This document shows, piece after piece, positions 1 through 64,000 of a DNA stretch of 64,000 bases. Numbering within the stretch: position 1 is the first letter of the stretch; every line of letters begins with the position of its first letter. The translations under genes and the position numbers were made by a program. Under the pieces are notes generated by a model. It ran no database searches, was not told where the DNA came from, and saw nothing but the letters and a program-made list of their open reading frames with translations. The stretch comes from Armatimonadota bacterium (lineage in GTDB: Bacteria > Sysuimicrobiota > Sysuimicrobiia > Sysuimicrobiales > Humicultoraceae): the NCBI GenBank assembly GCA_031459715.1, contig JAVKIA010000005.1, forward strand, positions 1 through 64,000, in the 5' to 3' direction.

Positions 1-84
1 GGCCCCGAGGGCATACCAGGGTTCGGCGCGAAGTGACGTGTCAATGCTTCCTCCATTCACGTTCGCATGCCGGAGGCGTACCAT

Positions 85-523
85 ATCTCGCCGTCCCGTT
101 GAGATTGAGGATCTGCTGAAGACCAACTTTCCGCACAACGCCGCTCTGTCGCCCGACGGCAGCGTGTGGCCTTCGCTGGCCGGACGGCTTTGCTCGTGGT
201 GACTGCGGGTCCCACCGTGACGCTGCGCCCGGACTGCTTGGAGATCGACCTGGATCGCTTCCGCCGGGCGGCGCAGCGAGCGGCGGAAACGCAGGGCTTC
301 GCGCGCCGCGAGCGTCTGGTCGAGGCCGCCGTGCGGGGGCGAGCTCTTCGCCGACAGCCTCTACGAGGAGTGGGAGGCGGGAGACGGCGCGTCTGGCACC
401 GGGCCAGGACGCCGCGGTCGCGGCCGCGCTGCGCCGGACCGATCGCGGCGGGGGGCGTCTCGTCTCCTTCGTCCTCGGCAGGCAGGTACCCGCCTGGGAG
501 AAGGTGGAGGTGCTGCGGTAGGG
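85..523 (+). pseudogene. Decayed fragment of a BTAD/SARP-type transcriptional regulator
   Basis: No intact gene is visible in the first 750 bases. One forward frame reads LEIDLDRFRRAAQRA and ERLVEAAV near 238-330. After a frame change near 335 another frame reads GELFADSLYEEW. Together these resemble the bacterial transcriptional activation domain of SARP/AfsR-like regulators, which has a Val-Asp-hydrophobic-Phe segment followed by a Leu-Tyr-Arg-Gly-x-Leu repeat. Upstream codons around 98-160 could be a worn winged-helix part. Frame changes and stops show it cannot make a full protein. Identification rests on short motifs only, and the exact ends are guesses. Confidence 0.35.
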
Positions 524-842
524 CTGCGGCGAGCCGCTTCGCGGCCTGCGCTCCGGCCCGCGCCCGGCTCGTGCGCGTGGCCATAAACCCGGGGGCTCAG
601 AACCCGAACCACACCGGCCTGGGGGTCGTAGCTGATCTACGCGTCCGACACGCCGATCATCGTCCAGACCGAAGGGCGGCTACGCTGGGTGCCGCGACCT
701 CGCGACGATGGCCCCGCCAGGCACTTCAGTACCAGATGCCTCAGGAGTAAGTCCCCCGCTGGTGAACCCAGCAAGAAAGGAGGGAACGCATTCTGGAACT
801 ACTGAGCCAGTGCATTGCCTTCCCGTCCCGAACCTCTGGTGC
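524..842. other. Stretch without a recognisable gene
   Basis: I see no supported coding region here. The forward and reverse open frames are low-complexity Arg/Pro/Ala translations typical of GC-rich non-coding DNA. An AAGAAAGGAGGG stretch at about 771-782 looks like a ribosome binding site, but no plausible gene follows it. Confidence 0.5.
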
Positions 843-848
843 TATACT
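843..848 (+). promoter_or_regulatory. -10 element of the tRNA-Pro gene
   Basis: TATACT lies 12 bases before the mature tRNA-Pro 5' end, the right place for a -10 box. No good -35 hexamer is seen at 16-18 bases spacing. Confidence 0.5.
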
Positions 849-860
849 GGCGCCGGATGT

Positions 861-937
861 CGGGCCGTAGCGCAGCCTGGTAGCGCGCCTGAATGGGGTT
901 CAGGAGGTCGGCGGTTCAAGTCCGCCCGGCCCGACCA
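861..937 (+). tRNA. tRNA-Pro (anticodon GGG)
   Basis: The cloverleaf is complete. The acceptor stem CGGGCCG pairs with CGGCCCG, the D-stem is GCGC/GCGC, and the anticodon stem CCTGA/TCAGG encloses loop ATGGGGT with anticodon GGG at 895-897. The T-stem GGCGG/CCGCC carries TTCAAGT. Discriminator A and an encoded CCA (935-937) follow. The initial C1 is typical of bacterial tRNA-Pro. Confidence 0.97.
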
Positions 938-1140
938 GTTTAACGGTTTGTCAGACCCGTAGCTCAACTAGCATCTACCCGCCAAGCGAAGGGTGCCGAA
1001 GAAGGCGGCGAACACTTTCGCCAGGGGTGGCCCAGGCGTCATCTCTTCTCGATTGCGCGCTGATGCCGGTCCCTCCGGTTCTGCCTGAGCCGGATCGCGA
1101 ATAGGAGGCGGTCTATGTATCTGTAGGTGAGATGGCGGCG
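938..1140. other. Intergenic stretch with no gene seen
   Basis: No coding frame here has recognisable motifs. A short string at about 957-975 (CCGTAGCTCAACTAGC) resembles the 5' part of a tRNA, but no anticodon or T-arm follows. It may be a tRNA fragment or chance. Confidence 0.4.
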
Positions 1141-1320
1141 CTAGGTGGATGACCTGCGGGTCTGCACGCCTACACCGGTATTGGCCACGAACACCAGGAC
1201 CGCTAGGACGTTTAGCAGGGCGCCCCAGCGGCGATCGGCCTCCCAGGCCGTCAGGTCGGCTCCCAGGCGCAACAGCAGGACGGCGTGGTCGCCCGGGCCG
1301 CCTCCCGATCCGCGCGCCAC
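1141..1320 (-). CDS. Possible small single-helix membrane protein
   Basis: A 59-codon frame starts at GTG 1320 just after the ECF S-component gene. It ends with one plausible transmembrane segment (WGALLNVLAVLVFVANTG) and a polar tail. It would be the last gene of the thiamin operon. There is no clear ribosome binding site and no family I recognise. It could equally be an accidental frame in GC-rich DNA. Confidence 0.3.
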   Translation of the reverse strand: MARGSGGGPGDHAVLLLRLGADLTAWEADRRWGALLNVLAVLVFVANTGVGVQTRRSST

Positions 1321-1385
1321 ACCTGCGGAACCCCCTGCGCGGTGGGATGTGGCGGAAGTGCCGCGGGGTGTGGGGCGCGCGGAGC

Positions 1386-1886
1386 TCAGGCGGGCCGCTC
1401 GCGCTGCACCAGCACGGGTAGCACCAGCCGGAACAGGGCCAGGCTGATCGCCGAGTCGATGAGGTGGTGGACCACCGTGCCTGCAGCCACGAAGGCGCCA
1501 GCCTGCAGGCCGGGACCCAGCGCCCACACCGCCACTCCCTCACCGATGGCGTGAATGGGGAGGGCGACCGCCAGGGCCGCCCAGAATCGCGCCCCCCGCC
1601 GGATCATCACGGCGCCCACCACGCCCCAGATGGCGTGGGTGAAGGCCCGGGCCCCGATGACCGGGTTCAGGGTGATGGTGAACCCGATGGTGGCGCCCAG
1701 GCCCACCATCGCCGCCACCGCCGGACTGACCAGCATGGCCAGCATGGAGGGCACGTGGGAGGCAAAGGTGGCCGAATACTGCAGGGTGGGGATGAAGAGC
1801 TGCAGCGGAGTCCCCCGGAAGGCGAAGGGAATGAGCAGGGCCAGCGCCGTCAGCAACCCCCCGACCGCGACCTCACGTGTCTTCAT
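1386..1886 (-). CDS. ECF transporter substrate-binding (S) component, NiaX-like
   Basis: The product is a 166-residue hydrophobic protein with about five or six membrane segments. It has the layout of energy-coupling-factor S-components, which bind a vitamin and dock on a shared EcfA/EcfT module encoded elsewhere. The stretch ASHVPSMLAMLVSP followed by LGATIGF and ALxHAIW-like residues resembles the niacin S-component NiaX more than ThiT or ThiW. It is the distal gene of the thiamin operon, 40 bases after thiD, so a thiamin-related substrate is also possible. ATG 1886 is the only sensible start. Substrate is unproven; the ECF S-component assignment is fairly secure. Confidence 0.6.
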   Translation of the reverse strand: MKTREVAVGGLLTALALLIPFAFRGTPLQLFIPTLQYSATFASHVPSMLAMLVSPAVAAMVGLGATIGFTITLNPVIGARAFTHAIWGVVGAVMIRRGARFWAALAVALPIHAIGEGVAVWALGPGLQAGAFVAAGTVVHHLIDSAISLALFRLVLPVLVQRERPA

Positions 1887-1926
1887 GAACCGTCCCCCTC
1901 TCTGGTCTCACCGTGACTCCGGAAGC

Positions 1927-2730
1927 CTAATCTCCGCGTCCCAGCGCAGCCATGGGATCGGCCGGACCGTGTCCGCCCCCCAGCGGCAGCCCGCCCTGGA
2001 TGGCGGCGGTGACGAAGCGTTTCGCCTGCGCCACGGCCTCGGGAGGCTCCAGGCCCTTTGCCAGCCCGGCGGCGATGGCGGCGGAGAAGATGCAGCCGGT
2101 GCCGTGGGTGTGCCTGGTGTGGACCCGCGGGGCAGCGAACAGGCGCACCTCCCGACCGTCGTAGAACAGGTCCACTGCCTCTTCGCCCGCCTGCAGGTGT
2201 CCCCCCTTCACCACTACCGCGCGAGGCCCCAGGGCCACAATGGCCCGTGCTGCCTCCTCCATCTCTGCGGATGTGCGCACCGGCCGCCCGGCCAGGGCCG
2301 CAGCCTCGGGCAGGTTGGGGGTGACAACCAGGGCCAGCGGCAGGAGCAGCCGGCGCAGGGCCTCCACCGCATCCGGACGCAGCAGGGGCGCCCCGCTCTT
2401 GGCCACCATCACCGGGTCCACCACCAGCCTGCGCAGATCATGCTCCTGGACCTTCTGCGCCACCACCTCGATGATGGCGGCGTTGGCCAGCATGCCGGTC
2501 TTGGCTGCGTCCACCCCGATGTCGCCCACGACGGCGTCGATCTGCGCTCCCACAAAATCGGGCGCCACCTCCAGCACCGCGGTCACCGCACGGGTGTTTT
2601 GCGCGGTGAGGGCAGTCAGGGCGGTGGTGCCGAAGACGCCCAGCGCGGCGAAGGTCTTCAGGTCGGCCTGGATGCCCGCTCCGCCGCCAGAGTCGGATCC
2701 GGCGATGGTCATAGCCCGGGGAATCCTCAC
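1927..2730 (-). CDS. thiD: Hydroxymethylpyrimidine/phosphomethylpyrimidine kinase
   Basis: ThiD phosphorylates HMP to HMP-P and then HMP-PP, the pyrimidine half of thiamin. The 267-residue protein shows the ribokinase-fold signatures [18 protein letters not shown] near the N-terminus and [15 protein letters not shown] near residue 210, where the catalytic and anion-hole residues lie. Length is normal. The start is GTG 2730 with GGAGG five bases upstream, ten bases after the thiL stop. It belongs to the TPP-riboswitch operon. It is a single-domain form, not fused to ThiE. Confidence 0.95.
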
Positions 2731-2740
2731 GTGCGCCTCC

Positions 2741-3793
2741 TCATGAGAGCCGCTGCACCGGCTTGGGTGTGGTACTGGGGCGAAAGTGGTCCCACCCCAG
2801 GGGCTCCAGGGGGAGATGGCGCCCCTCCCGCTGCACGACGCGCCCTTCGTCGGGGGGGACCATCTCTCCGATGACGGTGGCGGCGGTGCCTGTCTCCTCC
2901 CGGATGAGCTGCGCTAGCTCCTCGGCGTGCTGCCGGTCGGCGGCCATGAGCAGCTCGTAGTCTTCCCCGCCGCACAGCGCCAGGTCCAGAGGCGTGAGGT
3001 TAAGGCGGGAAGCCACATCACCCAGCGCGGGATCCACCGGCACGGCGGCGCCCTCCAGGCGCACCCCCAGGTGGTTGGCATCGCACAGCCGCAACAGGTC
3101 GGTGGACAGCCCGTCGGAGAGGTCGATCATCGCCCTCGCCCACCGCGAACGCGCGGCCGCCCTCCCTTCGTGCACGCGGGGCATCGGGCGACGGTGCGCG
3201 GCCAGGAGCCGCTCACCCTCCGGAAGTGTCAGGCGGTGCTCCCAGGCCAGGAGGGCGGCCGCTGAAGCCCCCAGGGTGCCGGTGACCACCAGAAGGTCCC
3301 CTGCCCGGGCGCCGACCCGCCTGAGGAGGAGGTCCGCCTCCACCTCTCCAAGTACCGTCACGTCGGCGATGATCGGCCCCAGGATGGCGGCGAGGTTTCC
3401 GCCGACGACGGTCACGCCGAAGAGAGCGCCCAGCTCCTCCAGCCCACGGTAGAAATCCTCGATCCAGCGCAGGGAGAGAGTTGGGGGCACCGTCAGGGAG
3501 ACCAGTGCGTGCCGGGGAATGCCGCCCATGGCGGCGACGTCGCTGAGGTTGACCGCAAGCGCCCTCCACCCCACGTCCCCGGGGCCGGCCAGGTCGGAGC
3601 GGAAGTGCACCCCCTCCACCTGGATGTCGGTTGTGGCCACCACGTGCCGGCCCGTGCGGGGCCAAAGAACGGCCGCGTCGTCGCCCATCCCTACCAGCAC
3701 CTCCGGGTCCGGGCGCGCCACGATCCGCCCGATAGCCTCCAGCACCCCGGCCTCGCCCACATCCTGCACCTGCAGGTCATCCTCGGGCTGCAC
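2741..3793 (-). CDS. thiL: Thiamin-monophosphate kinase
   Basis: ThiL makes the active cofactor TPP from TMP and ATP as the final step. The 350-residue protein has the PurM-like ATP-binding motif [10 protein letters not shown] near residue 36, [12 protein letters not shown], a VTGTLG segment and [13 protein letters not shown], all diagnostic of ThiL. ATG 3793 lies inside the end of thiE, an overlap of 17 bases that suggests translational coupling. C-terminal [10 protein letters not shown] matches the family. Confidence 0.95.
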
Positions 3794-4412
3794 GCACCAC
3801 CTCCACCAGGGACCTAGTAGCCGCAGCGATATCCGCAGCGGCTACTACCGCCGAGATCACCGCCACGCCGGTCGCTCCAGCCCGGATGGCCTCCGCTGCG
3901 TTGGCAAGGGTGATGCCGCCGATGGCCACCACCGGCAGGCGCACCGCCTGCACGATCCGGCTCAACCCCTCGATGCCTATGGGAGGGCCAGCATCGGCCT
4001 TGGAGGCTGTCTCAAATACGCTGCCCACGCCCAGGTAGTCGGCACCCTCACGTTCTGCCTGCACGGCCTCTTCAACTGTCCCTGCTGAGGCCCCTACGAT
4101 TCGGTCCGGACCTAGAATCCGCCGCGCCGCCTCCACCGTGAGGTCGTCCGGGCCCACGTGCACGCCGTCCGCATCTGCAGCCAGGACCACATCCACGCGG
4201 TCGTTAATCACCAGCGGGACGCCCGCCGGGCGCACCAGCGCCAGCATCCTGACGGCGGTCTCCACCATCTGGCGCGTGGTCAACTCCTTGTCCCTGAGCT
4301 GCACCACCGTGGCGCCCCCGGCGACGGCGGCCGCCGCAATCTCCTCGTGGCTGCGGCCCCGGGCCAGGCGTCGGTCGGTGATCACATAGACAGCCAGGTC
4401 GACAGGCCGCAT
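3777..4412 (-). CDS. thiE: Thiamin-phosphate synthase
   Basis: ThiE joins HMP-PP to thiazole phosphate. The 211-residue TIM-barrel shows VQLRDKELTTRQM, INDRVDVVLAADADGVHVGPDD, GASAGTVEEA and AIGGITLANAAE in the order expected for the family. The start ATG 4412 is six bases after the thiM stop and has no good Shine-Dalgarno, so it is probably translated by coupling. With thiM (thiazole) and thiD (pyrimidine) it completes salvage. Confidence 0.95.
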   Translation of the reverse strand: MRPVDLAVYVITDRRLARGRSHEEIAAAAVAGGATVVQLRDKELTTRQMVETAVRMLALVRPAGVPLVINDRVDVVLAADADGVHVGPDDLTVEAARRILGPDRIVGASAGTVEEAVQAEREGADYLGVGSVFETASKADAGPPIGIEGLSRIVQAVRLPVVAIGGITLANAAEAIRAGATGVAVISAVVAAADIAAATRSLVEVVRAARG

Positions 4413-4418
4413 ACACTT

Positions 4419-5255
4419 TTACGGAGGAGGGAGTTCCGTCCACCGGATGCCTGCCTGCAGCTCCTCCGGGGTCATGGCGAAGAGCGCGTCTACCAGATGC
4501 GGCTTCATCGTCCCCGGTCCGTAGCTCCTGGCTGCGGCCCGCTCGGCGGCCAGCCCGAAGCAGGCCAGACCGGCGGCCGCCGCGGTCACCAACTCCCCCT
4601 GGCCGGCCGCCGCCGCAAAGCACCCTGCGACCGCAGTAGCCATGCACCCCGCGCCGACCACCGCCGCCAGCCAGGGGTGCCCGTTATCGACAACAAGCAC
4701 CCGGCTCCCGTCGGTAATCACATCTCTTGCCCCGGTGACCGCCACTATGGCACCGCGGGCGGCCAGAGAGGCGGCGATTCCCACTACCTCCTCGAGCTCT
4801 GGTCTGTCTTCCGTCTCGACCCCGCGCAGGGTGGCCTTCCGGCCGGCCAGAGCCGCCGCCTCGGCCGGGTTGGCCCGGACCAGCGGCCGTGCAGCGGCGG
4901 CTACGACTCTGCGGGCGGCCTGGGTGCGCAACGCCGACACCCCGGCCCCCACCGGGTCGATGATTACGGGAATCGCCCGCCGGCAGGCTGCGTCCACGGC
5001 GCGCTCGATGGCAGCCAGCCGCTCCGCAGTGGGGGTACCCAGGTTCACCACCAGCGCGTCCGCCCGATCCACGATCTCTGAGACCTCGTCCGGTGCTATG
5101 GCCATGATAGGCGAGGCACCCACGGCGCGGGTGACAGCAGCCACGTCGCCCATGGTGACGAAGTTGGCCAGGTGGTGCACCAGCGGCCGACGCCGCCACA
5201 GCTCGGCCAACAGTCTGGCGCCCGCTTCCGCCGCCTCTGTGTCCTCTCGCCCCAC
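4419..5255 (-). CDS. thiM: Hydroxyethylthiazole kinase
   Basis: ThiM phosphorylates salvaged hydroxyethylthiazole. Family signatures are PLVHHLANFVTMGDVAA near the N-terminus, PIMAIAPDE, NLGT, DPVGAGVSALR, RANPAEAAAL and VGAGCMATAVAGCFAA. I chose GTG 5255 because GGAGG lies nine bases upstream. The frame stays open to GTG 5282, directly after the cytX stop, but that start has no binding site. About 278 residues, normal length. Confidence 0.93.
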   Translation of the reverse strand: MGREDTEAAEAGARLLAELWRRRPLVHHLANFVTMGDVAAVTRAVGASPIMAIAPDEVSEIVDRADALVVNLGTPTAERLAAIERAVDAACRRAIPVIIDPVGAGVSALRTQAARRVVAAAARPLVRANPAEAAALAGRKATLRGVETEDRPELEEVVGIAASLAARGAIVAVTGARDVITDGSRVLVVDNGHPWLAAVVGAGCMATAVAGCFAAAAGQGELVTAAAAGLACFGLAAERAAARSYGPGTMKPHLVDALFAMTPEELQAGIRWTELPPP

Positions 5256-5283
5256 GGTGCCGCCCCTCCGCCGCCCGCCCACG

Positions 5284-6696
5284 CTACCCGTGTGTCGGCG
5301 CAGCCCTGGGGGCCTTCCTCCCGATAGCGGCCACCGCCAGGTACAGCGCGGCGGCGACGATGAAGCTGGGTACGGAAGCCCCCAGCCAGGGAAAGCGGGC
5401 GCTCAGGGGGAAGGGGAGGGACAACGCCGCGGCGGAGCCCCGCAGCAGCGCCTTCCACCCGGGGAGCTCGGTAGGCACGATCCACTGGTAGGCGAGGAAG
5501 CCGGCCAGCCACGCGGCCACCGCCTTCCAGTTGACGCCTCCCCGGTACCAGTACGGCCCGGCCGACCGGTACAGGGCCTCCAGGTCGTAGCGCCGGCGGC
5601 GCAGGACGAAGTAGTCTGCGGCCAGCACACCAAAGAGCGGCACGAAGAAGGCGCCGATCAGGAACAGGAAGGCTTCGTACTGGACGATGTTGACCTTGGC
5701 GGCGACAAGCGCGCAGACTGCGCCCACAACCACAGCCAGCCAGCGCTGCCGCGCCCGCGGGAAGAGGTTCTGGATGCTGACGGCGGTGGAGTAGATGTCG
5801 GCGAAGCCATTGTCCGTCTCGTCCACCAGTAGCAGTAGTAGGGCCAGCCACCCGCCGGCCAGGCTGATGATGGCCGGGATCAGGTCGGTGGTCTGGAGGG
5901 CCAGGACGAAGAGTACTCCCAGCGCGTAGAACCACACGTTGGCTACCAGGTAACCGGCGAAGGTTCCCCAGAACGCTGGAGTGCTGCGGCGGGCAAAGCG
6001 GTTGTAGTCCGCCACCAGCGGGAGCCAGGAGACGGGCATCGCCACCACCAGGTCCACCGCCAGCCAGAAGGGCAGGGTCCCATCGCCGGGCTTAGCCAGC
6101 AAGGCGCGGACGTCGTGATGTGTGAGCAGGTACCAGGTCAGGTAGATGGTGGTAGCGTACACGAGCCAGATGGCAAACCGCTCCAGCCAGCGGCGCACCA
6201 CCACCAGGGGGCCGCCCCAGGCGAGCAGGGTGCAGAAGGCGGCAACCACCAGGACCCACAGGAGCACGTTGTCGTAGCCGAACAGCGTGGTGGAGATGCC
6301 GTTGGCGGCCTGCGACATAATGAAGATCTCAAAGGAGCCCCAGCCGATCAGCTGTACGATGTTCAGCAGCGTGGGGAGATAGGAGCCGCGGATGCCCAAG
6401 GCGGGACGCAGTAGCACCATGGTGGGCACAGCCGTCTCGCTGCCGACCACGCCCGCCAGCGCCAGCAGCAGGTTGCCCACCACCGTGCCGATGACGATGG
6501 CGGCCAGCGCCTGGACCAGCCCCAGCCCGGGCACCAGCAGCGTTCCGGCCAGCAGGACCAGCAGCCCCACTCCCAGGCTGGACCACAGGGCGAAGTAGTC
6601 CAGGTACCCCAGGTACCGCTGCTGGGCCGGAACCGGCTCGATGCCCCACTCCGGCGGTGCCTGGATGCGCAGGCGGGTCAGCGCCTGGACGGCCAT
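5284..6696 (-). CDS. cytX: NCS1-family permease, probable hydroxymethylpyrimidine importer
   Basis: This is a 470-residue integral membrane protein of the cytosine/purine/uracil/thiamin/allantoin permease family with about twelve hydrophobic segments. The N-terminal YLDYFALWSSLGVGLLVL and GSETAVPTMVLLRPALGIRG segments are typical of NCS1 carriers. Members found in TPP-riboswitch operons are called CytX and are thought to import HMP; that assignment is comparative knowledge. It sits between thiW and thiM, and its ATG overlaps the thiW stop by one base. Confidence 0.85.
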   Translation of the reverse strand: MAVQALTRLRIQAPPEWGIEPVPAQQRYLGYLDYFALWSSLGVGLLVLLAGTLLVPGLGLVQALAAIVIGTVVGNLLLALAGVVGSETAVPTMVLLRPALGIRGSYLPTLLNIVQLIGWGSFEIFIMSQAANGISTTLFGYDNVLLWVLVVAAFCTLLAWGGPLVVVRRWLERFAIWLVYATTIYLTWYLLTHHDVRALLAKPGDGTLPFWLAVDLVVAMPVSWLPLVADYNRFARRSTPAFWGTFAGYLVANVWFYALGVLFVLALQTTDLIPAIISLAGGWLALLLLLVDETDNGFADIYSTAVSIQNLFPRARQRWLAVVVGAVCALVAAKVNIVQYEAFLFLIGAFFVPLFGVLAADYFVLRRRRYDLEALYRSAGPYWYRGGVNWKAVAAWLAGFLAYQWIVPTELPGWKALLRGSAAALSLPFPLSARFPWLGASVPSFIVAAALYLAVAAIGRKAPRAAPTHG

Positions 6697-7199
6697 CAGC
6701 GGGCTCCTGGCTGAACCACCAGTGGGACGTGCAGACGTTGCAGGACTTTCAGCAGGAGGAAACCGACCAGGGCGCCGGGGATTGAGCTGGCCAGGAACAG
6801 GTACTGCAGGGTCAGAAGCGGAATAGCGCGATCCATCAACGCGGGTGCCACAACCAGAGCGCCGATAGTGGCGCCCACCGGCCCGGTGCCCAGGGGCTCC
6901 AGCAGCCCGGCCCAGTCCCGCCGCAGGTACTTGTAGCCGAATCCCACGACCAGGGCCCCGGGGATCCCTCCCGGGAACGCCAGCAGCGTCCCCACGCCGA
7001 AGAGGTTCCGCAGGATCGCCGCCACCGTCGCCGCCAGCGCGGCATACCAGGGACCCAGCAGGACGCCGGCGAGGACGTTGGTCATGTGCTGCCAGGGCAG
7101 CAACTTTGCGCCGGCTACCGGAATCGCGCCGGGGACGAATGAGAGGACCACCGGGAGCGCCGCGAAGAACGCCCCCAGCACCAGCTTGCGCGTCTGCAT
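6696..7199 (-). CDS. thiW: ThiW, ECF-type S-component for a thiazole precursor
   Basis: The product is a 167-residue membrane protein with the ThiW hallmark FGVGTLLAFPGGIPGALV (about residues 67-84) and the preceding LLGPWYAALAATVAAILRNL. ThiW is predicted to import hydroxyethylthiazole for ThiM, using a shared ECF module. It is the first gene after the TPP riboswitch. ATG 7199 is preceded by GGAGGTGA four bases upstream. Both halves of thiamin thus have a dedicated importer in this operon (ThiW and CytX). Confidence 0.9.
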   Translation of the reverse strand: MQTRKLVLGAFFAALPVVLSFVPGAIPVAGAKLLPWQHMTNVLAGVLLGPWYAALAATVAAILRNLFGVGTLLAFPGGIPGALVVGFGYKYLRRDWAGLLEPLGTGPVGATIGALVVAPALMDRAIPLLTLQYLFLASSIPGALVGFLLLKVLQRLHVPLVVQPGAR

Positions 7200-7232
7200 C
7201 CCGTCACCTCCCCCGCCCGGAGAAGCGCAAAC

Positions 7233-7254
7233 GCCGGCCCGATACAGGCCGGCG
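7233..7254 (-). terminator. Hairpin between TPP aptamer and thiW, possible expression platform
   Basis: On the minus strand CGCCGGCC pairs perfectly with GGCCGGCG around a seven-base loop, just downstream of the TPP aptamer. It is followed by GTTTGCG, only a weak U-run. It could act as a transcription attenuator or as part of a translational switch with the thiW ribosome binding site. Confidence 0.5.
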
Positions 7255-7261
7255 ATGCTCC

Positions 7262-7352
7262 AGACATCCACTCCCCACGCCAGCATTACCTGGATCGGGT
7301 CCAAAGGGTCTGCGCCGACTAGGCGCACTCTCAGCCCGGTTCCCCGAGCTCC
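7262..7352 (-). promoter_or_regulatory. TPP riboswitch (THI element)
   Basis: Read on the minus strand, the leader contains GGGCTGAGAGTGCGCC, then ACCCGATCCAGGTAATGCTGG and GCGTGGGGA. These are the conserved CUGAGA box and the ACCUGAUC-GGUAAUGCC-GCGUAGGGA core of the TPP aptamer. It sits 63 bases upstream of thiW, so TPP should repress the whole salvage operon. The ends are approximate. Confidence 0.95.
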
Positions 7353-7622
7353 CCCGGATGGTATGATTATCCAGTTGTCTTCACAGCCATGATACCTCAG
7401 GTGGCGGCAAGAGGGAACGCCTTCCCTCAGGCTGCGCCTGTCGGCAGTGTGACAGATCCTCCTCTGGCGGTCACCTGCGCGCCCGCCCTCCTGCGGAGCT
7501 CTCCTCCCGGGGCGTACAATCTGACTGGTGCCCCCGCCTCCGTCCGGGCGGCGGCTGTACGCTCTCCCTGGGGAGGAAGCCTGCCGCGGGACGTCCCGGG
7601 GGCTGGCCGAGGAGGAATCACC

Positions 7623-8120
7623 GTGGAGCCACCGATGGTCGTTGACGCCTTGATCGAGATCCCCAAGGGCAGCCGCAACAAGTACGAGTACGACGCCGCC
7701 AGCGGACGCCTCCGCCTGGACCGGGTGCTCTACTCGCCGCTGCACTACCCGGCTGACTACGGGTTCATCCCGGAGACGCTGGCCGAGGATGAGGACCATC
7801 TGGACGTCCTCATCGTCACCCACGAACCATCCTTTCCCGGCTGCATCGTCCCCGTGCGCCCGGTGGGCGTGCTGGACATGCACGACGAGAAAGGGCGCGA
7901 CGAGAAGATCCTGGCCGTTCCGGTGGGGGACCCCCGGTTCAGTGAGGTGACCGACCTGGCCCATCTGGCGCCGCACTTCCTCAGGGAGATCGAGCACTTC
8001 TTCCAGGTGTACAAGACGCTGGAGGAGAAGGCCACCGAAATCACAGGCTGGGCGGGTGTCCAGGTGGCCCGGCGCACGGTGGCCGCCGCCCAGCAGCGCT
8101 TTCGCCACCGCCAGCGGTAG
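7623..8120 (+). CDS. ppa: Inorganic pyrophosphatase (family I)
   Basis: It hydrolyses pyrophosphate to phosphate in the cytoplasm. The 165-residue protein has EIPKGSRNKYEYD, the DYGFIPET segment, the acidic metal-binding DEDHLDVLIV signature and DEKILAVP, as in bacterial hexameric enzymes. GTG 7623 is preceded by GAGGAGGAATCACC; ATG 7635 is an alternative. Upstream, TACAAT at 7515-7520 may be its -10 box. Confidence 0.95.
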   Translation: MEPPMVVDALIEIPKGSRNKYEYDAASGRLRLDRVLYSPLHYPADYGFIPETLAEDEDHLDVLIVTHEPSFPGCIVPVRPVGVLDMHDEKGRDEKILAVPVGDPRFSEVTDLAHLAPHFLREIEHFFQVYKTLEEKATEITGWAGVQVARRTVAAAQQRFRHRQR

Positions 8121-8130
8121 CAGGGGCAGC

Positions 8131-9888
8131 GTGTCGACGGGCGAGGTGATCGTCCACAGGCTCGATGCGGTCGTGGTGGGGGGCGGGGGCGCCGGGCTCT
8201 ACGCGGCCCTGGAGCTGGCCCGCCACCCGGACCTGGATGTGGCCGTAGTGAGCAAACTCCATCCCCTGCGCTCCCACACCGGCGCTGCGCAGGGGGGTAT
8301 CGGCGCAGCGCTGGGGCATGCCGAGGAGGACCGGCCGGAGTGGCACATGTTCGACACGGTCAAGGGGGGCGACTACCTGGCCGATCAGGACGCCGTGGAG
8401 ATCCTCTGCACTGAGGCCGTGGATGCCGTTTACGAGCTGGAGCGGCTGGGGCTTCCCTTCGACCGCGCGCCAGATGGGCGCATTGAGCAGCGCGTGCGCG
8501 CGGGCGGACACACCCGGAACTTCGGGGAAGCCCCCCTGGCCCGCACCTGCTTCGCTGCTGACCGGACGGGCCAGATGATCTTGCATACCCTCTACCAGCA
8601 ATGCCTGCGCCACGGGGTGCGCTTCTTCGACGAGTTCCAGGTAGTGGACCTGATCATCGAGGAGGGCGCCTGCCGCGGGGTCGTGGCCTGGGAGCTGCGC
8701 ACGGGCCAGGTGCACCTGTTCACCGCGGCCGCGGTCCTGCTGGCCACAGGAGGGTGGGGGCGGATCTACCGGCTCACCACCAACGCCCTTTCCCTCACCG
8801 GAGATGGTGCGGCCATCGCCTGGCGCCGGGGCATCCCCCTGGAAGACATGGAATTCTTTCAGTTCCACCCCACGGGCATCCACCGCCTGGGGATCCTCCT
8901 TTCCGAGGCCGCCCGGGGGGAGGGAGTCTACCTGCGCAACGCCGCCGGGGAGCGGTTCATGGAACGGTATGCTCCCGGCATGATGGAGCTGGCCCCGCGC
9001 GACATCGTCTCCCGCGCCATCTACCGGGAGATCGCTGCCGGCCGTGGCGGGGGCCCACAGGGCGACTGCGTTTTCCTGGACTTCCGTCACCTGCCGGAGC
9101 AGGTGCGGCGGGTCCGGCTGCCCGAGGTGGTTGAGCTGGTCCGAACCTACCTGGGCCTGGACCCGGGGCGGGACCTGATCCCGGTGCACCCCACGGCGCA
9201 CTACGCCGTGGGCGGAATTCCCACGGACCTCTGGGGTCGCGTCGTCCAGGACGAGCAGAACACCGTGCTCCCTGGCCTCTATGCGGCGGGGGAGTGCGCC
9301 TGTGTCTCCGTGCACGGCGCCAACCGCCTGGGGACTAACTCCCTGATCGACATCCTGGTGTTCGGCCGCCGCGCTGGCCGGGACATGGCCCGCTACGCCC
9401 GGGAGGCGGGCGTCCCTGCGACCCCCCAGCGGGCCGCGCGCGACGCCGCCGCACCCCTGGAGGTGCTGCGCGGGCGCCGTGGCCCCGAGTCGGCGGCGCG
9501 CCTGCGCCACGAGCTGCAGGTGGTGATGCAGGAGCACGTCTCCGTCTTCCGCACCGCCGCCGGCCTGCGCCGCGCCCTGGATGCCATCCGCGGGCTGCAA
9601 GACCGCTACGTCAGGGTGGCCCTGCAGGATTCCGGCCAGGTCTTCAACCAGCAGCTGCAGGAGGCCTGGGAGGTGGGTTGCCTGCTGGACGTGGCCGAGG
9701 CGACCACCGTAGCCGCGCTGACACGAGAGGAGAGCCGGGGCGTGCACTACCGGGAGGACTTCCCCCGGCGGGACGATGCGGCCTGGCTGAAGCACACGCT
9801 GCTCGTGCGCACGGCTACTGGTGACTACCGGGTCCGGTTCAAGCCCGTGGTGATCACCAGGTTCCCGCCGCGGGAGCGCGTCTACTGA
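8131..9888 (+). CDS. sdhA: Succinate dehydrogenase/fumarate reductase flavoprotein subunit
   Basis: The 585-residue FAD protein has dinucleotide motif VVGGGGAGLYAALE, the SHTGAAQGGIGAALGH flavin-linkage region, FFQFHPTGI, GEGVYLRNAAGERFM, HPTAHYAVGGI and the YAAGECACVSVHGANRLGTNSL segment. These are typical of SdhA/FrdA; the length exceeds the usual L-aspartate oxidase. GTG 8131 has AGGGG upstream and starts ten bases after ppa. No iron-sulfur or membrane-anchor subunit is next to it, since the following gene is convergent. Partners must be encoded elsewhere. Confidence 0.88.
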   Translation: MSTGEVIVHRLDAVVVGGGGAGLYAALELARHPDLDVAVVSKLHPLRSHTGAAQGGIGAALGHAEEDRPEWHMFDTVKGGDYLADQDAVEILCTEAVDAVYELERLGLPFDRAPDGRIEQRVRAGGHTRNFGEAPLARTCFAADRTGQMILHTLYQQCLRHGVRFFDEFQVVDLIIEEGACRGVVAWELRTGQVHLFTAAAVLLATGGWGRIYRLTTNALSLTGDGAAIAWRRGIPLEDMEFFQFHPTGIHRLGILLSEAARGEGVYLRNAAGERFMERYAPGMMELAPRDIVSRAIYREIAAGRGGGPQGDCVFLDFRHLPEQVRRVRLPEVVELVRTYLGLDPGRDLIPVHPTAHYAVGGIPTDLWGRVVQDEQNTVLPGLYAAGECACVSVHGANRLGTNSLIDILVFGRRAGRDMARYAREAGVPATPQRAARDAAAPLEVLRGRRGPESAARLRHELQVVMQEHVSVFRTAAGLRRALDAIRGLQDRYVRVALQDSGQVFNQQLQEAWEVGCLLDVAEATTVAALTREESRGVHYREDFPRRDDAAWLKHTLLVRTATGDYRVRFKPVVITRFPPRERVY

Positions 9889-9894
9889 AAAGGC

Positions 9895-10314
9895 TCACAG
9901 CCGCCCGGCCGCTCGCAGCGTCCGGTGCGCCGAGCGCATGCAGGCGTTCATGACCACCCGCAGTCCCGCGGCGGCGGCGCGGGCGGCCGCTTCCTCGTTC
10001 ACGATGCCCGACTGCATCCACACCACCCTGGCCCCGATGGCAATGGCGTCCTCCACAACCGGAGGGACCTCCTCGGAGCGACGGAAGATCTGCACCACAT
10101 CCACGGGCTCAGGGACCTCTCGCAGGTTGGGGTAGGCCTTCTCGCCCAGGACCTCCTTCACCCGGGGATTGACGGGGATGATGCGGTAGCCCTGCTGCTG
10201 CAGGTAGGCGGCCACCTGGTAGCTGTCCCGGTGCGGTCTGTCGGACAGGCCCACCACCGCAATGGTCCTGGCCTGCTTCAGGATCTGCTGCACATCCTCC
10301 CAGGTGAGCGCCAT
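9895..10314 (-). CDS. CoA-binding domain protein (YccU family)
   Basis: The 139-residue protein is a single Rossmann CoA-binding domain: TIAVVGLSDRPHRDSYQVAAYL, then IIPVNPRVKEVLGEKAYPNL and VWMQSGIVNEEAA. Members bind CoA but have no settled reaction. ATG 10314 lies 15 bases after the stop of the selenocysteine glutaredoxin gene, so the two are probably cotranscribed. A shared redox or CoA-thiol role is only a guess. It is convergent with sdhA. Confidence 0.85.
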   Translation of the reverse strand: MALTWEDVQQILKQARTIAVVGLSDRPHRDSYQVAAYLQQQGYRIIPVNPRVKEVLGEKAYPNLREVPEPVDVVQIFRRSEEVPPVVEDAIAIGARVVWMQSGIVNEEAAARAAAAGLRVVMNACMRSAHRTLRAAGRL

Positions 10315-10329
10315 CCCTCCCTGCCGGTC

Positions 10330-10563
10330 CTACGTGCCCAGCAGCTCTTGCAGCTTTGCTTTGTTGAAGCCCACCACCGGCACGCCATCGATGACCGTGA
10401 CCGGGGTGGCGGCGAATCCCAGGCGCATGACCTCCTCCAGGGCGTCATCATCCTTTGTGACGTCCCTTTCGGTGAAGGCCACGCCCTGCTGGTGAAGGAA
10501 CTCCTTCACCTTACCGCAGAACAGTCAGCCTGGTTGCGTGTAGACGACCACCGTCCTGGCCAT
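10330..10563 (-). CDS. Predicted selenocysteine-containing glutaredoxin (in-frame UGA, U-x-x-C)
   Basis: Reading through the TGA at 10525-10527 gives a full 77-residue glutaredoxin-like protein: MARTVVVYTQPG, then Sec13, then LFCGKVKEFL. The thioredoxin-fold marks follow: FTERDVTKDD, the cis-proline segment ATPVTVIDG and a VVGFNKAKLQELL end. Glutaredoxins have CxxC exactly where this has UGA-x-x-Cys. The frame continues 64 codons past the UGA with clear family similarity and stops at TAG 10330. ATG 10563 has a GGAGGGAGGAG site upstream. A hairpin placed like a SECIS follows the UGA, and selC and selB are in this window. Likely an electron donor or thiol-disulfide reductase. Alternative: a pseudogene with one Cys-to-stop change. 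Confidence 0.88.
10491..10510 (-). promoter_or_regulatory. Candidate bacterial SECIS hairpin
   Basis: On the minus strand GGTGAAGG pairs perfectly with CCTTCACC around loop AGTT, and an A-T pair could close it further. The stem starts 14 bases after the UGA and the loop 22 bases after it, within the spacing known for bacterial SECIS elements. A G is among the first two loop bases, which SelB recognition usually needs. The hairpin lies inside the coding sequence (Lys-Val-Lys-Glu-Phe-Leu-His), as in other bacterial selenoproteins. Confidence 0.75.
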
Positions 10564-10596
10564 GGACGCTCTCCTCCCTCCGGGCTCGCTTCGCCC

Positions 10597-10602
10597 ATCA
10601 TA
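10597..10602 (-). promoter_or_regulatory. Possible -10 box of the glutaredoxin gene
   Basis: TATGAT is found on the minus strand 33 bases upstream of the ATG. No clear -35 hexamer accompanies it. If it is active, the gene has its own promoter in addition to read-through from the riboswitch leader. Confidence 0.3.
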
Positions 10603-10661
10603 GCGTACGGGCCAGCAAGAATGTTCCACGCCTCCGGCCGCACGCGGGTGGGGGCGCGGGA

Positions 10662-10919
10662 TCAGCCGGCCGGGGTTGAGGCCGGGGTGGTGGGGAAGGA
10701 GGTGCGGTCGGGCGCGGGTAGGTGCTGGGCGACGGCCGCTGCGGACTGCGCGTGGGTCGGTGGCGACTGCTGGAAGGGGAGGGGCGAGTCGATTGGGGAG
10801 AGCTGTGTCGGAGAGCAGCCGTCGCCCAACAGGATCCACCGGAGGAGGGCGGCCAGGGCGAAGATCCCGGCCAGGAGGACTCCGGCCCAGAACTCCCAGG
10901 TGACGAGCGCGTCCACCAC
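10662..10919 (-). CDS. Small single-helix membrane protein of unknown function
   Basis: This is an 85-codon gene starting at GTG 10919 with GGAGG five bases upstream, directly behind the GEMM riboswitch and its terminator. The N-terminal third holds one transmembrane segment (FWAGVLLAGIFALAALLRWILL); the rest is a Pro/Ser/Gln-rich tail without motifs. I do not recognise a family. Control by cyclic-di-GMP suggests a surface, motility or envelope role. The selenocysteine glutaredoxin gene starts about 100 bases downstream and may be in the same transcript. Confidence 0.6.
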   Translation of the reverse strand: MVDALVTWEFWAGVLLAGIFALAALLRWILLGDGCSPTQLSPIDSPLPFQQSPPTHAQSAAAVAQHLPAPDRTSFPTTPASTPAG

Positions 10920-10943
10920 GTGCGCCTCCGCGCTCCCGCGTGC

Positions 10944-10975
10944 CAAAAGAAACGCCTTCCGCGGTGGGAAGGCGT
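10944..10975 (-). terminator. Intrinsic terminator of the GEMM riboswitch
   Basis: ACGCCTTCC and GGAAGGCGT form a nine-pair perfect stem around a six-base loop, followed by TTCTTTT on the minus strand. It lies between the aptamer and the small membrane-protein gene, the usual place for a transcriptional expression platform. Confidence 0.88.
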
Positions 10976-10987
10976 CCAGGCCCTCCC

Positions 10988-11066
10988 GTTCGGCAACCCG
11001 GCTGACTGGCGGTGCCAGTCCCGTGGCTTTGCGGACCGCCCTCGCGGGCGGGGTGCCTTTATCGCG
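10988..11066 (-). promoter_or_regulatory. Cyclic-di-GMP-I (GEMM) riboswitch
   Basis: The minus strand reads AAAGGCACCCC, a CCGCCC/GGGCGG stem capped by GNRA loop GCGA, then TCCGCAAAGCCACGGGAC, a GACTGGC/GCCAGTC stem, and AGCCGGGTTGCCG. This matches the GEMM-I layout: GGCA pairs with TGCC, the tetraloop is GNRA, and CGCAAAGCC and GCCGGGTTGCC are the conserved core. The bases equivalent to Vc2 G20, A47 and C92, which contact the ligand, are G, A and C here. This points to cyclic-di-GMP rather than cGAMP. It is followed by a strong terminator. Confidence 0.85.
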
Positions 11067-11147
11067 GGATGTTCCCTATGCTCTTCACCCACATTCTGCC
11101 CGATTCCCCCTTTGGCTAGACCCGCGCCCGGGGGTTCCCGGCGCGGC

Positions 11148-11200
11148 TTGACGCTGCCCGCCTCGCTGGATTAGGATGGGCCGAGCCCCCCCGGGGGGGG
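11148..11200 (+). promoter_or_regulatory. csoR-copA promoter with GC-palindrome operator
   Basis: TTGACG (11148-11153) and TAGGAT (11172-11177) are spaced by 18 bases. Just after them is a C7G7 palindrome at 11186-11199, followed by AGGGATACC. CsoR operators are pseudo-palindromes of G and C tracts, so this is a likely copper-responsive operator lying between the promoter and the csoR start. Confidence 0.6.
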
Positions 11201-11209
11201 AGGGATACC

Positions 11210-11521
11210 ATGCGGGATGCCCCGGAGATGCGCATCATGCACGGCAGTCCAGAGGAGCGGCGGAAGGTGCTGACGCGCCTGCGCAGCATCGCCGGCCACC
11301 TGGAAGGCGTGGAACGAATGGTCAGCGACGGTGCATACTGCATCGACATCGTGCGGCAAACCCTGGCCATCCAGCGGGCGCTGGACCGCGTCAATGCCAT
11401 GCTGCTGGGGGACCACCTGGAGCAGTGCGTCACCCGGGCGATGCAGTCGGGGGACGAGCGGGAGCGGCGCCGGGTGATCCGGGAGATCCTGGACGTCTTC
11501 GAGACGTCCAGCAAGCTGTAG
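11210..11521 (+). CDS. csoR: Copper-sensing transcriptional repressor CsoR
   Basis: The 103-residue all-helical repressor has the copper-binding triad Cys44, His69 and Cys73 (in YCIDIVRQ and GDHLEQCV). In this family Cu(I) binding releases DNA. ERRKVLTRLRSIAGHLEGV is the conserved first helix. ATG 11210 follows a GGGGAGGG site. It precedes copA by nine bases and likely represses csoR-copA-copZ. Confidence 0.93.
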   Translation: MRDAPEMRIMHGSPEERRKVLTRLRSIAGHLEGVERMVSDGAYCIDIVRQTLAIQRALDRVNAMLLGDHLEQCVTRAMQSGDERERRRVIREILDVFETSSKL

Positions 11522-11530
11522 CCCACGGCT

Positions 11531-14077
11531 ATGGCGCCTCGGGTGGACCGGCCGCAGATCATGGAGACCTCGGAGCAGTCGCGGATCACAAAGACCCCCG
11601 CAGGATCATTGCGGATCCCGACACCGGCCAGCAGGCGGATCGACCTTCCTGTGCAGGGGATGACCTGCGCCAGCTGCGTGGCCACAGTGGAGAGCGGGCT
11701 GCGTCGCACGCCGGGGGTGCGCGCGGCCACGGTGAATCTGGCCGCGGAGCGTGCTTCCATCGTCTTCGACGCGCAGGCGTTGCGTCTGGAAGACCTGATC
11801 CGGGCCGTGGAAGAAACTGGCTACGCGGTGCCGGTGGAGCGGGCGGTCGTTCCCGTGCGGGGGCTGGAGCTGGTCCCCTCCGGGGAGAAGCTGGAACGGG
11901 CGCTGCTGGGGGTGGAGGGGGTGCGGGCAGCGACGGTCAACCTGGCCGCGGAACAGGTGGTCGTGGACTTCATCCCCCACCTGGTCTCGGTGGAGGACCT
12001 GCGTCGGGCCATCCGTAGCGCCGGGTACGAGCCCGGAGAGGTGGCCGGGCCCGCCGCGGACGGGGAGCAGCAGCGTCGCCAGCGCGAGATGCGCGCCCTG
12101 GGCGCCCAGTTTCTGGTCGCCGCGCTGCTCAGCGTCCCTATCCTCTGGGGCAGTCTGCACCACATGGGGGTGCGCGGCGTCTGGGTGCCGGCCATCCTCA
12201 CGGACTGGCGGGTGCAGCTGCTGCTGGCGCTCCCTGTGCAGTTCTGGGCAGGGCGGCGCTTCTACCGCGGGGCCTGGGCGGCGGCGCGGCACGGGACCAC
12301 CGACATGAACACGCTGATTGCCGTAGGGACCTCGGCGGCCTTCGGCTACAGCGTCGTCGCCACCTTCTTTCCCCAGGTCTTCATCGCCGGTGGCCTACAG
12401 CCAAACGTCTACTACGAGACCGCCTCTATCATCATTGCCTTCATCCTTCTGGGCCGCTTCCTGGAGGCGCGAGCCAAGGGGCGGACCTCTGAAGCCATCC
12501 GCCGGTTAGTGGGTCTGCGTCCGCGCACGGCGCGGGTGCTGCGCGACGGCCAGGAGGTGGACGTCCCCGTGGACGAGGTGCAGGTGGGGGATGTGGTGGT
12601 GGTCCGTCCCGGGGAGAAGATCCCGGTAGACGGGGTGGTCCTCAGCGGGCACTCCACCGTGGACGAGTCCATGCTCACGGGGGAGTCCATGCCCGTGGAG
12701 AAGGGGGAAGGCGACGAGGTCATCGGGGCCACCCTGAACAAGACCGGTTCCTTCCGCTTCCGCGCCACGCGCGTCGGCCGGGAGACGGCGCTGGCCCAGA
12801 TCATCCGGCTGGTGGAGGAGGCCCAGGGCTCCAAGGCCCCGATCCAGCGCCTGGTGGACCGGATCGCCGCCTTCTTTGTCCCGGCGGTGATCGCCATCGC
12901 CGTGGCCACGGCCGCCACCTGGCTGCTGCTTGGACCGCAGCCGCGCCTGACCTACGCGCTGCTGGCCTTTGTCTCCGTGCTGATCATCGCCTGCCCCTGT
13001 GCCATGGGGCTGGCCACGCCCACCGCCATCATGGTGGGGATCGGGCGAGGGGCGGAGGAGGGGGTGCTCATCCGCAACGCGGAAGCCCTGGAGCGGCTGC
13101 GCCAGGTGGAGACGGTGGTGCTGGACAAGACGGGCACTCTGACCCGCGGCCAGCCCGCGGTGACGGACGTGCTGCCGGCCAACGGATTCACCCAGGAGGA
13201 GGTCCTCCGCCTGGCCGCCGCGGCGGAGCGCGGCTCCGAGCATCCCCTGGGCGAGGCCATAATCAGCCGGGCCAGGGCGGCGGGTCTGGAGATTCCCGAG
13301 CCCGACGACTTCGACGCACTCCCCGGCCAGGGGATCGTGGCCCAGGTGGAGGGGCGGAGGGTGATCGCCGGCAACCGGCGCCTGCTGGAGCGGCAGGGGG
13401 TGCGGCCGGACGGGCTGGAGGCGCAGGCCGCGGCGCTGGCCGGGGATGGCAAGACGCCCATGTTCCTGGTGGTGGACGGGGTACCCGCCGGGCTCATCGC
13501 CGTGGCCGACACGCTCAAGCCGGAGTCGGCGGAGGTCGTCGCCGCCCTGCGCCACCTGGGCCTGGAGGTGGTCATGCTCACCGGAGACGTGCGCGCCACG
13601 GCGGAGGCCATTGCCCGCCAGGCGGGGATCGACCGCGTGCTAGCCGAGGTGCGGCCGGAGCAGAAGGCGGCCACCGTGCGCAGCCTGCAGCAGGAAGGGC
13701 GGGTGGTGGCCATGGTGGGGGACGGGATCAACGACGCTCCGGCACTGGCCCAGGCGGATGTGGGCATCGCCATCGGCGCCGGCACCGATGTGGCCATGGA
13801 GTCAGCCGACGTGGTGCTGGTGGGGGGTGACCTGCGCGGCGTGCGTGCGGCCATCGCCCTCAGCCGGCAGACCGTGCGGGCGATCCGGCAAAACCTCTTC
13901 TGGGCGTTCGTCTACAATGTGGCCCTCATTCCCGTGGCTGCGGGGGCGCTCTACCCCTTTACCGGCGTGCTGCTCAACCCGGTCTTCGCCGCCCTGGCCA
14001 TGAGCTTCAGTTCGGTGACCGTGGTGAGCAACAGCCTGCGCCTGCGCCTCTTCAAGCCGGCGCTGCAGGGGACCTGA
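11531..14077 (+). CDS. copA: Copper-exporting P1B-type ATPase
   Basis: CopA pumps Cu(I) out of the cytoplasm. The 848-residue protein has an N-terminal heavy-metal domain with GMTCASC (Cys46, Cys49). A second such domain at about 105-170 lacks its CxxC. The membrane motif [11 protein letters not shown] is near residue 487, the phosphorylation site DKTGTLT near 532, and [18 protein letters not shown] and GDGINDAPA are present. Length is normal for two-domain CopA. ATG 11531 follows csoR by nine bases; ATG 11561 is possible. Confidence 0.96.
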
Positions 14078-14153
14078 GGGAATCCGGCCACGGGACACCG
14101 GCAGCCGTGCACGGGCCCGTGGTTCAGCAGAAGTGCTCGAGGGAGGTGGCATC

Positions 14154-14360
14154 ATGAAGCGAACGTTCAGCGTCCCGCGGATACACTGCGAGGGGTGTGT
14201 GCGCACCGTGACCGAAGCGCTGCGGAGCCTGGCCGGCGTGACGGCTGCGGAGGCCGATGCGCAAAAGAAGACGGTAGATGTAGTCTTTGATCCGTCGCTG
14301 GTCAGCGAGGAGCGACTGCGCCAGGCCCTGCGCAACGTAGGCTACCCGGTGGCCAACTAG
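14154..14360 (+). CDS. copZ: Copper chaperone (CopZ-like heavy-metal-associated protein)
   Basis: The 68-residue single HMA domain has the metal-binding motif HCEGC (Cys-x-x-Cys) and the expected beta-alpha-beta pattern up to LRQALRNVGYPV. It probably delivers Cu(I) to CopA and CsoR. ATG 14154 has GGAGG seven bases upstream; an in-frame ATG at 14133 would start before that site. It is third in the copper operon, 76 bases after copA. Confidence 0.9.
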   Translation: MKRTFSVPRIHCEGCVRTVTEALRSLAGVTAAEADAQKKTVDVVFDPSLVSEERLRQALRNVGYPVAN

Positions 14361-14389
14361 CCCCGCGTGCTAGAATAGTCCCAGCAGGT

Positions 14390-14466
14390 GCGCCCGTAGC
14401 TCAGCTGGAGAGAGCGGCAGACTTCGAATCTGCAGGGCGGGGGTTCGACTCCCTCCGGGCGCGCCA
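14390..14466 (+). tRNA. tRNA-Arg (anticodon TCG)
   Basis: The acceptor GCGCCCG pairs with CGGGCGC. The D-stem is GCTC/GAGC, and the anticodon stem GCAGA/TCTGC surrounds CTTCGAA, giving anticodon TCG. The T-arm has TTCGACT, and an encoded CCA ends at 14466. TAGAAT at 14371-14376 is a likely -10 box. Confidence 0.96.
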
Positions 14467-14551
14467 TGAGGATGCGCACAAGAACTGATCCACTACCTTG
14501 CTGTTGCTCATGTCTCTTCCATGCCGGTAGTGAGTTGCTGGCGGGCCACTC

Positions 14552-15124
14552 CTAGTCCGCCAGGACGATGCGGCCGGCGCGCATGTCCGTCACCTGCGCC
14601 AGGGCTTCGATGGGCACGCCCAGCCGGGCCAGAAGTGCCCGCCCACCTTCGAACGTCTTCTCGATAACAGCGCCGATCCCCACCACGGTAGATCCCGCCG
14701 CTTCCGCCAGGCGGGCCAGGCCCAGGATGGTCTGCCCGGTGGCCAGGAAGTCGTCGACAATGAGGACCCGTTCGCCGCGGGAGAGGTATTCGGGTGAGAC
14801 GATCAGTTCCACGGTGCGCCCCCTGGTGTGCGAGGGTGTCAGGGTCAGGAAGACCTGATCCGGCATGGTGATGGGACGGGACTTGCGGGCGTAGACACAG
14901 GGCAGACGCAGGTGCAGCGCGGTGGTCAGGGCAGGGGCGATGCCCGAGATCTCCGCGGTGAGCACCTTGGTGGCGCCCACGCCGGCAAAGCGGCGGGCCA
15001 GCTCGCGGCCACAGGCGTCCATCAGTCCGGGATCGACCTGGTGGTTGATGAACCCGTCGACCTTCAGGATCCCCCCGCCCAGGTTGCGTCCTTCGCGCAG
15101 GATACGTTCCTTGAGGATACGCAT
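14552..15124 (-). CDS. xpt: Xanthine phosphoribosyltransferase
   Basis: Xpt converts xanthine and PRPP to XMP in purine salvage. The 190-residue protein aligns along its length with the Bacillus enzyme: MRILKERILREGRNLGGGIL, FINHQVDPGLM, EISGIAPALTT, and the PRPP-binding VLIVDDFLATGQT. ATG 15124 has AGGGGAGGG upstream. I saw no purine riboswitch in the 250 bases upstream, unlike many xpt genes. Confidence 0.93.
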   Translation of the reverse strand: MRILKERILREGRNLGGGILKVDGFINHQVDPGLMDACGRELARRFAGVGATKVLTAEISGIAPALTTALHLRLPCVYARKSRPITMPDQVFLTLTPSHTRGRTVELIVSPEYLSRGERVLIVDDFLATGQTILGLARLAEAAGSTVVGIGAVIEKTFEGGRALLARLGVPIEALAQVTDMRAGRIVLAD

Positions 15125-15373
15125 GACTCGCCCTCCCCTGTCGCTCCGGGTCCTGCCCGGAATGCCGTCGTCTCCAGGGAGAGACTTCGGGGCCGGGGAG
15201 GAGCATTCCCTGAGGGCCGTGCTGTGGCAGACTCCCTCAGCGACGCCCTGGCAGCCTCCGCTGCAGCGGCACTGTGGCCTGACCGACGGCGACACCTTCC
15301 GCGGCCAGATGAACCCCGACCGCCTCTTCATGCTGCGGCAGGGGCTGTGCACGTCGGGGAAGAAGGTTGAATT

Positions 15374-15694
15374 ATGGTCAAGATCCTGGTCTGGGCACGC
15401 AGGAAGGCGGAGATGAGCGCGGAGGAGTTCCGCGCCTACTGGATGGGACCGCACGCGGACCTGGCGCGGCGCACCTACTCCCACCTCACCGGCTACGTTA
15501 TACACCTGGTGACGCGGGCGCCGCGGGGCCAGACGCCTCTGTTTGACGGCGTGGCGGAACTGACCTGGGCGTCGCGGGAGGACTTCGACGCGGACGTGCG
15601 GGCGGAGGCGGCGCGGGCGGTGGTGGAGGATCTGGATGCCTTTGCCGGAGAGACGGGGACCCTGTTCGTCGACGAGCACGTCGTGGTGGGCTGA
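15374..15694 (+). CDS. EthD-family dimeric alpha-beta barrel protein
   Basis: The 106-residue protein begins MVKILVWARRKAEMSAEEFRAYW, the characteristic opening of EthD-like proteins (ferredoxin-like dimeric barrel), with GPHADLARR and a VAELTWAS strand following. EthD proteins accompany some degradative oxygenases, but most have no known reaction. AGAAGG lies upstream of ATG 15374. It stands alone between xpt and the tRNA genes. Confidence 0.8.
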   Translation: MVKILVWARRKAEMSAEEFRAYWMGPHADLARRTYSHLTGYVIHLVTRAPRGQTPLFDGVAELTWASREDFDADVRAEAARAVVEDLDAFAGETGTLFVDEHVVVG

Positions 15695-15712
15695 CGGATC
15701 CGGCCGGACTCC

Positions 15713-15740
15713 TGGACACCCCGTCCCTGTCCGGTATAAT
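15713..15740 (+). promoter_or_regulatory. Promoter of tRNA-Lys
   Basis: TGGACA (15713-15718) and a perfect TATAAT (15735-15740) are 16 bases apart and end 15 bases before the tRNA-Lys 5' end. Confidence 0.8.
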
Positions 15741-15755
15741 GAACACTTGGCACGG

Positions 15756-15831
15756 GGGCCGTTAGCTCAACAGGTAGAGCAGGGGCCTCTTAAGCCTCGT
15801 GTTGGGGGTTCGAGTCCCTCACGGCCCTCCA
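15756..15831 (+). tRNA. tRNA-Lys (anticodon CTT)
   Basis: GGGCCGT pairs with ACGGCCC. The anticodon stem GGGGC/GCCTC, with one G-T pair, holds loop CTCTTAA with anticodon CTT. The T-arm has TTCGAGT. CCA is encoded at 15829-15831. Confidence 0.96.
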
Positions 15832-15911
15832 GAGTCGATGGCCAGTGCTCTGCGGCGCTGGTCATCGTCCTTTGGCGGCCGTGCTGTGGCGGTGTGGCGT
15901 CCTGCGGGGGC

Positions 15912-15998
15912 GCGGGCGTAGCCGAACTGGCATAGGCGCCAGACTTAGGATCTGGTCGGCGCGAGCCGGTGGGGGTTCGAGTCCCTCCGCCCGCACCA
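15912..15998 (+). tRNA. tRNA-Leu (anticodon TAG)
   Basis: GCGGGCG pairs with CGCCCGC. CCAGA/TCTGG encloses CTTAGGA with anticodon TAG. A long class II variable arm (TCGGCGCGAGCCGG region) is present, as expected for leucine tRNA. CCA ends at 15998. Confidence 0.96.
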
Positions 15999-16074
15999 GA
16001 GGTTCTGGGCGGCCGGGGGCGTGGGCCCGGGCCGCCTTCTTGCACGCCGCCCGGAAGGCAGGTGGGGAGAGAGG

Positions 16075-17391
16075 ATGAAGGTGGAGTGGCGGCGCGAACC
16101 GGGGAGTCGCGCGGTGCTGCAGGTGGAGCTTCCGCCGGAGGACGTCGCCCGGGCGGTAGCGGCTGCCCACCGTCGTCTGGCCCAGCGGGTGACGGTACCC
16201 GGTTTCCGCCGCGGTAAGGCGCCGCGGACGCTCCTGGAGCGTTACGTGGGGCGGGAGAGCCTGATGGACGAGACCCTGAAGCTCCTCCTCCCCGAGGGAT
16301 ACGCCCGCGCCCTGAAGGAAGCAGGCCTGGCACCTATCGGCCAGCCGCAGATCGACGTGCAAACCGATCCGGTGCAGGAGAACGCCCCTCTGCGCTTCGT
16401 GGCCACCGTGGACGTGGTCCCGGAGGTGGACCCCGGCGCCTACCGGGAGGTGCGCCTGCCCCGGAAGGAGCCTGCGGTCACCGACGCCGAGGTGGAGGCG
16501 CGGATCGAGGACCTGAGGGTGCGCCAGGCCGCGCTGGTGTCCGTGGCGGACGCAGCAGCGGCTCGCGGCGACTTCGTGTTGCTGCAAGTCCTGCAGGCCG
16601 CACCGGGTCTTCCCCGGTTGGCTGCTGGGAAGGAGGTCCTGGTGGAAATCGGCGGGGGCCTGTATCCGGCGTCCCTGGAGGAGGGTCTGGAGGGGCTGCG
16701 GCGGGGCGAAGAGCGCACCATTGCCCTGGGGGATGGGGGGGAGCAGATCACCGTGGTGGCGCTGGATGTGAAGCGGCGGGAGCTCCCGGCGGTGGACGAC
16801 GGCTTCGCCCGCCAGGTGGGTGCAGAGTCGGTGGCGGCGCTGCGGGCGCAGCTGAGGGACCGCCTGCAGGCGGAAGCGGCGGCACGTGCCGATGAGGAGT
16901 ACCGCAACGCGGTGCTGCGCGCCGTGACAGCCGGGGCCACGGTGGACCTCCCCCGCTCGCTGGTGGCGCACGAAGTGGAGCACCTGCTGGCCGACCTGGA
17001 GGAGACGCTGGCCCGGCGCGGGCTGACCCTGGAAACCTACCTCCGCGCGGCCGAGAAGAGTGTGGAGGAGCTGCGCCGGGAGTACGAGACCGTGGCCGAA
17101 GAGCGGCTGCGCACGCAACTGGTGCTGGACGAGATCGCGCGGCGCGAGGACATCGCCCCCACGGAGGAGGAAATCACCCGTGAGGCAGAGAACCTTGCGC
17201 AGAGTTTGCAGCAGGAGGTGGCGCGGGTGCGCCAGTGGCTGGGGGATGAGTCGCGCCGCAGCGCGCTGACCAGGACCCTCCGCCGCCGCAAGACCGTCCA
17301 GTTCCTCGTCAGCCTCGCCTCGGCAGGGGAGGTCCGGGCCAGCCCTGCAGCGACTCCACCCGGGGAGCCGGCCGAGACGCGGGGAGGGTGA
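16075..17391 (+). CDS. tig: Trigger factor, ribosome-associated chaperone/prolyl isomerase
   Basis: The 438-residue protein binds nascent chains at the ribosome exit. The N-terminal domain holds the ribosome-docking signature PGFRRGKAP (about residues 41-49). A middle FKBP-like domain spans roughly 150-235, and the C-terminal part is a long helical cradle. ATG 16075 follows GGGAGAGAGG; the frame is open further upstream but lacks a binding site. It leads the tig-clpP-clpX cluster. Confidence 0.95.
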   Translation: MKVEWRREPGSRAVLQVELPPEDVARAVAAAHRRLAQRVTVPGFRRGKAPRTLLERYVGRESLMDETLKLLLPEGYARALKEAGLAPIGQPQIDVQTDPVQENAPLRFVATVDVVPEVDPGAYREVRLPRKEPAVTDAEVEARIEDLRVRQAALVSVADAAAARGDFVLLQVLQAAPGLPRLAAGKEVLVEIGGGLYPASLEEGLEGLRRGEERTIALGDGGEQITVVALDVKRRELPAVDDGFARQVGAESVAALRAQLRDRLQAEAAARADEEYRNAVLRAVTAGATVDLPRSLVAHEVEHLLADLEETLARRGLTLETYLRAAEKSVEELRREYETVAEERLRTQLVLDEIARREDIAPTEEEITREAENLAQSLQQEVARVRQWLGDESRRSALTRTLRRRKTVQFLVSLASAGEVRASPAATPPGEPAETRGG

Positions 17392-17397
17392 GCACCG

Positions 17398-18006
17398 ATG
17401 CCGCTGATCCCATACGTCATCGAGAGCACGCCCCGCGGTGAGCGGGGCTATGACATCTACTCCCGCCTGCTCAAGGAGCGGATCGTCTTCCTGGGCGGGC
17501 CCATCGACGACGACGTGGCCAACCTGGTCGTCGCCCAGCTCCTGTACCTGGAGGGGGAGGATCCGGACAAGGACATCTCCCTATACATCAACAGCCCCGG
17601 GGGGGACCTCTACGCCTCGCTGGCCATTCACGACACCATGCAGTATGTGCGGCCAGACATCTCCACCATCTGCGTCGGTCTGGCGGCCAGCGGGGCGGCG
17701 CTCATCCTGGCCGGAGGGACCAAGGGGAAGCGCTATGCCCTGCCCTATGCCCGCATCATGATCCACCAGCCCTGGGGCGGAGCGCAGGGCACCACCGCGG
17801 ACATCGAGATCCAGACGCGACAGTTCCTGCGGGACCGCGGCCAGATGTACGAGCTGCTGGCTCGCTACAGCGGCCAGCCCCTGGAGCGCATCGAGCGGGA
17901 TGCCGACCGCAACTTCTGGATGACCCCGCCGGAAGCCAAGGACTACGGGTTGATCGACGAGATCTTCGCCCCCCGCGAGCGCAAGGTGAAAGTGGCCGCC
18001 CCGTGA
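17398..18006 (+). CDS. clpP: ATP-dependent Clp protease proteolytic subunit, triad Asp replaced by Asn
   Basis: The 202-residue protein has family motifs INSPGGD, catalytic Ser98 in GLAASGAA and His123 in MIHQPWGG. The third triad residue, Asp in E. coli (IERDTERD) and Bacillus (IERDTDRD), is Asn172 here (IERDADRN). Listeria ClpP1 also has Asn in the triad and has low activity alone. The gene is in the standard place between tig and clpX, so it is probably the main ClpP or one of a pair. The clpX start overlaps its stop. Confidence 0.95.
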
Positions 18007-19274
18007 GCATGTTTCGCTTCGGCGACGAGCGCGACCGGCTGAAGTGCTCCTTCTGTGGGAAGCCCCAGGAGCAGGTGCGTAAGCTGGTGGCCGGCCCCGG
18101 CGTGTACATCTGCGACGAGTGTGTCGAGCTGTGCAACGAGATCGTGGAGGAGGAGCTGGCCGGCGACGAGGTGGCTGCCCCCCGTGCTACCCCCAAGCCC
18201 AAGGAGATCTACGACGTCCTTTGCCAGTACGTGGTGGGGCAGGAGCGGGCGAAGAAGGCCCTGGCCGTGGCCGTCTACAACCACTACAAGCGCAGCGGGT
18301 CACGGCGCCCCTCGGACGTGGAACTGCAGAAGTCCAACATCCTGCTCATCGGCCCCACCGGCTGCGGGAAGACGCTGCTGGCTCAGACCCTGGCCAAGAT
18401 CCTGGACGTCCCGTTTGCCATCGCCGACGCCACCTCCCTTACCGAGGCGGGCTACGTGGGGGAGGATGTGGAGAACATCCTGCTGCGCCTCATCCAGATG
18501 GCCGACTACGACATCAAGAAGGCGGAGCGGGGCATCATCTACATCGATGAGGTGGACAAGATCGCCAGGAAGAGCGAGAACCCCTCCATCACCCGGGACG
18601 TCTCCGGCGAGGGGGTACAGCAGGCTCTGCTGAAGATCCTGGAAGGGACGGTGGCCAACGTCCCACCCCAGGGAGGGCGGAAGCACCCCCACCAGGAGTT
18701 CATCCAGATTGACACCACCAACATCCTCTTCATCTGCGGCGGCGCCTTCGACGGGCTGGAACGGATCATCGAGAGCCGCACGCGGCAGACCAGCATCGGG
18801 TTCGGGGCGCAGGTGGAGCCGCGCAGCAAGAAGCGGCTGGGGGAGATTCTCAGCCACATCATGCCCCAGGACCTGCTCAAGTACGGCATGATCCCCGAGT
18901 TTGTGGGCCGGCTACCCATCATCGTGCCCCTGGATCCGCTGGATGAGCGGGACCTGGTACGCATTCTGGTGGAGCCCCGCAACGCGCTGGTGCGGCAGTA
19001 CCAGAAGATTCTGGAGATGGATGGGGTGGAGCTGATCTTCACCGAGGAGGCGCTGCGGGCCATCGCCCGGGAGGCGATGGCCCGGAACACCGGCGCCCGC
19101 GGCCTGCGGACCATCATCGAGGAGATCATGCTGAACATCATGTACGAGATTCCCTCCCGTAGCGATGTGCGCCGCTGCGTGGTCACCGAGGAGGCCGTCC
19201 TGCAGCGCAGCGAACCGGTCCTGCTCACGGCAGCGGATCTCAAGCGCCTGGCCAAGGAGAAGCCAGCCTCCTGA
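18003..19274 (+). CDS. clpX: ATP-dependent Clp protease ATP-binding subunit ClpX
   Basis: The 423-residue AAA+ unfoldase feeds substrates to ClpP. The N-terminal zinc finger CSFC...CDEC recognises adaptors. Walker A GPTGCGKT is near residue 118, Walker [11 protein letters not shown] follows, and sensor and arginine-finger segments ([10 protein letters not shown]) are present. The start is GTG 18003, overlapping the clpP stop as GTGA, or ATG 18009. Confidence 0.96.
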
Positions 19275-19383
19275 GCGCGGGGGGCCCCATCCGGCGGTGG
19301 GGGCGGCCCTGCTCCCGGTCAGGCCATCGCCGGGCAGCCGGGACAGGGTGGTGAGGCCCTGTCCTGCCGCCGGGGGCGAATGC

Positions 19384-19389
19384 TATAAT
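19384..19389 (+). promoter_or_regulatory. Extended -10 promoter of lon
   Basis: TATAAT preceded by TGC (TGnTATAAT) lies 124 bases upstream of lon. No clear -35 hexamer is seen. The leader after it is GC-rich and could fold. Confidence 0.6.
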
Positions 19390-19512
19390 CTGAACTGAAA
19401 GGCGGAGTCCGGGGGCCGGGGGCGATATGGTCCCCGTTTTCATTCAGGGGAACATTCCCCGGCGGGCGTTTTTCCAGGGAAGTGCGGCCCGCCGGCCCGA
19501 ACGGGAGGACCG

Positions 19513-21963
<2,451 letters not shown>

Positions 21964-21989
21964 GATACCCTACGAACACAGGCAGCCGG

Positions 21990-22024
21990 GGGAGGGGGCA
22001 CCTTGAGGTGCCCCCTCCCGGTTC
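21990..22024. terminator. Bidirectional terminator between lon and ferredoxin
   Basis: A 14-pair perfect inverted repeat (GGGAGGGGGCACCT and its complement, two-base centre) lies between the convergent lon and ferredoxin genes. T-richness after it is weak on both strands, but position and stem strength support termination. Confidence 0.75.
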
Positions 22025-22048
22025 TACCTGAGCTGTGACAGCTTCCGC

Positions 22049-22417
22049 CTACTTCGGCTGCAGTCCGAAGGCCTCGTATTGCATGGTCACATACTTCTTC
22101 CACTGGTCGGGGACGTCCGCCTCGGCAAAGATGGCCGTTACCGGGCAGACCGACTCGCAGGCTCCGCAGTCGATGCACTCCTCCGGGTGGATGAAGAGCT
22201 GGGCGGTCAGAGCCTCCTTGGGGAAGCTCTCCGGGGGAATGTGCACGGCCTCCCCCCGGGGAATGACCTTTTTGTCCGGGCCGGCCCCGGTGGAGGGATC
22301 AGGAACCACGTACCCTCCGATCTCCTCCACGTACTCGTAGATGCAGTCTACCGGGCAGACTTCAACGCAGGAGCGGTCCTTGGTCCCGATACAGGGCTCC
22401 GCAATGATGTAGGTCAT
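22049..22417 (-). CDS. Seven/eight-iron ferredoxin with an insertion
   Basis: The 122-residue protein starts like Azotobacter-type ferredoxins: CIGTKDRSCVEVCPVDC (C-x7-C-x3-C-P plus a following Cys). The second motif CIDCGACESVCPV fits a [4Fe-4S] cluster. About 40 residues (GAGPDKKVIPRGEAVHIPPE region) separate the halves, longer than usual. It likely carries low-potential electrons. ATG 22417 follows GGAGGTGAGGG. Confidence 0.9.
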   Translation of the reverse strand: MTYIIAEPCIGTKDRSCVEVCPVDCIYEYVEEIGGYVVPDPSTGAGPDKKVIPRGEAVHIPPESFPKEALTAQLFIHPEECIDCGACESVCPVTAIFAEADVPDQWKKYVTMQYEAFGLQPK

Positions 22418-22460
22418 CCCTCACCTCCAAGGCTTTCTCAGTTCAAGTTCCAGTAGGCAC

Positions 22461-22488
22461 TTTATCATCCTGGAGATACCTTTATCAA
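22461..22488 (-). promoter_or_regulatory. Ferredoxin promoter
   Basis: On the minus strand TTGATA and GATAAA are 16 bases apart, 44 bases upstream of the ferredoxin start. Confidence 0.55.
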
Positions 22489-22537
22489 GCTTTGAAGGGC
22501 ATTAAACGCGCCTTTACGAAGAATTGTGTAGACGGTG

Positions 22538-22571
22538 TTGACTGAGTTCAGCATGCAGAGTATGGTATACT
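22538..22571 (+). promoter_or_regulatory. GntR-gene promoter with overlapping palindrome
   Basis: TTGACT (22538-22543) is 17 bases before TATGGT (22561-22566). An inverted repeat AGTAT-GGT-ATACT (22559-22571) covers the -10. FadR-type GntR repressors bind such short AT palindromes, so autoregulation is likely. Confidence 0.6.
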
Positions 22572-22604
22572 TTCGACACGCGGACCGCTCGAGGAGGGCT
22601 GGTC

Positions 22605-23303
22605 ATGCACGCACAAGGCCCGGCAAACTGGGGACCTCCGCCGCGGCGGGAGCCGGTGGGTGCAGCCGCCTACCGCCTGATACGCGAGGCCATCCTCAAG
22701 GGCCAGCTCGCCCCGGGCGAGCGGCTCAACGAACTGGAGCTGGCCCGCGCCTGGCAGATCAGCCGAACCCCCATCCGCGACGCACTGCGCCGCCTGGAGG
22801 CGGAGGGTCTTGTCCGTGCTGTCCCCGGGAAGGGCGTGGTCGTCCCGCGCCTCGGCCGAGCCGATGTGGACGAGCTCTACGAGATGCTGGAAGGCCTGGA
22901 GGGGATGGCTGCGCGGCGCACTGCCGAGCGGGCCAGCGGAGCGTTCCTGGCGCACCTGAACAGCCTGATCAAGGAGTACGGGGTCGCGCTGCGGCAGAAC
23001 AATGTCCCTCGCCTCAGCGAGATCGCCAGTGAGTTCCACGTCACCATTGCCCGCACGGCGCTGAACGGGCGACTGGAGCGGGCCATCGAGACGATCCGTG
23101 CCCAGCTGGCGTCGGTGGAGCGGCAGGCCTTGCGGCAGAAGGGAAGGGCCACCCGCTCATTCCGCGAGCTGGCCAAGCTCACCGCGGCAATCCGGACACG
23201 GGACGGGGGGCGGGCGGAGGCGGCGATGCGTGAGCACCTGGCCAGTCTGCGGCTGGATGCCACAGCGGCGCTGCCAGAGGGAGAGTCCGGGGAGCCGACC
23301 TGA
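22605..23303 (+). CDS. GntR-family transcriptional regulator, FadR/FCD subgroup
   Basis: The 232-residue protein has an N-terminal winged helix (AAYRLIREAILKGQLAPGERL, SRTPIRDALRRLEAEGLV) and a C-terminal helical FCD domain of about 140 residues that binds an organic-acid effector in relatives. The pattern ELYEMLEGLEGMAARRTAER and FHVTIARTALNGRL fits the subgroup. Effector and targets are unknown. The neighbours ferredoxin and valS give no hint. ATG 22605 follows GAGGAGGG. Confidence 0.88.
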   Translation: MHAQGPANWGPPPRREPVGAAAYRLIREAILKGQLAPGERLNELELARAWQISRTPIRDALRRLEAEGLVRAVPGKGVVVPRLGRADVDELYEMLEGLEGMAARRTAERASGAFLAHLNSLIKEYGVALRQNNVPRLSEIASEFHVTIARTALNGRLERAIETIRAQLASVERQALRQKGRATRSFRELAKLTAAIRTRDGGRAEAAMREHLASLRLDATAALPEGESGEPT

Positions 23304-23309
23304 CGCGCC

Positions 23310-23338
23310 TTGACAGCGCATCGGGCGGCCCGGATAAT
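23310..23338 (+). promoter_or_regulatory. Promoter of the valS T-box leader
   Basis: Perfect TTGACA (23310-23315) and GATAAT (23333-23338) with 17-base spacing, the best promoter match in the window. Confidence 0.85.
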
Positions 23339-23344
23339 GCGGGC

Positions 23345-23628
23345 GAGGCGAGGACGGGGAGGAGTAGGGCAAGGCCCGGCCGATCCCCGCGGCACTGAAG
23401 CGGAGGCGTGGCGTGCGGCGGGGGAGCGAGGGGGGCCGGAGAGGTGAAAGCTCCCCCGGCGGGCTGTCCGAACGTCGCCCCAGAGCCGCGGGCACATGCC
23501 GCACCAGGATGCGGCGCAGGCCCGCCGGGTTCGCCCGAGAACGCGAGGAGGAGTTGTCGGTCTACCGGACCGGCAACCAGGGTGGTACCGCGGAGCGCTG
23601 CTTCGCCCTTGGGTGAGGCAGCCTTCGT
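23345..23628 (+). promoter_or_regulatory. T-box riboswitch controlling valS
   Basis: The roughly 280-base leader holds the T-box core AGGGTGGTACCGCGG (23579-23593) that pairs with uncharged tRNA ends. It is followed by an 11-pair hairpin (23598-23621) suited to termination. CGAACGTCG at 23470-23477 could be the specifier loop with codon GTC (23474-23476), matching valine. The leader begins after a strong promoter and ends about 25 bases before valS. Boundaries are approximate. Confidence 0.9.
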
Positions 23629-23653
23629 CTTTCCGAAGGGAGTGTAGAAGGCC

Positions 23654-26314
23654 GTGGCGGCAGACCCAGAGCGGATTCCAACGACCTATGACCCGCGCCG
23701 CGTGGAGCAGCACTGGTACCAGACGTGGCTGGCCCGGGGCTACTTCCACGCGCCCGTGGACCCACAGCGTCGGCCGTTCGTCATCATGATGCCCCTGCCC
23801 AACATTACTGGCGACCTGCACATCGGTCACGCCCTGAACAACACGCTGCAGGATGTGCTCATCCGCTGGCGGCGCATGCAGGGCTGGAACAGCATGTGGA
23901 TGCCCGGCACCGATCACGCCAGTATCGGCACCCATGTGGTCATCGAGCGGGAACTGGCCCGGGAGGGGAAGACGCGTTTCGACCTGGGACGGGAGAAGTT
24001 TCTGGAGTTCACCTGGGCGTGGAAGGAGAAGTACGGGGGCATTATCTACAGCCAGTTGAAGCGCATGGGGTTCTCCTGCGACTGGGACCGCGTCACCTTT
24101 ACCCTGGATCCGGGCTACGCCGACGCGGTGACCGAGGCTTTCCTCCGCCTCCACGCCCGGGGGTACGTGTACTACGGCCAGCGGATGATCAACTGGTGCC
24201 CCCACGACCTGACCAGCGTCTCCGACCTGGAGGTGGAGTACCAGGAGGTGGCCAGTACCCTCTACTACGTGCGCTATCCCGGCGCCGACGGTAGCGACGG
24301 CATCGTAATCGCCACGCAGCGGCCGGAGACGATTCTGGCGGACGTGGCGGTGGCCGTCCACCCGGAGGATGGCCGTTACCGCGACCTGGTGGGGCGGCAG
24401 GTGGTGGTGCCCATCGTGCAGCGGGTCGTCCCTGTTATCGCCGACCCGCGGGTGGATGCGCAGTTCGGCAGCGGCGCTGTCAAGATCACGCCCGGCCACG
24501 ACCCCCTGGACAACGAGATCGGAGCCGCCCACGGTCTGCCCGCGCCGGTGGTGCTGGACGAGCACGGCCGGATGAACACGGAGGCGGGGAGGTTCGCCGG
24601 TCTGGACCGCTTCGCCGCCCGCCAGGCGGTAGCCGCAGAGCTGCGGGCCCGGGGGCTGGTGGTGCGGGAAGAGCCCTACACTACCGCGGTGGCCATCTGC
24701 GAGCGCTGCAAGACCGTGCTCGAGCCCTACATCACCGACCAGTGGTTTGTGCGTATGGCCGACCTGGCCGCACCAGCCGTCCGCGCGGTGCGCGAGGGGA
24801 AGGTGCGCTTCCACCCGGAGCGCTGGACGAAGGTCTACCTGGACTGGATGGAGGGTATCCGCGACTGGAACATCTCCCGGCGGCTGTGGTGGGGGCACCA
24901 GATCCCGGCCTGGCACTGCAGGGACTGCGGCGAGGTGGTGGTGGCGCGTCAGCGTCCCGACCGCTGCCCGCGTTGCGGCGGGGTCACGCTGATGCAGGAG
25001 GAGCAGATCCTGGACACCTGGTTCAGCTCCGCCCTCTGGCCCTTCGCCACCCTGGGCTGGCCGGCGGAGACCCCTGAGCTGCGCTATTTCTACCCGGGGA
25101 ACGTGCTGGTGACGGACCGCAGCATCATCTTCCTCTGGGTGGCCCGTATGATCATGTTCGGCCTGGAGTTCCTGGGGGAGGTCCCCTTCACCGACGTCTA
25201 CATCCACCCCACGGTGCTGACGCTGGAGGGGCGGCGGATGAGCAAGTCTATGGGCACGGGCATCGACCCCATGGAGATGATGGACCAGCGGGGATACGGG
25301 GCGGATGCCCTGCGCTTTGCCCTGGTGGTGCGCTGCTCGCAGCAGCAGGATCTGCGCTTCAGCGAGAAGATGCTGGAGGACGTGCGCAACTTCAACAACA
25401 AGATCTGGAACATCGCCCGCTTCGTCCGCCTGAACCTGGAGGGCTTCGTCCCGGCGGCACCGCCGCCACGGGAGGCCCTGGGGCTCATTGACCGGTGGAT
25501 CCTCAGCCGCTTCGCCCGCACCGCCGGCGAGGTGACCGAGCACCTGGAGCGCTTTGAGTTCGACAAGGCGGCGAAGGCGATCTATGACTTCCTCTGGTCG
25601 ACCTACGCCGACTGGTACGTGGAGCTGGCCAAGGTGGACCTTTCCCAGGCCGGCTCCGGGCGGCGGGAGCAGGTGCAGTGGACACTGTGGCGGGTCCTGG
25701 AGGGGGCACTGCGCCTGCTGCATCCCATCATGCCGCATATCACCGAGGAGATCTGGCAGCTGCTGCCTCACGAGGGGGAGAGCATCATGCTTGCTCCCTG
25801 GCCGCAGCCTCCGGCGCAGTGGCTGGATGCCTCGGCCGAACAGACTGTGGAGCGGCTGATCCAAGTCATCCGCGCCATCCGGTCGCTGCGCGCGGACATG
25901 GGGCTGCCACCCGGGGCCTCCGTGGCGCCGCTGCTGCGGGTGGCGGACGACGGCAGGCGTGCCGAGCTGGAGGCTTTCGCCCCCTATATCCGCACTCTGG
26001 CCCGGGCGGGCGGGCTGGCCTTCCCTCCTCCGGGAGCTTCTCCCCCGGCGCGGGCGGCCGCCGCAGCCGTGGACGGCGTCGAGGTCCTCCTCTCCGTGGG
26101 CCAGGCGGAGGCCGGACGCGTCCGGCACCGCCTGGCCCGAGAGCTGGAGCGAGTGCAGCAGGACCTGGGCAGGGTGGAGGCGCGCCTGCAGAGCGCCGGC
26201 TTCCTCCGCCGGGCGGCAGCGGAGGTGGTGGAGGGAGAGCGGCGGCGGCAGGAGGAGCTGCAGCGGCGACGGGAGACACTGGCGCGCTACCTGGCCAGCC
26301 TGGCCGAGGGCTGA
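23654..26314 (+). CDS. valS: Valyl-tRNA synthetase
   Basis: The 886-residue class I enzyme charges tRNA-Val. It has the HIGH motif in NITGDLHIGHALNN and the KMSKS equivalent RRMSKSMGTGIDP, with CP1 editing domain between. The zinc-binding pair CRDCG...CPRCGG is near residue 420, and a C-terminal coiled-coil ends the protein. WWGHQIPAWHC is typical of ValS. GTG 23654 is the start after the T-box; the binding site is AAGGGAG. Confidence 0.96.
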   Translation: MAADPERIPTTYDPRRVEQHWYQTWLARGYFHAPVDPQRRPFVIMMPLPNITGDLHIGHALNNTLQDVLIRWRRMQGWNSMWMPGTDHASIGTHVVIERELAREGKTRFDLGREKFLEFTWAWKEKYGGIIYSQLKRMGFSCDWDRVTFTLDPGYADAVTEAFLRLHARGYVYYGQRMINWCPHDLTSVSDLEVEYQEVASTLYYVRYPGADGSDGIVIATQRPETILADVAVAVHPEDGRYRDLVGRQVVVPIVQRVVPVIADPRVDAQFGSGAVKITPGHDPLDNEIGAAHGLPAPVVLDEHGRMNTEAGRFAGLDRFAARQAVAAELRARGLVVREEPYTTAVAICERCKTVLEPYITDQWFVRMADLAAPAVRAVREGKVRFHPERWTKVYLDWMEGIRDWNISRRLWWGHQIPAWHCRDCGEVVVARQRPDRCPRCGGVTLMQEEQILDTWFSSALWPFATLGWPAETPELRYFYPGNVLVTDRSIIFLWVARMIMFGLEFLGEVPFTDVYIHPTVLTLEGRRMSKSMGTGIDPMEMMDQRGYGADALRFALVVRCSQQQDLRFSEKMLEDVRNFNNKIWNIARFVRLNLEGFVPAAPPPREALGLIDRWILSRFARTAGEVTEHLERFEFDKAAKAIYDFLWSTYADWYVELAKVDLSQAGSGRREQVQWTLWRVLEGALRLLHPIMPHITEEIWQLLPHEGESIMLAPWPQPPAQWLDASAEQTVERLIQVIRAIRSLRADMGLPPGASVAPLLRVADDGRRAELEAFAPYIRTLARAGGLAFPPPGASPPARAAAAAVDGVEVLLSVGQAEAGRVRHRLARELERVQQDLGRVEARLQSAGFLRRAAAEVVEGERRRQEELQRRRETLARYLASLAEG

Positions 26315-26383
26315 TCCGGCAGGAAAAAGGCGTCGCTCCCCGAAACTGCGCAGGCGGGGCGTTCTTCGTCGCGGAGGGATCCG

Positions 26384-26911
26384 GTGCGCGCCAGTCCACT
26401 CGTCGTCACCCTGGCCCTGATCGGTCTGTTCGTTGTCTCCCTGGTGCTGGGCTACGCTATCGGAGAGATCTTCCTGAAGCAACCCGGCATCGCCCAACAG
26501 CCTGCCGCGGCGCCCTCACCGGCGCCCCCTACACGGGCTGTGCTGCCGCCGTCCCCCGCGCCACCGCCACCGGCCGCATCCACCCCGCTGCTGCCCACGC
26601 CTGCCCCGCTGCCTACGCCAGCACCCACGCCCCTCCCCACGGTTGCCGCAACCACAACACCGGCACCCCGTCCGGCGGTGACGCCCGCCGCGCCCCTTCT
26701 CTTCCGCGTGCAGGCGGGCGCGTTCCTCAAGCGGGAAAACGCGCAGGAGCGGGTGAACCAGCTGCGGGCTGCCGGATTCGACGCCTACCTCCTGCCCAGC
26801 GGGGAGCTGTTCAAGGTCTTCGTCGGAGCCTTCGCCGAGCGGGAGAACGCCGAGCGCCTGGCGGAGCGGCTGCGCGCGGTCGGCTTCGAGACCATCATCG
26901 TCCGCCAGTAG
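26384..26911 (+). CDS. Membrane-anchored SPOR-domain protein
   Basis: The 175-residue protein has one N-terminal transmembrane helix, a Pro/Ala/Thr-rich spacer of about 70 residues, and a C-terminal SPOR domain (FRVQAGAFLKRENAQ, then FKVFVGAFAERENAERL). SPOR domains bind denuded peptidoglycan glycans, often at the division septum. GTG 26384 has GGAGGG seven bases upstream. It stands alone after valS. Confidence 0.85.
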   Translation: MRASPLVVTLALIGLFVVSLVLGYAIGEIFLKQPGIAQQPAAAPSPAPPTRAVLPPSPAPPPPAASTPLLPTPAPLPTPAPTPLPTVAATTTPAPRPAVTPAAPLLFRVQAGAFLKRENAQERVNQLRAAGFDAYLLPSGELFKVFVGAFAERENAERLAERLRAVGFETIIVRQ

Positions 26912-26942
26912 GGCTGCGCTGCGGGCCTGCCGAAGGAGAGGG

Positions 26943-26976
26943 ACGGCCGCGCCCCGTTGGGAGCGGCGCCGTTTTC
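26943..26976 (+). terminator. Probable terminator after the SPOR gene
   Basis: ACGGC...GCCGT arms with an inner GC stem around GTTG, followed by TTTTCCC. The stem has a small bulge. Confidence 0.5.
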
Positions 26977-27056
26977 CCGTCTGCCCGAAGACCGCGGCCA
27001 CCGCGGCCGGCTCCGGTGTAGCCGCGGCGGATGCCTGGAGACGAAAGGAGGGCCTG

Positions 27057-27830
27057 ATGACGCCGCAACACCTGCTGGTCACCCGCGAAGAGGCCGTCGC
27101 CGTGGTGCAGCTGAACCGCCCCGAGGTGCTGAACGCCCTCAACCGGGCGCTGATGGATGAGCTGGTCGCCGTGCTGGAGGACCTGGACCGGGACCCCGAG
27201 GTCCGCTGCCTGGTGCTCACCGGCAGCCCCCGGGCCTTTGCTGCGGGCGCGGACATTCGCGAATTCGCCGAGGCCTCGGTGGTAGATATGCTGCAGGCGT
27301 ACCGCTTCCAGCAGTGGGAGCGCATCCGCAAGGTGGCCGCGCCGCTGGTGGCTGCGGTCACCGGGTTCGCCCTGGGCGGCGGCAACGAGCTGGCCATGCT
27401 CTGCGACATCATCATCGCCGGGGAATCAGCGCGCTTCGGCCAGCCGGAGATCAACCTGGGGCTGATCCCGGGGGCCGGAGGAACCCAGCGGTTGACCCGT
27501 ACCGTGGGCAAGTACCGGGCGATGGAGCTGATCCTCACCGGGCGGCAGATGACGGCGCGGGAAGCGGAGGCCATGGGGCTGGTGACACGCGTGGTCCCCG
27601 ATGAGTTGGTGCTGTCGGAGGCCCGGGCCCTGGCCCGGGAGATCGCCTCCCGTCCGCCGCTGGCCGTGCGGCTGGCTAAGCAGGCGGTGCTCAAGGCGTT
27701 CGACACCTCCCTGGAGGGAGGACTGGACTACGAGCGCAAGTGCTTCTACCTGCTCTTCGCTACGGAGGATAAGGAAGAGGGCGTGCGTGCCTTCCTGGCC
27801 CGACGCCCCGCCCAGTTCCGCGGGCGATAA
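27057..27830 (+). CDS. Enoyl-CoA hydratase (crotonase family)
   Basis: The 257-residue crotonase has the oxyanion-hole segments FAAGADIREF and GFALGGGNELAMLCD. Both catalytic glutamates are present (in GGNELAM and QPEINLGLIPGAGGTQRL), so hydration of trans-2-enoyl-CoA is likely. It starts a three-gene beta-oxidation-like set with a PaaG-like isomerase and a thiolase. ATG 27057 follows GAAAGGAGGGCCTG. Confidence 0.9.
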   Translation: MTPQHLLVTREEAVAVVQLNRPEVLNALNRALMDELVAVLEDLDRDPEVRCLVLTGSPRAFAAGADIREFAEASVVDMLQAYRFQQWERIRKVAAPLVAAVTGFALGGGNELAMLCDIIIAGESARFGQPEINLGLIPGAGGTQRLTRTVGKYRAMELILTGRQMTAREAEAMGLVTRVVPDELVLSEARALAREIASRPPLAVRLAKQAVLKAFDTSLEGGLDYERKCFYLLFATEDKEEGVRAFLARRPAQFRGR

Positions 27831-27875
27831 ACCCGCCCGGGCATGTCGCCGGGCAAGGTGAAAGGAGGCGGGAGG

Positions 27876-28667
27876 ATGCCAGCCCCTGCGCTGAACACGG
27901 TGCTGCTGGCGGAGGAGGCAGGGGTGCTCACCCTGACCCTTAACCGACCGGAAGTCCTGAACGCGGTCAATGAGCAGCTGGCCCGCGAGCTGCAGGAGGG
28001 CCTGGACTACGCCGCCCGGGAGGCCGAGGTGCGCTGCATCGTCCTCACGGGGGCCGGGCGCGGGTTCTGCTCTGGACAGGACCTGAGGGAGCGCCCCCCG
28101 ACGGCGGAGCCATCGTACCTGGAGTTGTTGCGGCGCCGCTACAACCCGGTGATCCTGCGGCTGGCCACGGTGGAGAAGCCGGTACTGGCCGCGGTCAACG
28201 GGGTGGCCGCAGGCGCCGGCTGCAGCCTGGCCCTGGCCTGCGACCTGCGGTTCGCCTCGGAGCAGGCCTCGTTCATCCAGATCTTCGCCCGGGTCGGGCT
28301 GGTTCCCGATTCCGGGAGCACCTACTTCCTGCCCCGCCTGGTGAGCCTGGGCAAGGCTTTCGAAATGGCCTACCTGGCAGATCCGGTGGACGCGCAGGAG
28401 GCGCTGCGCCTGGGCCTGGTCAACCGGGTAGTGCCGGCGGAGGAGCTGATGGCGACCACCCTGGAGGTGGCGCGGCGTCTGGCTGCCGGGCCCACCAGAG
28501 CCTATGGGTTGACCAAGCGGGCCCTGCGCCACGCCTTGCACGCCCCGCTGGAGGATGCGCTGGCCTATGAGGCCTACCTGCAGGAGGTGGCCGGGGCCAC
28601 CGCCGACCACCGTGAGGGTGTGGCGGCCTTTGGGGAGAAGCGGCCGCCGCAGTTTACCGGAGCCTGA
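27876..28667 (+). CDS. paaG: PaaG-like enoyl-CoA isomerase/hydratase
   Basis: This 263-residue crotonase has [11 protein letters not shown] and [24 protein letters not shown], which match 1,2-epoxyphenylacetyl-CoA isomerase PaaG with its catalytic Asp. It lacks the hydratase glutamate pair. PaaG also isomerises enoyl-CoA intermediates in phenylacetate breakdown. No PaaABCE oxygenase is in the window, so another substrate is possible. ATG 27876 has AGGAGG upstream. The thiolase gene follows directly. Confidence 0.75.
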
Positions 28668-28668
28668 G

Positions 28669-29874
28669 ATGCCGGAGCCGGTCATTGTGGATGCCGTCCG
28701 CACTCCCATCGGCCGGTACGGCGGGGTACTTCGGGACGTGCGCCCCGACGACCTGGCCGCAGTTGTCATCCAGGCGCTGGTGCGCCGCAACCGCCTGGAT
28801 CCAGGGAAGATCGAGGACGTCATCTTCGGCTGCAGCAATCAGGCCGGCGAGGACAACCGCAACGTGGCCCGCATGGCTGTGCTCCTGGCAGGTCTGCCGG
28901 TGGACGTGGCCGGGCAGACGGTGAACCGGCTGTGCGGCTCGGGGCTGCAGGCGGTGGTCGCCGCTGCACACGCTATCCGGGCGGGGGAGGGAGAAGTCTT
29001 CATCGCCGGCGGTGTGGAGTCGATGACCCGCGCGCCCCTGGTCATGGCCAAGCCTGACCGGGCTTTTCCGCGGGGCCGGGTGGAGCTCCACGACAGCACC
29101 ATCGGCTGGCGCTTCGTCAACCCGAAGCTGGCTCAGGCCTACCCGCCGCTGAGCATGGGGGAGACTGCCGAGGTGGTGGCTGAGCGGTATGGCATTACCC
29201 GGCAGGAGCAGGACGCCTTCGCCCTGGAGAGCCAGCGCCGGGCCGCGCGGGCCATCGCCGAGGGACGCTTCCGGGAGGAGATCGTCCCGGTGGTGGTCCC
29301 GGGGCCAGGGGGCGAGCCGCTCATCGTAGACACGGACGAGCCGCCGCGCCCGGATACCACCCTGGAGCGCCTGGCGGCGCTCCCTCCAGCATTCAAGCAG
29401 CACGGGACGGTCACCGCGGGGAACGCCTCGGGAATCAATGACGGGGCTGCAGGCATCCTGCTCATGTCGGCGGAGGCAGCGGCGGCCCGCGGGTCCAGAC
29501 CCAGGGCGCGTGTGGTCGCTTCGGCTGTGGCGGGCGTGGACCCCTCCACCATGGGTCTGGGTCCGGTCCCCGCCACGCGCAAGGTCCTGGCACGGGCGGG
29601 CCTGTCCATTCAGGACCTGGACGTGATCGAGCTGAACGAGGCTTTTGCCGCGCAGGTGCTGGCCTGCATGCGAGAGCTCAACATCCCCCCGGAGCGGCTC
29701 AACCCCAATGGTGGGGCCATTGCGCTGGGGCATCCCCTGGGCTGCAGCGGGGCGCGAATCATGACCACCCTGCTGTATGAACTGGAGCGGCGGGGGGCAC
29801 GGTTAGGGCTGGCCACCATGTGCATCGGGGTGGGGCAGGGCATCGCCGTGGTCATCGAGCGGGTTCCTCACTGA
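28669..29874 (+). CDS. Thiolase (acetyl-CoA/3-oxoadipyl-CoA acyltransferase)
   Basis: The 401-residue thiolase has nucleophile Cys89 in [31 protein letters not shown] with the catalytic His, and the second Cys in TMCIGVGQG. The [19 protein letters not shown] form is common in PaaJ/PcaF and FadA. ATG 28669 is one base after the paaG stop. It would cleave the beta-ketoacyl-CoA made by the preceding enzymes. The dehydrogenase of the cycle is not here. Confidence 0.9.
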
Positions 29875-29903
29875 GCCCAGCGACTGATCCGGGTAGTACC
29901 GCC

Positions 29904-30101
29904 ATGATGGTGTACGACCGGCACGGGCAGCCCCTGGCCCCGGGGCACCGCGTGCGGGTGCTGCGTGATCCGCCGCTGGAAGGCCAGGTACGGCGCGTGA
30001 TCCCCCGCTACGACCTCCTCACCGTGGTCGTATGGGGGAGGGCGGGCGCTAGCGAGGTTATGGCGCGAGGAGAGGAGGTGGAGCTGCTGCCGTCCCCTTG
30101 A
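29904..30101 (+). CDS. Small conserved-looking hypothetical protein
   Basis: This is a 65-codon frame with a structured look: MVYDRHGQPLAPGHRVRVLRD, then VRRVIPRYDLLTVVVWG and EEVELLP, like a small beta-barrel (KOW/SH3-like). It starts 29 bases after the thiolase stop. No good ribosome binding site. I do not recognise a family. Confidence 0.45.
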   Translation: MMVYDRHGQPLAPGHRVRVLRDPPLEGQVRRVIPRYDLLTVVVWGRAGASEVMARGEEVELLPSP

Positions 30102-30178
30102 GCGGGGACCGGCGCGACTGCGACGGAAGGCGGCCTGCGAACTTCTACCAGCTCTTCGGTCCCCATGAGGTACCCTTC

Positions 30179-31084
30179 TCAGCCGGACGGGTCGGGGAAG
30201 TGGAGTTCCCGGTGGAGCACCTCCTGCAGCCGTTCCGGAGCCACGGAGGTGTAGATCCGGGTCGTCCGCGGGTCGGCGTGGCGCAGGAGGTCCTGGATGT
30301 ACTCCAGCGGCACTCCCCGGTCGGCCAGGGCGACCCCCACCGTGTGCCGCAGGGCGTGGAACGACAGCGGCCGGGTGATGCCCGCCGCCCTCAGGTAGGC
30401 CCGCAGGATCCGCTCCGCGGACTCGTAGGTCAGGCCGCGGCTGCCGCGAGGGGGGAGGGAGATGAAGACGAACGACGACGCCCAGCGGGGGCGGACGGCC
30501 AGCCACCGCTCCAGGGCACGGACGGCCGTGGCCGTCACCGGCTGGAGGTACTGGCCGCCACCTTTGCCGGTGATCCGCACCTGCCCCCGGTCGAGGAAGA
30601 GGTCGTCCAGCTGCAGGCCCACCACTTCCGAGACGCGCAGCGAGGAGAGGCCCAGCTCAACCAGCGCCCGGTCCCGCCTCCCCCGGGGGGTATCGGGGAT
30701 GACAGCGCGTAGCCGTCCCACCTCCGCCGGCCGGAGGAAGCCGGGCACGGTGGCCCGGCTGATCCTGGGGAGCTCCAGGTGCTCCAGGGGGCTTGCCCCA
30801 AGGCGGCCGGTTCTCACCAGGTAGGCGTAGAACTGGCGTAGGGCCACCAGGCGGCGAGCCCGGGTGCGGGGGCGGAGACCGGCCCGCTGCATGGCGTGGC
30901 TGAAGCGGCGCAGGTCCTGCGCACGGACCGCCTCCAGGGGACGATGACGGAGCCACTCGGCGAACTGAGCGAGGTCACTGAGGTACCCCTGGATGGTCCG
31001 CGGGCGCTGGTTGCGCGCGGCCAGGTCGTCGGCCCACTCCTGGAGGAGGGGAGGGAACTTGGCGGGGGCCCGGCGGGGCTCCAT
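30179..31084 (-). CDS. Tyrosine recombinase XerC/XerD type
   Basis: The 301-residue protein has an N-terminal SAM-like core-binding domain (residues 10-95) and a C-terminal catalytic domain. Catalytic residues are Arg in SSLRVSEV, Lys in TGKGGG, His-x-x-Arg in HALRHT, His in LLRHADPRTT and Tyr in RIYT. It is probably the chromosome-dimer resolvase, since no phage or integron features surround it. It is divergent from lexA. Confidence 0.88.
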   Translation of the reverse strand: MEPRRAPAKFPPLLQEWADDLAARNQRPRTIQGYLSDLAQFAEWLRHRPLEAVRAQDLRRFSHAMQRAGLRPRTRARRLVALRQFYAYLVRTGRLGASPLEHLELPRISRATVPGFLRPAEVGRLRAVIPDTPRGRRDRALVELGLSSLRVSEVVGLQLDDLFLDRGQVRITGKGGGQYLQPVTATAVRALERWLAVRPRWASSFVFISLPPRGSRGLTYESAERILRAYLRAAGITRPLSFHALRHTVGVALADRGVPLEYIQDLLRHADPRTTRIYTSVAPERLQEVLHRELHFPDPSG

Positions 31085-31152
31085 GCGTGCGGGGAGAATT
31101 CCCGCTCCAGGGCGCGGTTTCCTTCAAGTCGCATAATGGGCATTGTACGACA

Positions 31153-31176
31153 TGATCTCGGTCCGGGCCGAGTTCA
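31153..31176. repeat. Near-perfect inverted repeat between xerD-like gene and lexA
   Basis: TGATCTCGG and CCGAGTTCA flank TCCGGG; the arms match at eight of nine positions. It lies between the divergent starts, about 15 bases from the SOS box. It could be an operator for the recombinase gene. Confidence 0.5.
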
Positions 31177-31189
31177 TCGGTCCAAAGTG

Positions 31190-31230
31190 CGAACAGATGT
31201 TTGCCTTACCTCATTGCCCCGTGCTATAAT
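31190..31230 (+). promoter_or_regulatory. lexA promoter with SOS box
   Basis: CGAACAGATGTTTG (31190-31203) fits the Gram-positive LexA consensus CGAAC-N4-GTTYG. It overlaps the -35 TTGCCT (31201-31206). TATAAT with a TGC extension is at 31225-31230, spacing 18. This should give negative autoregulation. Confidence 0.9.
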
Positions 31231-31274
31231 CCGGTTCGCCTCCCGGTGGAGACCTCGTGTAAGGAGGAGCGCAC

Positions 31275-31892
31275 ATGGGCCGGGGACTGACGCGCCGACA
31301 GGCCGAGATCCTCACCTTCATCCAGCGCTTCGCGGAGACACACGGGTACCCTCCGTCGGTGCGCGAGATTGGCCGCGCGCTGGGGCTGACCAGCAGCTCC
31401 ACCGTGCACAGCCACCTGGCCGCGCTGGAGAAGAAAGGCTACCTGCACCGCGATCCGAGCAAGCCCCGCGCGCTGGAGGTGCTGCGCGACGAGCGGGCGG
31501 CCCCGCCGAAGAAGGTCATCCCCCTGCCCGTGGTCGGCCGTGTGGCCGCCGGCAGCCCCCTGCTCGCCCAGGAGAACATCGAGGACTACTTCCCCCTGCC
31601 GGCGGAGTTCGTCCGCGGCGCCGAGACCTTTATCCTCCGCGTGCGCGGGGACAGCATGGTGGGCGCAGGCATCTACGACGGTGACTACGTCATCGTGCGT
31701 CGTCAGCCCACCGCCCACAACGGGGATATTGTCGTGGCACGCCTTGAAGACGAGGCGACGGTCAAGCGCTTCTTCCGGGAGGACGGCTACATCCGGCTGC
31801 AGCCGGAAAACCCTGCCCTGGAGCCAATCCTCACCCGAGACGTGATCATCGAGGGCAAGGTGGTCGGGCTGATCCGGCGGATGGCTTCGTAG
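31275..31892 (+). CDS. lexA: SOS repressor LexA
   Basis: The 205-residue repressor has an N-terminal winged helix ([23 protein letters not shown]) and the self-cleavage site Ala92-Gly93 in VAAGSP. The Ser127 (GDSMVGAGI) and Lys164 (ATVKRF) catalytic pair is intact. RecA-driven cleavage will induce DNA-repair genes. ATG 31275 follows AAGGAGGAGC. It is convergent with the tricarboxylate transporter gene. Confidence 0.96.
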
Positions 31893-31929
31893 CCGGCAGC
31901 TTCCGGCGAGACCGGACTGCCTGGCATCC

Positions 31930-33879
31930 TCAGCCGAAGGGGCCCAGGACCCCGGCAGGCAGACGGATCCCCAGCAACCGGGCCAGTATCTCCAGCCCCA
32001 CCAGCACGCCCGCCGTGTACAGCACCGCCAGCGGCCAGGCCATGCGGCCAATTCGCCGCATGAACAGCAGGATCCACCCGGCCGTGGCCAGGCGGATCCC
32101 TACCACCCAGATCAGCGCGGTGTAGACTGCGATGCCTCCCAGATAAATGAGCGCACGGGAGGTCGCCGGACCGGAGAGGGCGACGTCGTCCTCCTCTTCG
32201 GCGGGCAGGCTGCGCCCGCGGACTTCCTGGATCACCTGGGCCAGGGCCAGCACCGTTCCCGCGCTGGCCACGCTTAGCGGCATCAGCGCCGCTCCGGGCA
32301 GGAACCCGCGGGAGGTCGTCCAGGCATAGGCGAATACGCCAAGGAGCCCCATGCTGACCACCGTCCCTACCCCCGGAGTCCAGCGGGCGACTGCCTGCTC
32401 CCGCCGCCGCGTCCGCTCGCGCAGCGCCCGCAGCCCGCTCCAGGCGAACGGTGAGATCACCAGCAACCCGATGACCACTACGGCCGGGCGGAGCAACCAG
32501 GCGCGCGGGTCGGGGAAGAGGTTCACCGTCAGCCAGAAGTACCGCTCCAGGGGTCCGGAGAGGACGAAGCCGATGAGCAGCGGCGCCCGCGGCCATCCCG
32601 CGGCTTTCATCCCGTACCCCAGGACCCCCAGCGCCAGCAGCGTCAGCAGGTCGCCGTAGTGCTGCGTCTCCTGGTAGGCGGCCAGGGCCATCATCAGGAT
32701 GATGGCGGGGGCCACCCGCGTGAACGGGATGTAAGTCAGCCGGGCCAGCGCCGGGCTGGCCAGGAACATCAGGGCCGCCCCGATCACGTTGGCTGCGGCA
32801 AACGTCCAGACGATAACGTAGATGAGATCCAGATGATCGGTGACGATGCGTGGCCCGGGGACCACCCCGTAGGCCAGCAGCGACCCCATGATCATGGCCG
32901 CCGGCGCACTGCCCGGGACGCTGAAAAGCAAGGTGGGGACCAGGTCGCCGGCCTCCACCGCGTTGTTGGCCGCTTCGGGGGCGATGATGCCGCGGATGTC
33001 TCCCCGGCCGAAGCGATCCCGATCCCGGCTGGCCGCCACCACGTGCCCGTAGGCCATCCAGGTCCCCGCCGTGGCGCCGATGGCCGGCAGGACCCCGGCC
33101 CACATCCCGATGAGCGCCCCGCGCAGGACCAGCCAGCGGTGGCGCAGGACGTCGCGCGCCCCCTCCAGCCAGCCCCGCCCCAGGTCTACCCGTTCGGCGA
33201 TAGCCCCGCCTCGGGCCAGCAGGGCGATGACCTCGGCGATGCCGAAGACGCCCAGGGCGACGATGGCCAGGTCCAAGCCGTCCATCAGGTAGACCTGGCC
33301 GAAGTCGAACCGCACCTGAGCCGCCGCCGGCGTGGGGCCCACCGTACCTAGCAGCAGCCCCAGCAGGCCGGCGATGATTCCCCGGCGCGGCTCTTTCCCC
33401 AGGAGGCTGCCGGCGAAGGAGATCCCCAGCACCGTGAGCATGAACAGCTCCGGGGAGCCAAAGGAGAGCACCAGGGGGCGGGCGATGGGGATGGAGAGCG
33501 TCAGGCCCAGGGCGCCGATAAGCCCGCCCGCCAGCGAGGAGAGGTAGGCGGCAGCCAGCGCCCGCGCGGCCTGCCCCTGTTTGGCCAGGGGATGCCCTTC
33601 GAGTACGCTGGGCACCGACGCCGCCGATCCCGGTGCTCCGATCAGCACCGAGGTGATGGTGTCCGAGGTGTGGACCACCGCCAGCGCGCCGGTGACCATG
33701 GCCAGCGCGGCCACCGCGTCCAGCTTGACCACGAAGGGCAGCAGCACGGCCACGGCCACAATGCCCCCCATGCCGGGCAGTATGCCCACGACCAGTCCGG
33801 CCAGGACGCCCAGGAGCATCATCCCCAGCCGCGTGGGGATCAGAAAGAGCTCCAGCCCGGCCTGCAAGGCCTGCCCCAT
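31930..33879 (-). CDS. Tripartite tricarboxylate transporter, fused TctA and TctB
   Basis: The 649-residue membrane protein starts with a complete TctA domain of about 500 residues: GILPGMGGIVAVAVLLPF, ITSVLIGAPGSAASVPSVLEG, and EAANNAVEAGDLVPTLLFSVPGSAPAA. It continues into about 150 residues resembling TctB, with four helices. In most bacteria TctB is a separate small protein. With TctC it forms a sodium-coupled tricarboxylate importer. Last gene of the long minus-strand run. Confidence 0.9.
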   Translation of the reverse strand: MGQALQAGLELFLIPTRLGMMLLGVLAGLVVGILPGMGGIVAVAVLLPFVVKLDAVAALAMVTGALAVVHTSDTITSVLIGAPGSAASVPSVLEGHPLAKQGQAARALAAAYLSSLAGGLIGALGLTLSIPIARPLVLSFGSPELFMLTVLGISFAGSLLGKEPRRGIIAGLLGLLLGTVGPTPAAAQVRFDFGQVYLMDGLDLAIVALGVFGIAEVIALLARGGAIAERVDLGRGWLEGARDVLRHRWLVLRGALIGMWAGVLPAIGATAGTWMAYGHVVAASRDRDRFGRGDIRGIIAPEAANNAVEAGDLVPTLLFSVPGSAPAAMIMGSLLAYGVVPGPRIVTDHLDLIYVIVWTFAAANVIGAALMFLASPALARLTYIPFTRVAPAIILMMALAAYQETQHYGDLLTLLALGVLGYGMKAAGWPRAPLLIGFVLSGPLERYFWLTVNLFPDPRAWLLRPAVVVIGLLVISPFAWSGLRALRERTRRREQAVARWTPGVGTVVSMGLLGVFAYAWTTSRGFLPGAALMPLSVASAGTVLALAQVIQEVRGRSLPAEEEDDVALSGPATSRALIYLGGIAVYTALIWVVGIRLATAGWILLFMRRIGRMAWPLAVLYTAGVLVGLEILARLLGIRLPAGVLGPFG

Positions 33880-33920
33880 CGGCGCCCGCCCCGTCGCTCA
33901 GCCGGCCGTCCGGCTGCTTC

Positions 33921-35009
33921 TCAGATGGCGACGTTGTACTTCGTCCGCAGCAGGTCCAGGATGAACTTCCGCACGTCCAGGGTCACGGTAAGGGACCGCA
34001 GCAGCGCCCCTTCCATCTTGTCGCCGCGGAACAGGGTGTAGCCCTCCAGGATGTTCTTGCTCTTCTCCCGGAACTCCGGATCCGCATTCATCTTGTCCAC
34101 CGCCTCCCACAGCGCGTTCAGCGCTTCCGGCGGCGTGCCCTGAGGCACCCACAGGGTCTTCTGGAAGGAGAAAGCCGGCACCAGCAGCGCCTGTAGCGCC
34201 TTCCAGCGCAGCAGCCCGTCCGGCTTGCGCTTGTGCACTTGCTGGTAGAACTCGTAGATGGTCGGCAGGTCGGGGGCCGCGGGGTCGCGCACCAGTTGCC
34301 CCTTCTCGTTGGTGAAGCCAAAGGAGAACAACGGGCGGGCCTTGCCTTCCCGGATCAGAGGAACGACCTGGGAGAGGTAGGCCGGCGTGGTCTGGTAGTC
34401 GATATTGGTCTCACCGCGCTCGAAGGCCAGACGGGCAGGACCGCGGCCCTCGAAGCCCAGGACGCTGCGCACGTTGATCCCCAGCAGCTCGAAGGCCAGG
34501 AGCATGGACAGGTCCAGGCCGGTGGCGCTGATGCCGCCGTAGACCAGCGGTCGGGCCGGGTTCAGCACGTCCTCCGGTCGGCGGATGCCCGTGGCCGGTG
34601 AGACGTAGGCCACGCCTCCCACCCCGTTCACCTTCACCAGCCTCCACTTCCTGTAGTCGTACTGCACCTGCGGCACGCCCAGAAGGAACGGGATCACGGT
34701 GGACCCGCTGCTGGCGAAGATCTGGAACCCGTCGGGTTTGGCGTTGGCCGCGTAGAAGTTGGCCCCCAGGATACTCCCACCTCCGGGCCGGTTGGTCACC
34801 ACGATCTTCGGGTTCCCGGCGATGTGCTTCTCGAAGAACGGCGCCAGGAACCTGGTCTCGATGTCCGTCCCGCCCCCGGCGCCGAACGGCACGATGATCT
34901 CGATGGTCTTGCCGGCGTAGTAGGGCACCTGCCCCTGTACCGGGGTTCCCCCGGCGACGAGCAGCAGGCCGACGACCACAGCCAGCGCGGCTCGCTGCAC
35001 TTCCCTCAC
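33921..35009 (-). CDS. Tripartite tricarboxylate transporter substrate-binding protein (TctC/Bug)
   Basis: The 362-residue secreted or periplasmic receptor has a signal peptide (ALAVVVGLLLVAGG) and then YYAGKTIEIIVPFGAGGGTDIETR, the start of Bug/TctC domains, plus VVTNRPGGGSILGANF. It delivers a carboxylate to the TctAB membrane protein. GTG 35009 overlaps the prpF stop (GTGA) and gives a proper signal peptide; the longer frame does not. Confidence 0.9.
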   Translation of the reverse strand: MREVQRAALAVVVGLLLVAGGTPVQGQVPYYAGKTIEIIVPFGAGGGTDIETRFLAPFFEKHIAGNPKIVVTNRPGGGSILGANFYAANAKPDGFQIFASSGSTVIPFLLGVPQVQYDYRKWRLVKVNGVGGVAYVSPATGIRRPEDVLNPARPLVYGGISATGLDLSMLLAFELLGINVRSVLGFEGRGPARLAFERGETNIDYQTTPAYLSQVVPLIREGKARPLFSFGFTNEKGQLVRDPAAPDLPTIYEFYQQVHKRKPDGLLRWKALQALLVPAFSFQKTLWVPQGTPPEALNALWEAVDKMNADPEFREKSKNILEGYTLFRGDKMEGALLRSLTVTLDVRKFILDLLRTKYNVAI

Positions 35010-36199
35010 CCCCTCACGGCGGCCGCGGCGGCCGGAGCCGTCAGCGGCCACACCGATGCTGGCACCAGTGCCATTCCCTCCATCAGACGGCGGGCGGTGC
35101 GCCGCGTCAACACCTTCTCCACGTGCCACTCCCCGTCCCGCCGCACCACCTGTACCCCCACCTCGATGATTCCAGCAGGATGGCCAATGCGCAGCGTGCG
35201 CTCCCCCGAGGGGCCGGGGCGGGCCACGGCGTGCACCAGCGTACCCTCCACCTGCGCCGCTGCGGCGGTGCAGATGGCGCCGGTGAGGGCGTAGGAGCGG
35301 TGCAGGCGTCCCATGGACATAATCCGCCCCACCACGTCCACGGCCGCGCCGTCCACGGGGCTCCCCCGGGTCGAGGTGTAGGAGGCCGGCGGAGCGGTGA
35401 AGGCCAGCTTGGGCACCCCGGGACTGCGCGCGGTAGCCTCCGCGGGGGTGCGGGCCAGACCTATGCGCACCGCGGCGTGAGCGCGGATCGCCTCGATCTT
35501 GGCCAGGAGTGCGGGGTCTCCGTCCACCCGCTCCGGCATCTCCAGCCCCTCCAGGCCCAGGTCCCCGGGATGGACGAAGACCACCGGGTTGGCGGCGTCC
35601 ACCAGGGAGACGGTGAGCCGGCCTATCCCCTCCACCTCCAGCACGTCGGTGGGATTGCCGGTGGGCAGGAGCCGCCCGGTCATGGATCCGCCGGGGTCGA
35701 GGAACTCCAGCAGGATCATTGCCCCTGTCCCTGGCACGCCATCGATGGCGTAGTCGCCTTCTACCTGCGGCAGACCACCCGAGGTGGGCACGCGGGCGAT
35801 AATGCGTTTCCGCGTGTTCACCTGCCAGATGCGCACCGTGGTCACCGGGTCGGTGGCACGGACGAGTCCCTCCTCAATGGCGAAGGGGCCCACGGCTGAG
35901 GAGATGTTCCCGCAGTTGCCTCCATAGTCCACCAGTGGCGCAGTCACCGAGACCTGCCCGAAGGTGTAATCCACATCCGCGTCCGGTACGGACGGGGGGC
36001 TGATTATGGCGGCCTTGCTGGTGGTGGAGACCGCGCCGCCCAGCCCGTCGACCTGGCGGCCGTAGGGGTCCCCCCCGCCGAAGATGGCCAGGATGACTCT
36101 GTCGCGCAGCGCGGGGTCCTCGGGCAGGTGGTGCCGGTGGAAGAAGACCGCCCGACTCGTGCCCCCACGCATGACGACTGCAGGAATACGCCGCTGCAT
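35006..36199 (-). CDS. prpF: PrpF-family isomerase (2-methylaconitate cis-trans isomerase type)
   Basis: The 397-residue protein has VVMRGGTSRAVFFHRHHLP, GGDPYGRQVDGLGGAVSTTSKAAII and VDYGGNCGNISSAVGPFAI, typical of PrpF. Relatives isomerise 2-methylaconitate or aconitate-like tricarboxylates. Located between the tcuA-like gene and tctC, it may isomerise the imported or oxidised tricarboxylate. ATG 36199. Confidence 0.88.
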   Translation of the reverse strand: MQRRIPAVVMRGGTSRAVFFHRHHLPEDPALRDRVILAIFGGGDPYGRQVDGLGGAVSTTSKAAIISPPSVPDADVDYTFGQVSVTAPLVDYGGNCGNISSAVGPFAIEEGLVRATDPVTTVRIWQVNTRKRIIARVPTSGGLPQVEGDYAIDGVPGTGAMILLEFLDPGGSMTGRLLPTGNPTDVLEVEGIGRLTVSLVDAANPVVFVHPGDLGLEGLEMPERVDGDPALLAKIEAIRAHAAVRIGLARTPAEATARSPGVPKLAFTAPPASYTSTRGSPVDGAAVDVVGRIMSMGRLHRSYALTGAICTAAAAQVEGTLVHAVARPGPSGERTLRIGHPAGIIEVGVQVVRRDGEWHVEKVLTRRTARRLMEGMALVPASVWPLTAPAAAAAVRG

Positions 36200-36244
36200 G
36201 CTTCCCTCCCCTTTCCTGCTGCGCTCCGCCAGCAGGCGCGGGCC

Positions 36245-37560
36245 TCAGGTGTGACGGCGTGAGACGGCCAGCCGCGCACTCTCCTCGCCGGCCATCCGGC
36301 CAAAGACCGCGCCGCGCATCAGGCCGGCGCCGGCCGGGTAGTTGAAGCAGAAGAAACCGCCCGTAATCTCCCCAGTGGCGTACAGCCCTAAAATGAGTTT
36401 ATTCTCCGTATCCAGCACCCGCGCCTGCTCGTCCACGCGCAGGCCGCCATAGGTAAAAGTGATCCCGCAGGTGACGGGGTAGGCCACGAAAGGTGGAGAC
36501 TCCAGCGGCAGGGCCCAGTTGGACTTGGGAGGCCGAAGACCCGTCGTGCTCCTGCCGTCCCGCGCGGTGGGGTCGAACCTTCCGGCTCGGGCTGCAGCGT
36601 TGAAAGTGGCCACTGTCTCCTCCAGGGCCGCCCGGGGCACCCCCATGGCCTCAGCCAGCTCCGCTAACGTCTCTGCCCGGACCGGGCGACCGGTGGCGTA
36701 CCGCTCCTCCAGCAGGTCGACGGTCTGCTGGTCGAAGATCTGCCAGGCCCGGTTTTGGGGCTGGGCCAGGATGGCCCGCCCGATTCTGGCGTAGGTGTAG
36801 GGCGAGAAGTCCTCCCCTTCGTCCACGAAACGTCGTCCCTCAGTGTTCACCATGATCCCGTACGGGTAGGAGAGCCGGTTGGTCCTGTCGGTGAGCCGCA
36901 GGTCACCCACCCGCGGTGCGGCGGCATCCACTGGAGTGGCGTGGCAGCCGCTCCAGTGGCCGTGGGGCTGCCCCCCGATCCGCAGCACGGCATCCAGCAT
37001 TTCCCCGGTGCTAGAGGCGGTGCCGCGGACGATGACGGTGTCCCATCCGGGGCCCAGGTAACGCGCGCGCATCTCCGGGTTGGCTTCGAAGCCGCCGCAG
37101 GCCAGGATCACGGCGGGAGCCTCCAGGTCGGCGGGTCCGGCGGGACCGCGCACGCTCACCCCCGCACGCCCCCGGACCCGTCCAGGCGCAAGCCCACCGC
37201 CCTGATGGCGTAGGCCACCTCCACCCCCAGGCGCTCGGCGATTCGAAACAGCGCAGCGGAGAGCCCCACCCCGGCGCCGCGCGTCTGGAGTACGACGCCC
37301 GGCGGAAAGCGCCACCGCCCCCCCGTGGCGGACACCGAAGACCTGGCTCGGCGGGACAGCAGGGGCAGGATATCTTCCAGGCCGGAGTAGGCAAAGCGGA
37401 AGACCCCTCCGCTGAAGCGGGTATTGCCGCCCCGCAGTTCCGGAGGGGCCTTCTCCAGGACCAGTACCGTCGCCCCCGCCTCCCGGGCGGCGATGGCGGC
37501 GGCCAGCGCGGCGTTGCCCGCACCGACGACGATGACATCAGGGTTGCGGCCGGAGTGCAT
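36245..37560 (-). pseudogene. FAD-dependent tricarballylate dehydrogenase-like gene, frameshifted
   Basis: The N-terminal part (37560 to 37156) reads PDVIVVGAGNAALAAAIAAREAGATVLVLEK and ends at TGA. The rest continues in another frame with VSVRGPAGPADLEAPAVILACGGFEANPEMR to the end at 36245, finishing with TGEITGGFFCFNYPAGAGL. One missing G in the run at 37159-37163 explains the shift: adding it restores GGVRGVSVRG. About 60 residues typical of the FAD-binding-2 family also appear missing after FRFAYSGLED. It resembles TcuA. It could be a true pseudogene or a sequencing error in the G run, but the internal gap favours decay. Confidence 0.8.
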
Positions 37561-37575
37561 CCCTGGCCCTCACGG

Positions 37576-38460
37576 TCAGATGGAATCCCGGCGACTGCTG
37601 TACCGCTCTTCCAGCGCCAGCCACTCCGCCAGGCGGACGACGGCATCGCGGTCCTGGAAGGACACCCGCAGCTCCCCGGGGGTGAGCCCCCCGCGGCGCA
37701 GACTGGCCAGGACCTGCTGCATGCCGCGGATGGCCCCCAGCTGGAGGTCGGCGGGGAAGATAACGATCTGGTAGCCCATTGCCCGCAGCTCCTCAGGCGA
37801 AAGCAGGGGGCTCTTCCCGCTGTAGGTCAGGTTGTACAGAAGGGGCACCTGCACCGCCTCTCTGATGGCTGCCACCTCCTCCCGCGTCCGCGGCGCTTCC
37901 ACGAACAGCACGTCGGCGCCGGCCCCTGCGTAGAGCCGTGCCCGCCGCAGCGCCTCCTCCAGGCTCACCGCCAACCGAGCATCGGTGCGGGCGATGATCA
38001 CCAGGCCGGGGTCGCGCCGCGCCTCCACCGCTGCGCGGATCTTCCCCACCATCTCCTCCGCCGGGATCACTTCCTGCCCCTGGTAGTGCCCGCAGCGCTT
38101 AGGCGTCACCTGGTCCTCCAGGTGCAGCGCGGCCACGCCAGCGTCCTCGTAGAGGCGGACGGTGCGGCGGACGTTGAGGGCGCTGCCGTAACCGGTGTTG
38201 GCGTCGGCGATGACCGGGACGGCCACGGCCTGCGTGATCTGCCGTACCCGCTCCACCATCTCGCTCAGGGTCAGCAGGCCCAGGTCGGGCAGCCCGGCGC
38301 TACGGGCGATGGCGCCACCGCTGGCGTAGACCGCCTCGAACCCGGCGTCCTCGGCCAGCCGCGCGGAGAGGCCGTCGTAGACACCCACGGCCACGAGGAT
38401 CACCCCCGTGGTGAGGCGCTGGCGCAGCCGCACGCGTGCGGCGGATGCGTCGCTCACCAC
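37576..38460 (-). CDS. Isocitrate lyase/PEP-mutase family protein (PrpB-like)
   Basis: The 294-residue TIM-barrel has VGVYDGLSARLAEDAGFEAVYASGG, IADANTGYG and LEDQVTPKRCGHYQG with the catalytic Cys of carbon-carbon lyases. It probably cleaves a 2-methylisocitrate- or dimethylmalate-like acid, giving pyruvate plus a dicarboxylate. Neighbours PrpF and TctABC support a tricarboxylate pathway. Methylcitrate synthase is not in the window. GTG 38460 starts 10 bases after hflX. Confidence 0.85.
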   Translation of the reverse strand: MVSDASAARVRLRQRLTTGVILVAVGVYDGLSARLAEDAGFEAVYASGGAIARSAGLPDLGLLTLSEMVERVRQITQAVAVPVIADANTGYGSALNVRRTVRLYEDAGVAALHLEDQVTPKRCGHYQGQEVIPAEEMVGKIRAAVEARRDPGLVIIARTDARLAVSLEEALRRARLYAGAGADVLFVEAPRTREEVAAIREAVQVPLLYNLTYSGKSPLLSPEELRAMGYQIVIFPADLQLGAIRGMQQVLASLRRGGLTPGELRVSFQDRDAVVRLAEWLALEERYSSRRDSI

Positions 38461-38470
38461 ACCAGAGGGG

Positions 38471-40285
38471 TCACTGCGGCCCGCGAAGGCGCGCGGCCAG
38501 CGCCGGGGGAACTTCCGCTTCCACTTCGACCCCCTCCTCCGCGTACCGCTGCTGCAGGATGCGGCCCTGGGCGTAGATTTGCGCCAGGGTGCCAGCCTGC
38601 GCGTAGGGCACGGCCATCCGCAGGCGTACCAGGCGCTGCGGCAGCCGCTGGGCTATCCGCCGCAACAGGTTGAGCAGCCCAAGGCTATATTGGGCGGAGA
38701 TCAGCACCGCGTCGGGATGCGCCCGGGCCAGGGCCCGGCGCGCCGCCGCGGGCAGGCGGTCGATCTTGTTGAAGGCCACGACCTGCGGCCGGTCCCCCGC
38801 TCCCAGGTCAGCCAGGATGCGGTTCACCACCGCCATCTGGTGGGGCCACTGCGGGTCGGCCACGTCCACCACGTGGACAAGCAGGTCGGCGTCGACGGCC
38901 TCCTCCAGTGTCGCCCGGAAGGCTGCCACCAGATGCGTCGGCAGTTTGTGGATGAAGCCGACGGTGTCCACCAGTAACACCGTCTGGCGGTTGGGCAAGG
39001 TGACCTTCCGCACGGTGGGATCCAAAGTGGCAAAGAGCCTGTCCTCCACCAGCACCCCGGCGTGGGTGAGGGCGTTGAGCAGGGTGGACTTGCCGGCGTT
39101 GGTGTAGCCGGTGATGGCGACCACGGGATAGCCGGTGCGTCGCCGCGAGTCCCGCTGCCGGGTGCGGTGCCGGGCTACCTCGTGCAGCTCCCGGCGCAGG
39201 TCGGTGATGCGCTGCCGGATGCGCCGCCGATCCACCTCCAGCTTGGTCTCTCCAGGGCCACGGGTACCAATACCCCCTCCCAGGCGGGAGAGCCAGACTC
39301 CGCGTCCGGTCAGCCGGGGCAGGAGGTAGGTGAGCTGTGCCAGCTCCACCTGCAGCCGCCCTTCCCGCGTCTGCGCCCTCCGGGCGAAGATGTCCAGCAC
39401 CAGCGCGGTGCGGTCCACGACCTTGCGCCCCAGCTCTCGCTCCAGGTTGCGCTGCTGCGCGGGGGAGAGCTCCTCGTCGAAGATGACCAGGTCGGCGTCG
39501 TGTTCCTCGCACAGCCGCAGTAGCTCCCCCGCCTTTCCCCGCCCGATGAAGGTGGCCGCGTCCGGCCTGGATCGTGCCTGGACCAGGCTGGCGCAGACCT
39601 CGGCACCGGCTGTCTGCGCCAGCCTGGCGAGTTCCTCCAGCGAGGCGCTGGTGGGTGGGTGGGGCACCTGACCCGGAGGCGCTGCGTCGGACAGGGAAAG
39701 CCCGACCAGGATCGCCCGCTCCGGGCGCGTCACCGCCGTGGCCACAGTAGGGCTGCGCCGCAGGACGCCCTCCACCATCTTGATCCGCGGCGCCACCTCC
39801 AGGTGAACCAGAACCTCCGGCGCGTAGGGCCCCTCGACGGTCGTCTGCGGCTCAGCCCCGTCGGGGCCGGGGACCATCATGACCAGCCACCCTTCCCCGG
39901 GCCTGCCCTTGCGCGAGTCCACGACCGCCGCCAGGTCGAGGCGCGCCTCGACCACGTGTCGCCCGTCGCCCTCACCCGGAGCCCGCTCCGCCTCGGGGCG
40001 GGCGGCGATGTAGCGCAGTCCCACAAGGCGTGAGGAGGAGGCCCGGGCGGTCAGTGAGGGCAGCAGCTCCTGCCACCTGCGGCTGACCACCACCTCCCGC
40101 ACTGTTCCGTGGCGGTCCACGTAGACCCCCACCTCGCTTTTCAGGGCGTGGGCCAGGTGGGCCAGAGTGTGCAGGAGGTCGGGGGCGGCGATGCGGTCCT
40201 GGGGGACGCGCCGACGCAGCAAGGCCTGCAGCATCTGCCGATGCGCAGGGTCGACGGCTCGAGGTAGCCCCCAGATCTGCGGGAT
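38471..40285 (-). CDS. hflX: GTPase HflX, ribosome-splitting factor
   Basis: The protein has the long N-terminal domain of Gram-positive and thermophile HflX. ARSRPDAATFIGRGKAGEL and FDEELSPAQQRNLERELG are followed by RLGGGIGTRGPGETKLE and G-domain motifs GYTNAGKST, DTVGFI and NKID. The first ATG is 40234. However, homology continues upstream in frame (IWGLPRAVDP) to ATC 40285, where GGAGGTGG precedes by seven bases. I use the longer form; the true start is uncertain. It lies four bases after dapL. Confidence 0.9.
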   Translation of the reverse strand: MPQIWGLPRAVDPAHRQMLQALLRRRVPQDRIAAPDLLHTLAHLAHALKSEVGVYVDRHGTVREVVVSRRWQELLPSLTARASSSRLVGLRYIAARPEAERAPGEGDGRHVVEARLDLAAVVDSRKGRPGEGWLVMMVPGPDGAEPQTTVEGPYAPEVLVHLEVAPRIKMVEGVLRRSPTVATAVTRPERAILVGLSLSDAAPPGQVPHPPTSASLEELARLAQTAGAEVCASLVQARSRPDAATFIGRGKAGELLRLCEEHDADLVIFDEELSPAQQRNLERELGRKVVDRTALVLDIFARRAQTREGRLQVELAQLTYLLPRLTGRGVWLSRLGGGIGTRGPGETKLEVDRRRIRQRITDLRRELHEVARHRTRQRDSRRRTGYPVVAITGYTNAGKSTLLNALTHAGVLVEDRLFATLDPTVRKVTLPNRQTVLLVDTVGFIHKLPTHLVAAFRATLEEAVDADLLVHVVDVADPQWPHQMAVVNRILADLGAGDRPQVVAFNKIDRLPAAARRALARAHPDAVLISAQYSLGLLNLLRRIAQRLPQRLVRLRMAVPYAQAGTLAQIYAQGRILQQRYAEEGVEVEAEVPPALAARLRGPQ

Positions 40286-40288
40286 CGG

Positions 40289-41452
40289 CTACCCACCTCC
40301 AAAGGCCGCACGCAGGCGGTCGAGTGCCTCCTCCAGGCGGGCGTCCGGCGTGGTCAGCGACAGCCGGACATACCGCTCGCCCTGCCGACCATACCCCACT
40401 CCAGGGGTGAGGACAACACCGGTGCGTTCGAGCACCTCCGCGGCGAAGGCCGTTCCACTCCGCCCGCCCGGGGCCTGAAACCAGAGGTAGAATGTTGCCC
40501 GCGGCCTAGGCGGGTTCCAGCCCAGGGCATCCAGCGCTTCCACCACCCGGTCGCGGCGGCGCCGGAAGACCTCCAGCCGCTCCTGCACGGGCTCCTGCGG
40601 ACCCAGCAGCGCGGCGATCCCCGCCTCCTGCACCGCCCGGAAGACCCCCGAGTCGACGTTGGTCTTGATCCGGCTCAACGCGTCGATCAGCTCAGGATGT
40701 CCCACCGCGAACCCCAGGCGCCATCCGGTCATGCAGTAGGTCTTGGAGAGGGAGTGAAACTCTACCCCCACCTCCTTGGCGCCGTCCGCCTGGAGGAAGC
40801 TGGGCGGCCGGTACCCGTCGTAGGCGATCTCTGAGTAGGAGTTGTCGTGGGCGACGAATATGCCGCGGTCCCGGGCAAACCGCACCACCTCATCGAAGAA
40901 GCCAGGCGCTGCCGTGGCCGCCGTGGGGTTGTTGGGGTAGTTGAGGAACAGCAGGCGGGCCCGACGGGCGACCTGGTCCGGAACCGCGGCCAGGTCCGGC
41001 AGGTACCCCCGCTCCGGCTGGAGGGGAACGGCGACGGGCTCCCCTTCTGCCAGGATGGTCGCCGCCCTGTAGACCGGATACCCGGGGTCGGGGACGAGGG
41101 CCGCCTGCCCCGGATTCAGCACGGCCCAGGGCAGGTGGGCCAGCCCCTCTTTGGATCCGATGAGCGCCAGGACTTCCCGCTCCGGATCCAGGCGGACGCC
41201 GAAGCGCCGCCGGTACCACTCCGCCGCCGCTTCCCTGAAGTCGCGGATGCCCGGATACGGCGGATAGCGGTGCGACCGGGGATCCCGGGCCGCGCGGGCG
41301 AGGGCCTCCACGATGTGCTCTGGCGTGGGCAGATCGGGGTCGCCGATGCCCAGGTTGATCACGTCAACGCCCCGGGCCTGAAGCTCCTCTTGTTTGCGGT
41401 CCAGATCAGCGAAGAGGTAGGCGCCGATCCTGCTCAGTCGCTCCGCCTGCAT
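40289..41452 (-). CDS. dapL: LL-diaminopimelate aminotransferase
   Basis: The 387-residue class I PLP aminotransferase begins with RIGAYLFADLDRKQEELQ and INLGIGDPDLPTPEHIVEAL, as in DapL. The PLP lysine is in SLSKTYCMTGWRLGF. DapL converts tetrahydrodipicolinate to LL-DAP for lysine and peptidoglycan. Other aminotransferases of this subgroup are possible. ATG 41452 overlaps the miaA stop by one base (GTG 41455 also in frame). Confidence 0.8.
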   Translation of the reverse strand: MQAERLSRIGAYLFADLDRKQEELQARGVDVINLGIGDPDLPTPEHIVEALARAARDPRSHRYPPYPGIRDFREAAAEWYRRRFGVRLDPEREVLALIGSKEGLAHLPWAVLNPGQAALVPDPGYPVYRAATILAEGEPVAVPLQPERGYLPDLAAVPDQVARRARLLFLNYPNNPTAATAAPGFFDEVVRFARDRGIFVAHDNSYSEIAYDGYRPPSFLQADGAKEVGVEFHSLSKTYCMTGWRLGFAVGHPELIDALSRIKTNVDSGVFRAVQEAGIAALLGPQEPVQERLEVFRRRRDRVVEALDALGWNPPRPRATFYLWFQAPGGRSGTAFAAEVLERTGVVLTPGVGYGRQGERYVRLSLTTPDARLEEALDRLRAAFGGG

Positions 41453-42381
41453 CACTCCTCCGCTAGCATAGCACGGATAGTGGACGCCACTGTCTCAGGC
41501 GCGGCTTCTCCCGCGTCGATCCAGCGGATGCGGGGGTCACGGCGAAACCAGCTCTCCTGCCTCCGGGCAAACCGGCGGGTGTTGCGCTTCAGCGCCGCCA
41601 CCGCCTCGGCCAGGGTGCTGCGGCCCTGCAGGTAGGGGATGATCTCCTTGTAGCCCAACCCCTGCATGGCCGGTGCCTGCGGGGGCACGCCGCGGGCCAG
41701 CAGCTCCTCCACCTCCCTCACCAGCCCCTGTGCCAGTTGCTCGTCCACACGGTGATCGATCCGCCGGTAAAGGAGCGGCCGCGGCACCCACAGGCCGGCG
41801 ATGAGCACGCGCCACGGTCCCGGCTGCGCCTCCTGCTGCTCAGAGACGGGGCGGCCGGTTGCGGCGATGACCTCCAGTGCCCGGATGACGCGGCGCAGGT
41901 TGTGCGGGTGGATTCGCTGCGCGGCCAGCGGGTCGAGCCGCTGCAGGCGGGCGTAGAGGATCCCGGGTGCGGCCTGCTCCTGCGCCTCGGCCTGGCGGCG
42001 AAACGCCCAGTCCGGCGGCACACGCGGGATCTGCAGCCCGTCCACCACCGCACGGATGTACAGGCCGGTGCCGCCCACCAGGAGCGGCAGGCGACCCCGG
42101 CGGAGGATGTCGGTGATGGCGGACGTGGCCATCCGCTGGTACTGCGCTAGCGTGAAGACCTCGGTGGGCTCAGCGACATCCAGCAGGTGGTGCGGCACCG
42201 CGGCGCGGAGCCCGGGCGGCGGCTTGGCCGTGCCAATGTCCATGCCGCGGTAGACGGTTCGCGAGTCGGCCGCGACGATCTCGCCGCCAACCTCTGCCGC
42301 CAGGGCGGCGGCGACGGCGGTCTTTCCCGTCGCCGTCGCCCCACAGATAACCACAAGCAACGCTTCCCCTGTCCCCTCCAC
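41452..42381 (-). CDS. miaA: tRNA dimethylallyltransferase
   Basis: The 309-residue protein adds the prenyl group to A37 of tRNAs reading UNN codons. P-loop GATATGKTAVAAALA, AADSRTVYRGMDIGTAKP and VGGTGLYIRAVVDGL are family signatures. Contiguous with mutL (nine bases) and dapL, the mutS-mutL-miaA order being common. GTG 42381. Confidence 0.95.
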   Translation of the reverse strand: MEGTGEALLVVICGATATGKTAVAAALAAEVGGEIVAADSRTVYRGMDIGTAKPPPGLRAAVPHHLLDVAEPTEVFTLAQYQRMATSAITDILRRGRLPLLVGGTGLYIRAVVDGLQIPRVPPDWAFRRQAEAQEQAAPGILYARLQRLDPLAAQRIHPHNLRRVIRALEVIAATGRPVSEQQEAQPGPWRVLIAGLWVPRPLLYRRIDHRVDEQLAQGLVREVEELLARGVPPQAPAMQGLGYKEIIPYLQGRSTLAEAVAALKRNTRRFARRQESWFRRDPRIRWIDAGEAAPETVASTIRAMLAEE

Positions 42382-42390
42382 CGTTCTCCC

Positions 42391-44118
42391 TTACCGCCTC
42401 AGGAACCAGTGCTCCAGGGTCTGGCGGGAGACCCAGACCATGGTGGGGCGGCCGTGGAAGCAGGTGAAGGGGTCCTCGGTCGCGGCCAGATCTCGCAATA
42501 GCGCCTCCATCTCCTCCGGCGTCATCGGATCGCCGGCGCGCACCGCGGTATGGCAGGCGGTGGCGATGGCCAGGTGGCGGAGCACCTCGTCACCACGCCG
42601 CAGGTCGACCATCGCCCCCAGGGCCCGGCGCACCAGATCTTCTGGGGCACCCCGGGTGAGGGCGGCCGGAGTGCCGCGCACCAGGATGGTGGTCTCCCCG
42701 AAGGGCTCCAGGAGGAAGCCCAGGGCAGCCGCCGCCGGAAGGAATTCGTCCAGCACGGCCATCTCCGCGGCGGTCAGGTCGACCGGCACGGGGACGGCCA
42801 GGAGCTGGGCGGCGCTTCCAGCGCTGGCCTCGCGCAGCAGTCGTTCGTACAGCACGCGCTCGTGCGCGGCATGCTGATCGACAAGCACCAGGCCGTCTGA
42901 GGCCTCCGCCAGCAGGTACGTGGCCAGCATCTGACCCACAGGGCGCAGCGGAGGCAGGCGGCCGGCAGGTTGGGGGTAGAGCGGCTGCATCTCGGCCACA
43001 GCGCGTGTCCCTGCGCCAGGCGACACAGCCCGGGGGGGCGACCCGGGGCCCGCGTTGGACCACGCCTCCCCCACCACTGCCGGGGGGAGGCCGGACGGGG
43101 CTGCCCGTACCGCAGGGGTGGCCCGCAGGCCCTGAGGCTGGCGCAGCGCCTCCCGCACCGCGCGGACGACTGCGGCGAATATGCGGTGCTCGTCGTTGAA
43201 GCGGACCTCCAGCTTGCGCGGATGGACGTTCACGTCCACCAGGGATGGATCAAGCCACAAGAAGACGACGGCGGTGGGGAACCGTCCCGCGGGCATCAGC
43301 TCGGCGTACCCTTGCACGATCGCCCGGGAGAGCATGCGGCTGTGTACCGGCCGGCAGCCCACGTACAGGTAGTCAACCTGCCGCCCCGGGCGGGCGCGCT
43401 CGGGTCGGACCACCCAGCCCCCGACGGCCATCTCCCCTCCCCCACCCCGCAGCGGCAGCATGGCGGCGGCCAGGTCCCGTCCCAGGACCTGAGCCAGCCG
43501 CTCCTGCTGGGTGGCGGCGGGGTAGACCAGGATCTCTCGGCCGTCGTGCCGCAGCCGGAAGGTCACCGCGGGAGCGGCCAGAGCCAGGCGCTGCACCGCG
43601 TCGGCGATCAGGGCGAACTCTCGCCCTGGCGACTTGAGGAACTTGCGTCGCGCCGGGGTGTTGGCGAAGAGTTCTGTAACCGTGACCACGGTGCCGGGGG
43701 CAGTCCCCGCTGCGCTCACGACCGGAGGACGACCTCCGACGACCACCACCCGGGTCCCAAGGTCGGCGGTGGGCGGACGAGTCACCAGCTCCAGCCGGCT
43801 GACCGCGGCGATGCTCGGCAGCGCCTCTCCCCGAAAACCGTAGGTGGCCACCCGCTCCAGGTCTGCCACGTGGGCGATCTTGCTGGTGGCAAAGCGCTGC
43901 ACCGCCAGCGGAGCGTCCTGGGGGTCCATGCCGCAGCCGTCGTCGCTCACGCGGATCAGGCGCAGACCGGCCCCTTCCACCTCCACGGTGACGACCCGCG
44001 CCCCGGCATCCAGGCTGTTCTCGACCAGCTCCTTCACCACCGCCGCTGGCCGCTCCACCACCTCCCCCGCGGCGATCCGTTCGGCGACGGCCCGGTCCAG
44101 CACACGGATCCGGCTCAC
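42391..44118 (-). CDS. mutL: DNA mismatch repair protein MutL
   Basis: The 575-residue GHKL ATPase has IAAGEVVERPAAVVKELVENSLDAGA, DDGCGM and YGFRGEALPSIA. The C-terminal domain contains DQHAAHERVLYE, the endonuclease motif found in MutL proteins of bacteria without MutH. ACHTAVRAGD and FTCFHGRPT close the metal site region. So MutL is predicted to nick the DNA strand itself. GTG 44118 overlaps mutS by four bases. Confidence 0.95.
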   Translation of the reverse strand: MSRIRVLDRAVAERIAAGEVVERPAAVVKELVENSLDAGARVVTVEVEGAGLRLIRVSDDGCGMDPQDAPLAVQRFATSKIAHVADLERVATYGFRGEALPSIAAVSRLELVTRPPTADLGTRVVVVGGRPPVVSAAGTAPGTVVTVTELFANTPARRKFLKSPGREFALIADAVQRLALAAPAVTFRLRHDGREILVYPAATQQERLAQVLGRDLAAAMLPLRGGGGEMAVGGWVVRPERARPGRQVDYLYVGCRPVHSRMLSRAIVQGYAELMPAGRFPTAVVFLWLDPSLVDVNVHPRKLEVRFNDEHRIFAAVVRAVREALRQPQGLRATPAVRAAPSGLPPAVVGEAWSNAGPGSPPRAVSPGAGTRAVAEMQPLYPQPAGRLPPLRPVGQMLATYLLAEASDGLVLVDQHAAHERVLYERLLREASAGSAAQLLAVPVPVDLTAAEMAVLDEFLPAAAALGFLLEPFGETTILVRGTPAALTRGAPEDLVRRALGAMVDLRRGDEVLRHLAIATACHTAVRAGDPMTPEEMEALLRDLAATEDPFTCFHGRPTMVWVSRQTLEHWFLRR

Positions 44119-46760
44119 TGCAGGCGCTTCTCCCGCAGCCTCTGGGGGCCTCCTCGCGCGGCGCGCACCCGCTCGCGCAGCTCGCTCAGCCGGTTGAGCG
44201 CTTCCAGAGGAGTGAGGGTCTCCACGGCCAGGGCCAGCAGCTCCTGCTCCACCGGCGAAGGGACCTCAAGCGGCAGCGGAATTTGCCGCGCGCCCCGCGC
44301 CCTCCCGGGCAGGGGCGCAGCCACGCCCTCCGCGCCGGGCCCCACCGCCGCCTCCAGGTGGGCCAGCACGCGCCGCGCCTGCTCGATCACCGGAGGGGGG
44401 ATGCCGGCCAGGCGGGCCACGTGGATGCCGTAGGATCGGTCGGCCGCCCCCGCCACCACCCGGTGCAGGAAGACCACCTCCTCCCCTTCCTCCCGCACCA
44501 GGACGTTGACGTTGTGCACCCGCGGCAGCAGGGCGGCCAGCTCGGTCAGCTCGTGAAAGTGGGTGGCGAAGAGGGTACGGGCGCCGATCTGGTCGTGCAG
44601 GTACTGCACTACCGCCCAGGCGATGCTCATCCCATCGTAGGTGCTGGTGCCGCGCCCCACCTCGTCCAGGATGACCAGGCTCGCCCGAGTGGCGTTGTGC
44701 AGGATCTGCGCCGTCTCCTGCATCTCCACCAGGAAAGTGCTGCGGCCCAGCGCCGTGTCGTCGGTGGCGCCCACGCGGGTGAAGATGCGGTCGGTGATCC
44801 CCACCACCGCCTCCTCCGCGGGGACGAAGGACCCGATCTGCGCCATGATGGTGAGCAGCGCCGCCTGCCGGCAGTAGACACTCTTGCCGGCCATGTTGGG
44901 GCCAGTGACGATGAGGATGGCCCGCTGGTCGACGTCCATTTCCAGGTCGTTGGGCACAAACGCTCCGGCCGGCAGTGCCGCCTCCACCACGGGATGACGC
45001 CCGGCGCGGACCCGCAGCACCGGGGCGGTGGTCAACACCGGCCGCGTGTAGCCCCGCACCGCCGCCACCTCCGCCAGGGCGGCCAGGACGTCCCACTCCG
45101 CCAGCGCGGCAGCGGTGCGCTGAATGGCCGGGGCGTGGGCGGCAACCTCCTGGCGCACCTCCGCCACCAGGCGGGCCTCCACCTCGGCCATGCGCCCCTC
45201 CGCCCCCAGGATCTGGGCCTCCCGCTCTTTCATCTCCGCGGTGATGAACCGCTCGGCGGCGGTCAGAGTCTGCTTGCGGACGTAGTCGGGTGGCACCAGG
45301 CGCAGGTTGGGCTTGCTCACCTCGATGTAGTAGCCGAAGACCTTGTTGTAGCCAACCCGCAAGGACTTGATCCCCGTGCGCGCCCGCTCCACCGCCTCCA
45401 GGTCGGCGATCCAGCGCTTCCCCTCCCGCGCCGCGCGGCGCAGGCTGTCCAGGTCGGCGTCGTACCCGTCACGGATGACGCCGCCCTGGCGGGACGCCGG
45501 GGGGTCATCAACAATGGCCCGGGCGACTAGAGCGGCCGCGGCGGCGTGATCCTCCACCTCTCCGGCCAGATGGCGGAGCCGCGGCGCGGTCGCCTCAGCC
45601 AGCGTGGCCCGCAGCGCAGGGAGGCGCTCCAGGGAGAGCCGCAGGGTAACTAGGTCCCGCGGACCGGCAGAGCCGTGGCCGATCCGTCCCACCAGACGCG
45701 GCAGGTCAGCGATGGCCTTCAGCGCGTCGCGCACGGCGGACCGCAGCGCTGGCTGCTGCAGCAGCTCCTGGACCGCGTCCAGCCGCGCACCGATGGCGGC
45801 CTCCTCCCGCAGTGGCTGTGTCAGCCAGCTCCGCAGCAGCCGCCCGCCCATGGTGGTGACCGTGCGGTCCAGCACCTCCAGCAGGGTGTGGCGCACTCCA
45901 CCGTCGCGCTGGTTGCGCAGGATCTCCAGGTGCCGCCGGGTCCCCTCGTCCAGCACCAGGTAGTCGTCGAGCGTGTAGGTGCGCAGGCCGCGCAGGTGCT
46001 CCAGGGGACTGAGCTGCGTCTGCTGCAGGTAGTGCAGCAGGACGCCGGCAGCGGTGGTGGCCGCCGGGAGGGTGGCGCAGCCGAACCCCTCCAGGCTGTG
46101 CACGCGGAAGTGCTCCTGCAGGATGCGGCCTGCGGTGGCCGGATCCCAGCGCCACTCCTCCAGCGGGGTGAGGTGCGCTGGGGCCAGGGTGGTACGCAGC
46201 GCCTCGGCTGCCCCGGCGGAGACCAGGATCTCCCGTGGCTCCAGCCGCGCGATCTCCTCGCGCAGGCGAGGCCACTGCGCGGAAGGGACCTCGGTCACCA
46301 GGAATTCGCCGGTGGAGAGGTCGGCCGCAGCCAGACCCCAGCGCTCGCCGTGGCCAGCGAGCGCGGCCAGGTAGATGCTGGCCCGGGGCGGGAGGAGGCT
46401 CTCGTCCATCACCGTGCCCGGAGTGATGATCCGGGTCACCTCGCGGCGGACCAGTCCCTTCGCCCGCCGGGGGTCTTCCACCTGGTCGCACAGGGCCACC
46501 CGGTAGCCTCGCTCCACCAGACGGGCCACGTAGCCCATGGCTGCATGGTAGGGAACGCCGCACATGGGGATGCGCCTCCCCTTCCCCACCTCCCGCGAGG
46601 TGAGGACGATCTCCAGCTCTCGCGCCGCGGTCTTGGCGTCGTCGTAGAAGAGCTCGTAGAAGTCGCCCAGGCGGAACAGCAGCAGCGTCCCCGGCAGGCG
46701 AGCCTTCAACTGGTGGTACTGGCGCATCATGGGGGTGAGATCGTGCAGGCTCATTGCCAC
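44115..46760 (-). CDS. mutS: DNA mismatch repair protein MutS
   Basis: The 881-residue protein recognises mismatches. The N-terminal FYELF holds the intercalating Phe-x-Glu, MCGVPYHA follows, and the ATPase core has GPNMAGKSVYCRQAA and VILDEVGRGTSTYDG. Length is typical of MutS1. GTG 46760 with GAGG eight bases upstream is a better start than ATG 46754. First gene of the long minus-strand run. Confidence 0.96.
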   Translation of the reverse strand: MAMSLHDLTPMMRQYHQLKARLPGTLLLFRLGDFYELFYDDAKTAARELEIVLTSREVGKGRRIPMCGVPYHAAMGYVARLVERGYRVALCDQVEDPRRAKGLVRREVTRIITPGTVMDESLLPPRASIYLAALAGHGERWGLAAADLSTGEFLVTEVPSAQWPRLREEIARLEPREILVSAGAAEALRTTLAPAHLTPLEEWRWDPATAGRILQEHFRVHSLEGFGCATLPAATTAAGVLLHYLQQTQLSPLEHLRGLRTYTLDDYLVLDEGTRRHLEILRNQRDGGVRHTLLEVLDRTVTTMGGRLLRSWLTQPLREEAAIGARLDAVQELLQQPALRSAVRDALKAIADLPRLVGRIGHGSAGPRDLVTLRLSLERLPALRATLAEATAPRLRHLAGEVEDHAAAAALVARAIVDDPPASRQGGVIRDGYDADLDSLRRAAREGKRWIADLEAVERARTGIKSLRVGYNKVFGYYIEVSKPNLRLVPPDYVRKQTLTAAERFITAEMKEREAQILGAEGRMAEVEARLVAEVRQEVAAHAPAIQRTAAALAEWDVLAALAEVAAVRGYTRPVLTTAPVLRVRAGRHPVVEAALPAGAFVPNDLEMDVDQRAILIVTGPNMAGKSVYCRQAALLTIMAQIGSFVPAEEAVVGITDRIFTRVGATDDTALGRSTFLVEMQETAQILHNATRASLVILDEVGRGTSTYDGMSIAWAVVQYLHDQIGARTLFATHFHELTELAALLPRVHNVNVLVREEGEEVVFLHRVVAGAADRSYGIHVARLAGIPPPVIEQARRVLAHLEAAVGPGAEGVAAPLPGRARGARQIPLPLEVPSPVEQELLALAVETLTPLEALNRLSELRERVRAARGGPQRLREKRLQ

Positions 46761-46823
46761 ATATCAAACCTCGCCGGCTGCCCGGTCTCTTCGTATCACC
46801 GCAGGGGGAATCCTGCCCGGAAT

Positions 46824-46838
46824 TGGGCATATAGCCCA
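46824..46838. repeat. Short inverted repeat in the mutS divergent region
   Basis: TGGGC-ATATA-GCCCA lies between the divergent mutS and DUF305-like starts. It could be an operator. No clear promoter motifs fix its role. Confidence 0.35.
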
Positions 46839-46884
46839 CGGAGCGCCCCCGGACGCTCCACAGATCCTGCCTCGAGGTGTCACC

Positions 46885-47430
46885 ATGCGCATGACGCTTG
46901 CCCTCCTCCTGCTTGCCCTCTCGCTTCCCGTCTCCGCAGCTCCCTCCTCCGCTCCTGATCCCACCCTGGCCGCACTGGCCGCTCTGAGCGGCCCGGCGTT
47001 CGACCTCGCCTACATGCGGGCCCTCATCCCCGTGCACGAGGAGGCGGTGGAGATGGCGCTGGCGGCCACCCTGAACGCCGACCACGCCGAGCTCCTCAAG
47101 TGGAACCAGCGCGTGGTCGAGCGAAAGAACACCCAGGTACGGCAGATGCTGGTATGGCTGCGCGAGGCCGGCGCCTCGCCGGGACAGCGCTATGCCGGGG
47201 TGGCTACCTCTGCAGTGAAGAAGCTGCGCGGCCTCAAGGGTGCGGCCCTGGAGCGGTCGTACATCCCCATGATGGCCGGGCAGCTGGAACGCAGCGTCGC
47301 CCTCTCCCGCCTGGCCGCGGCGAAGGGGCACCGCCCGGAGCTCCGGGCCATGGCCGGAGAGATCGCCCGCGTGGAAGCCCAGGAGGTGACCATGCTGCGC
47401 GGCTGGCTGCGGAAGTGGTACCCGGGCTAG
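46885..47430 (+). CDS. Secreted DUF305-like helical protein
   Basis: The 181-residue protein has a signal peptide (MRMTLALLLLALSLPVSAA). Two helical halves follow: YMRALIPVHEEAVEMALA with RKNTQVRQMLVWL, then MMAGQLERSVALSRLAAA with EAQEVTMLRGWLRKW. The pattern resembles DUF305, whose members often carry a His-His pair; here it is Val-His, so metal binding is doubtful. ATG 46885. Confidence 0.6.
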   Translation: MRMTLALLLLALSLPVSAAPSSAPDPTLAALAALSGPAFDLAYMRALIPVHEEAVEMALAATLNADHAELLKWNQRVVERKNTQVRQMLVWLREAGASPGQRYAGVATSAVKKLRGLKGAALERSYIPMMAGQLERSVALSRLAAAKGHRPELRAMAGEIARVEAQEVTMLRGWLRKWYPG

Positions 47431-47629
47431 GGCACCCCGAGAACGCATAGGCCGGGACCACCCGGCAGGGAAAGCCGGCCCCTTCCCTGGAACCTCCAGA
47501 GGGAGCCTCCTTGCGCCGTGGCCGGGTCTGTACGGCCTACGCGCCGGGCGGAACCCCGGACCGGCGGTCTGCGTACTTTATAGCGGCTGGACTGCTCGCG
47601 TGCGACGGACCGACAAAGGAGGGATGCTC

Positions 47630-48076
47630 GTGCCCCGCACCAAGCTTGTCGCCCTGCTGGCGGCCGCGCTGCTGCTGGGCGGCGCTGCCGGCGCCTACGC
47701 CCAGGACATCACTGGCATCATCAAGACGGTGGGCATCGGCGCGGCCGTCAGGATGTTCGCCCCGCAGATCAACGACTTCATCAACCGCCTGCTGCTCTCG
47801 AAGGATGCTGAGACGAAGGCCACCACCAAGGTGGTGCCCATCCTCAGCATATCCATCGGGGTGGGCGCCCCCGGCCGGGCGACCATCGGCGCCGCGCAGG
47901 TGGCGGGCCCGAAGAACGCGGTGAACAGGGTTCAGGCCGTTGCCGCTCTGGATGCTAACTTCGCCGGGGTCTGGCAGATCAGGGCTCTGATTCCGGTGGA
48001 CGGCCTGGAGCCCTGGAAGAGCCTGCGCCGCGTGGTGGGGGTGGGGGTCTCCGCCATTATTGACCTGCGCATCTGA
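47630..48076 (+). CDS. Secreted protein of unknown function
   Basis: The 148-residue protein has a clear signal peptide (LVALLAAALLLGGAAGAYAQ) then a mature part rich in Val, Ile and Ala without known motifs. GTG 47630 has AAGGAGG seven bases upstream; ATG 47624 is too close to it. I recognise no family. Confidence 0.65.
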   Translation: MPRTKLVALLAAALLLGGAAGAYAQDITGIIKTVGIGAAVRMFAPQINDFINRLLLSKDAETKATTKVVPILSISIGVGAPGRATIGAAQVAGPKNAVNRVQAVAALDANFAGVWQIRALIPVDGLEPWKSLRRVVGVGVSAIIDLRI

Positions 48077-48103
48077 GTCCGCCAGGCCTGCGCGCAACCA
48101 GGA

Positions 48104-48136
48104 ATTCCTGCGAACCTTCGGAGGTCATGCAGGAAT
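48104..48136. repeat. Hairpin between convergent secreted-protein genes
   Basis: ATTCCTGC (48104-48111) and GCAGGAAT (48129-48136) pair around an inner ACCT-TCGG-AGGT stem. The word AGGAATTCCT just before it makes a 12-base palindrome (48099-48110). It may terminate transcription from one or both sides. Confidence 0.5.
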
Positions 48137-48162
48137 GCTTTGTTACCCATCGTGATGCCTGA

Positions 48163-49875
48163 TCAGTTTACGGTGAGAGTCGGACCGGAGTAGCGCTGGA
48201 CGGTGACGGAGACTCCCGACGTCGTTGCCCCGGGACTGATGACGACACCCGGGGTCTGGCCGAAGAAGTCGTCGGCGTCCACGGTCCCGTCGGCGTTGAA
48301 GTCCTGCCAGACGAAGACCGTCTTGGTCCCCGCCTGCGCACTAGTGATCAGGAACGCGCCGCTGCCCGCCACCTCCACGCCGTCGCTCTGCCGCCTGATT
48401 GTCGTTCCGTCGATGACCCCCGAGAATGCCCGCATCCGTGTGGACGCTGCGGCGCCCCCGATCGCTGCAGACGCGTCCACCAGCCCGGAACCGAACTCCG
48501 CGTCCTTCCCCGAAGCCCCCAGGTCGGTGGCTGTGCCCTCCAGCCTGGCCTGAATGGCGGCGGGGCCGACCCACCCCCGTGAGATCATGAGGGCGATGAC
48601 CCCGGCGACGTGCGGGGTAGCCATGGAGGTACCCTGGAAGCCCACGTACGCGTTGGCGAAGCCATCGTACGGCCGCCAGCTCGTGCTGAGGACGAACCAG
48701 CCGCCGTCTCCACCCGGAGCGGCGATGTCCAGCTCCGGGCCGCAGTTCGAGTAGGAGGCACGAGCGGGCGGGCTTCCATTTCCTGTGGCCGCTACGGCGA
48801 TGACCTGAGCGTTGCGCGCGGGATAGCTCACCGGTCCGCAGGAACCGTTCCCAGCCGCCGCCACCAGAGTGACGCCGCGGGCACGCGCGTAGGAGATGGC
48901 ATTGTCCACGGTGGTGCTGTCCACCGCGCCGGCCAGGCTCATGCTGATCACTTTGGCCCCGTGATCTGCGGCGTACGTGATTGCTGCGGCCAGGTCGGCG
49001 TAGGAGCCCACGCCACAGGCGGAGAGGCTTGGGTCCTCGCCCAGAATGCGGATGGGCATGACCATCGTGGCGGCCGCCCCGCCCCAGGTCACCCCGGCCA
49101 CGCCGACCGCGTTGTTCGTCAGCGCACCAATGGTGCCGGAGACGTGGGTCCCGTGACTGAAGTCCGTGGGGTCGACCGTGGGACACCCCGGGTCCGTGGG
49201 ATCGGCGTCGTCTGGATCCGCGAAGAAGTCGAAGCCAGGCACGGTGACCCCTGCCAGATCGGGGTGGTCAAACCTGATCCCTGTATCCAGCACCGCCACG
49301 ATGGTCACTCCGCCCGTCGTCGTCTCCCACGCCAGCGGCAGGTTGATCAGGGGAAAGTGCCATTGCGCCGTGTACATCGGGTCGTTAGGAGTCGCTGCAG
49401 CGTACACATACGCATCCTGCTCCACGTACTCCACCAGGCCTGATGCCCGGTAGGCGGCCATGGCCTCGGCCGCGGAAGCGCCGGGCCCCAGGCGGACGAC
49501 CTGCACGTCCAGCCGGTCGATCGTGCCCACCACGACCGCCTTCGCCTGCGCGTGCACCCTGGCTGAGGCGGAGGCGCCGATCCCCGGACGGAACTTCACC
49601 ATCAACCGGTCTGGGACGTGCACGGGCCGCGCTCCGCGCGGACGTAGAGGGAGCAGCAAGGTGCCCGGCAAGGCGGTGGTCGAGGCGGTGCGCGAGGCTG
49701 ACACCGTGACTGTGCCCGACACCGCGCCTGTCAATCCACCGGGCGCCGGCCCTACGCCGCTGCTCCCGCAGGCGGAGACCGTGAGGGCCAGGGTAACCAA
49801 CAGGGTAGCACAACGCGGCGGGGGGCCCCCGCACCTCTGCGGTGTCGCGATTAGGGGATACTGGCAGGCTGACAT
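48163..49875 (-). CDS. Subtilisin-like serine protease lipoprotein
   Basis: The roughly 570-residue protein has a lipoprotein signal (LLVTLALTVSAC). A propeptide-like segment contains RLMVKFRPG and LVEYVEQDAYVY. The S8 domain has Asp (AVLDTGIRFDHPDL), His (SHGTHVSGTIG) and Ser (GTSMATPHVAG). The C-terminal region has DFNADGTVDADDFFG, an EF-hand/dockerin-like calcium loop. Tethered to the envelope, probably outside the cytoplasmic membrane. Start uncertain: ATG 49875, or a TTG nearer the GGAG site. Confidence 0.9.
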   Translation of the reverse strand: MSACQYPLIATPQRCGGPPPRCATLLVTLALTVSACGSSGVGPAPGGLTGAVSGTVTVSASRTASTTALPGTLLLPLRPRGARPVHVPDRLMVKFRPGIGASASARVHAQAKAVVVGTIDRLDVQVVRLGPGASAAEAMAAYRASGLVEYVEQDAYVYAAATPNDPMYTAQWHFPLINLPLAWETTTGGVTIVAVLDTGIRFDHPDLAGVTVPGFDFFADPDDADPTDPGCPTVDPTDFSHGTHVSGTIGALTNNAVGVAGVTWGGAAATMVMPIRILGEDPSLSACGVGSYADLAAAITYAADHGAKVISMSLAGAVDSTTVDNAISYARARGVTLVAAAGNGSCGPVSYPARNAQVIAVAATGNGSPPARASYSNCGPELDIAAPGGDGGWFVLSTSWRPYDGFANAYVGFQGTSMATPHVAGVIALMISRGWVGPAAIQARLEGTATDLGASGKDAEFGSGLVDASAAIGGAAASTRMRAFSGVIDGTTIRRQSDGVEVAGSGAFLITSAQAGTKTVFVWQDFNADGTVDADDFFGQTPGVVISPGATTSGVSVTVQRYSGPTLTVN

Positions 49876-50075
49876 GGTTCTCAAGGGATCGTCTCCTTCA
49901 GCTCCTCCGCCCCGGCGAGAAGGTAGTTCCCCGGAAACGAGTCCGCGGCCGTGCTTAAGCACCGCCAGAGATGAGCCTGTATTCAGCCTGGCTGAGGGGA
50001 AATCCTCTCAATCCGGAACAGAGCCTGCTAGCTAGACTCCCAGTACCCGCGGTAGGGCAGCGTCGAGTTCGGCGG

Positions 50076-50126
50076 GCGGGAATTTCCTTGAGCCCACGAA
50101 GCAGGAATTTCCTTGGGCGCCACGAA
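50076..50126. repeat. Tandem direct repeat of about 25 bases
   Basis: Unit one (50076-50100) and unit two (50101-50126) share GGAATTTCCTTG, then a GC-rich spacer and CACGAA. Each contains the palindrome GGAAATTCC-like core GGAATTTCC. They lie between two divergent lipoprotein genes and could be paired operators. Confidence 0.75.
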
Positions 50127-50172
50127 CTGGCGGCGTATGTTGTGCGAAGATCCTCTCCGGGAGGTGAGAGAA

Positions 50173-50844
50173 GTGCGCGTCAGACCCGTGGTACTCATTC
50201 TCGCTGCCGTGCTTGTGGTTACTGCGTGCGGTGCGGCAGGTGTGGCGCAACTGGCCACGATTGTCAGCAGATTTGCCGATCCCGCTGGTGATACGGCAGC
50301 AGGGGCACCGCCCACTGTATATGACGCCCTCACCATGGTCACCAGGCGCATAGACAATTCCCCCTTCGGTTCCTACGATACCCTCCAGGTGGAAGTCACG
50401 TTTGCCCAGCCTGTCGTACTTCCTCCTCCGGGAGGTACCGGTGATGCAGCGGGTACCCAGATGGTCCCCGAACTCGCCATTGACACGGACGAGAACCCTG
50501 CGACCGGGCTGTCTTACGGATGTGGGGCATTGGGCTTTTCCATGCCCGGTGGCGATTTCTTCCTGGTCTCCTGGGAGGGACCTGGCCGCCTCGCCAACGG
50601 AAACTACACTATCGTGGACACCACGCTTAGCCCCGTGGGGGAAGCCAGTGTAGCTGTCTCCGGAAACACCCTGACGTTCAACATCCCTCTTTCCGCGCTA
50701 GGCGGTGACGACGGGGCCACACGTACGGGGATCTTCGCGGGGAACATGAACGGCGGCTCGATTAAGGTGACCGATTGCGCTCCCAACGGAGGCGGCATGG
50801 TTATCACAAAGCAAGGCGGTCCCGGTCTTGGAGTCCGTCGCTGA
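50173..50844 (+). CDS. Secreted lipoprotein of unknown function
   Basis: The 223-residue protein starts at GTG 50173 with GGAGGTGA five bases upstream. Its lipoprotein signal is VVLILAAVLVVTAC. The mature part is beta-rich (DTLQVEVTFAQPV, VPELAIDTDENPATG, SVAVSGNTLTFNIPLSAL) and resembles calcium or carbohydrate-binding beta-sandwich domains. No family recognised. The secreted protein at 52522-53133 has a similar pattern. Confidence 0.65.
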   Translation: MRVRPVVLILAAVLVVTACGAAGVAQLATIVSRFADPAGDTAAGAPPTVYDALTMVTRRIDNSPFGSYDTLQVEVTFAQPVVLPPPGGTGDAAGTQMVPELAIDTDENPATGLSYGCGALGFSMPGGDFFLVSWEGPGRLANGNYTIVDTTLSPVGEASVAVSGNTLTFNIPLSALGGDDGATRTGIFAGNMNGGSIKVTDCAPNGGGMVITKQGGPGLGVRR

Positions 50845-51056
50845 CTCACCTCTCAAGTTGGAAAGACCCTCGGGCAGCCAGTCGCTGTCGGCTGGCTCCC
50901 GCTCCATATCCGGCATGCCGAATTGAGCAAACGCGGACTCAGAGCGGGGATGGCAGGCTGTTCGAAGCCCGGAGCGGATGTGGTCCTGCAGCACAGGCTG
51001 GAGGAGTTGGAGGCCCCTGTTCAGAACATAGCCAGCGCCAAGACGTGCCATCCGCC

Positions 51057-52403
51057 ATGGGATATCGCTTGCTCTTTCCGCTCCTGCTGGTCCTGACGCT
51101 GCCGGCCTGCGGCACCCTGACCGGTCTTCCCCCTCTTGCCCCCGGCGCCGACACCACCGCGCCCACCGTCACCGCCACCGTGCCCGAGCGCGACGCCACC
51201 GTTCCTGCGGACGCCCAGATCTCCGTCACCTTCAGCAAGACCATGAACCCGCGCACGGTCACCCTGACCTCCGACCCGGCAGTCACCTTCACCCCCGCCC
51301 AGTGGTCGGCCGACGGGCGCACGGTCAGCGTCCGCCCGCAAGACCCCTTCAATCCGGGCACCAAGTACACCATCACCGTCACCGGGCGTGACCAGGCGGG
51401 GAACGCGCTGGCCACGTTCACCTGGTCGTTCACCGCCGGTCCCCCCGCGGCCCGTGCCGGCACCGGGCAGGCGCGGCTGCGGGACCGCGTGGAGGTGCGC
51501 AGCGACGAGCGCCTCTTCACCCTCTTCGCCGCACTGAACGCCGCGGGGTACGACGAAGGGCTCAAGGAGTCGGGTGCGGCGCGTCAGGCCGTGCGGGAGA
51601 AGCTGGGGGAGCTGGCCCTTAAGGTGGTGGAACCGGTGCGCCGCTACCGGGATGAGCACCAGCAGCCCCTGGAGGCGTACGTGCGCTACGTCCTGACCCT
51701 CGGTCCGCCGCCTGGCTTCGCCGAGCAGCGCGCCCCCGAGGGCCTTGATGGCTTCGGCCGGGTGCTTGCCGACTTCTACCGGGCCGCGGGCGTGGCCGAC
51801 CTCTGGAAAGCCCAGGCGGAAGCCCACACCCAGGCCGCATCCGCCCTGGCCGCCGAGGGGCTGACGTTGATGGGGCGTACGCTGGACTACCTGCGAGCAG
51901 GTGACGTCCCGCGCGAACGCATCCTCCTCGTGCCCAACCTACTTGATGTGCCCGGCCGCGAATACCTGGTGCGTCTGGACGGGACGGCCGTCTTCGTCCT
52001 AGGCGCCCCCGGGAAGGTCGACCCCCTCCCCCTGGCGGCGCTCACCGTGCGGCTGGTCCTCGGCCAGCCCCGGCCCGAGGCCGAACTGGAGGTGCAGCGG
52101 ACCGGTGTCCTCTACGACCTGGTGCGGGAGACTGCCCAGCGTCACGGCTATCGGGATTGGCCCACGGTCATCCGGGAGAGCCTCGTCGCCGCGGTCACCG
52201 CCCGCCTGGGGGTTCCCGCCGACCAGCGCTCCGCCTTCCTCCGTCGCCACTATGACCGAGGTCTCATCCTGGTGGATCACTTCGCCGAGGAGCTCGCCCG
52301 CTACGAGCGTGACTCGCTCCCCCTGGCAGACTTCCTCCCCCAGATGTTGCGCACGGTGAACCTGGACGACCAGCGCCGCCTGTTCGCGGAGCGCCGGCGC
52401 TAA
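51057..52403 (+). CDS. Lipoprotein with bacterial Ig-like domain
   Basis: The 448-residue protein has signal and lipobox LLVLTLPAC. An Ig-like domain (residues about 28-125) has TAPTVTATVPERDATVPADAQISVTFSKTMNP and ends WSFTAGPP. A helical C-terminal region of about 310 residues (LFTLFAALNAAGYDEGL, then LPLADFLPQMLRTVN) may be a domain of unknown function, perhaps DUF4932-like. ATG 51057; the longer open frame upstream is not coding. Confidence 0.7.
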   Translation: MGYRLLFPLLLVLTLPACGTLTGLPPLAPGADTTAPTVTATVPERDATVPADAQISVTFSKTMNPRTVTLTSDPAVTFTPAQWSADGRTVSVRPQDPFNPGTKYTITVTGRDQAGNALATFTWSFTAGPPAARAGTGQARLRDRVEVRSDERLFTLFAALNAAGYDEGLKESGAARQAVREKLGELALKVVEPVRRYRDEHQQPLEAYVRYVLTLGPPPGFAEQRAPEGLDGFGRVLADFYRAAGVADLWKAQAEAHTQAASALAAEGLTLMGRTLDYLRAGDVPRERILLVPNLLDVPGREYLVRLDGTAVFVLGAPGKVDPLPLAALTVRLVLGQPRPEAELEVQRTGVLYDLVRETAQRHGYRDWPTVIRESLVAAVTARLGVPADQRSAFLRRHYDRGLILVDHFAEELARYERDSLPLADFLPQMLRTVNLDDQRRLFAERRR

Positions 52404-52521
52404 CCACCCAGAAATTCGCCTCCCCAATTTGCGGGGGCCCCGGCCCGTACCAGGCCACATTTCCCGGACGTGCTCCAGCCCTGGATGCTGCAGTCGGGTC
52501 TTGGCCCGAGGGATCGGGGGC

Positions 52522-53133
52522 TCAGGGGACGGCCAGCCGGATGTCGCCGGAGACGATGTCGAACGACGGCAAAGGGGCGTCGCCGACCGGGTCGGTGAAC
52601 GTCACAAAGGTGTCCCGTGGCACCTCCAGCGTGACGAACCCGAAGATATCCCGGGCGCCAGGCCCCAGGGCATCCAGAGGATGCTGGTTGTCGTCCACGG
52701 TGACCACGTTCACCTTCACCCGGCTCGGCGGCACCGTATCTGTCTGCAGGCTGCCCAGGGGCACCCGCGCCCGGATGGTCCGCCCGTCGGGGAGGAGCTC
52801 CCCGAAGAAGAACGGTTCTGGCGGGCGAATCGCCTCGAAGCCGAACGGGCGGTAGGGGACGGAGGGAACGCGTCCGAAGAAGAAGCGCCCCCCACGCAGC
52901 AGGACGTAGTGTGTCCAGTTGGTGCTGTCGGGCTGCGGGCCGCGCAGGATGCTCTCGTCGACGGTGAAGGGGATATAGTAGGAGCCCCCCGAGGGGCGAA
53001 TAGGCCCGGCAAAGACCACCGTGATGACAACCTGCGGCCCTGCCTGTGCGTCTCCCGGCACGGGGGAGACCAGCAGGGCCAGGAGAACGACGCTAATGGT
53101 GACCCCGACGGATGGTGCTACCCGGCCCATCAT
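52522..53133 (-). CDS. Secreted protein of unknown function
   Basis: The 203-residue protein has a signal peptide (ISVVLLALLVSPVPGDAQA). The mature part is beta-rich, with YYIPFTVDES, RTIRARVPLGSL and FVTFTDPVGD. The pattern of alternating strands and a terminal DIVSGDIRLAVP suggests a beta-sandwich. No family recognised. It lies downstream of lptD. Confidence 0.6.
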   Translation of the reverse strand: MMGRVAPSVGVTISVVLLALLVSPVPGDAQAGPQVVITVVFAGPIRPSGGSYYIPFTVDESILRGPQPDSTNWTHYVLLRGGRFFFGRVPSVPYRPFGFEAIRPPEPFFFGELLPDGRTIRARVPLGSLQTDTVPPSRVKVNVVTVDDNQHPLDALGPGARDIFGFVTLEVPRDTFVTFTDPVGDAPLPSFDIVSGDIRLAVP

Positions 53134-53223
53134 GGCTACCTCCCCCTTTCCGACCTCCCTGGCCGGTTCCTCCCCGGGCGCCTTCTACCCCCTTTACCGC
53201 GCCCGGAGGCCACAGGCCTGCTC

Positions 53224-55341
53224 CTACGGCGCCCCGGTGAAGGGGAACGACTGGTCGAAGAGGAGGCCGGTCTGTCCAAGGCCGATCCTTCCCCGCCCCC
53301 AGGGGATGGCGGTGAGCCAGGCTTCCAGCCAGAGCTCCTGGCGCGCGCCCAAATAGGTCAGCCCCACGGCCAGACAGTCGCAGAAGATGCGGGTGACCGA
53401 GAGCCGGTCGTGCACGACCTGATTGGTGGACGCGTTGTAGAACCCCAGGTAGCGGAGGTGCCACTCGGGGCTGAGGCGCAGGTCGAGGTTGGCCTCAACC
53501 CGCTCCAGCCGTCCGGCGGTTGGGCTGTAGCTCGCTGCCAGCGCCACGGTCCAGCCCGGCCTGGGGATGGCCACCGCCTGCGCCACCAGGTTGCCGAGCC
53601 GCTGCGCCAGGGCATCATAGGTCAGGGACGCCCGGGCGAACAGGCCCGGCGTCCGGTAGGTCAGGCTGGCTTCGGCGAAGCTGAACACGCCAGCGATCTG
53701 ATCGAAGAGGAAGGGGCTGCTCCCGGTCACGGCCTGAGTGGTGTAGGCGGTCCGGAACTCCAGTAGCGGGGTGAGCGGGCGCACGTAGTCAACCCGACTG
53801 CCTGTAAAGAAGCGGCCTTCCCCACTGGTATACCAGCTCCCCCGGCCGAAGGCGTGGAGCTGCAGCGTGCCCCCTGCAATCGTCACCGGCCCGCTTAAGG
53901 TAAGCAGGGCGTCGGCCCGACTGGCGTCGGTGACAGCGGGCGGGGCGACAGTGTGCTCCCGGAAGCGCCCCACCCCCCCTTCGACCTGCAGGACGAAAGG
54001 CGATCGCCCCAGGCGGAAGGGAGAGAGAGCGAACGTCAGCTCAGGCAGGCGCTCCAGGATGTAGCGCTGGTCCCCGGGGAAGGCATCGCCGTCCAGGTCC
54101 CAGCTCGTTTCCGCCACCAGAGTGGCAGAGAATCCGGGCCTGAAGTGTCGCAGGACGAGTCTGGGCACCAGCTCATCATCGATCCCGGAGGGCCCTGCGG
54201 TCCGCGAGAACCTCACGATGGCATCCCCGCTCAGGCCGGGAGAGAGCGTCTGGCTGTGCACCAGGTGGCTGGTGAAGCTATACACCGGGCCGAATGAACT
54301 GCTGGAGAGGGTAGAAAAGAGAAAGGTGCTCGCACGCGCCGTGCGGTAGCTGAGGTCGGTGGCGGCGTAGAGGTCGCTGGCGGCGGGGGCGGCCGTCGGC
54401 GCCCGGAGGCTGTAGTCGGCAAAGAGGCCCAGGTGGAGCGCAGGCGACAGCTCCTGCCGGTGAGTGAGGATGGCGCGCCAGTCTACCTCCTCGAGCTGCC
54501 GGTTGGCCAGGCGGTAGAGAAGCGCATTCCCCTGCCCCCGCTCGCCGGCAAGGCGGTAGAAGTGGTCGACGCCCAGGCCGGCGCCCAGCCGCTCCATGTA
54601 GTCGGCCAGGAGGAACCCCCAGTGCTGGTCGTTGAGGAAGTAGCTGTAGCGGGTCTTGACGAACCAGCCCTCGGCCGGGCTGTAGCCGACAACAGGAAAG
54701 AGGCGGCTCTCCTGGCGCTCCCGCAGGAAGATGATGAAGGAGGGCAGGGTGAGAATGCGGCGTCCGGCCACCCACAGGGACACGCGGCGCCCGACCACCT
54801 TGTCGTTGAGGAAGACGGCGATCTCCTCCGCGGTCAGGTGAACCAACGGATCGTCCGGATCGCAGGTGGTGACGAAGCCTTGGCGGATCGACACCGTGCG
54901 GTCCAGCACCCCCTCCAGCCGCTGCGCCCGTAGGTAGACTCGTCCCAGCACCAGGGGGCTAGTCACCTCCGTCCGCGCCTGGTGCAAAACGCCAAGGCGG
55001 GTGCGCAGGTTGTAGGTCAGGAGGTCCGCGCTGGCCTCCTGGGAGCCCGCGCGCAGCCGGACGCGGCCCTCCGCCGTCACCTCACCGGTCTCCAGGTTGG
55101 CCACCAGCGCATCGGCGTGGATGGTCACCCCCTCGAAGGCGAGGATGACGTTTCCCGTGGCAACCAGGACGCGGGTGCGCCGGTCGTAGCGGAAGGTCTC
55201 GGCGCGGATCCGTACCGGAACCTCGTCCCCCGGAGTCACCGGGGCCTCCTGAGCGCCGCCGGAGGCGCCGGTTGCGGGCGAGGGGATGGTGACGGCCAGG
55301 AGGACCGCGACGGCAGCGGCGAATGCGCGGCGGGGACGCAA
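53224..55341 (-). CDS. lptD: LPS-assembly protein LptD (OstA/Imp)
   Basis: The 705-residue outer-membrane protein has a signal peptide, an N-terminal OstA domain (FRYDRRTRVLVATGNVILAFEGVTIHADAL, residues about 45-150) and a C-terminal beta-barrel with many aromatic-ended strands. TTCDPDDPLVHLTAEEI is a typical LptD segment. It inserts lipopolysaccharide into the outer leaflet. The track start is TTG 55341 without a good binding site, so the N-terminus is uncertain. LptE is not seen. Confidence 0.85.
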   Translation of the reverse strand: MRPRRAFAAAVAVLLAVTIPSPATGASGGAQEAPVTPGDEVPVRIRAETFRYDRRTRVLVATGNVILAFEGVTIHADALVANLETGEVTAEGRVRLRAGSQEASADLLTYNLRTRLGVLHQARTEVTSPLVLGRVYLRAQRLEGVLDRTVSIRQGFVTTCDPDDPLVHLTAEEIAVFLNDKVVGRRVSLWVAGRRILTLPSFIIFLRERQESRLFPVVGYSPAEGWFVKTRYSYFLNDQHWGFLLADYMERLGAGLGVDHFYRLAGERGQGNALLYRLANRQLEEVDWRAILTHRQELSPALHLGLFADYSLRAPTAAPAASDLYAATDLSYRTARASTFLFSTLSSSSFGPVYSFTSHLVHSQTLSPGLSGDAIVRFSRTAGPSGIDDELVPRLVLRHFRPGFSATLVAETSWDLDGDAFPGDQRYILERLPELTFALSPFRLGRSPFVLQVEGGVGRFREHTVAPPAVTDASRADALLTLSGPVTIAGGTLQLHAFGRGSWYTSGEGRFFTGSRVDYVRPLTPLLEFRTAYTTQAVTGSSPFLFDQIAGVFSFAEASLTYRTPGLFARASLTYDALAQRLGNLVAQAVAIPRPGWTVALAASYSPTAGRLERVEANLDLRLSPEWHLRYLGFYNASTNQVVHDRLSVTRIFCDCLAVGLTYLGARQELWLEAWLTAIPWGRGRIGLGQTGLLFDQSFPFTGAP

Positions 55342-55449
55342 GGGAGGACGCAGAGGACGGCGAGTCGTGAGTTGGGAATTTCGCCTGACCCTTTCCCTCT
55401 CCTGCCGCCCCTCGTTGATCCCGCCGGCCTCCAGACCGAAGCAGAGCGT

Positions 55450-55884
55450 TCAGGGCTGGGGATGCTTTGGAGGAGGCGGCCCCACCGGTTTCCTGGCCTG
55501 GACCACTACCACATCGGGGGCCACGCAGAGCACCAGGTGGGACTGCCGCAGGCTCCTCAGGACCTTCGCCTCCTCCACGCCCTGGGGAATGCGAATGACG
55601 TAGACGCGCCCCGCCTCATCCGCCCGCACAATGTGCAGGCCGAGCCCGAGCAGCACCGCAGCCGCAGCGGAGGGTGAGGCGGTGGGGACGAACCAGACAC
55701 GGTACTGGCGGGGAATGACCACCACCCGCTGGGGACCCGCAGGTCCGGTCGCACCGCTCCCCCACACCACCGACTCTGAACAGGCCACCGTCAGAGCCAG
55801 AAGTGCCGCTCCTGCCACCCGGATGGCCAACCGCCTGCCCGGGGAACATGGTTCAACAGGAGACGATGTCCCCAAGAATCGCAT
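55450..55884 (-). CDS. Stand-alone subtilase propeptide (I9)-like lipoprotein
   Basis: The 144-residue protein has a lipobox LLALTVAC. Its mature part reads QYRVWFVPTASPSAAAAVL, VYVIRIPQGVEEAKVLRSL and LVLCVAPDVVVV. This follows the propeptides of both subtilases in the window (for example RLMVKFRPG, VVRLGPGASAAEAMAAYR, VEYVEQDAYVY). It has no protease domain. It may act as an inhibitor or folding chaperone for the subtilase gene 133 bases upstream. ATG 55884 gives the lipobox a proper length. Confidence 0.6.
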   Translation of the reverse strand: MRFLGTSSPVEPCSPGRRLAIRVAGAALLALTVACSESVVWGSGATGPAGPQRVVVIPRQYRVWFVPTASPSAAAAVLLGLGLHIVRADEAGRVYVIRIPQGVEEAKVLRSLRQSHLVLCVAPDVVVVQARKPVGPPPPKHPQP

Positions 55885-56016
55885 GCAATGCTTGGGGTGC
55901 CTCTGGGCTGGCACCATCGGCGCCTCCCTCTATCCCTAGAAACGCCGGTGGACAGCGGCAGGTTCGGCGGGCCGGGCGGAGCAGGGTTGCACTCCCTCCC
56001 GGCCCGCGACCCGCCT

Positions 56017-57480
56017 CTACGGACTGGCCGCAGCGTTGACCGCAGCACCGGCGTCGAGCAGCCCCCAGCCGTAGGAGCCGGCACCCGGCGCGTAGACCGT
56101 GGGTGAGGCGCACCGGCTCCCGCTGTAGTCCGGCCGGGCATACCCGGAGCAGGGCGCCTTAGCCGTGTTCTGGAGGATGGTCCTGACCTGCTGAGGGGTA
56201 AGGCCGGGATTGCGTTCCAGCATGAGGGCCACCGCCCCGGTGACATGCGGCGCGGCCATGGAGGTGCCCCTGATGAACCCGTTGCTCCCCTGGGCAGCGG
56301 GAAACAGGGAGTAGATGGGCTCGCCCGGGGCGGCGATGGTCACGTAGGGGCCGGCGGAGGAGAAGGTGGAGACCCGGTTGGTCGGTGTGGAGGAGGCGAC
56401 TGCGATCATTCCGGGGATCGTCGTGGCAAACGCCGCCGGGTAGGCGGGGGCATTCGTCGGAGAGAAGCTATTGCCGGCGGCGAAGACGGGCACGCAGTTG
56501 TTGGCAATGGCGAACTCGATGGCGTCTACCTCCGCGCGCGATCCCACCAGACCGCCCCAGGAGGCGTTGAACACCCGGCACCCCAGCTCGACGGCTTTAA
56601 GCATCCCGTTGACCACCATCATCGTAGTCCCACCCTGGGGACCGAGCAGCCGGATGGGAATGACCTGGGCGCCGGGAGCCACGCCCACCATGTCTACGCC
56701 GTCCGCCTTGGCAGCCACCGTCCCGGTGACGTGGGTCCCGTGTCCGCCTGTGTCAGAGTTGGCGCCCGCCGGGATGGCCAGGTTGTCCACAGCGTCCCAG
56801 CCGGGGAGGCACTTTCCGGCAAGCTGGGGATGGGTGCAGTCCACACCTTCGTCGGTGATGGCCACCTTCACCCCGCTCCCGTCCACGGAACTCCAGGCCA
56901 CGGGTGCGCCGATGCGGTGCATGTCCCACTGCCAGGTGGCCTCAGAGGCAGGCACGAGCGTGCCGTCCAGACGCGTGACCTGGAAGGCCGAGTGGAACTC
57001 GCTGAGCTTGGGGTCGGTAGGGCTGATCGCTCCGCTGGGGGCAAGGGCAGGTACGGTGCTCCCAGAGCCAGCCACCTGCGCGGTCTCGCCGTCGACCCGC
57101 CAGCGGCGCAGGTTTAACTCCGCGTATTCTACGCCCGGCTGCGCCGCGTACTGAGCGATGTACTCCGCTTCCCTTCCCGGCGGTACCTCCACCAGCACAA
57201 AGGTGAAGCCTCCGCCTCGCCCTGCGGCGGTGGCCTGGCGAAGCGCCCTGGCCGAGCCGATCTCCCTGGGATTTGCGCCGGGGCGGTACTTCACCACAAT
57301 CTGGCCGGCCACGTACTGGTCAGCCGGCGCGCTGGAGACCGGGGGAAATCCCGGCGTCCCTCCTCCCGGCGTGCCGGAGGGGCTCATCACGGAGCCGCAC
57401 GCGGTGGCCAGGATCAGCGCGGCGGGAATGAGGAGGCGAGACGTCGGCACGGGCCGGGCAGTGGCAGTCCGGATCCTCAT
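56017..57480 (-). CDS. Subtilisin-like serine protease lipoprotein
   Basis: The 487-residue protein has a lipoprotein signal (LLIPAALILATAC). A fervidolysin-like propeptide (YVAGQIVVKYRPGANPRE, VEYAELNLRRW) is followed by the S8 domain: Asp in AITDEGVDCTHPQL, His in GHGTHVTGTVA and Ser in GTSMAAPHVTG. Two cysteine pairs may form disulfides. ATG 57480 has GGAGGGG upstream and follows the lipoprotein gene by 14 bases. Confidence 0.92.
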   Translation of the reverse strand: MRIRTATARPVPTSRLLIPAALILATACGSVMSPSGTPGGGTPGFPPVSSAPADQYVAGQIVVKYRPGANPREIGSARALRQATAAGRGGGFTFVLVEVPPGREAEYIAQYAAQPGVEYAELNLRRWRVDGETAQVAGSGSTVPALAPSGAISPTDPKLSEFHSAFQVTRLDGTLVPASEATWQWDMHRIGAPVAWSSVDGSGVKVAITDEGVDCTHPQLAGKCLPGWDAVDNLAIPAGANSDTGGHGTHVTGTVAAKADGVDMVGVAPGAQVIPIRLLGPQGGTTMMVVNGMLKAVELGCRVFNASWGGLVGSRAEVDAIEFAIANNCVPVFAAGNSFSPTNAPAYPAAFATTIPGMIAVASSTPTNRVSTFSSAGPYVTIAAPGEPIYSLFPAAQGSNGFIRGTSMAAPHVTGAVALMLERNPGLTPQQVRTILQNTAKAPCSGYARPDYSGSRCASPTVYAPGAGSYGWGLLDAGAAVNAAASP

Positions 57481-57494
57481 GGTCACCCCTCCCC

Positions 57495-59069
57495 TCACCG
57501 AGTAAAGGCAATCATGTCCGACCGTGACCAGCGGTCGTCGTTGTTGCTGAAAGGCGTCCGATCCAGAAGCGGGCGGTGCAGCGCTCCACCTGCCCGCAGG
57601 GCCTGGCGCAGCGGAGCAGCGCTGCGCACTAGCTGCGCCCGGTCCCCTCTAGCGGCCCGGAAGCGAAGGGTACCGGGCCGCAGCACTCCTCCCCGCGCCC
57701 GCAGGGCCGGACGCAGCCGCTCGCGTCCGATATAGTCGGCAGACGTGAGGCTGTCGTTGGCGAAGACCATGACGCTGTAGCTGCCGGCCGGCAGCGCCGC
57801 GGGCAGGGTCACGGAGAGGCTGGAGCTCGTGGCCGCGTAGTAGACCAGGTTCCCGCCCGCGTCGAAGACATCCACCTCGTAAACGGTGGCCCCGGAGCTG
57901 GCAGCCCAGCTGATCGCCGGCGGGTTACCCGTACCGACCGTGGGTGTACCAGGGCGCGGCAGGTAGCTGACGTTCAGGGCTGTCGCCCCGCTGGTCAGGT
58001 AGGTGGTGGTTAGACCGAACACCGTGAAGGTAAACGTCGAGGTGTCCAGAGCCCCGGCGAACCCGAGCCCGTACCAGTAGACGCTCTGGGCCAGCGAGAT
58101 CTGGGGGATGGGGGTGGTCACCGACGTCACGGTGCTGTCGTGGTAGACCTCCCCGAGCCACAGGTCCAGGCTGTGGATGGCGTGGTAGAGAAACAGGTCG
58201 GTGAGGGAAAACCCCACCGTGCTCTCGCTGTCAAACGGCGCAAGGAAACTCTTTCCCTCGCTGTCCAGCACTGTGGGCAGGCTGCCGGTGACGTTTGCCA
58301 TCGGGAAGTCGCCGTAGGCCAGCGTTCCACCGATCAGGTTCACCGCCGGGTCGTACGCGTACTGGGTGAAGTAGAGGTGCGTCGCTCCCAGCACCCCGCT
58401 GCCCAGCCCTCCCACGCCGTCCCAGTTGCCGCCGAAGAGCGATCCAGTCACGGCCGGCCGCTCGTTGGACATCCCGGTCCGGTTAATGGTGAAGCCGCCG
58501 GTGGCGTTGGTGATGTCGTCAAAAAGCCCGGTATAGGTGACGATGCCCACGTTCCCGGGAACCTGGCAGGAAGCCGATGAGGAGCTGCAGTTGTCGGGGC
58601 CGGCCTGCGGGCTGCCGTCCGCGCGCTTAAGCGTGCCTGTGATCGTCCCGGTGAACGGACCGGAGATGGTGCGCGGAGGGGTCTGGTCGCTGGGGAGACG
58701 GTGGACCAGGACGAGGACGATGTCCCTGCCTGTGGTGGCCACATTCAGGTCACGGATGGTCAGCGCGGCTGCGGGCAGGGTCGAGGGCGGTGCGGCACTC
58801 ACGTCGTACACCCCAGAAGGGGACGAGGAGAAGTTCGCCCGGCCGCTGGCGTCGGTAGTCTGCGAGACTGCGCTACCGCCGGCGGGCGTGACGGTCACGA
58901 CGACCCCGGCGGCGGGCTGCCCGCTGAAGCCACCGCTGCCGCTACCCAGGATCACCAGCACTGAGAACGGAGCGACGGCCGCAGGGGGCGCTCCAGTGAC
59001 GCCACACCCGCTGACCGCCAGGGCCGTGCCGATCGCCAGAACCAGGACTGCCGAGGAGCGCTTCCGCAA
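57495..59069 (-). CDS. Large lipoprotein with carboxypeptidase-regulatory-like domain
   Basis: The 524-residue protein starts at TTG 59069 with GGAGGTGA six bases upstream. Lipobox LALAVSGC... gives a Gly-Cys site. A regulatory beta-sandwich follows (QPAAGVVVTVTPAGGSAVSQTTDASGRANF). The middle is unassigned. A fibronectin-like segment near residue 390 (AISWAASSGATVYEVDVFDAGG) is followed by an Arg-rich tail. Cotranscribed with the subtilase downstream. Function unknown. Confidence 0.7.
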   Translation of the reverse strand: MRKRSSAVLVLAIGTALAVSGCGVTGAPPAAVAPFSVLVILGSGSGGFSGQPAAGVVVTVTPAGGSAVSQTTDASGRANFSSSPSGVYDVSAAPPSTLPAAALTIRDLNVATTGRDIVLVLVHRLPSDQTPPRTISGPFTGTITGTLKRADGSPQAGPDNCSSSSASCQVPGNVGIVTYTGLFDDITNATGGFTINRTGMSNERPAVTGSLFGGNWDGVGGLGSGVLGATHLYFTQYAYDPAVNLIGGTLAYGDFPMANVTGSLPTVLDSEGKSFLAPFDSESTVGFSLTDLFLYHAIHSLDLWLGEVYHDSTVTSVTTPIPQISLAQSVYWYGLGFAGALDTSTFTFTVFGLTTTYLTSGATALNVSYLPRPGTPTVGTGNPPAISWAASSGATVYEVDVFDAGGNLVYYAATSSSLSVTLPAALPAGSYSVMVFANDSLTSADYIGRERLRPALRARGGVLRPGTLRFRAARGDRAQLVRSAAPLRQALRAGGALHRPLLDRTPFSNNDDRWSRSDMIAFTR

Positions 59070-59270
59070 GCTCGATCACCTCCTCGATGACCTGTTCCGC
59101 CATCACGCATGCATACGTTGCGGTTCTCACCCCCTTCTGCCGGAGATGCGAGGGGACTGGCGCGAGATTGTCTGGTAGGTCTGGCCTTGCGAGAACTTAC
59201 GACAGATGACCTGCGGACTCCTGCCAGCTTCCATGCCATATGGCAACAGGGTTCCGCAGATGCCCAGGCG

Positions 59271-60482
59271 TTACTTCGTCCGCCTCACCTTGAACTCCGT
59301 CCGGACGTTCCCCAGGGCCTCGAAGGTCTCTTCCCGCAGGGCGATGATCACCTGATCCGCCCGGATGCTGTTTCCGTCCTCGTCCTGCAGGTAGACGTTC
59401 CCACTGACGGTAACGCGGCGATCGCGGTGGGTGTAGCGGGCACTGTCGCCTGTAGCCAGCCGCGCCCCCTGGGTGAGTTTCACCTCCCCCTCGGCCTCCA
59501 TGTCGCGGGACTGGAGAAAGAGGGTGAGCCGCTGGCAGGCCAGCCGCGCCGGTGCGGCCAGGACCTGACGCGCTTCCTCGCTTGCCGGCCGTTCGCCTTC
59601 CGGCAGCAACAGATCTCCGGTCAGGCCCTCCACCACCACGTCTCCCTCCAGGAGAAGGCGCCCCTGCGCCTCCGAGTACCACCCGCGGGCGGCACGCGCT
59701 GCGCGATCACGCTGGCGTACGCGTACGTCTCCCCTGGCCTCGGCCTCGGGGACGTCCCAGCGGAAGCGCATCTGCTCGGCGGTGATGGTCGTCTCTTCCC
59801 GGGCCAGGGCGTCCACCGGCGGCTGAGCGGCGGCCTGGGGCGTCCCCGGTCGGACCAGGCGGGCCCCGCCGCTCATCTCCGCACGCGTGGTACGCAGGTT
59901 GGCAGCCAGCCGCGCACCCGTCAGGATGCTGCCAGCCTGGCTCAGGCGCACCCCGCCCTCTGCCGTCACCTGGTCGGTGCGGCCATCGTGGGTCAGCACC
60001 GGGGCCCGGACTTCCAGGTCCTTCTGGGTCACCGTGACCCCGGCCGAAGCCTGGGTCACACGTGTCTCCAGGGCGAAGCGCACCCAACCCGCGCGCAGTA
60101 CCATGTCCCCCTGCACCAGCACCACGTGACCTTCGGCCTCTGCCGTCCGGGAGCGGATCTCATAGCGGATGCCCTCGGCGGCCAGCCGGGCACCGGGTTG
60201 CTGCACCACCACCTGCCCCTGAGCCGTCGCCACCTGAGCACGCTGGTCAAGCCGCAGCCGACCCGCCCGGATCTCCACCTCGCCGACGGTGAGGCGCACG
60301 TGCCCTTCGGCCATGAAGACCCGGGCACGCGCGTCATACCGTATCCGGTCGGCCTGGAGACGCCCGGTCTGCGGCTCACCCGGGGTCGCGGGTGCAGCCT
60401 CCGCGCCAAGCTGTCCCGCAGTGCCGGCCGCCACTGCAGCCGCCATCAGGACCACCAGGGGCAGCCACCTGAGGGCCCTCAC
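59271..60482 (-). CDS. lptA: LPS-transport periplasmic protein, OstA-repeat (LptA-like)
   Basis: The 403-residue protein has a signal peptide and repeated OstA/LptA modules: RLQADRIRYDARARVFMAEGHVRL, ITAEQMRFRWDVPEAEARGDVRV and LATGDSARYTHRDRRVTVSGNVYL. E. coli LptA is about 185 residues, so this is a long form able to form more of the bridge. GTG 60482 overlaps the lptC stop (GTGA). Confidence 0.8.
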   Translation of the reverse strand: MRALRWLPLVVLMAAAVAAGTAGQLGAEAAPATPGEPQTGRLQADRIRYDARARVFMAEGHVRLTVGEVEIRAGRLRLDQRAQVATAQGQVVVQQPGARLAAEGIRYEIRSRTAEAEGHVVLVQGDMVLRAGWVRFALETRVTQASAGVTVTQKDLEVRAPVLTHDGRTDQVTAEGGVRLSQAGSILTGARLAANLRTTRAEMSGGARLVRPGTPQAAAQPPVDALAREETTITAEQMRFRWDVPEAEARGDVRVRQRDRAARAARGWYSEAQGRLLLEGDVVVEGLTGDLLLPEGERPASEEARQVLAAPARLACQRLTLFLQSRDMEAEGEVKLTQGARLATGDSARYTHRDRRVTVSGNVYLQDEDGNSIRADQVIIALREETFEALGNVRTEFKVRRTK

Positions 60483-61069
60483 CGTGGGCCTCCCAGCTCG
60501 GGCAGGGAGTCCTCCAGGGTGAAGGTCACATCCACGTCGCCCTCGAGCTGCAGCGCTTCCAGGGCCAGGTCCACCACTAGCCGGTCGGCCCGCAGGTGGT
60601 GTCCCCCGATCTTCACCTCCACGCCGCGTGGGAAGGTCAGCGTGCGCCGCGCGGCGCTCCAGCGGGCTTCGGGCGCGAGCATCCTGTCGCCCTGCGCGGA
60701 GGTGATCTCAATGTCGCCCAGGACGGTGAAGTCCTGGGTGCGGCGGTCCAGGATGATCTCCCGCGCGCGAAGGCGCAGCACCGGGGCACCGTCCCGGTAG
60801 AGCGTGGCCCGGGAGATGCCGCGGAAATGCGCGACGCGAGCATCGGCACTCACCTCGACCCGATCAGCCTTCACCTCCGCCTGCTTCTCTCCCTGGTGGC
60901 GGAGCACGAGCGCGGCCTCCCTGATGGCCACGCTGGGCGGCGTGGCGGCCGGCGCAGGAGTCAGCACAGATGGCGGGGGGCGGCGCAGGTGCCACCCGAT
61001 GAAGGCGCCCGCAGCCAGCGCTGCGGCCAGCATCACGGAAGCGACCGGGCGGCTAGGAAGAGGCGCCAA
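60479..61069 (-). CDS. lptC: LptC-family lipopolysaccharide-transport protein
   Basis: The 196-residue protein has one N-terminal transmembrane helix (VMLAAALAAGAFIGW) and a beta-jellyroll (AEVKADRVEVSADARVAHFRGI, FTVLGDIEITSAQGDRMLAPEARW). It links the inner-membrane LptFG complex with LptA. The TTG start at 61069 overlaps lptG by 17 bases; ATG codons inside the helix are too late. Confidence 0.8.
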   Translation of the reverse strand: MAPLPSRPVASVMLAAALAAGAFIGWHLRRPPPSVLTPAPAATPPSVAIREAALVLRHQGEKQAEVKADRVEVSADARVAHFRGISRATLYRDGAPVLRLRAREIILDRRTQDFTVLGDIEITSAQGDRMLAPEARWSAARRTLTFPRGVEVKIGGHHLRADRLVVDLALEALQLEGDVDVTFTLEDSLPELGGPR

Positions 61070-62171
61070 CGCTGCTCACCCGGGATGGCACGGGGGCGCG
61101 GCGGCCCCACTGGTCCTGGCGGGCCCAGATGGCCAGCCCGCCGGCCGTAAAGAGGAGATTGGGCAGCCAGGCGGCGAGGGCGGGGGAGACGGCCCCGGCA
61201 GCCCCCATCGCCCGGGCACTGGACATCACGGCGTAGTAGAGGAAGAGGACGATCACGGTCAGCCCCATACCCAGAAAACGGCCACCCTGCGCGGTGTACA
61301 CGCTGAGCGGCGCGGCCAGCAGCGCAAAGACCACGGCTGCCAGCGGAACAGCGAACTTGCGGTGCAGTTCCATGACCGAGGCCGACGCCGCCCCCTGGTG
61401 GCCGAAGGCGGCCAGGTACCGGCGCAGTTCGCGGGCGGTCATCTCGTCCGGCGTCCTCTCCCCGGCCAGGAAGGCTTCGCTGTCCACCTCCACCGCAATG
61501 TCCATCCGGGCGAACCGGGCTTCATACCGCGTGAACCCCTGTTCATCCAGTTCCCGGACGACCCCTTCCGCCAGCCGCAGTGCTCGCCCACCCCAGGTCG
61601 CCTGGCGCGCAGTGATCAGCCGGGGAAGTGCACCTGCCGGTTCGTAGACCATGACGTTGTGCAGGGTCTGGTCCCGGTCGGTGCGTTCAATGTAGAAGAA
61701 TCGATTGCCAGGACCCCGGAAGAAGACCTGCTGGCGGATCTGCGGCAGGGCGTCGCCCAGCACCGCCCGGCGGAGGAGCATGTTGGCCTGCCGGTTCGCC
61801 CAGGGCGCAAAGTACTCGTTGGTGAAGAACGCGGCCACGGCGGCCACCAGGCCGAAGGCCAGGACCGGGGCGAAGATTCGGGTCAGGCTGAGGCCGGCCA
61901 GTCGCAGGGCCTGCAGCTCCTGGTCCTTCGTCAGGCGGGCCAGCCCCAGCAGGGCGCCAAAGAGAGTGGAGACGGGAAAGGTGATGACCAGGATCGCCGG
62001 GAGCTTGTAGGCTAGCAACCTGGCCAGGACCTCCAGGGTAATCCGGCGTGCGGCCACCAGGCTGGCCAGCGCGTAGAGCACATCGCCGGCCAGCATCACC
62101 ACGAAGGCGCCCACCCCCAGCAGAAAGGGTGCTCCGATCTCGCGCAGGATGTACCGGTCGGCAGTGGTCAC
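61053..62171 (-). CDS. lptG: LptF/LptG-family LPS-export permease
   Basis: The 372-residue permease has four N/C-terminal helices, starting RYILREIGAPFLLGVGAFVVMLAGDVLYAL, with a periplasmic middle. The true start is GTG 62171, with GGAG seven bases upstream. The longer open frame to 62330 is read through the tRNA-Sec gene and is not coding. Only one permease gene is present; the LptB ATPase is elsewhere. Leads the lptG-lptC-lptA cluster. Confidence 0.88.
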   Translation of the reverse strand: MTTADRYILREIGAPFLLGVGAFVVMLAGDVLYALASLVAARRITLEVLARLLAYKLPAILVITFPVSTLFGALLGLARLTKDQELQALRLAGLSLTRIFAPVLAFGLVAAVAAFFTNEYFAPWANRQANMLLRRAVLGDALPQIRQQVFFRGPGNRFFYIERTDRDQTLHNVMVYEPAGALPRLITARQATWGGRALRLAEGVVRELDEQGFTRYEARFARMDIAVEVDSEAFLAGERTPDEMTARELRRYLAAFGHQGAASASVMELHRKFAVPLAAVVFALLAAPLSVYTAQGGRFLGMGLTVIVLFLYYAVMSSARAMGAAGAVSPALAAWLPNLLFTAGGLAIWARQDQWGRRAPVPSRVSSVGASS

Positions 62172-62199
62172 GGTGGCGCTCCACCAGATGAAGAGGTCC

Positions 62200-62294
62200 T
62201 GGCGGAGGGCCGTGGGAATCGAACCCACCGGAGACCCGTTGAGCCTCCCACCGGTTTTGAAGACCGGGGCCCGCACCAGCGGACGCTGCCCTCC
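62200..62294 (-). tRNA. selC: tRNA-Sec (anticodon TCA)
   Basis: The 95-base RNA on the minus strand has acceptor GGAGGGC pairing with GCCCTCC and a possible A-G eighth pair. The D-stem GTCCGC/GCGGGC has six pairs with a four-base loop TGGT, anticodon stem CCGGT/ACCGG encloses CTTCAAA with anticodon TCA, and a long variable arm follows. The T-stem GTGGG/CCCAC carries TTCGATT, and CCA is encoded. The long D-stem and long acceptor are tRNA-Sec hallmarks. It lies upstream of lptG. Confidence 0.95.
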
Positions 62295-62301
62295 GCCCTG
62301 T

Positions 62302-62307
62302 ATTGTA
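62302..62307 (-). promoter_or_regulatory. -10 element of selC
   Basis: TACAAT on the minus strand ends seven bases before the mature tRNA-Sec 5' end. No clear -35 seen. Confidence 0.5.
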
Positions 62308-62416
62308 GGCGGCTTTGCCACTGCGTGCACCGGAGGGCGAGGTCAGAAGTCGGGTATACTAGGGGCGTAGCTGTGCTGGCGCGGGCCGCCGTTCGTCCCG
62401 CATGGGGAGGACCTGG

Positions 62417-63664
62417 ATGCGACCTGCTGTCACGCTCCTCCTGGCTGCGCTCACCCTGACCCTCCTCGCCCCGGCCGCTCCCTCCGCGCCCGCCGGGCCA
62501 GCTGCATGCCTGGTGCAGGACGGACAGGGCATCGCTGCCGTACGCCTGGGCATAGACGAGGCGAAGATGCTGCGCCTGCTGGGCCCACCCGCAGGGCGGA
62601 CTGCCGGTGCGTCGGGCGAGGTCATCTACACCTTTCCCGGCGTGGTCAGCCAGGTCACCGCCATCTCCGGCGTGGTGCGCCGGCTGGCCACCCGCCACCC
62701 TGTCTGCGTTACGGCGAAGGGCGTGCGGGTCGGCGACGGCGAGGCGACGGTGCGGGCAGCATACCAGCAGGCGCCTGGCAGTGTGCGCACCCAGTCCGAT
62801 GGCGTGGTCCGGCTGCTCTACCCCTTCGACGGTGTGGGCTTCGTCCTGATTGGCGGCGCCGTGGCGCTGATCGAGGTGTTCCATGCCCAGCCGCTCTCCC
62901 GAGCGGCGGCGCGGGCCCCGGCCGGGGAAGCCACACCGGCGCCTCCTCAGGCCCCGGCTGGAGTGACCCTGCAGGAGGTGACCGGTCGGCTGGAAGATTC
63001 GACCTTCGTTGTCTCCGGCTCAGTGGCGAACTCCGGGGCTCCCATCGCCGTCTTCGTGGAGATCGTCTTACTGGGCGCAGACGGCAGCCGCCTGGCGGAG
63101 GTCTCCGCCGCCGTCATCCCCAATCCGGTGGGACCCGGCCGGACCGGCAGCTTCCAGGAGCGGGTGCCCGTGACGACGGTAGTGGCCAGGTTTACCGTGA
63201 CGGTGCGGACGATGAACCCGCCGCACCGGGCACTAGCCGAGCTGACCCAGCAGGTCGGGGAGGTGGCGCAGTTTGCCGGCATGCTGGACCGGTTGATCGA
63301 CGTGGCGGTCCTCCCTCCGGCAGCCGGGCGTCCCGGAGGCAGCGCGGTCGCTGTGACCAACCGCAGCCCGCTGCGCATCACCGGGCTCGCCCTGGAGCTG
63401 ACGCTGCGGGGAGTCTGCCGCAACTTGGTGCAGCCCCTGGCTCCACTTCCCACGGTGCCGCCGCAGCCTGCTCCTACGCCTACCGTCGTCCCGTTCACCG
63501 TGACGCGCACCGAGATGGTGCAGCTCCCCGTGCTGGGCCCCGGCGCGCGGGTAGAGGTGTCGATCGGGACCCAGGGCCGGGGTCCCTGCCAGGGGGCCAA
63601 CACCCAGTGGACGGTGACGTGGCGGGTCCTGGCCGGCTCGGTTCAGGCCGCCGAGGGGAGATAG
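62417..63664 (+). CDS. Secreted protein of unknown function
   Basis: The 415-residue protein has a signal peptide (VTLLLAALTLTLLAPAAPSAPA). A repeated-looking first half (GIAAVRLGIDEAKMLRLLGPPAG, CVTAKGVRVGDGEATVRAAY) is followed by a FxLYD-like beta-sandwich (TGRLEDSTFVVSGSVANSG, residues about 190-270). ATG 62417 has GGGAGG six bases upstream; ATG 62402 is an alternative. No function recognised. Confidence 0.65.
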   Translation: MRPAVTLLLAALTLTLLAPAAPSAPAGPAACLVQDGQGIAAVRLGIDEAKMLRLLGPPAGRTAGASGEVIYTFPGVVSQVTAISGVVRRLATRHPVCVTAKGVRVGDGEATVRAAYQQAPGSVRTQSDGVVRLLYPFDGVGFVLIGGAVALIEVFHAQPLSRAAARAPAGEATPAPPQAPAGVTLQEVTGRLEDSTFVVSGSVANSGAPIAVFVEIVLLGADGSRLAEVSAAVIPNPVGPGRTGSFQERVPVTTVVARFTVTVRTMNPPHRALAELTQQVGEVAQFAGMLDRLIDVAVLPPAAGRPGGSAVAVTNRSPLRITGLALELTLRGVCRNLVQPLAPLPTVPPQPAPTPTVVPFTVTRTEMVQLPVLGPGARVEVSIGTQGRGPCQGANTQWTVTWRVLAGSVQAAEGR

Positions 63665-63726
63665 TCGAGCACCGCGCTGGTACGGGCTCCGTGGGCGGGT
63701 ATAGCTGTCGGTCCCTGCGGGCGGGC

Positions 63727-64000
63727 CTACCGCGGCGGCGGTGATCCCAGGATCCTGCGGTCGCCCAATCTCCGGGTCAGCCGGATGCCGTCGAAGTACT
63801 CCAGGAGGGCGAGGGCAAACTTCCGGCTGGTTCCCAGCGCGTCGCGCACCTGGGCCACCGTCACCTCTCCGGTAGCCTGCGCCATGGCGACCACGCGGCG
63901 AGCAACCTCCTCGACGATCTCTGCCGCAAAGACTATCCCGGGCGCCACCTCCACCAGCGCTCCCTCTTCCAGCAGCGACTGCACCATCCTGGCAAAGGCC
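63727..64000 (-). CDS. selB: Selenocysteine-specific elongation factor SelB, C-terminal part
   Basis: The frame is open to the right edge, so the 5' part is outside the window. The visible 90 residues form a winged helix ending VRDALGTSRKFALALLEYFDGIRLTRRLGDRRIL, the typical last domain of SelB that binds the SECIS loop. TAG at 63727. SelB brings Sec-tRNA to the UGA codon. With selC nearby it shows that the organism decodes UGA as selenocysteine. Confidence 0.88.
   Translation of the reverse strand, partial: AFARMVQSLLEEGALVEVAPGIVFAAEIVEEVARRVVAMAQATGEVTVAQVRDALGTSRKFALALLEYFDGIRLTRRLGDRRILGSPPPR

Follow-up and report, generated by a model that had tools for sequence, protein, structure and literature searches.

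Does the TGA that interrupts a glutaredoxin (Grx) frame in an uncultured bacterium end the protein, or is it read as selenocysteine (Sec)? The frame lies on the reverse strand of the window, by which we mean the whole stretch of 64,000 nucleotides that was analysed. Its read-through translation is MARTVVVYTQPGULFCGKVKEFLHQQGVAFTERDVTKDDDALEEVMRLGFAATPVTVIDGVPVVGFNKAKLQELLGT, followed by TAG, and the features that bear on the question are collected in Table 1. We conclude that the gene almost certainly encodes a functional selenoprotein, a glutaredoxin-like redoxin whose UGA would be read as Sec; the insertion itself we infer from sequence.

Table 1. Features of the glutaredoxin locus and of the selenocysteine genes on the same contig
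Feature	Position	Strand	Basis or remark
Selenoprotein glutaredoxin gene, 77 residues	10330..10563	-	ATG 10563-10561, TAG 10332-10330; translation, PF00462, homologs
In-frame UGA (predicted Sec13), motif U-L-F-C	10525..10527	-	aligned with Cys-type homologs and with Sec13 of C. oremlandii Grx1; TGA in 48/48 distinct close sequences
Bacterial SECIS hairpin, 8-bp stem	10491..10510	-	loop AGUU at 10502-10499; folding, pairing above codon-shuffled level, synonymous covariation
CoA_binding_2 (PF13380) protein gene	9895..10314	-	next gene downstream of Grx
c-di-GMP-I riboswitch	10989..11067	-	upstream of Grx, same strand
selC, tRNA-Sec (anticodon TCA)	62200..62294	-	RF01852, 80.6 bits
selB, 3′ part	63748..64000	-	gene runs beyond the window end to contig position 65619
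selA	contig 65658-67019		after selB, beyond the window

The glutaredoxin frame and its in-frame UGA

The TGA is the sole internal stop of the Grx frame, with 12 codons upstream and 64 downstream, and stands at residue 13 in the context Q-P-G-U-L-F-C. The original prediction had placed it at the first active-site position of an otherwise whole glutaredoxin gene, and its coordinates and codon counts are correct. When the translation is aligned with Cys glutaredoxins, as had been proposed, U13, the active-site residue that would attack, falls on the Cys of the Cys-type homologs, and Cys16 is kept (UxxC). Thirteen TGAs in the window have open frames on both sides together with a strong SECIS-like hairpin, and just 3 of these, the Grx codon among them, stand in a UxxC or CxxU context.

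Family membership is carried by the match to PF00462, which lies above the gathering score (58.2 bits against a cut-off of 22.9, E 9.5e-16). The best NCBIfam models, each matched over nearly its full length, are GlrX_YruB (TIGR02196), NrdH (TIGR02194) and Uxx-star (NF041212), with scores below their curated cut-offs (75 against 88.55, 61.2 against 85.75 and 56.7 against 66 bits, respectively). We take the relation to NrdH and YruB only in the sense that the protein may work like these redoxins.

A SECIS hairpin follows the UGA

An eight-pair hairpin with loop AGTT had been claimed 14 bases past the UGA, and folding confirms it. The letters GGUGAAGG-AGUU-CCUUCACC form a perfect stem that begins 14 nt past the UGA, where the loop starts at 22 nt and carries G at its second position. 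In the bacterial SECIS model that we applied (PMC13188914), an apical loop of 3-9 nt whose first or second base is G sits on an upper stem of 4-16 bp, at a distance of 16-37 nt from the UGA, and the Grx hairpin lies within these ranges (8 bp, AGUU, 22 nt). The 53 nt from the UGA have a folding energy of -21.6 kcal/mol, a z of -2.33 relative to dinucleotide shuffles. For the 48 nt past it, z is -4.16 when codons are shuffled synonymously, and none of the 300 shuffles is as stable.

A fold with the 16-37 nt spacing and a G at loop position 1 or 2 is found in 42 of the 48 UGA homologs, as against 3 of the 12 Cys homologs. The mean z against synonymous shuffles is -1.27 over the 48 UGA homologs, and because most of the distant ones are singly non-significant, the case for constraint on the hairpin rests on a pooled test. 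Here, the better of two registers (a 4- or 5-nt loop) is scored and codons are shuffled within each amino acid, and the 48 UGA sequences, which are related and not independent, form a mean of 6.60 of 7 pairs, compared with 5.45 +/- 0.12 after shuffling (maximum 5.875 in 1000 rounds).

The codons that build the stem also covary. The Lys and Phe codons change in concert, AAG mostly going with TTC and AAA with TTT (AAA/TTT 19, AAA/TTC 3, AAG/TTT 2, AAG/TTC 17; Fisher p 1e-6), and in 25 of 27 sequences the Ser codon ends in a base able to pair with the one opposite it in the stem, GAG going with TCT, GTG with TCA or TCG, and GCG with TCG (0 of 20000 permutations as good), although these p-values overstate the case because sequences of the same clade are not independent. 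Each of the pairings GTG/TCA and GCG/TCG is found in at least two phyla. The hairpin is thus preserved beyond protein-coding demand, and the Lys/Phe co-switch, with Ser tracking its stem partner, gives a clean example of a SECIS element shaping codon choice.

Selenocysteine genes of the source genome

selC and selB had both been reported in the window; selC is there, while selB is only partly inside (Table 1). The concern that selA and selD might be absent is dispelled, both being present, and the genome holds the full set of selA, selB, selC and selD. Its selD (contig 34, 13927-14850) has an in-frame TGA of its own in the motif G-U-A-S-K and is itself a selenoprotein gene, with a SECIS-like hairpin (GACCUG-GCG-CAGGUC) whose loop begins 27 nt past the UGA. 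Outside the order, selA scores above the curated cut-off in 16 of the 20 UGA-Grx genomes tested; it went undetected in a few UGA-Grx MAGs, which is most easily explained by their incompleteness. One relative (G040) has a second selD-selB-selA set beside the usual one (contig 34, about 4025-8412), with a selD that lacks the UGA; this set is perhaps acquired or contaminating.

Conservation and selection

Homologs were searched in 100 relatives and in a scan of one genome per species over 84,980 species. At the UGA site, 56 rows of the fetched loci have TGA (48 distinct sequences), 6 have TGC and 6 have TGT; neither TAA nor TAG occurs. To the question of whether homologs carry Cys or UGA here, also raised in the original prediction, the answer is that all close homologs have TGA and that Cys occurs in 12, all distant. 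Eighteen further genomes of the order carry the TGA form in full or partial matches; the few stop-free matches within the order are second copies that are only distantly related (31-37% identity). The conserved UGA-Grx is present in Sysuimicrobiota and also in genomes of NC10, Chloroflexota and Acidobacteria. The closest named relative of the source genome is Armatimonadetes bacterium CSP1-3, whose phylum is now Sysuimicrobiota (PMC11604079).

Downstream of the UGA, pN is 0.10 and pS 0.49 in comparison with a congener, and 0.17-0.20 and 0.44-0.75 in comparison with other relatives, so that this region is under purifying selection. Its conservation argues against a truncated product as the only one. 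A tree of 22 Grx sequences is poorly resolved, with one well-supported inner branch, and implies at least three changes between Sec and Cys, the direction of which it does not settle. In three Chloroflexota loci, two UGA glutaredoxins stand in tandem (in L041 at about 3001-3507), the second with the motif Q-P-T-U-x-D-C.

Alternative readings of the UGA

A Cys glutaredoxin could have been broken by a change of TGC or TGT to TGA, which, as a single base change, is the simplest mutation and would leave what ordinary gene callers see as a broken gene. Such a pseudogene is exceedingly improbable, and we rejected it, given a TGA common to 48 distinct sequences over several phyla and never replaced by TAA or TAG, a pN far below pS downstream, and a hairpin held beyond coding constraint. 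An error of sequencing or assembly at the codon might be suspected in a source assembly of 75 contigs, but the same TGA recurs in other genomes, 18 of the order (full or partial matches) and more from further phyla, so that this explanation was discarded as practically without likelihood.

The conservation makes it clear that UGA is decoded as an amino acid, which genome-wide reassignment to a residue other than Sec would also entail. Against this, sdhA, copA, tig, clpP, clpX, thiL and thiE in the window end at ordinary TGA stops, and since UGA ends so many window genes, the code is otherwise standard; with selC, selB, selA and selD all present, there is scarcely any chance that reassignment is correct, and it too was rejected. 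Lastly, the UGA might act mostly as a terminator with minor read-through, the frame serving as a selenium sensor for the CoA-binding gene through translational coupling, which is possible with that gene starting 15 nt past the Grx stop. The strong protein conservation past the UGA implies, however, that the full product matters, and coupling would add to the selenoprotein reading rather than replace it; we regard the sensor as very unlikely. The reading as a real selenoprotein is supported, with none of the three outcomes named beforehand against it (other stop codons at the site, loss of selA or selD, a truncated product only) seen.

Genomic neighbourhood

The Grx gene and the CoA_binding_2 gene are probably co-transcribed. 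The two are adjacent in most Sysuimicrobiota loci; in the loci of other phyla, a search with the window protein detected no CoA-binding gene beside Grx. It can be imagined that Sec-Grx and the CoA-binding protein form a redox pair in Sysuimicrobiota that acts on CoA disulfides or CoA-modified proteins, replaces glutathione and is controlled by selenium, a proposal that we consider improbable.

The c-di-GMP-I riboswitch is shared with the second genome of the genus and is absent from the other Sysuimicrobiota loci scanned. A putative link to Grx expression is possible, and we left the riboswitch out of the mechanism because it is confined to the genus among the scanned loci and lies about 0.4 kb from the gene. 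In both genomes of the genus, the segment corresponding to 10665-11067 (reverse strand) holds the riboswitch, then a GC-rich terminator-like hairpin that has a T-rich tail, and a small conserved ORF, which has no match in Pfam. A CsoR-CopA-CopZ-like copper set starts on the opposite strand. Elsewhere in the window, thiamine genes at 1386-7365 comprise, by sequence, thiL, thiE, thiM, thiD and transporters, and a TPP riboswitch lies at 7254-7365 on the reverse strand.

Proposed mechanism

In the mechanism that we propose for the selenoprotein, SelB and Sec-tRNA(Sec) would recognise the hairpin just past the UGA and insert Sec at residue 13; the match between a SelB and its SECIS can depend on the species. 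By analogy with the family, Sec13 would attack disulfides as the nucleophile, and Cys16 would resolve the intermediate. We favour a thioredoxin-reductase-type donor over glutathione as the likely reductant because no GCS2-type ligase was detected and because the C-terminal portion holds an NrdH/YruB-like V-V-G-F segment. The search for the gamma-glutamylcysteine ligase covered one gshA family, the GCS2 type (PF04107), and gave no match in the source genome; across the set, 12 of 44 genomes have GCS2 matches, including the congener, which has two.

Comparison with known selenoprotein glutaredoxins

The original prediction implied a surprise that the literature does not bear out, as Sec glutaredoxins with UxxC are already a known family (PMC13188914, PMC1088965, PMC7642778). 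They are among the experimentally verified prokaryotic selenoproteins (PMC13188914) and were found in Sargasso Sea data (PMC1088965) and in Geobacter, Moorella and Alkaliphilus (PMC1794560). In the literature searched, we found no report of a Sec glutaredoxin in Sysuimicrobiota and none linking CSP1-3 with selenocysteine, and the main text of PMC11604079 does not mention selenium. The protein biology itself is of a kind already known, and what is new is a conserved member in Sysuimicrobiota, NC10, Chloroflexota and Acidobacteria, lineages for which no report was found. For Sysuimicrobiota, a widespread uncultured phylum, this means that a conserved selenoprotein, one that ordinary gene callers would cut short or miss, is encoded in the genome set.

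Among solved chains, 7c10 and 7c12 come nearest, and both are listed as Glutaredoxin. Their entry codes are not printed in the paper text searched, and we take 7c10 to be the Clostridium (Alkaliphilus) oremlandii Grx1 of PMC7642778 because its residue numbering matches the protein of PMC4479559, in which the active site is U13/C16. C. oremlandii Grx1 differs from the window Grx in sequence (47% identity) and reduces a selenoprotein MsrA (PMC7642778, PMC4479559), whereas no MsrA was detected in the source genome, and MsrA was therefore rejected as a partner. The two proteins share Sec13 and the resolving Cys16, the length class, V-K-E-F-L past the active site and alignability over residues 1-76. 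The Sec glutaredoxins of the Sargasso Sea, Geobacter, Moorella and Alkaliphilus likewise have in common with the window Grx the PF00462/COG0695 family, the UxxC motif and a bacterial SECIS downstream of the UGA.

What the first reader, a model, noticed from the sequence alone, without database searches (positions are those of the whole stretch)
10330..11066. Cyclic-di-GMP riboswitch upstream of an unknown membrane protein and the selenoprotein
The GEMM aptamer with intact ligand-contact positions and a strong terminator precedes an 85-residue single-helix protein, then the Sec glutaredoxin and a CoA-binding protein on the same strand. This would link redox protein expression to cyclic-di-GMP, a combination I do not know of. 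A possible extra -10 at 10597-10602 could separate them.
Basis: partly seen in the sequence, partly recalled or inferred. Interest (0 to 1): 0.7.

Follow-up and report, generated by a model that had tools for sequence, protein, structure and literature searches.

The report
Cyclic-di-GMP riboswitch before small membrane peptide
A genuine cyclic-di-GMP riboswitch sits in front of a short, previously unnamed single-helix membrane peptide in a poorly known bacterium, but the neighbouring selenium-containing glutaredoxin most likely belongs to a separate transcription unit, so the proposed link between the signal and redox control is not supported.

Summary
The aptamer is real: RF01051 at 11067-10989 (-), 59.5 bits against a gathering score of 35, with G20, A47 and C92 intact. 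A strong terminator follows (10977-10945), and the leader also folds into an exclusive antiterminator that uses the 3' strand of P1, which predicts an OFF switch. Its conserved target is the small ORF at 10919-10662. Aptamer plus this ORF recur in three other Sysuimicrobiota genomes, one of them from another family, where only a 39-aa transmembrane peptide remains. The glutaredoxin is a UGA-containing, Uxx-star-like selenoprotein paired with a CoA-binding gene. That pair recurs at 11 loci in the order; only two, both in the window's genus, lie behind the riboswitch. In G004 the riboswitch-peptide unit exists without the glutaredoxin. Side findings: the aptamer belongs to a P2-internal-loop variant (C24 C25/U42 C43) also found in Actinobacteria and Gemmatimonadetes, and a conserved 16-17 bp stem lies inside the ORF, whose tail lacks a coding signature. 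Nothing was tested at the bench.

The parts
10989..11067 (-). c-di-GMP-I (GEMM-I) riboswitch aptamer; G20=11057, C24/C25=11053/11052, U42/C43=11035/11034, A47=11030, C92=10993
   Evidence: RF01051 59.5 bits, gathering 35; RF03167 56.0 bits, below its gathering score of 59
10966..10987 (-). predicted antiterminator GGGAGGGC(10987-10980)/GCCUUCCC(10973-10966), sharing the P1 3' strand CGGG (10988-10985)
   Evidence: unconstrained fold -60.0 against -59.8 kcal/mol with P1 forced plus terminator
10945..10977 (-). intrinsic terminator hairpin (11 bp) plus CUUUU tail
   Evidence: fold with P1 forced; similar hairpins in related loci
10662..10919 (-). small ORF (85 codons, GTG); residues 1-35 a conserved single-helix peptide TWEFWAGV...LLRW..LG; the C-terminal tail is P/S/T/A-rich and poorly supported as protein
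10723..10831 (-). conserved 16-17 bp long-range stem inside the ORF's 3' part, C-rich loop
   Evidence: RNAalifold; z -4.58, -3.16, -3.49 in three genomes
10650..10727 (-). C-rich, G-poor stretch (60% C, 18% G), possible Rho-loading site
   Evidence: C/G 3.36 against the 99.9th percentile of 3.0 for 78-nt stretches of the window
10597..10627 (-). promoter-like motif of the glutaredoxin: GGAACA-N17-GCTATGAT
   Evidence: a matching motif in G001 and five loci of other genera
10330..10563 (-). glutaredoxin-like selenoprotein, UGA at codon 13 (U-x-x-C)
   Evidence: PF00462; NF041212 Uxx_star and TIGR02196 YruB below cut-off; in-frame TGA in nearly all close homologues
9895..10314 (-). CoA_binding_2 protein, partner of the glutaredoxin
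   Evidence: PF13380 157 bits; downstream of the glutaredoxin at 11 loci

Best explanation
This is a class-I c-di-GMP riboswitch that controls transcription of a small single-helix membrane peptide gene. At low c-di-GMP the nascent leader forms the antiterminator, which ties up the 3' strand of P1 and the 5' arm of the terminator, and the gene is read. When c-di-GMP binds, P1 closes, the terminator forms and the gene is off. The selenoprotein glutaredoxin and CoA-binding gene downstream are a separate pair, widespread in the order, with their own promoter, that has come to lie behind this unit in one genus. Shown by computation: aptamer, terminator, antiterminator fold, recurrence of the aptamer-peptide unit, recurrence of the glutaredoxin pair without it. 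Inferred: the OFF direction, ligand identity, use of a separate promoter. The peptide's function is unknown; an envelope role is the most likely guess, because other riboswitches of this subtype precede pilin-like or secreted-protein genes.
For: RF01051 59.5 bits. Aptamer plus peptide ORF in G000, G001, G004 and G013. In the G013 homologue, by reading the two DNA sequences, 7 of 11 identical residues use a different synonymous codon (sequences), which argues for a real peptide. Two near-isoenergetic exclusive folds (-60.0 and -59.8), and antiterminator folds in the paused state of several related leaders. Glutaredoxin-CoA pair at 11 loci, only two behind the riboswitch. Motif upstream of 7 of 13 glutaredoxin genes against 0.06 expected (pattern chosen after looking). 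Five GGDEF domains in the genome, so c-di-GMP is plausible. Sibling aptamers of this subtype precede N_methyl prepilins and a DUF1996 protein.
Against: In the genus pair the ORF lacks a coding pattern of substitution (20/6/15 by codon position; dN/dS about 0.67). The promoter motif was picked after looking at the sequences, and a weight matrix built without the genus scores it only at p 0.03 and 0.06. No intrinsic terminator was listed between ORF and glutaredoxin. OFF/ON calls from folding alone can be wrong, and in some siblings the fold does not clearly show the antiterminator (L124).
Confidence: 0.68

Rival explanations
1. The riboswitch controls a whole operon: peptide, glutaredoxin selenoprotein and CoA-binding protein, linking c-di-GMP to redox control.
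For: Same strand, order kept in both genomes of the genus; no intrinsic terminator listed between ORF and glutaredoxin.
Against: The glutaredoxin-CoA pair is riboswitch-free at 9 of 11 loci, and the riboswitch-peptide unit has no glutaredoxin beside it in G004 and G013. Promoter-like motif and an extreme C-rich stretch in between.
Confidence: 0.15
2. The riboswitch controls a structured RNA (or a peptide gene whose 3' half works as RNA) rather than an 85-residue protein: the conserved 16-17 bp stem acts as an RNA element.
For: Low synonymous divergence (dS 0.24, 0.09 in the first 35 codons, against 0.71 for the glutaredoxin); no third-position excess in codons 36-85 in the genus pair; stem z -4.58, -3.16, -3.49.
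Against: A peptide homologue with synonymous codon changes behind the same kind of aptamer in another family; good Shine-Dalgarno; only three sequences hold the stem and none of its pairs has a double compensatory change.
Confidence: 0.15

Closest known systems
c-di-GMP-I riboswitch, GEMM-I, Rfam RF01051
   Same: Fold, G20/A47/C92, GNRA loop in P2, terminator platform
   Different: P2 internal loop A24 A25/G42 A43 replaced by C24 C25/U42 C43
c-di-GMP-I-GGC, Rfam RF03167
   Same: Scores close (56.0 bits) and preferred for several Actinobacteria and Gemmatimonadetes members of the subtype
   Different: Below its gathering score of 59 here; the printed consensus has G where the window has A47, and a canonical P2 loop
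Uxx-star / YruB glutaredoxin-like selenoproteins (NF041212, TIGR02196)
   Same: Short glutaredoxin fold with UxxC
   Different: Below the curated cut-offs (56.7 against 66; 75.0 against 88.55); next to a CoA_binding_2 gene

Membership tests
RF01051 c-di-GMP-I riboswitch | covariance-model score over the curated gathering score | tested here: met
   59.5 bits against 35
RF01051 c-di-GMP-I riboswitch | ligand contacts G20, A47 and C92 | tested here: met
   read off using the numbering in PMC3764141
RF01051 c-di-GMP-I riboswitch | C44-G83 interhelical pair | tested here: inconclusive
   C44 is present (11033); G83 was not mapped position by position
RF01051 c-di-GMP-I riboswitch | highly conserved P2 positions A25 and G42 | tested here: not met
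   C25 and U42 in the window. These are conserved, not defining: many aptamers with the same change pass Rfam's score, so membership stands with a variant loop
RF01051 c-di-GMP-I riboswitch | binding of c-di-GMP | not testable with these tools
   needs in-line probing or calorimetry
RF03167 c-di-GMP-I-GGC | score over gathering | tested here: not met
   56.0 against 59
Uxx-star glutaredoxin selenoprotein | in-frame UGA as Sec in UxxC, conserved in homologues | tested here: met
   one TGA in nearly all of the close homologues; tRNA-Sec in the window
Uxx-star glutaredoxin selenoprotein | NF041212 score over cut-off | tested here: not met
   56.7 against 66; the broader PF00462 Glutaredoxin is met

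The most novel reading that the evidence does not exclude
A c-di-GMP riboswitch of an undescribed P2-loop variant controls a dual-function transcript: a conserved 35-residue single-helix peptide fused to a conserved structured RNA, divergent from the copper operon csoR-copA.
Probability: 0.15. Interest if true: 0.55.

Novelty: new member of a known kind. Interest (0 to 1): 0.3.

Why it matters
c-di-GMP riboswitches are numerous in this order, and I found no study of them. This one points to a small membrane peptide as a c-di-GMP target, and to an aptamer variant whose ligand preference is unknown. For the scan, it shows that same-strand adjacency in one genus should not be read as co-regulation.

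Tried and rejected
Operon with the selenoprotein: rejected as the leading view by gene-order comparison. GGC variant aptamer: below gathering, A47 present. Family assignment of the peptide: no Pfam or NCBIfam match and no meaningful solved-structure match. More peptide homologues by profile: only the known four are clear. More copies of the ORF's DNA: only G001 and G004 are clear. Literature for a c-di-GMP riboswitch with a selenoprotein, a glutaredoxin or a small membrane protein: nothing relevant among the titles and abstracts returned; the papers were not read in full and subscription journals are mostly not held.

Full report
Observation. Rfam RF01051 matches window 11067-10989 on the minus strand with 59.5 bits (gathering 35). 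The window's genome has four such aptamers, and 43 of 61 genomes in the relatives search have one over the cut-off, all in the window's own order as far as the table shows, apart from one weak match. A same-genus genome, G001, appears to be CSP1-3, which NCBI places in Candidatus Sysuimicrobiota; the identification rests on matching contig numbers and lengths. With the numbering of PMC3764141, G20, A47 and C92 are intact.

Aptamer variant. In the P2 internal loop the usual A24 A25/G42 A43 is C24 C25/U42 C43. Among the order's aptamers that could be tabulated this is a minority type; a pattern search of the fetched loci, plus G001's own copy, gives nine distinct examples. A pattern scan of genome contigs found 31 stretches, among them Solirubrobacterales, Nitriliruptoraceae, Frankiales and Gemmatimonadetes. 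Of 18 records rescanned, 15 have a c-di-GMP-I or c-di-GMP-I-GGC match at or over gathering. At least three of the 31 look like chance matches (L154, L157, L167). I found no Rfam family for this variant, but I cannot say that it is undescribed.

Expression platform. Downstream lies an 11-bp terminator (10977-10950) with a CUUUU tail. The free fold of the leader is an antiterminator at -60.0 kcal/mol; with P1 forced the terminator forms at -59.8. With the RNA stopped before the terminator's 3' arm, the free fold, which holds the antiterminator, beats the P1-forced fold by about 6 kcal/mol. Several siblings fold alike in that state (L059, L060, L107); L124 does not clearly. The inference is an OFF switch. 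This is folding, not measurement.

Target. The ORF 10919-10662 has homologues behind an aptamer in G001, G004 and G013. The G013 protein has 39 residues, keeps TGEFWGGV...LLVRW, and uses different synonymous codons at 7 of 11 shared residues (counted by eye). So the N-terminal helix is very likely a real peptide. In the genus pair, however, the ORF has 20/6/15 substitutions by codon position, dN 0.16 and dS 0.24, whereas the glutaredoxin has dS 0.71 and a normal third-position excess. A 16-17 bp stem (10831-10815 with 10739-10723) is conserved in three genomes with z-scores -4.58, -3.16 and -3.49, without double compensatory changes. An RNA-level constraint is likely; its role is open. The unit is divergent from csoR-copA in G000, G001 and G004.

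Selenoprotein. The glutaredoxin carries an in-frame UGA that is kept in nearly all of the close homologues, and the window holds tRNA-Sec. tblastn places the CoA-binding gene directly downstream at 11 loci; among these only L034 (the window) and L035 (same genus) also have the peptide ORF, and only these have the riboswitch within the DNA examined. The flanks examined were about 1.5 kb or less. G004 has its glutaredoxin on another contig from its riboswitch-peptide unit. Upstream of the glutaredoxin, a motif written as GRAAHA-N15-19-TAY was found at 7 of 13 loci against 0.06 expected in first-order Markov sequences. I chose that pattern after looking at the sequences, so the contrast is inflated; a matrix built from other genera only gives p 0.03 and 0.06 for the genus. 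The stretch 10727-10650 is 60% C and 18% G, beyond the 99.9th percentile of the window, which would suit Rho loading; that is inference.

Verdict. The riboswitch and its peptide are real as sequence features. The claimed link to redox proteins is not supported, though read-through in this genus is not excluded. New member of a known kind, modest interest.

Noticed in passing
window 11057-11030 and loci L107, L114, L123, L124, L126, L141-L170: Class-I c-di-GMP aptamers with a changed P2 internal loop (C24 C25/U42 C43) across several phyla; ligand preference unknown.
   Followed up: partly
window 10831-10723 (-): Conserved 16-17 bp stem inside the small ORF, with low synonymous divergence and no coding pattern in the tail.
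   Followed up: partly
window 11185-11210: GC-rich near-palindrome (cccccccggggggggagggatacc) before csoR, with similar ones in L059 and L060; a possible CsoR operator.
   Followed up: no
window 10627-10597 (-) and loci L035-L053: Recurring GRAAHA-N15-19-TAY motif upstream of glutaredoxin genes, resembling an ECF-type promoter.
   Followed up: partly
window 7365-7254 (-): TPP riboswitch (63.9 bits, gathering 54.3).
   Followed up: no
L002 (G000:C8): Another aptamer of this genome precedes a sigma-70-type sigma factor gene.
   Followed up: no
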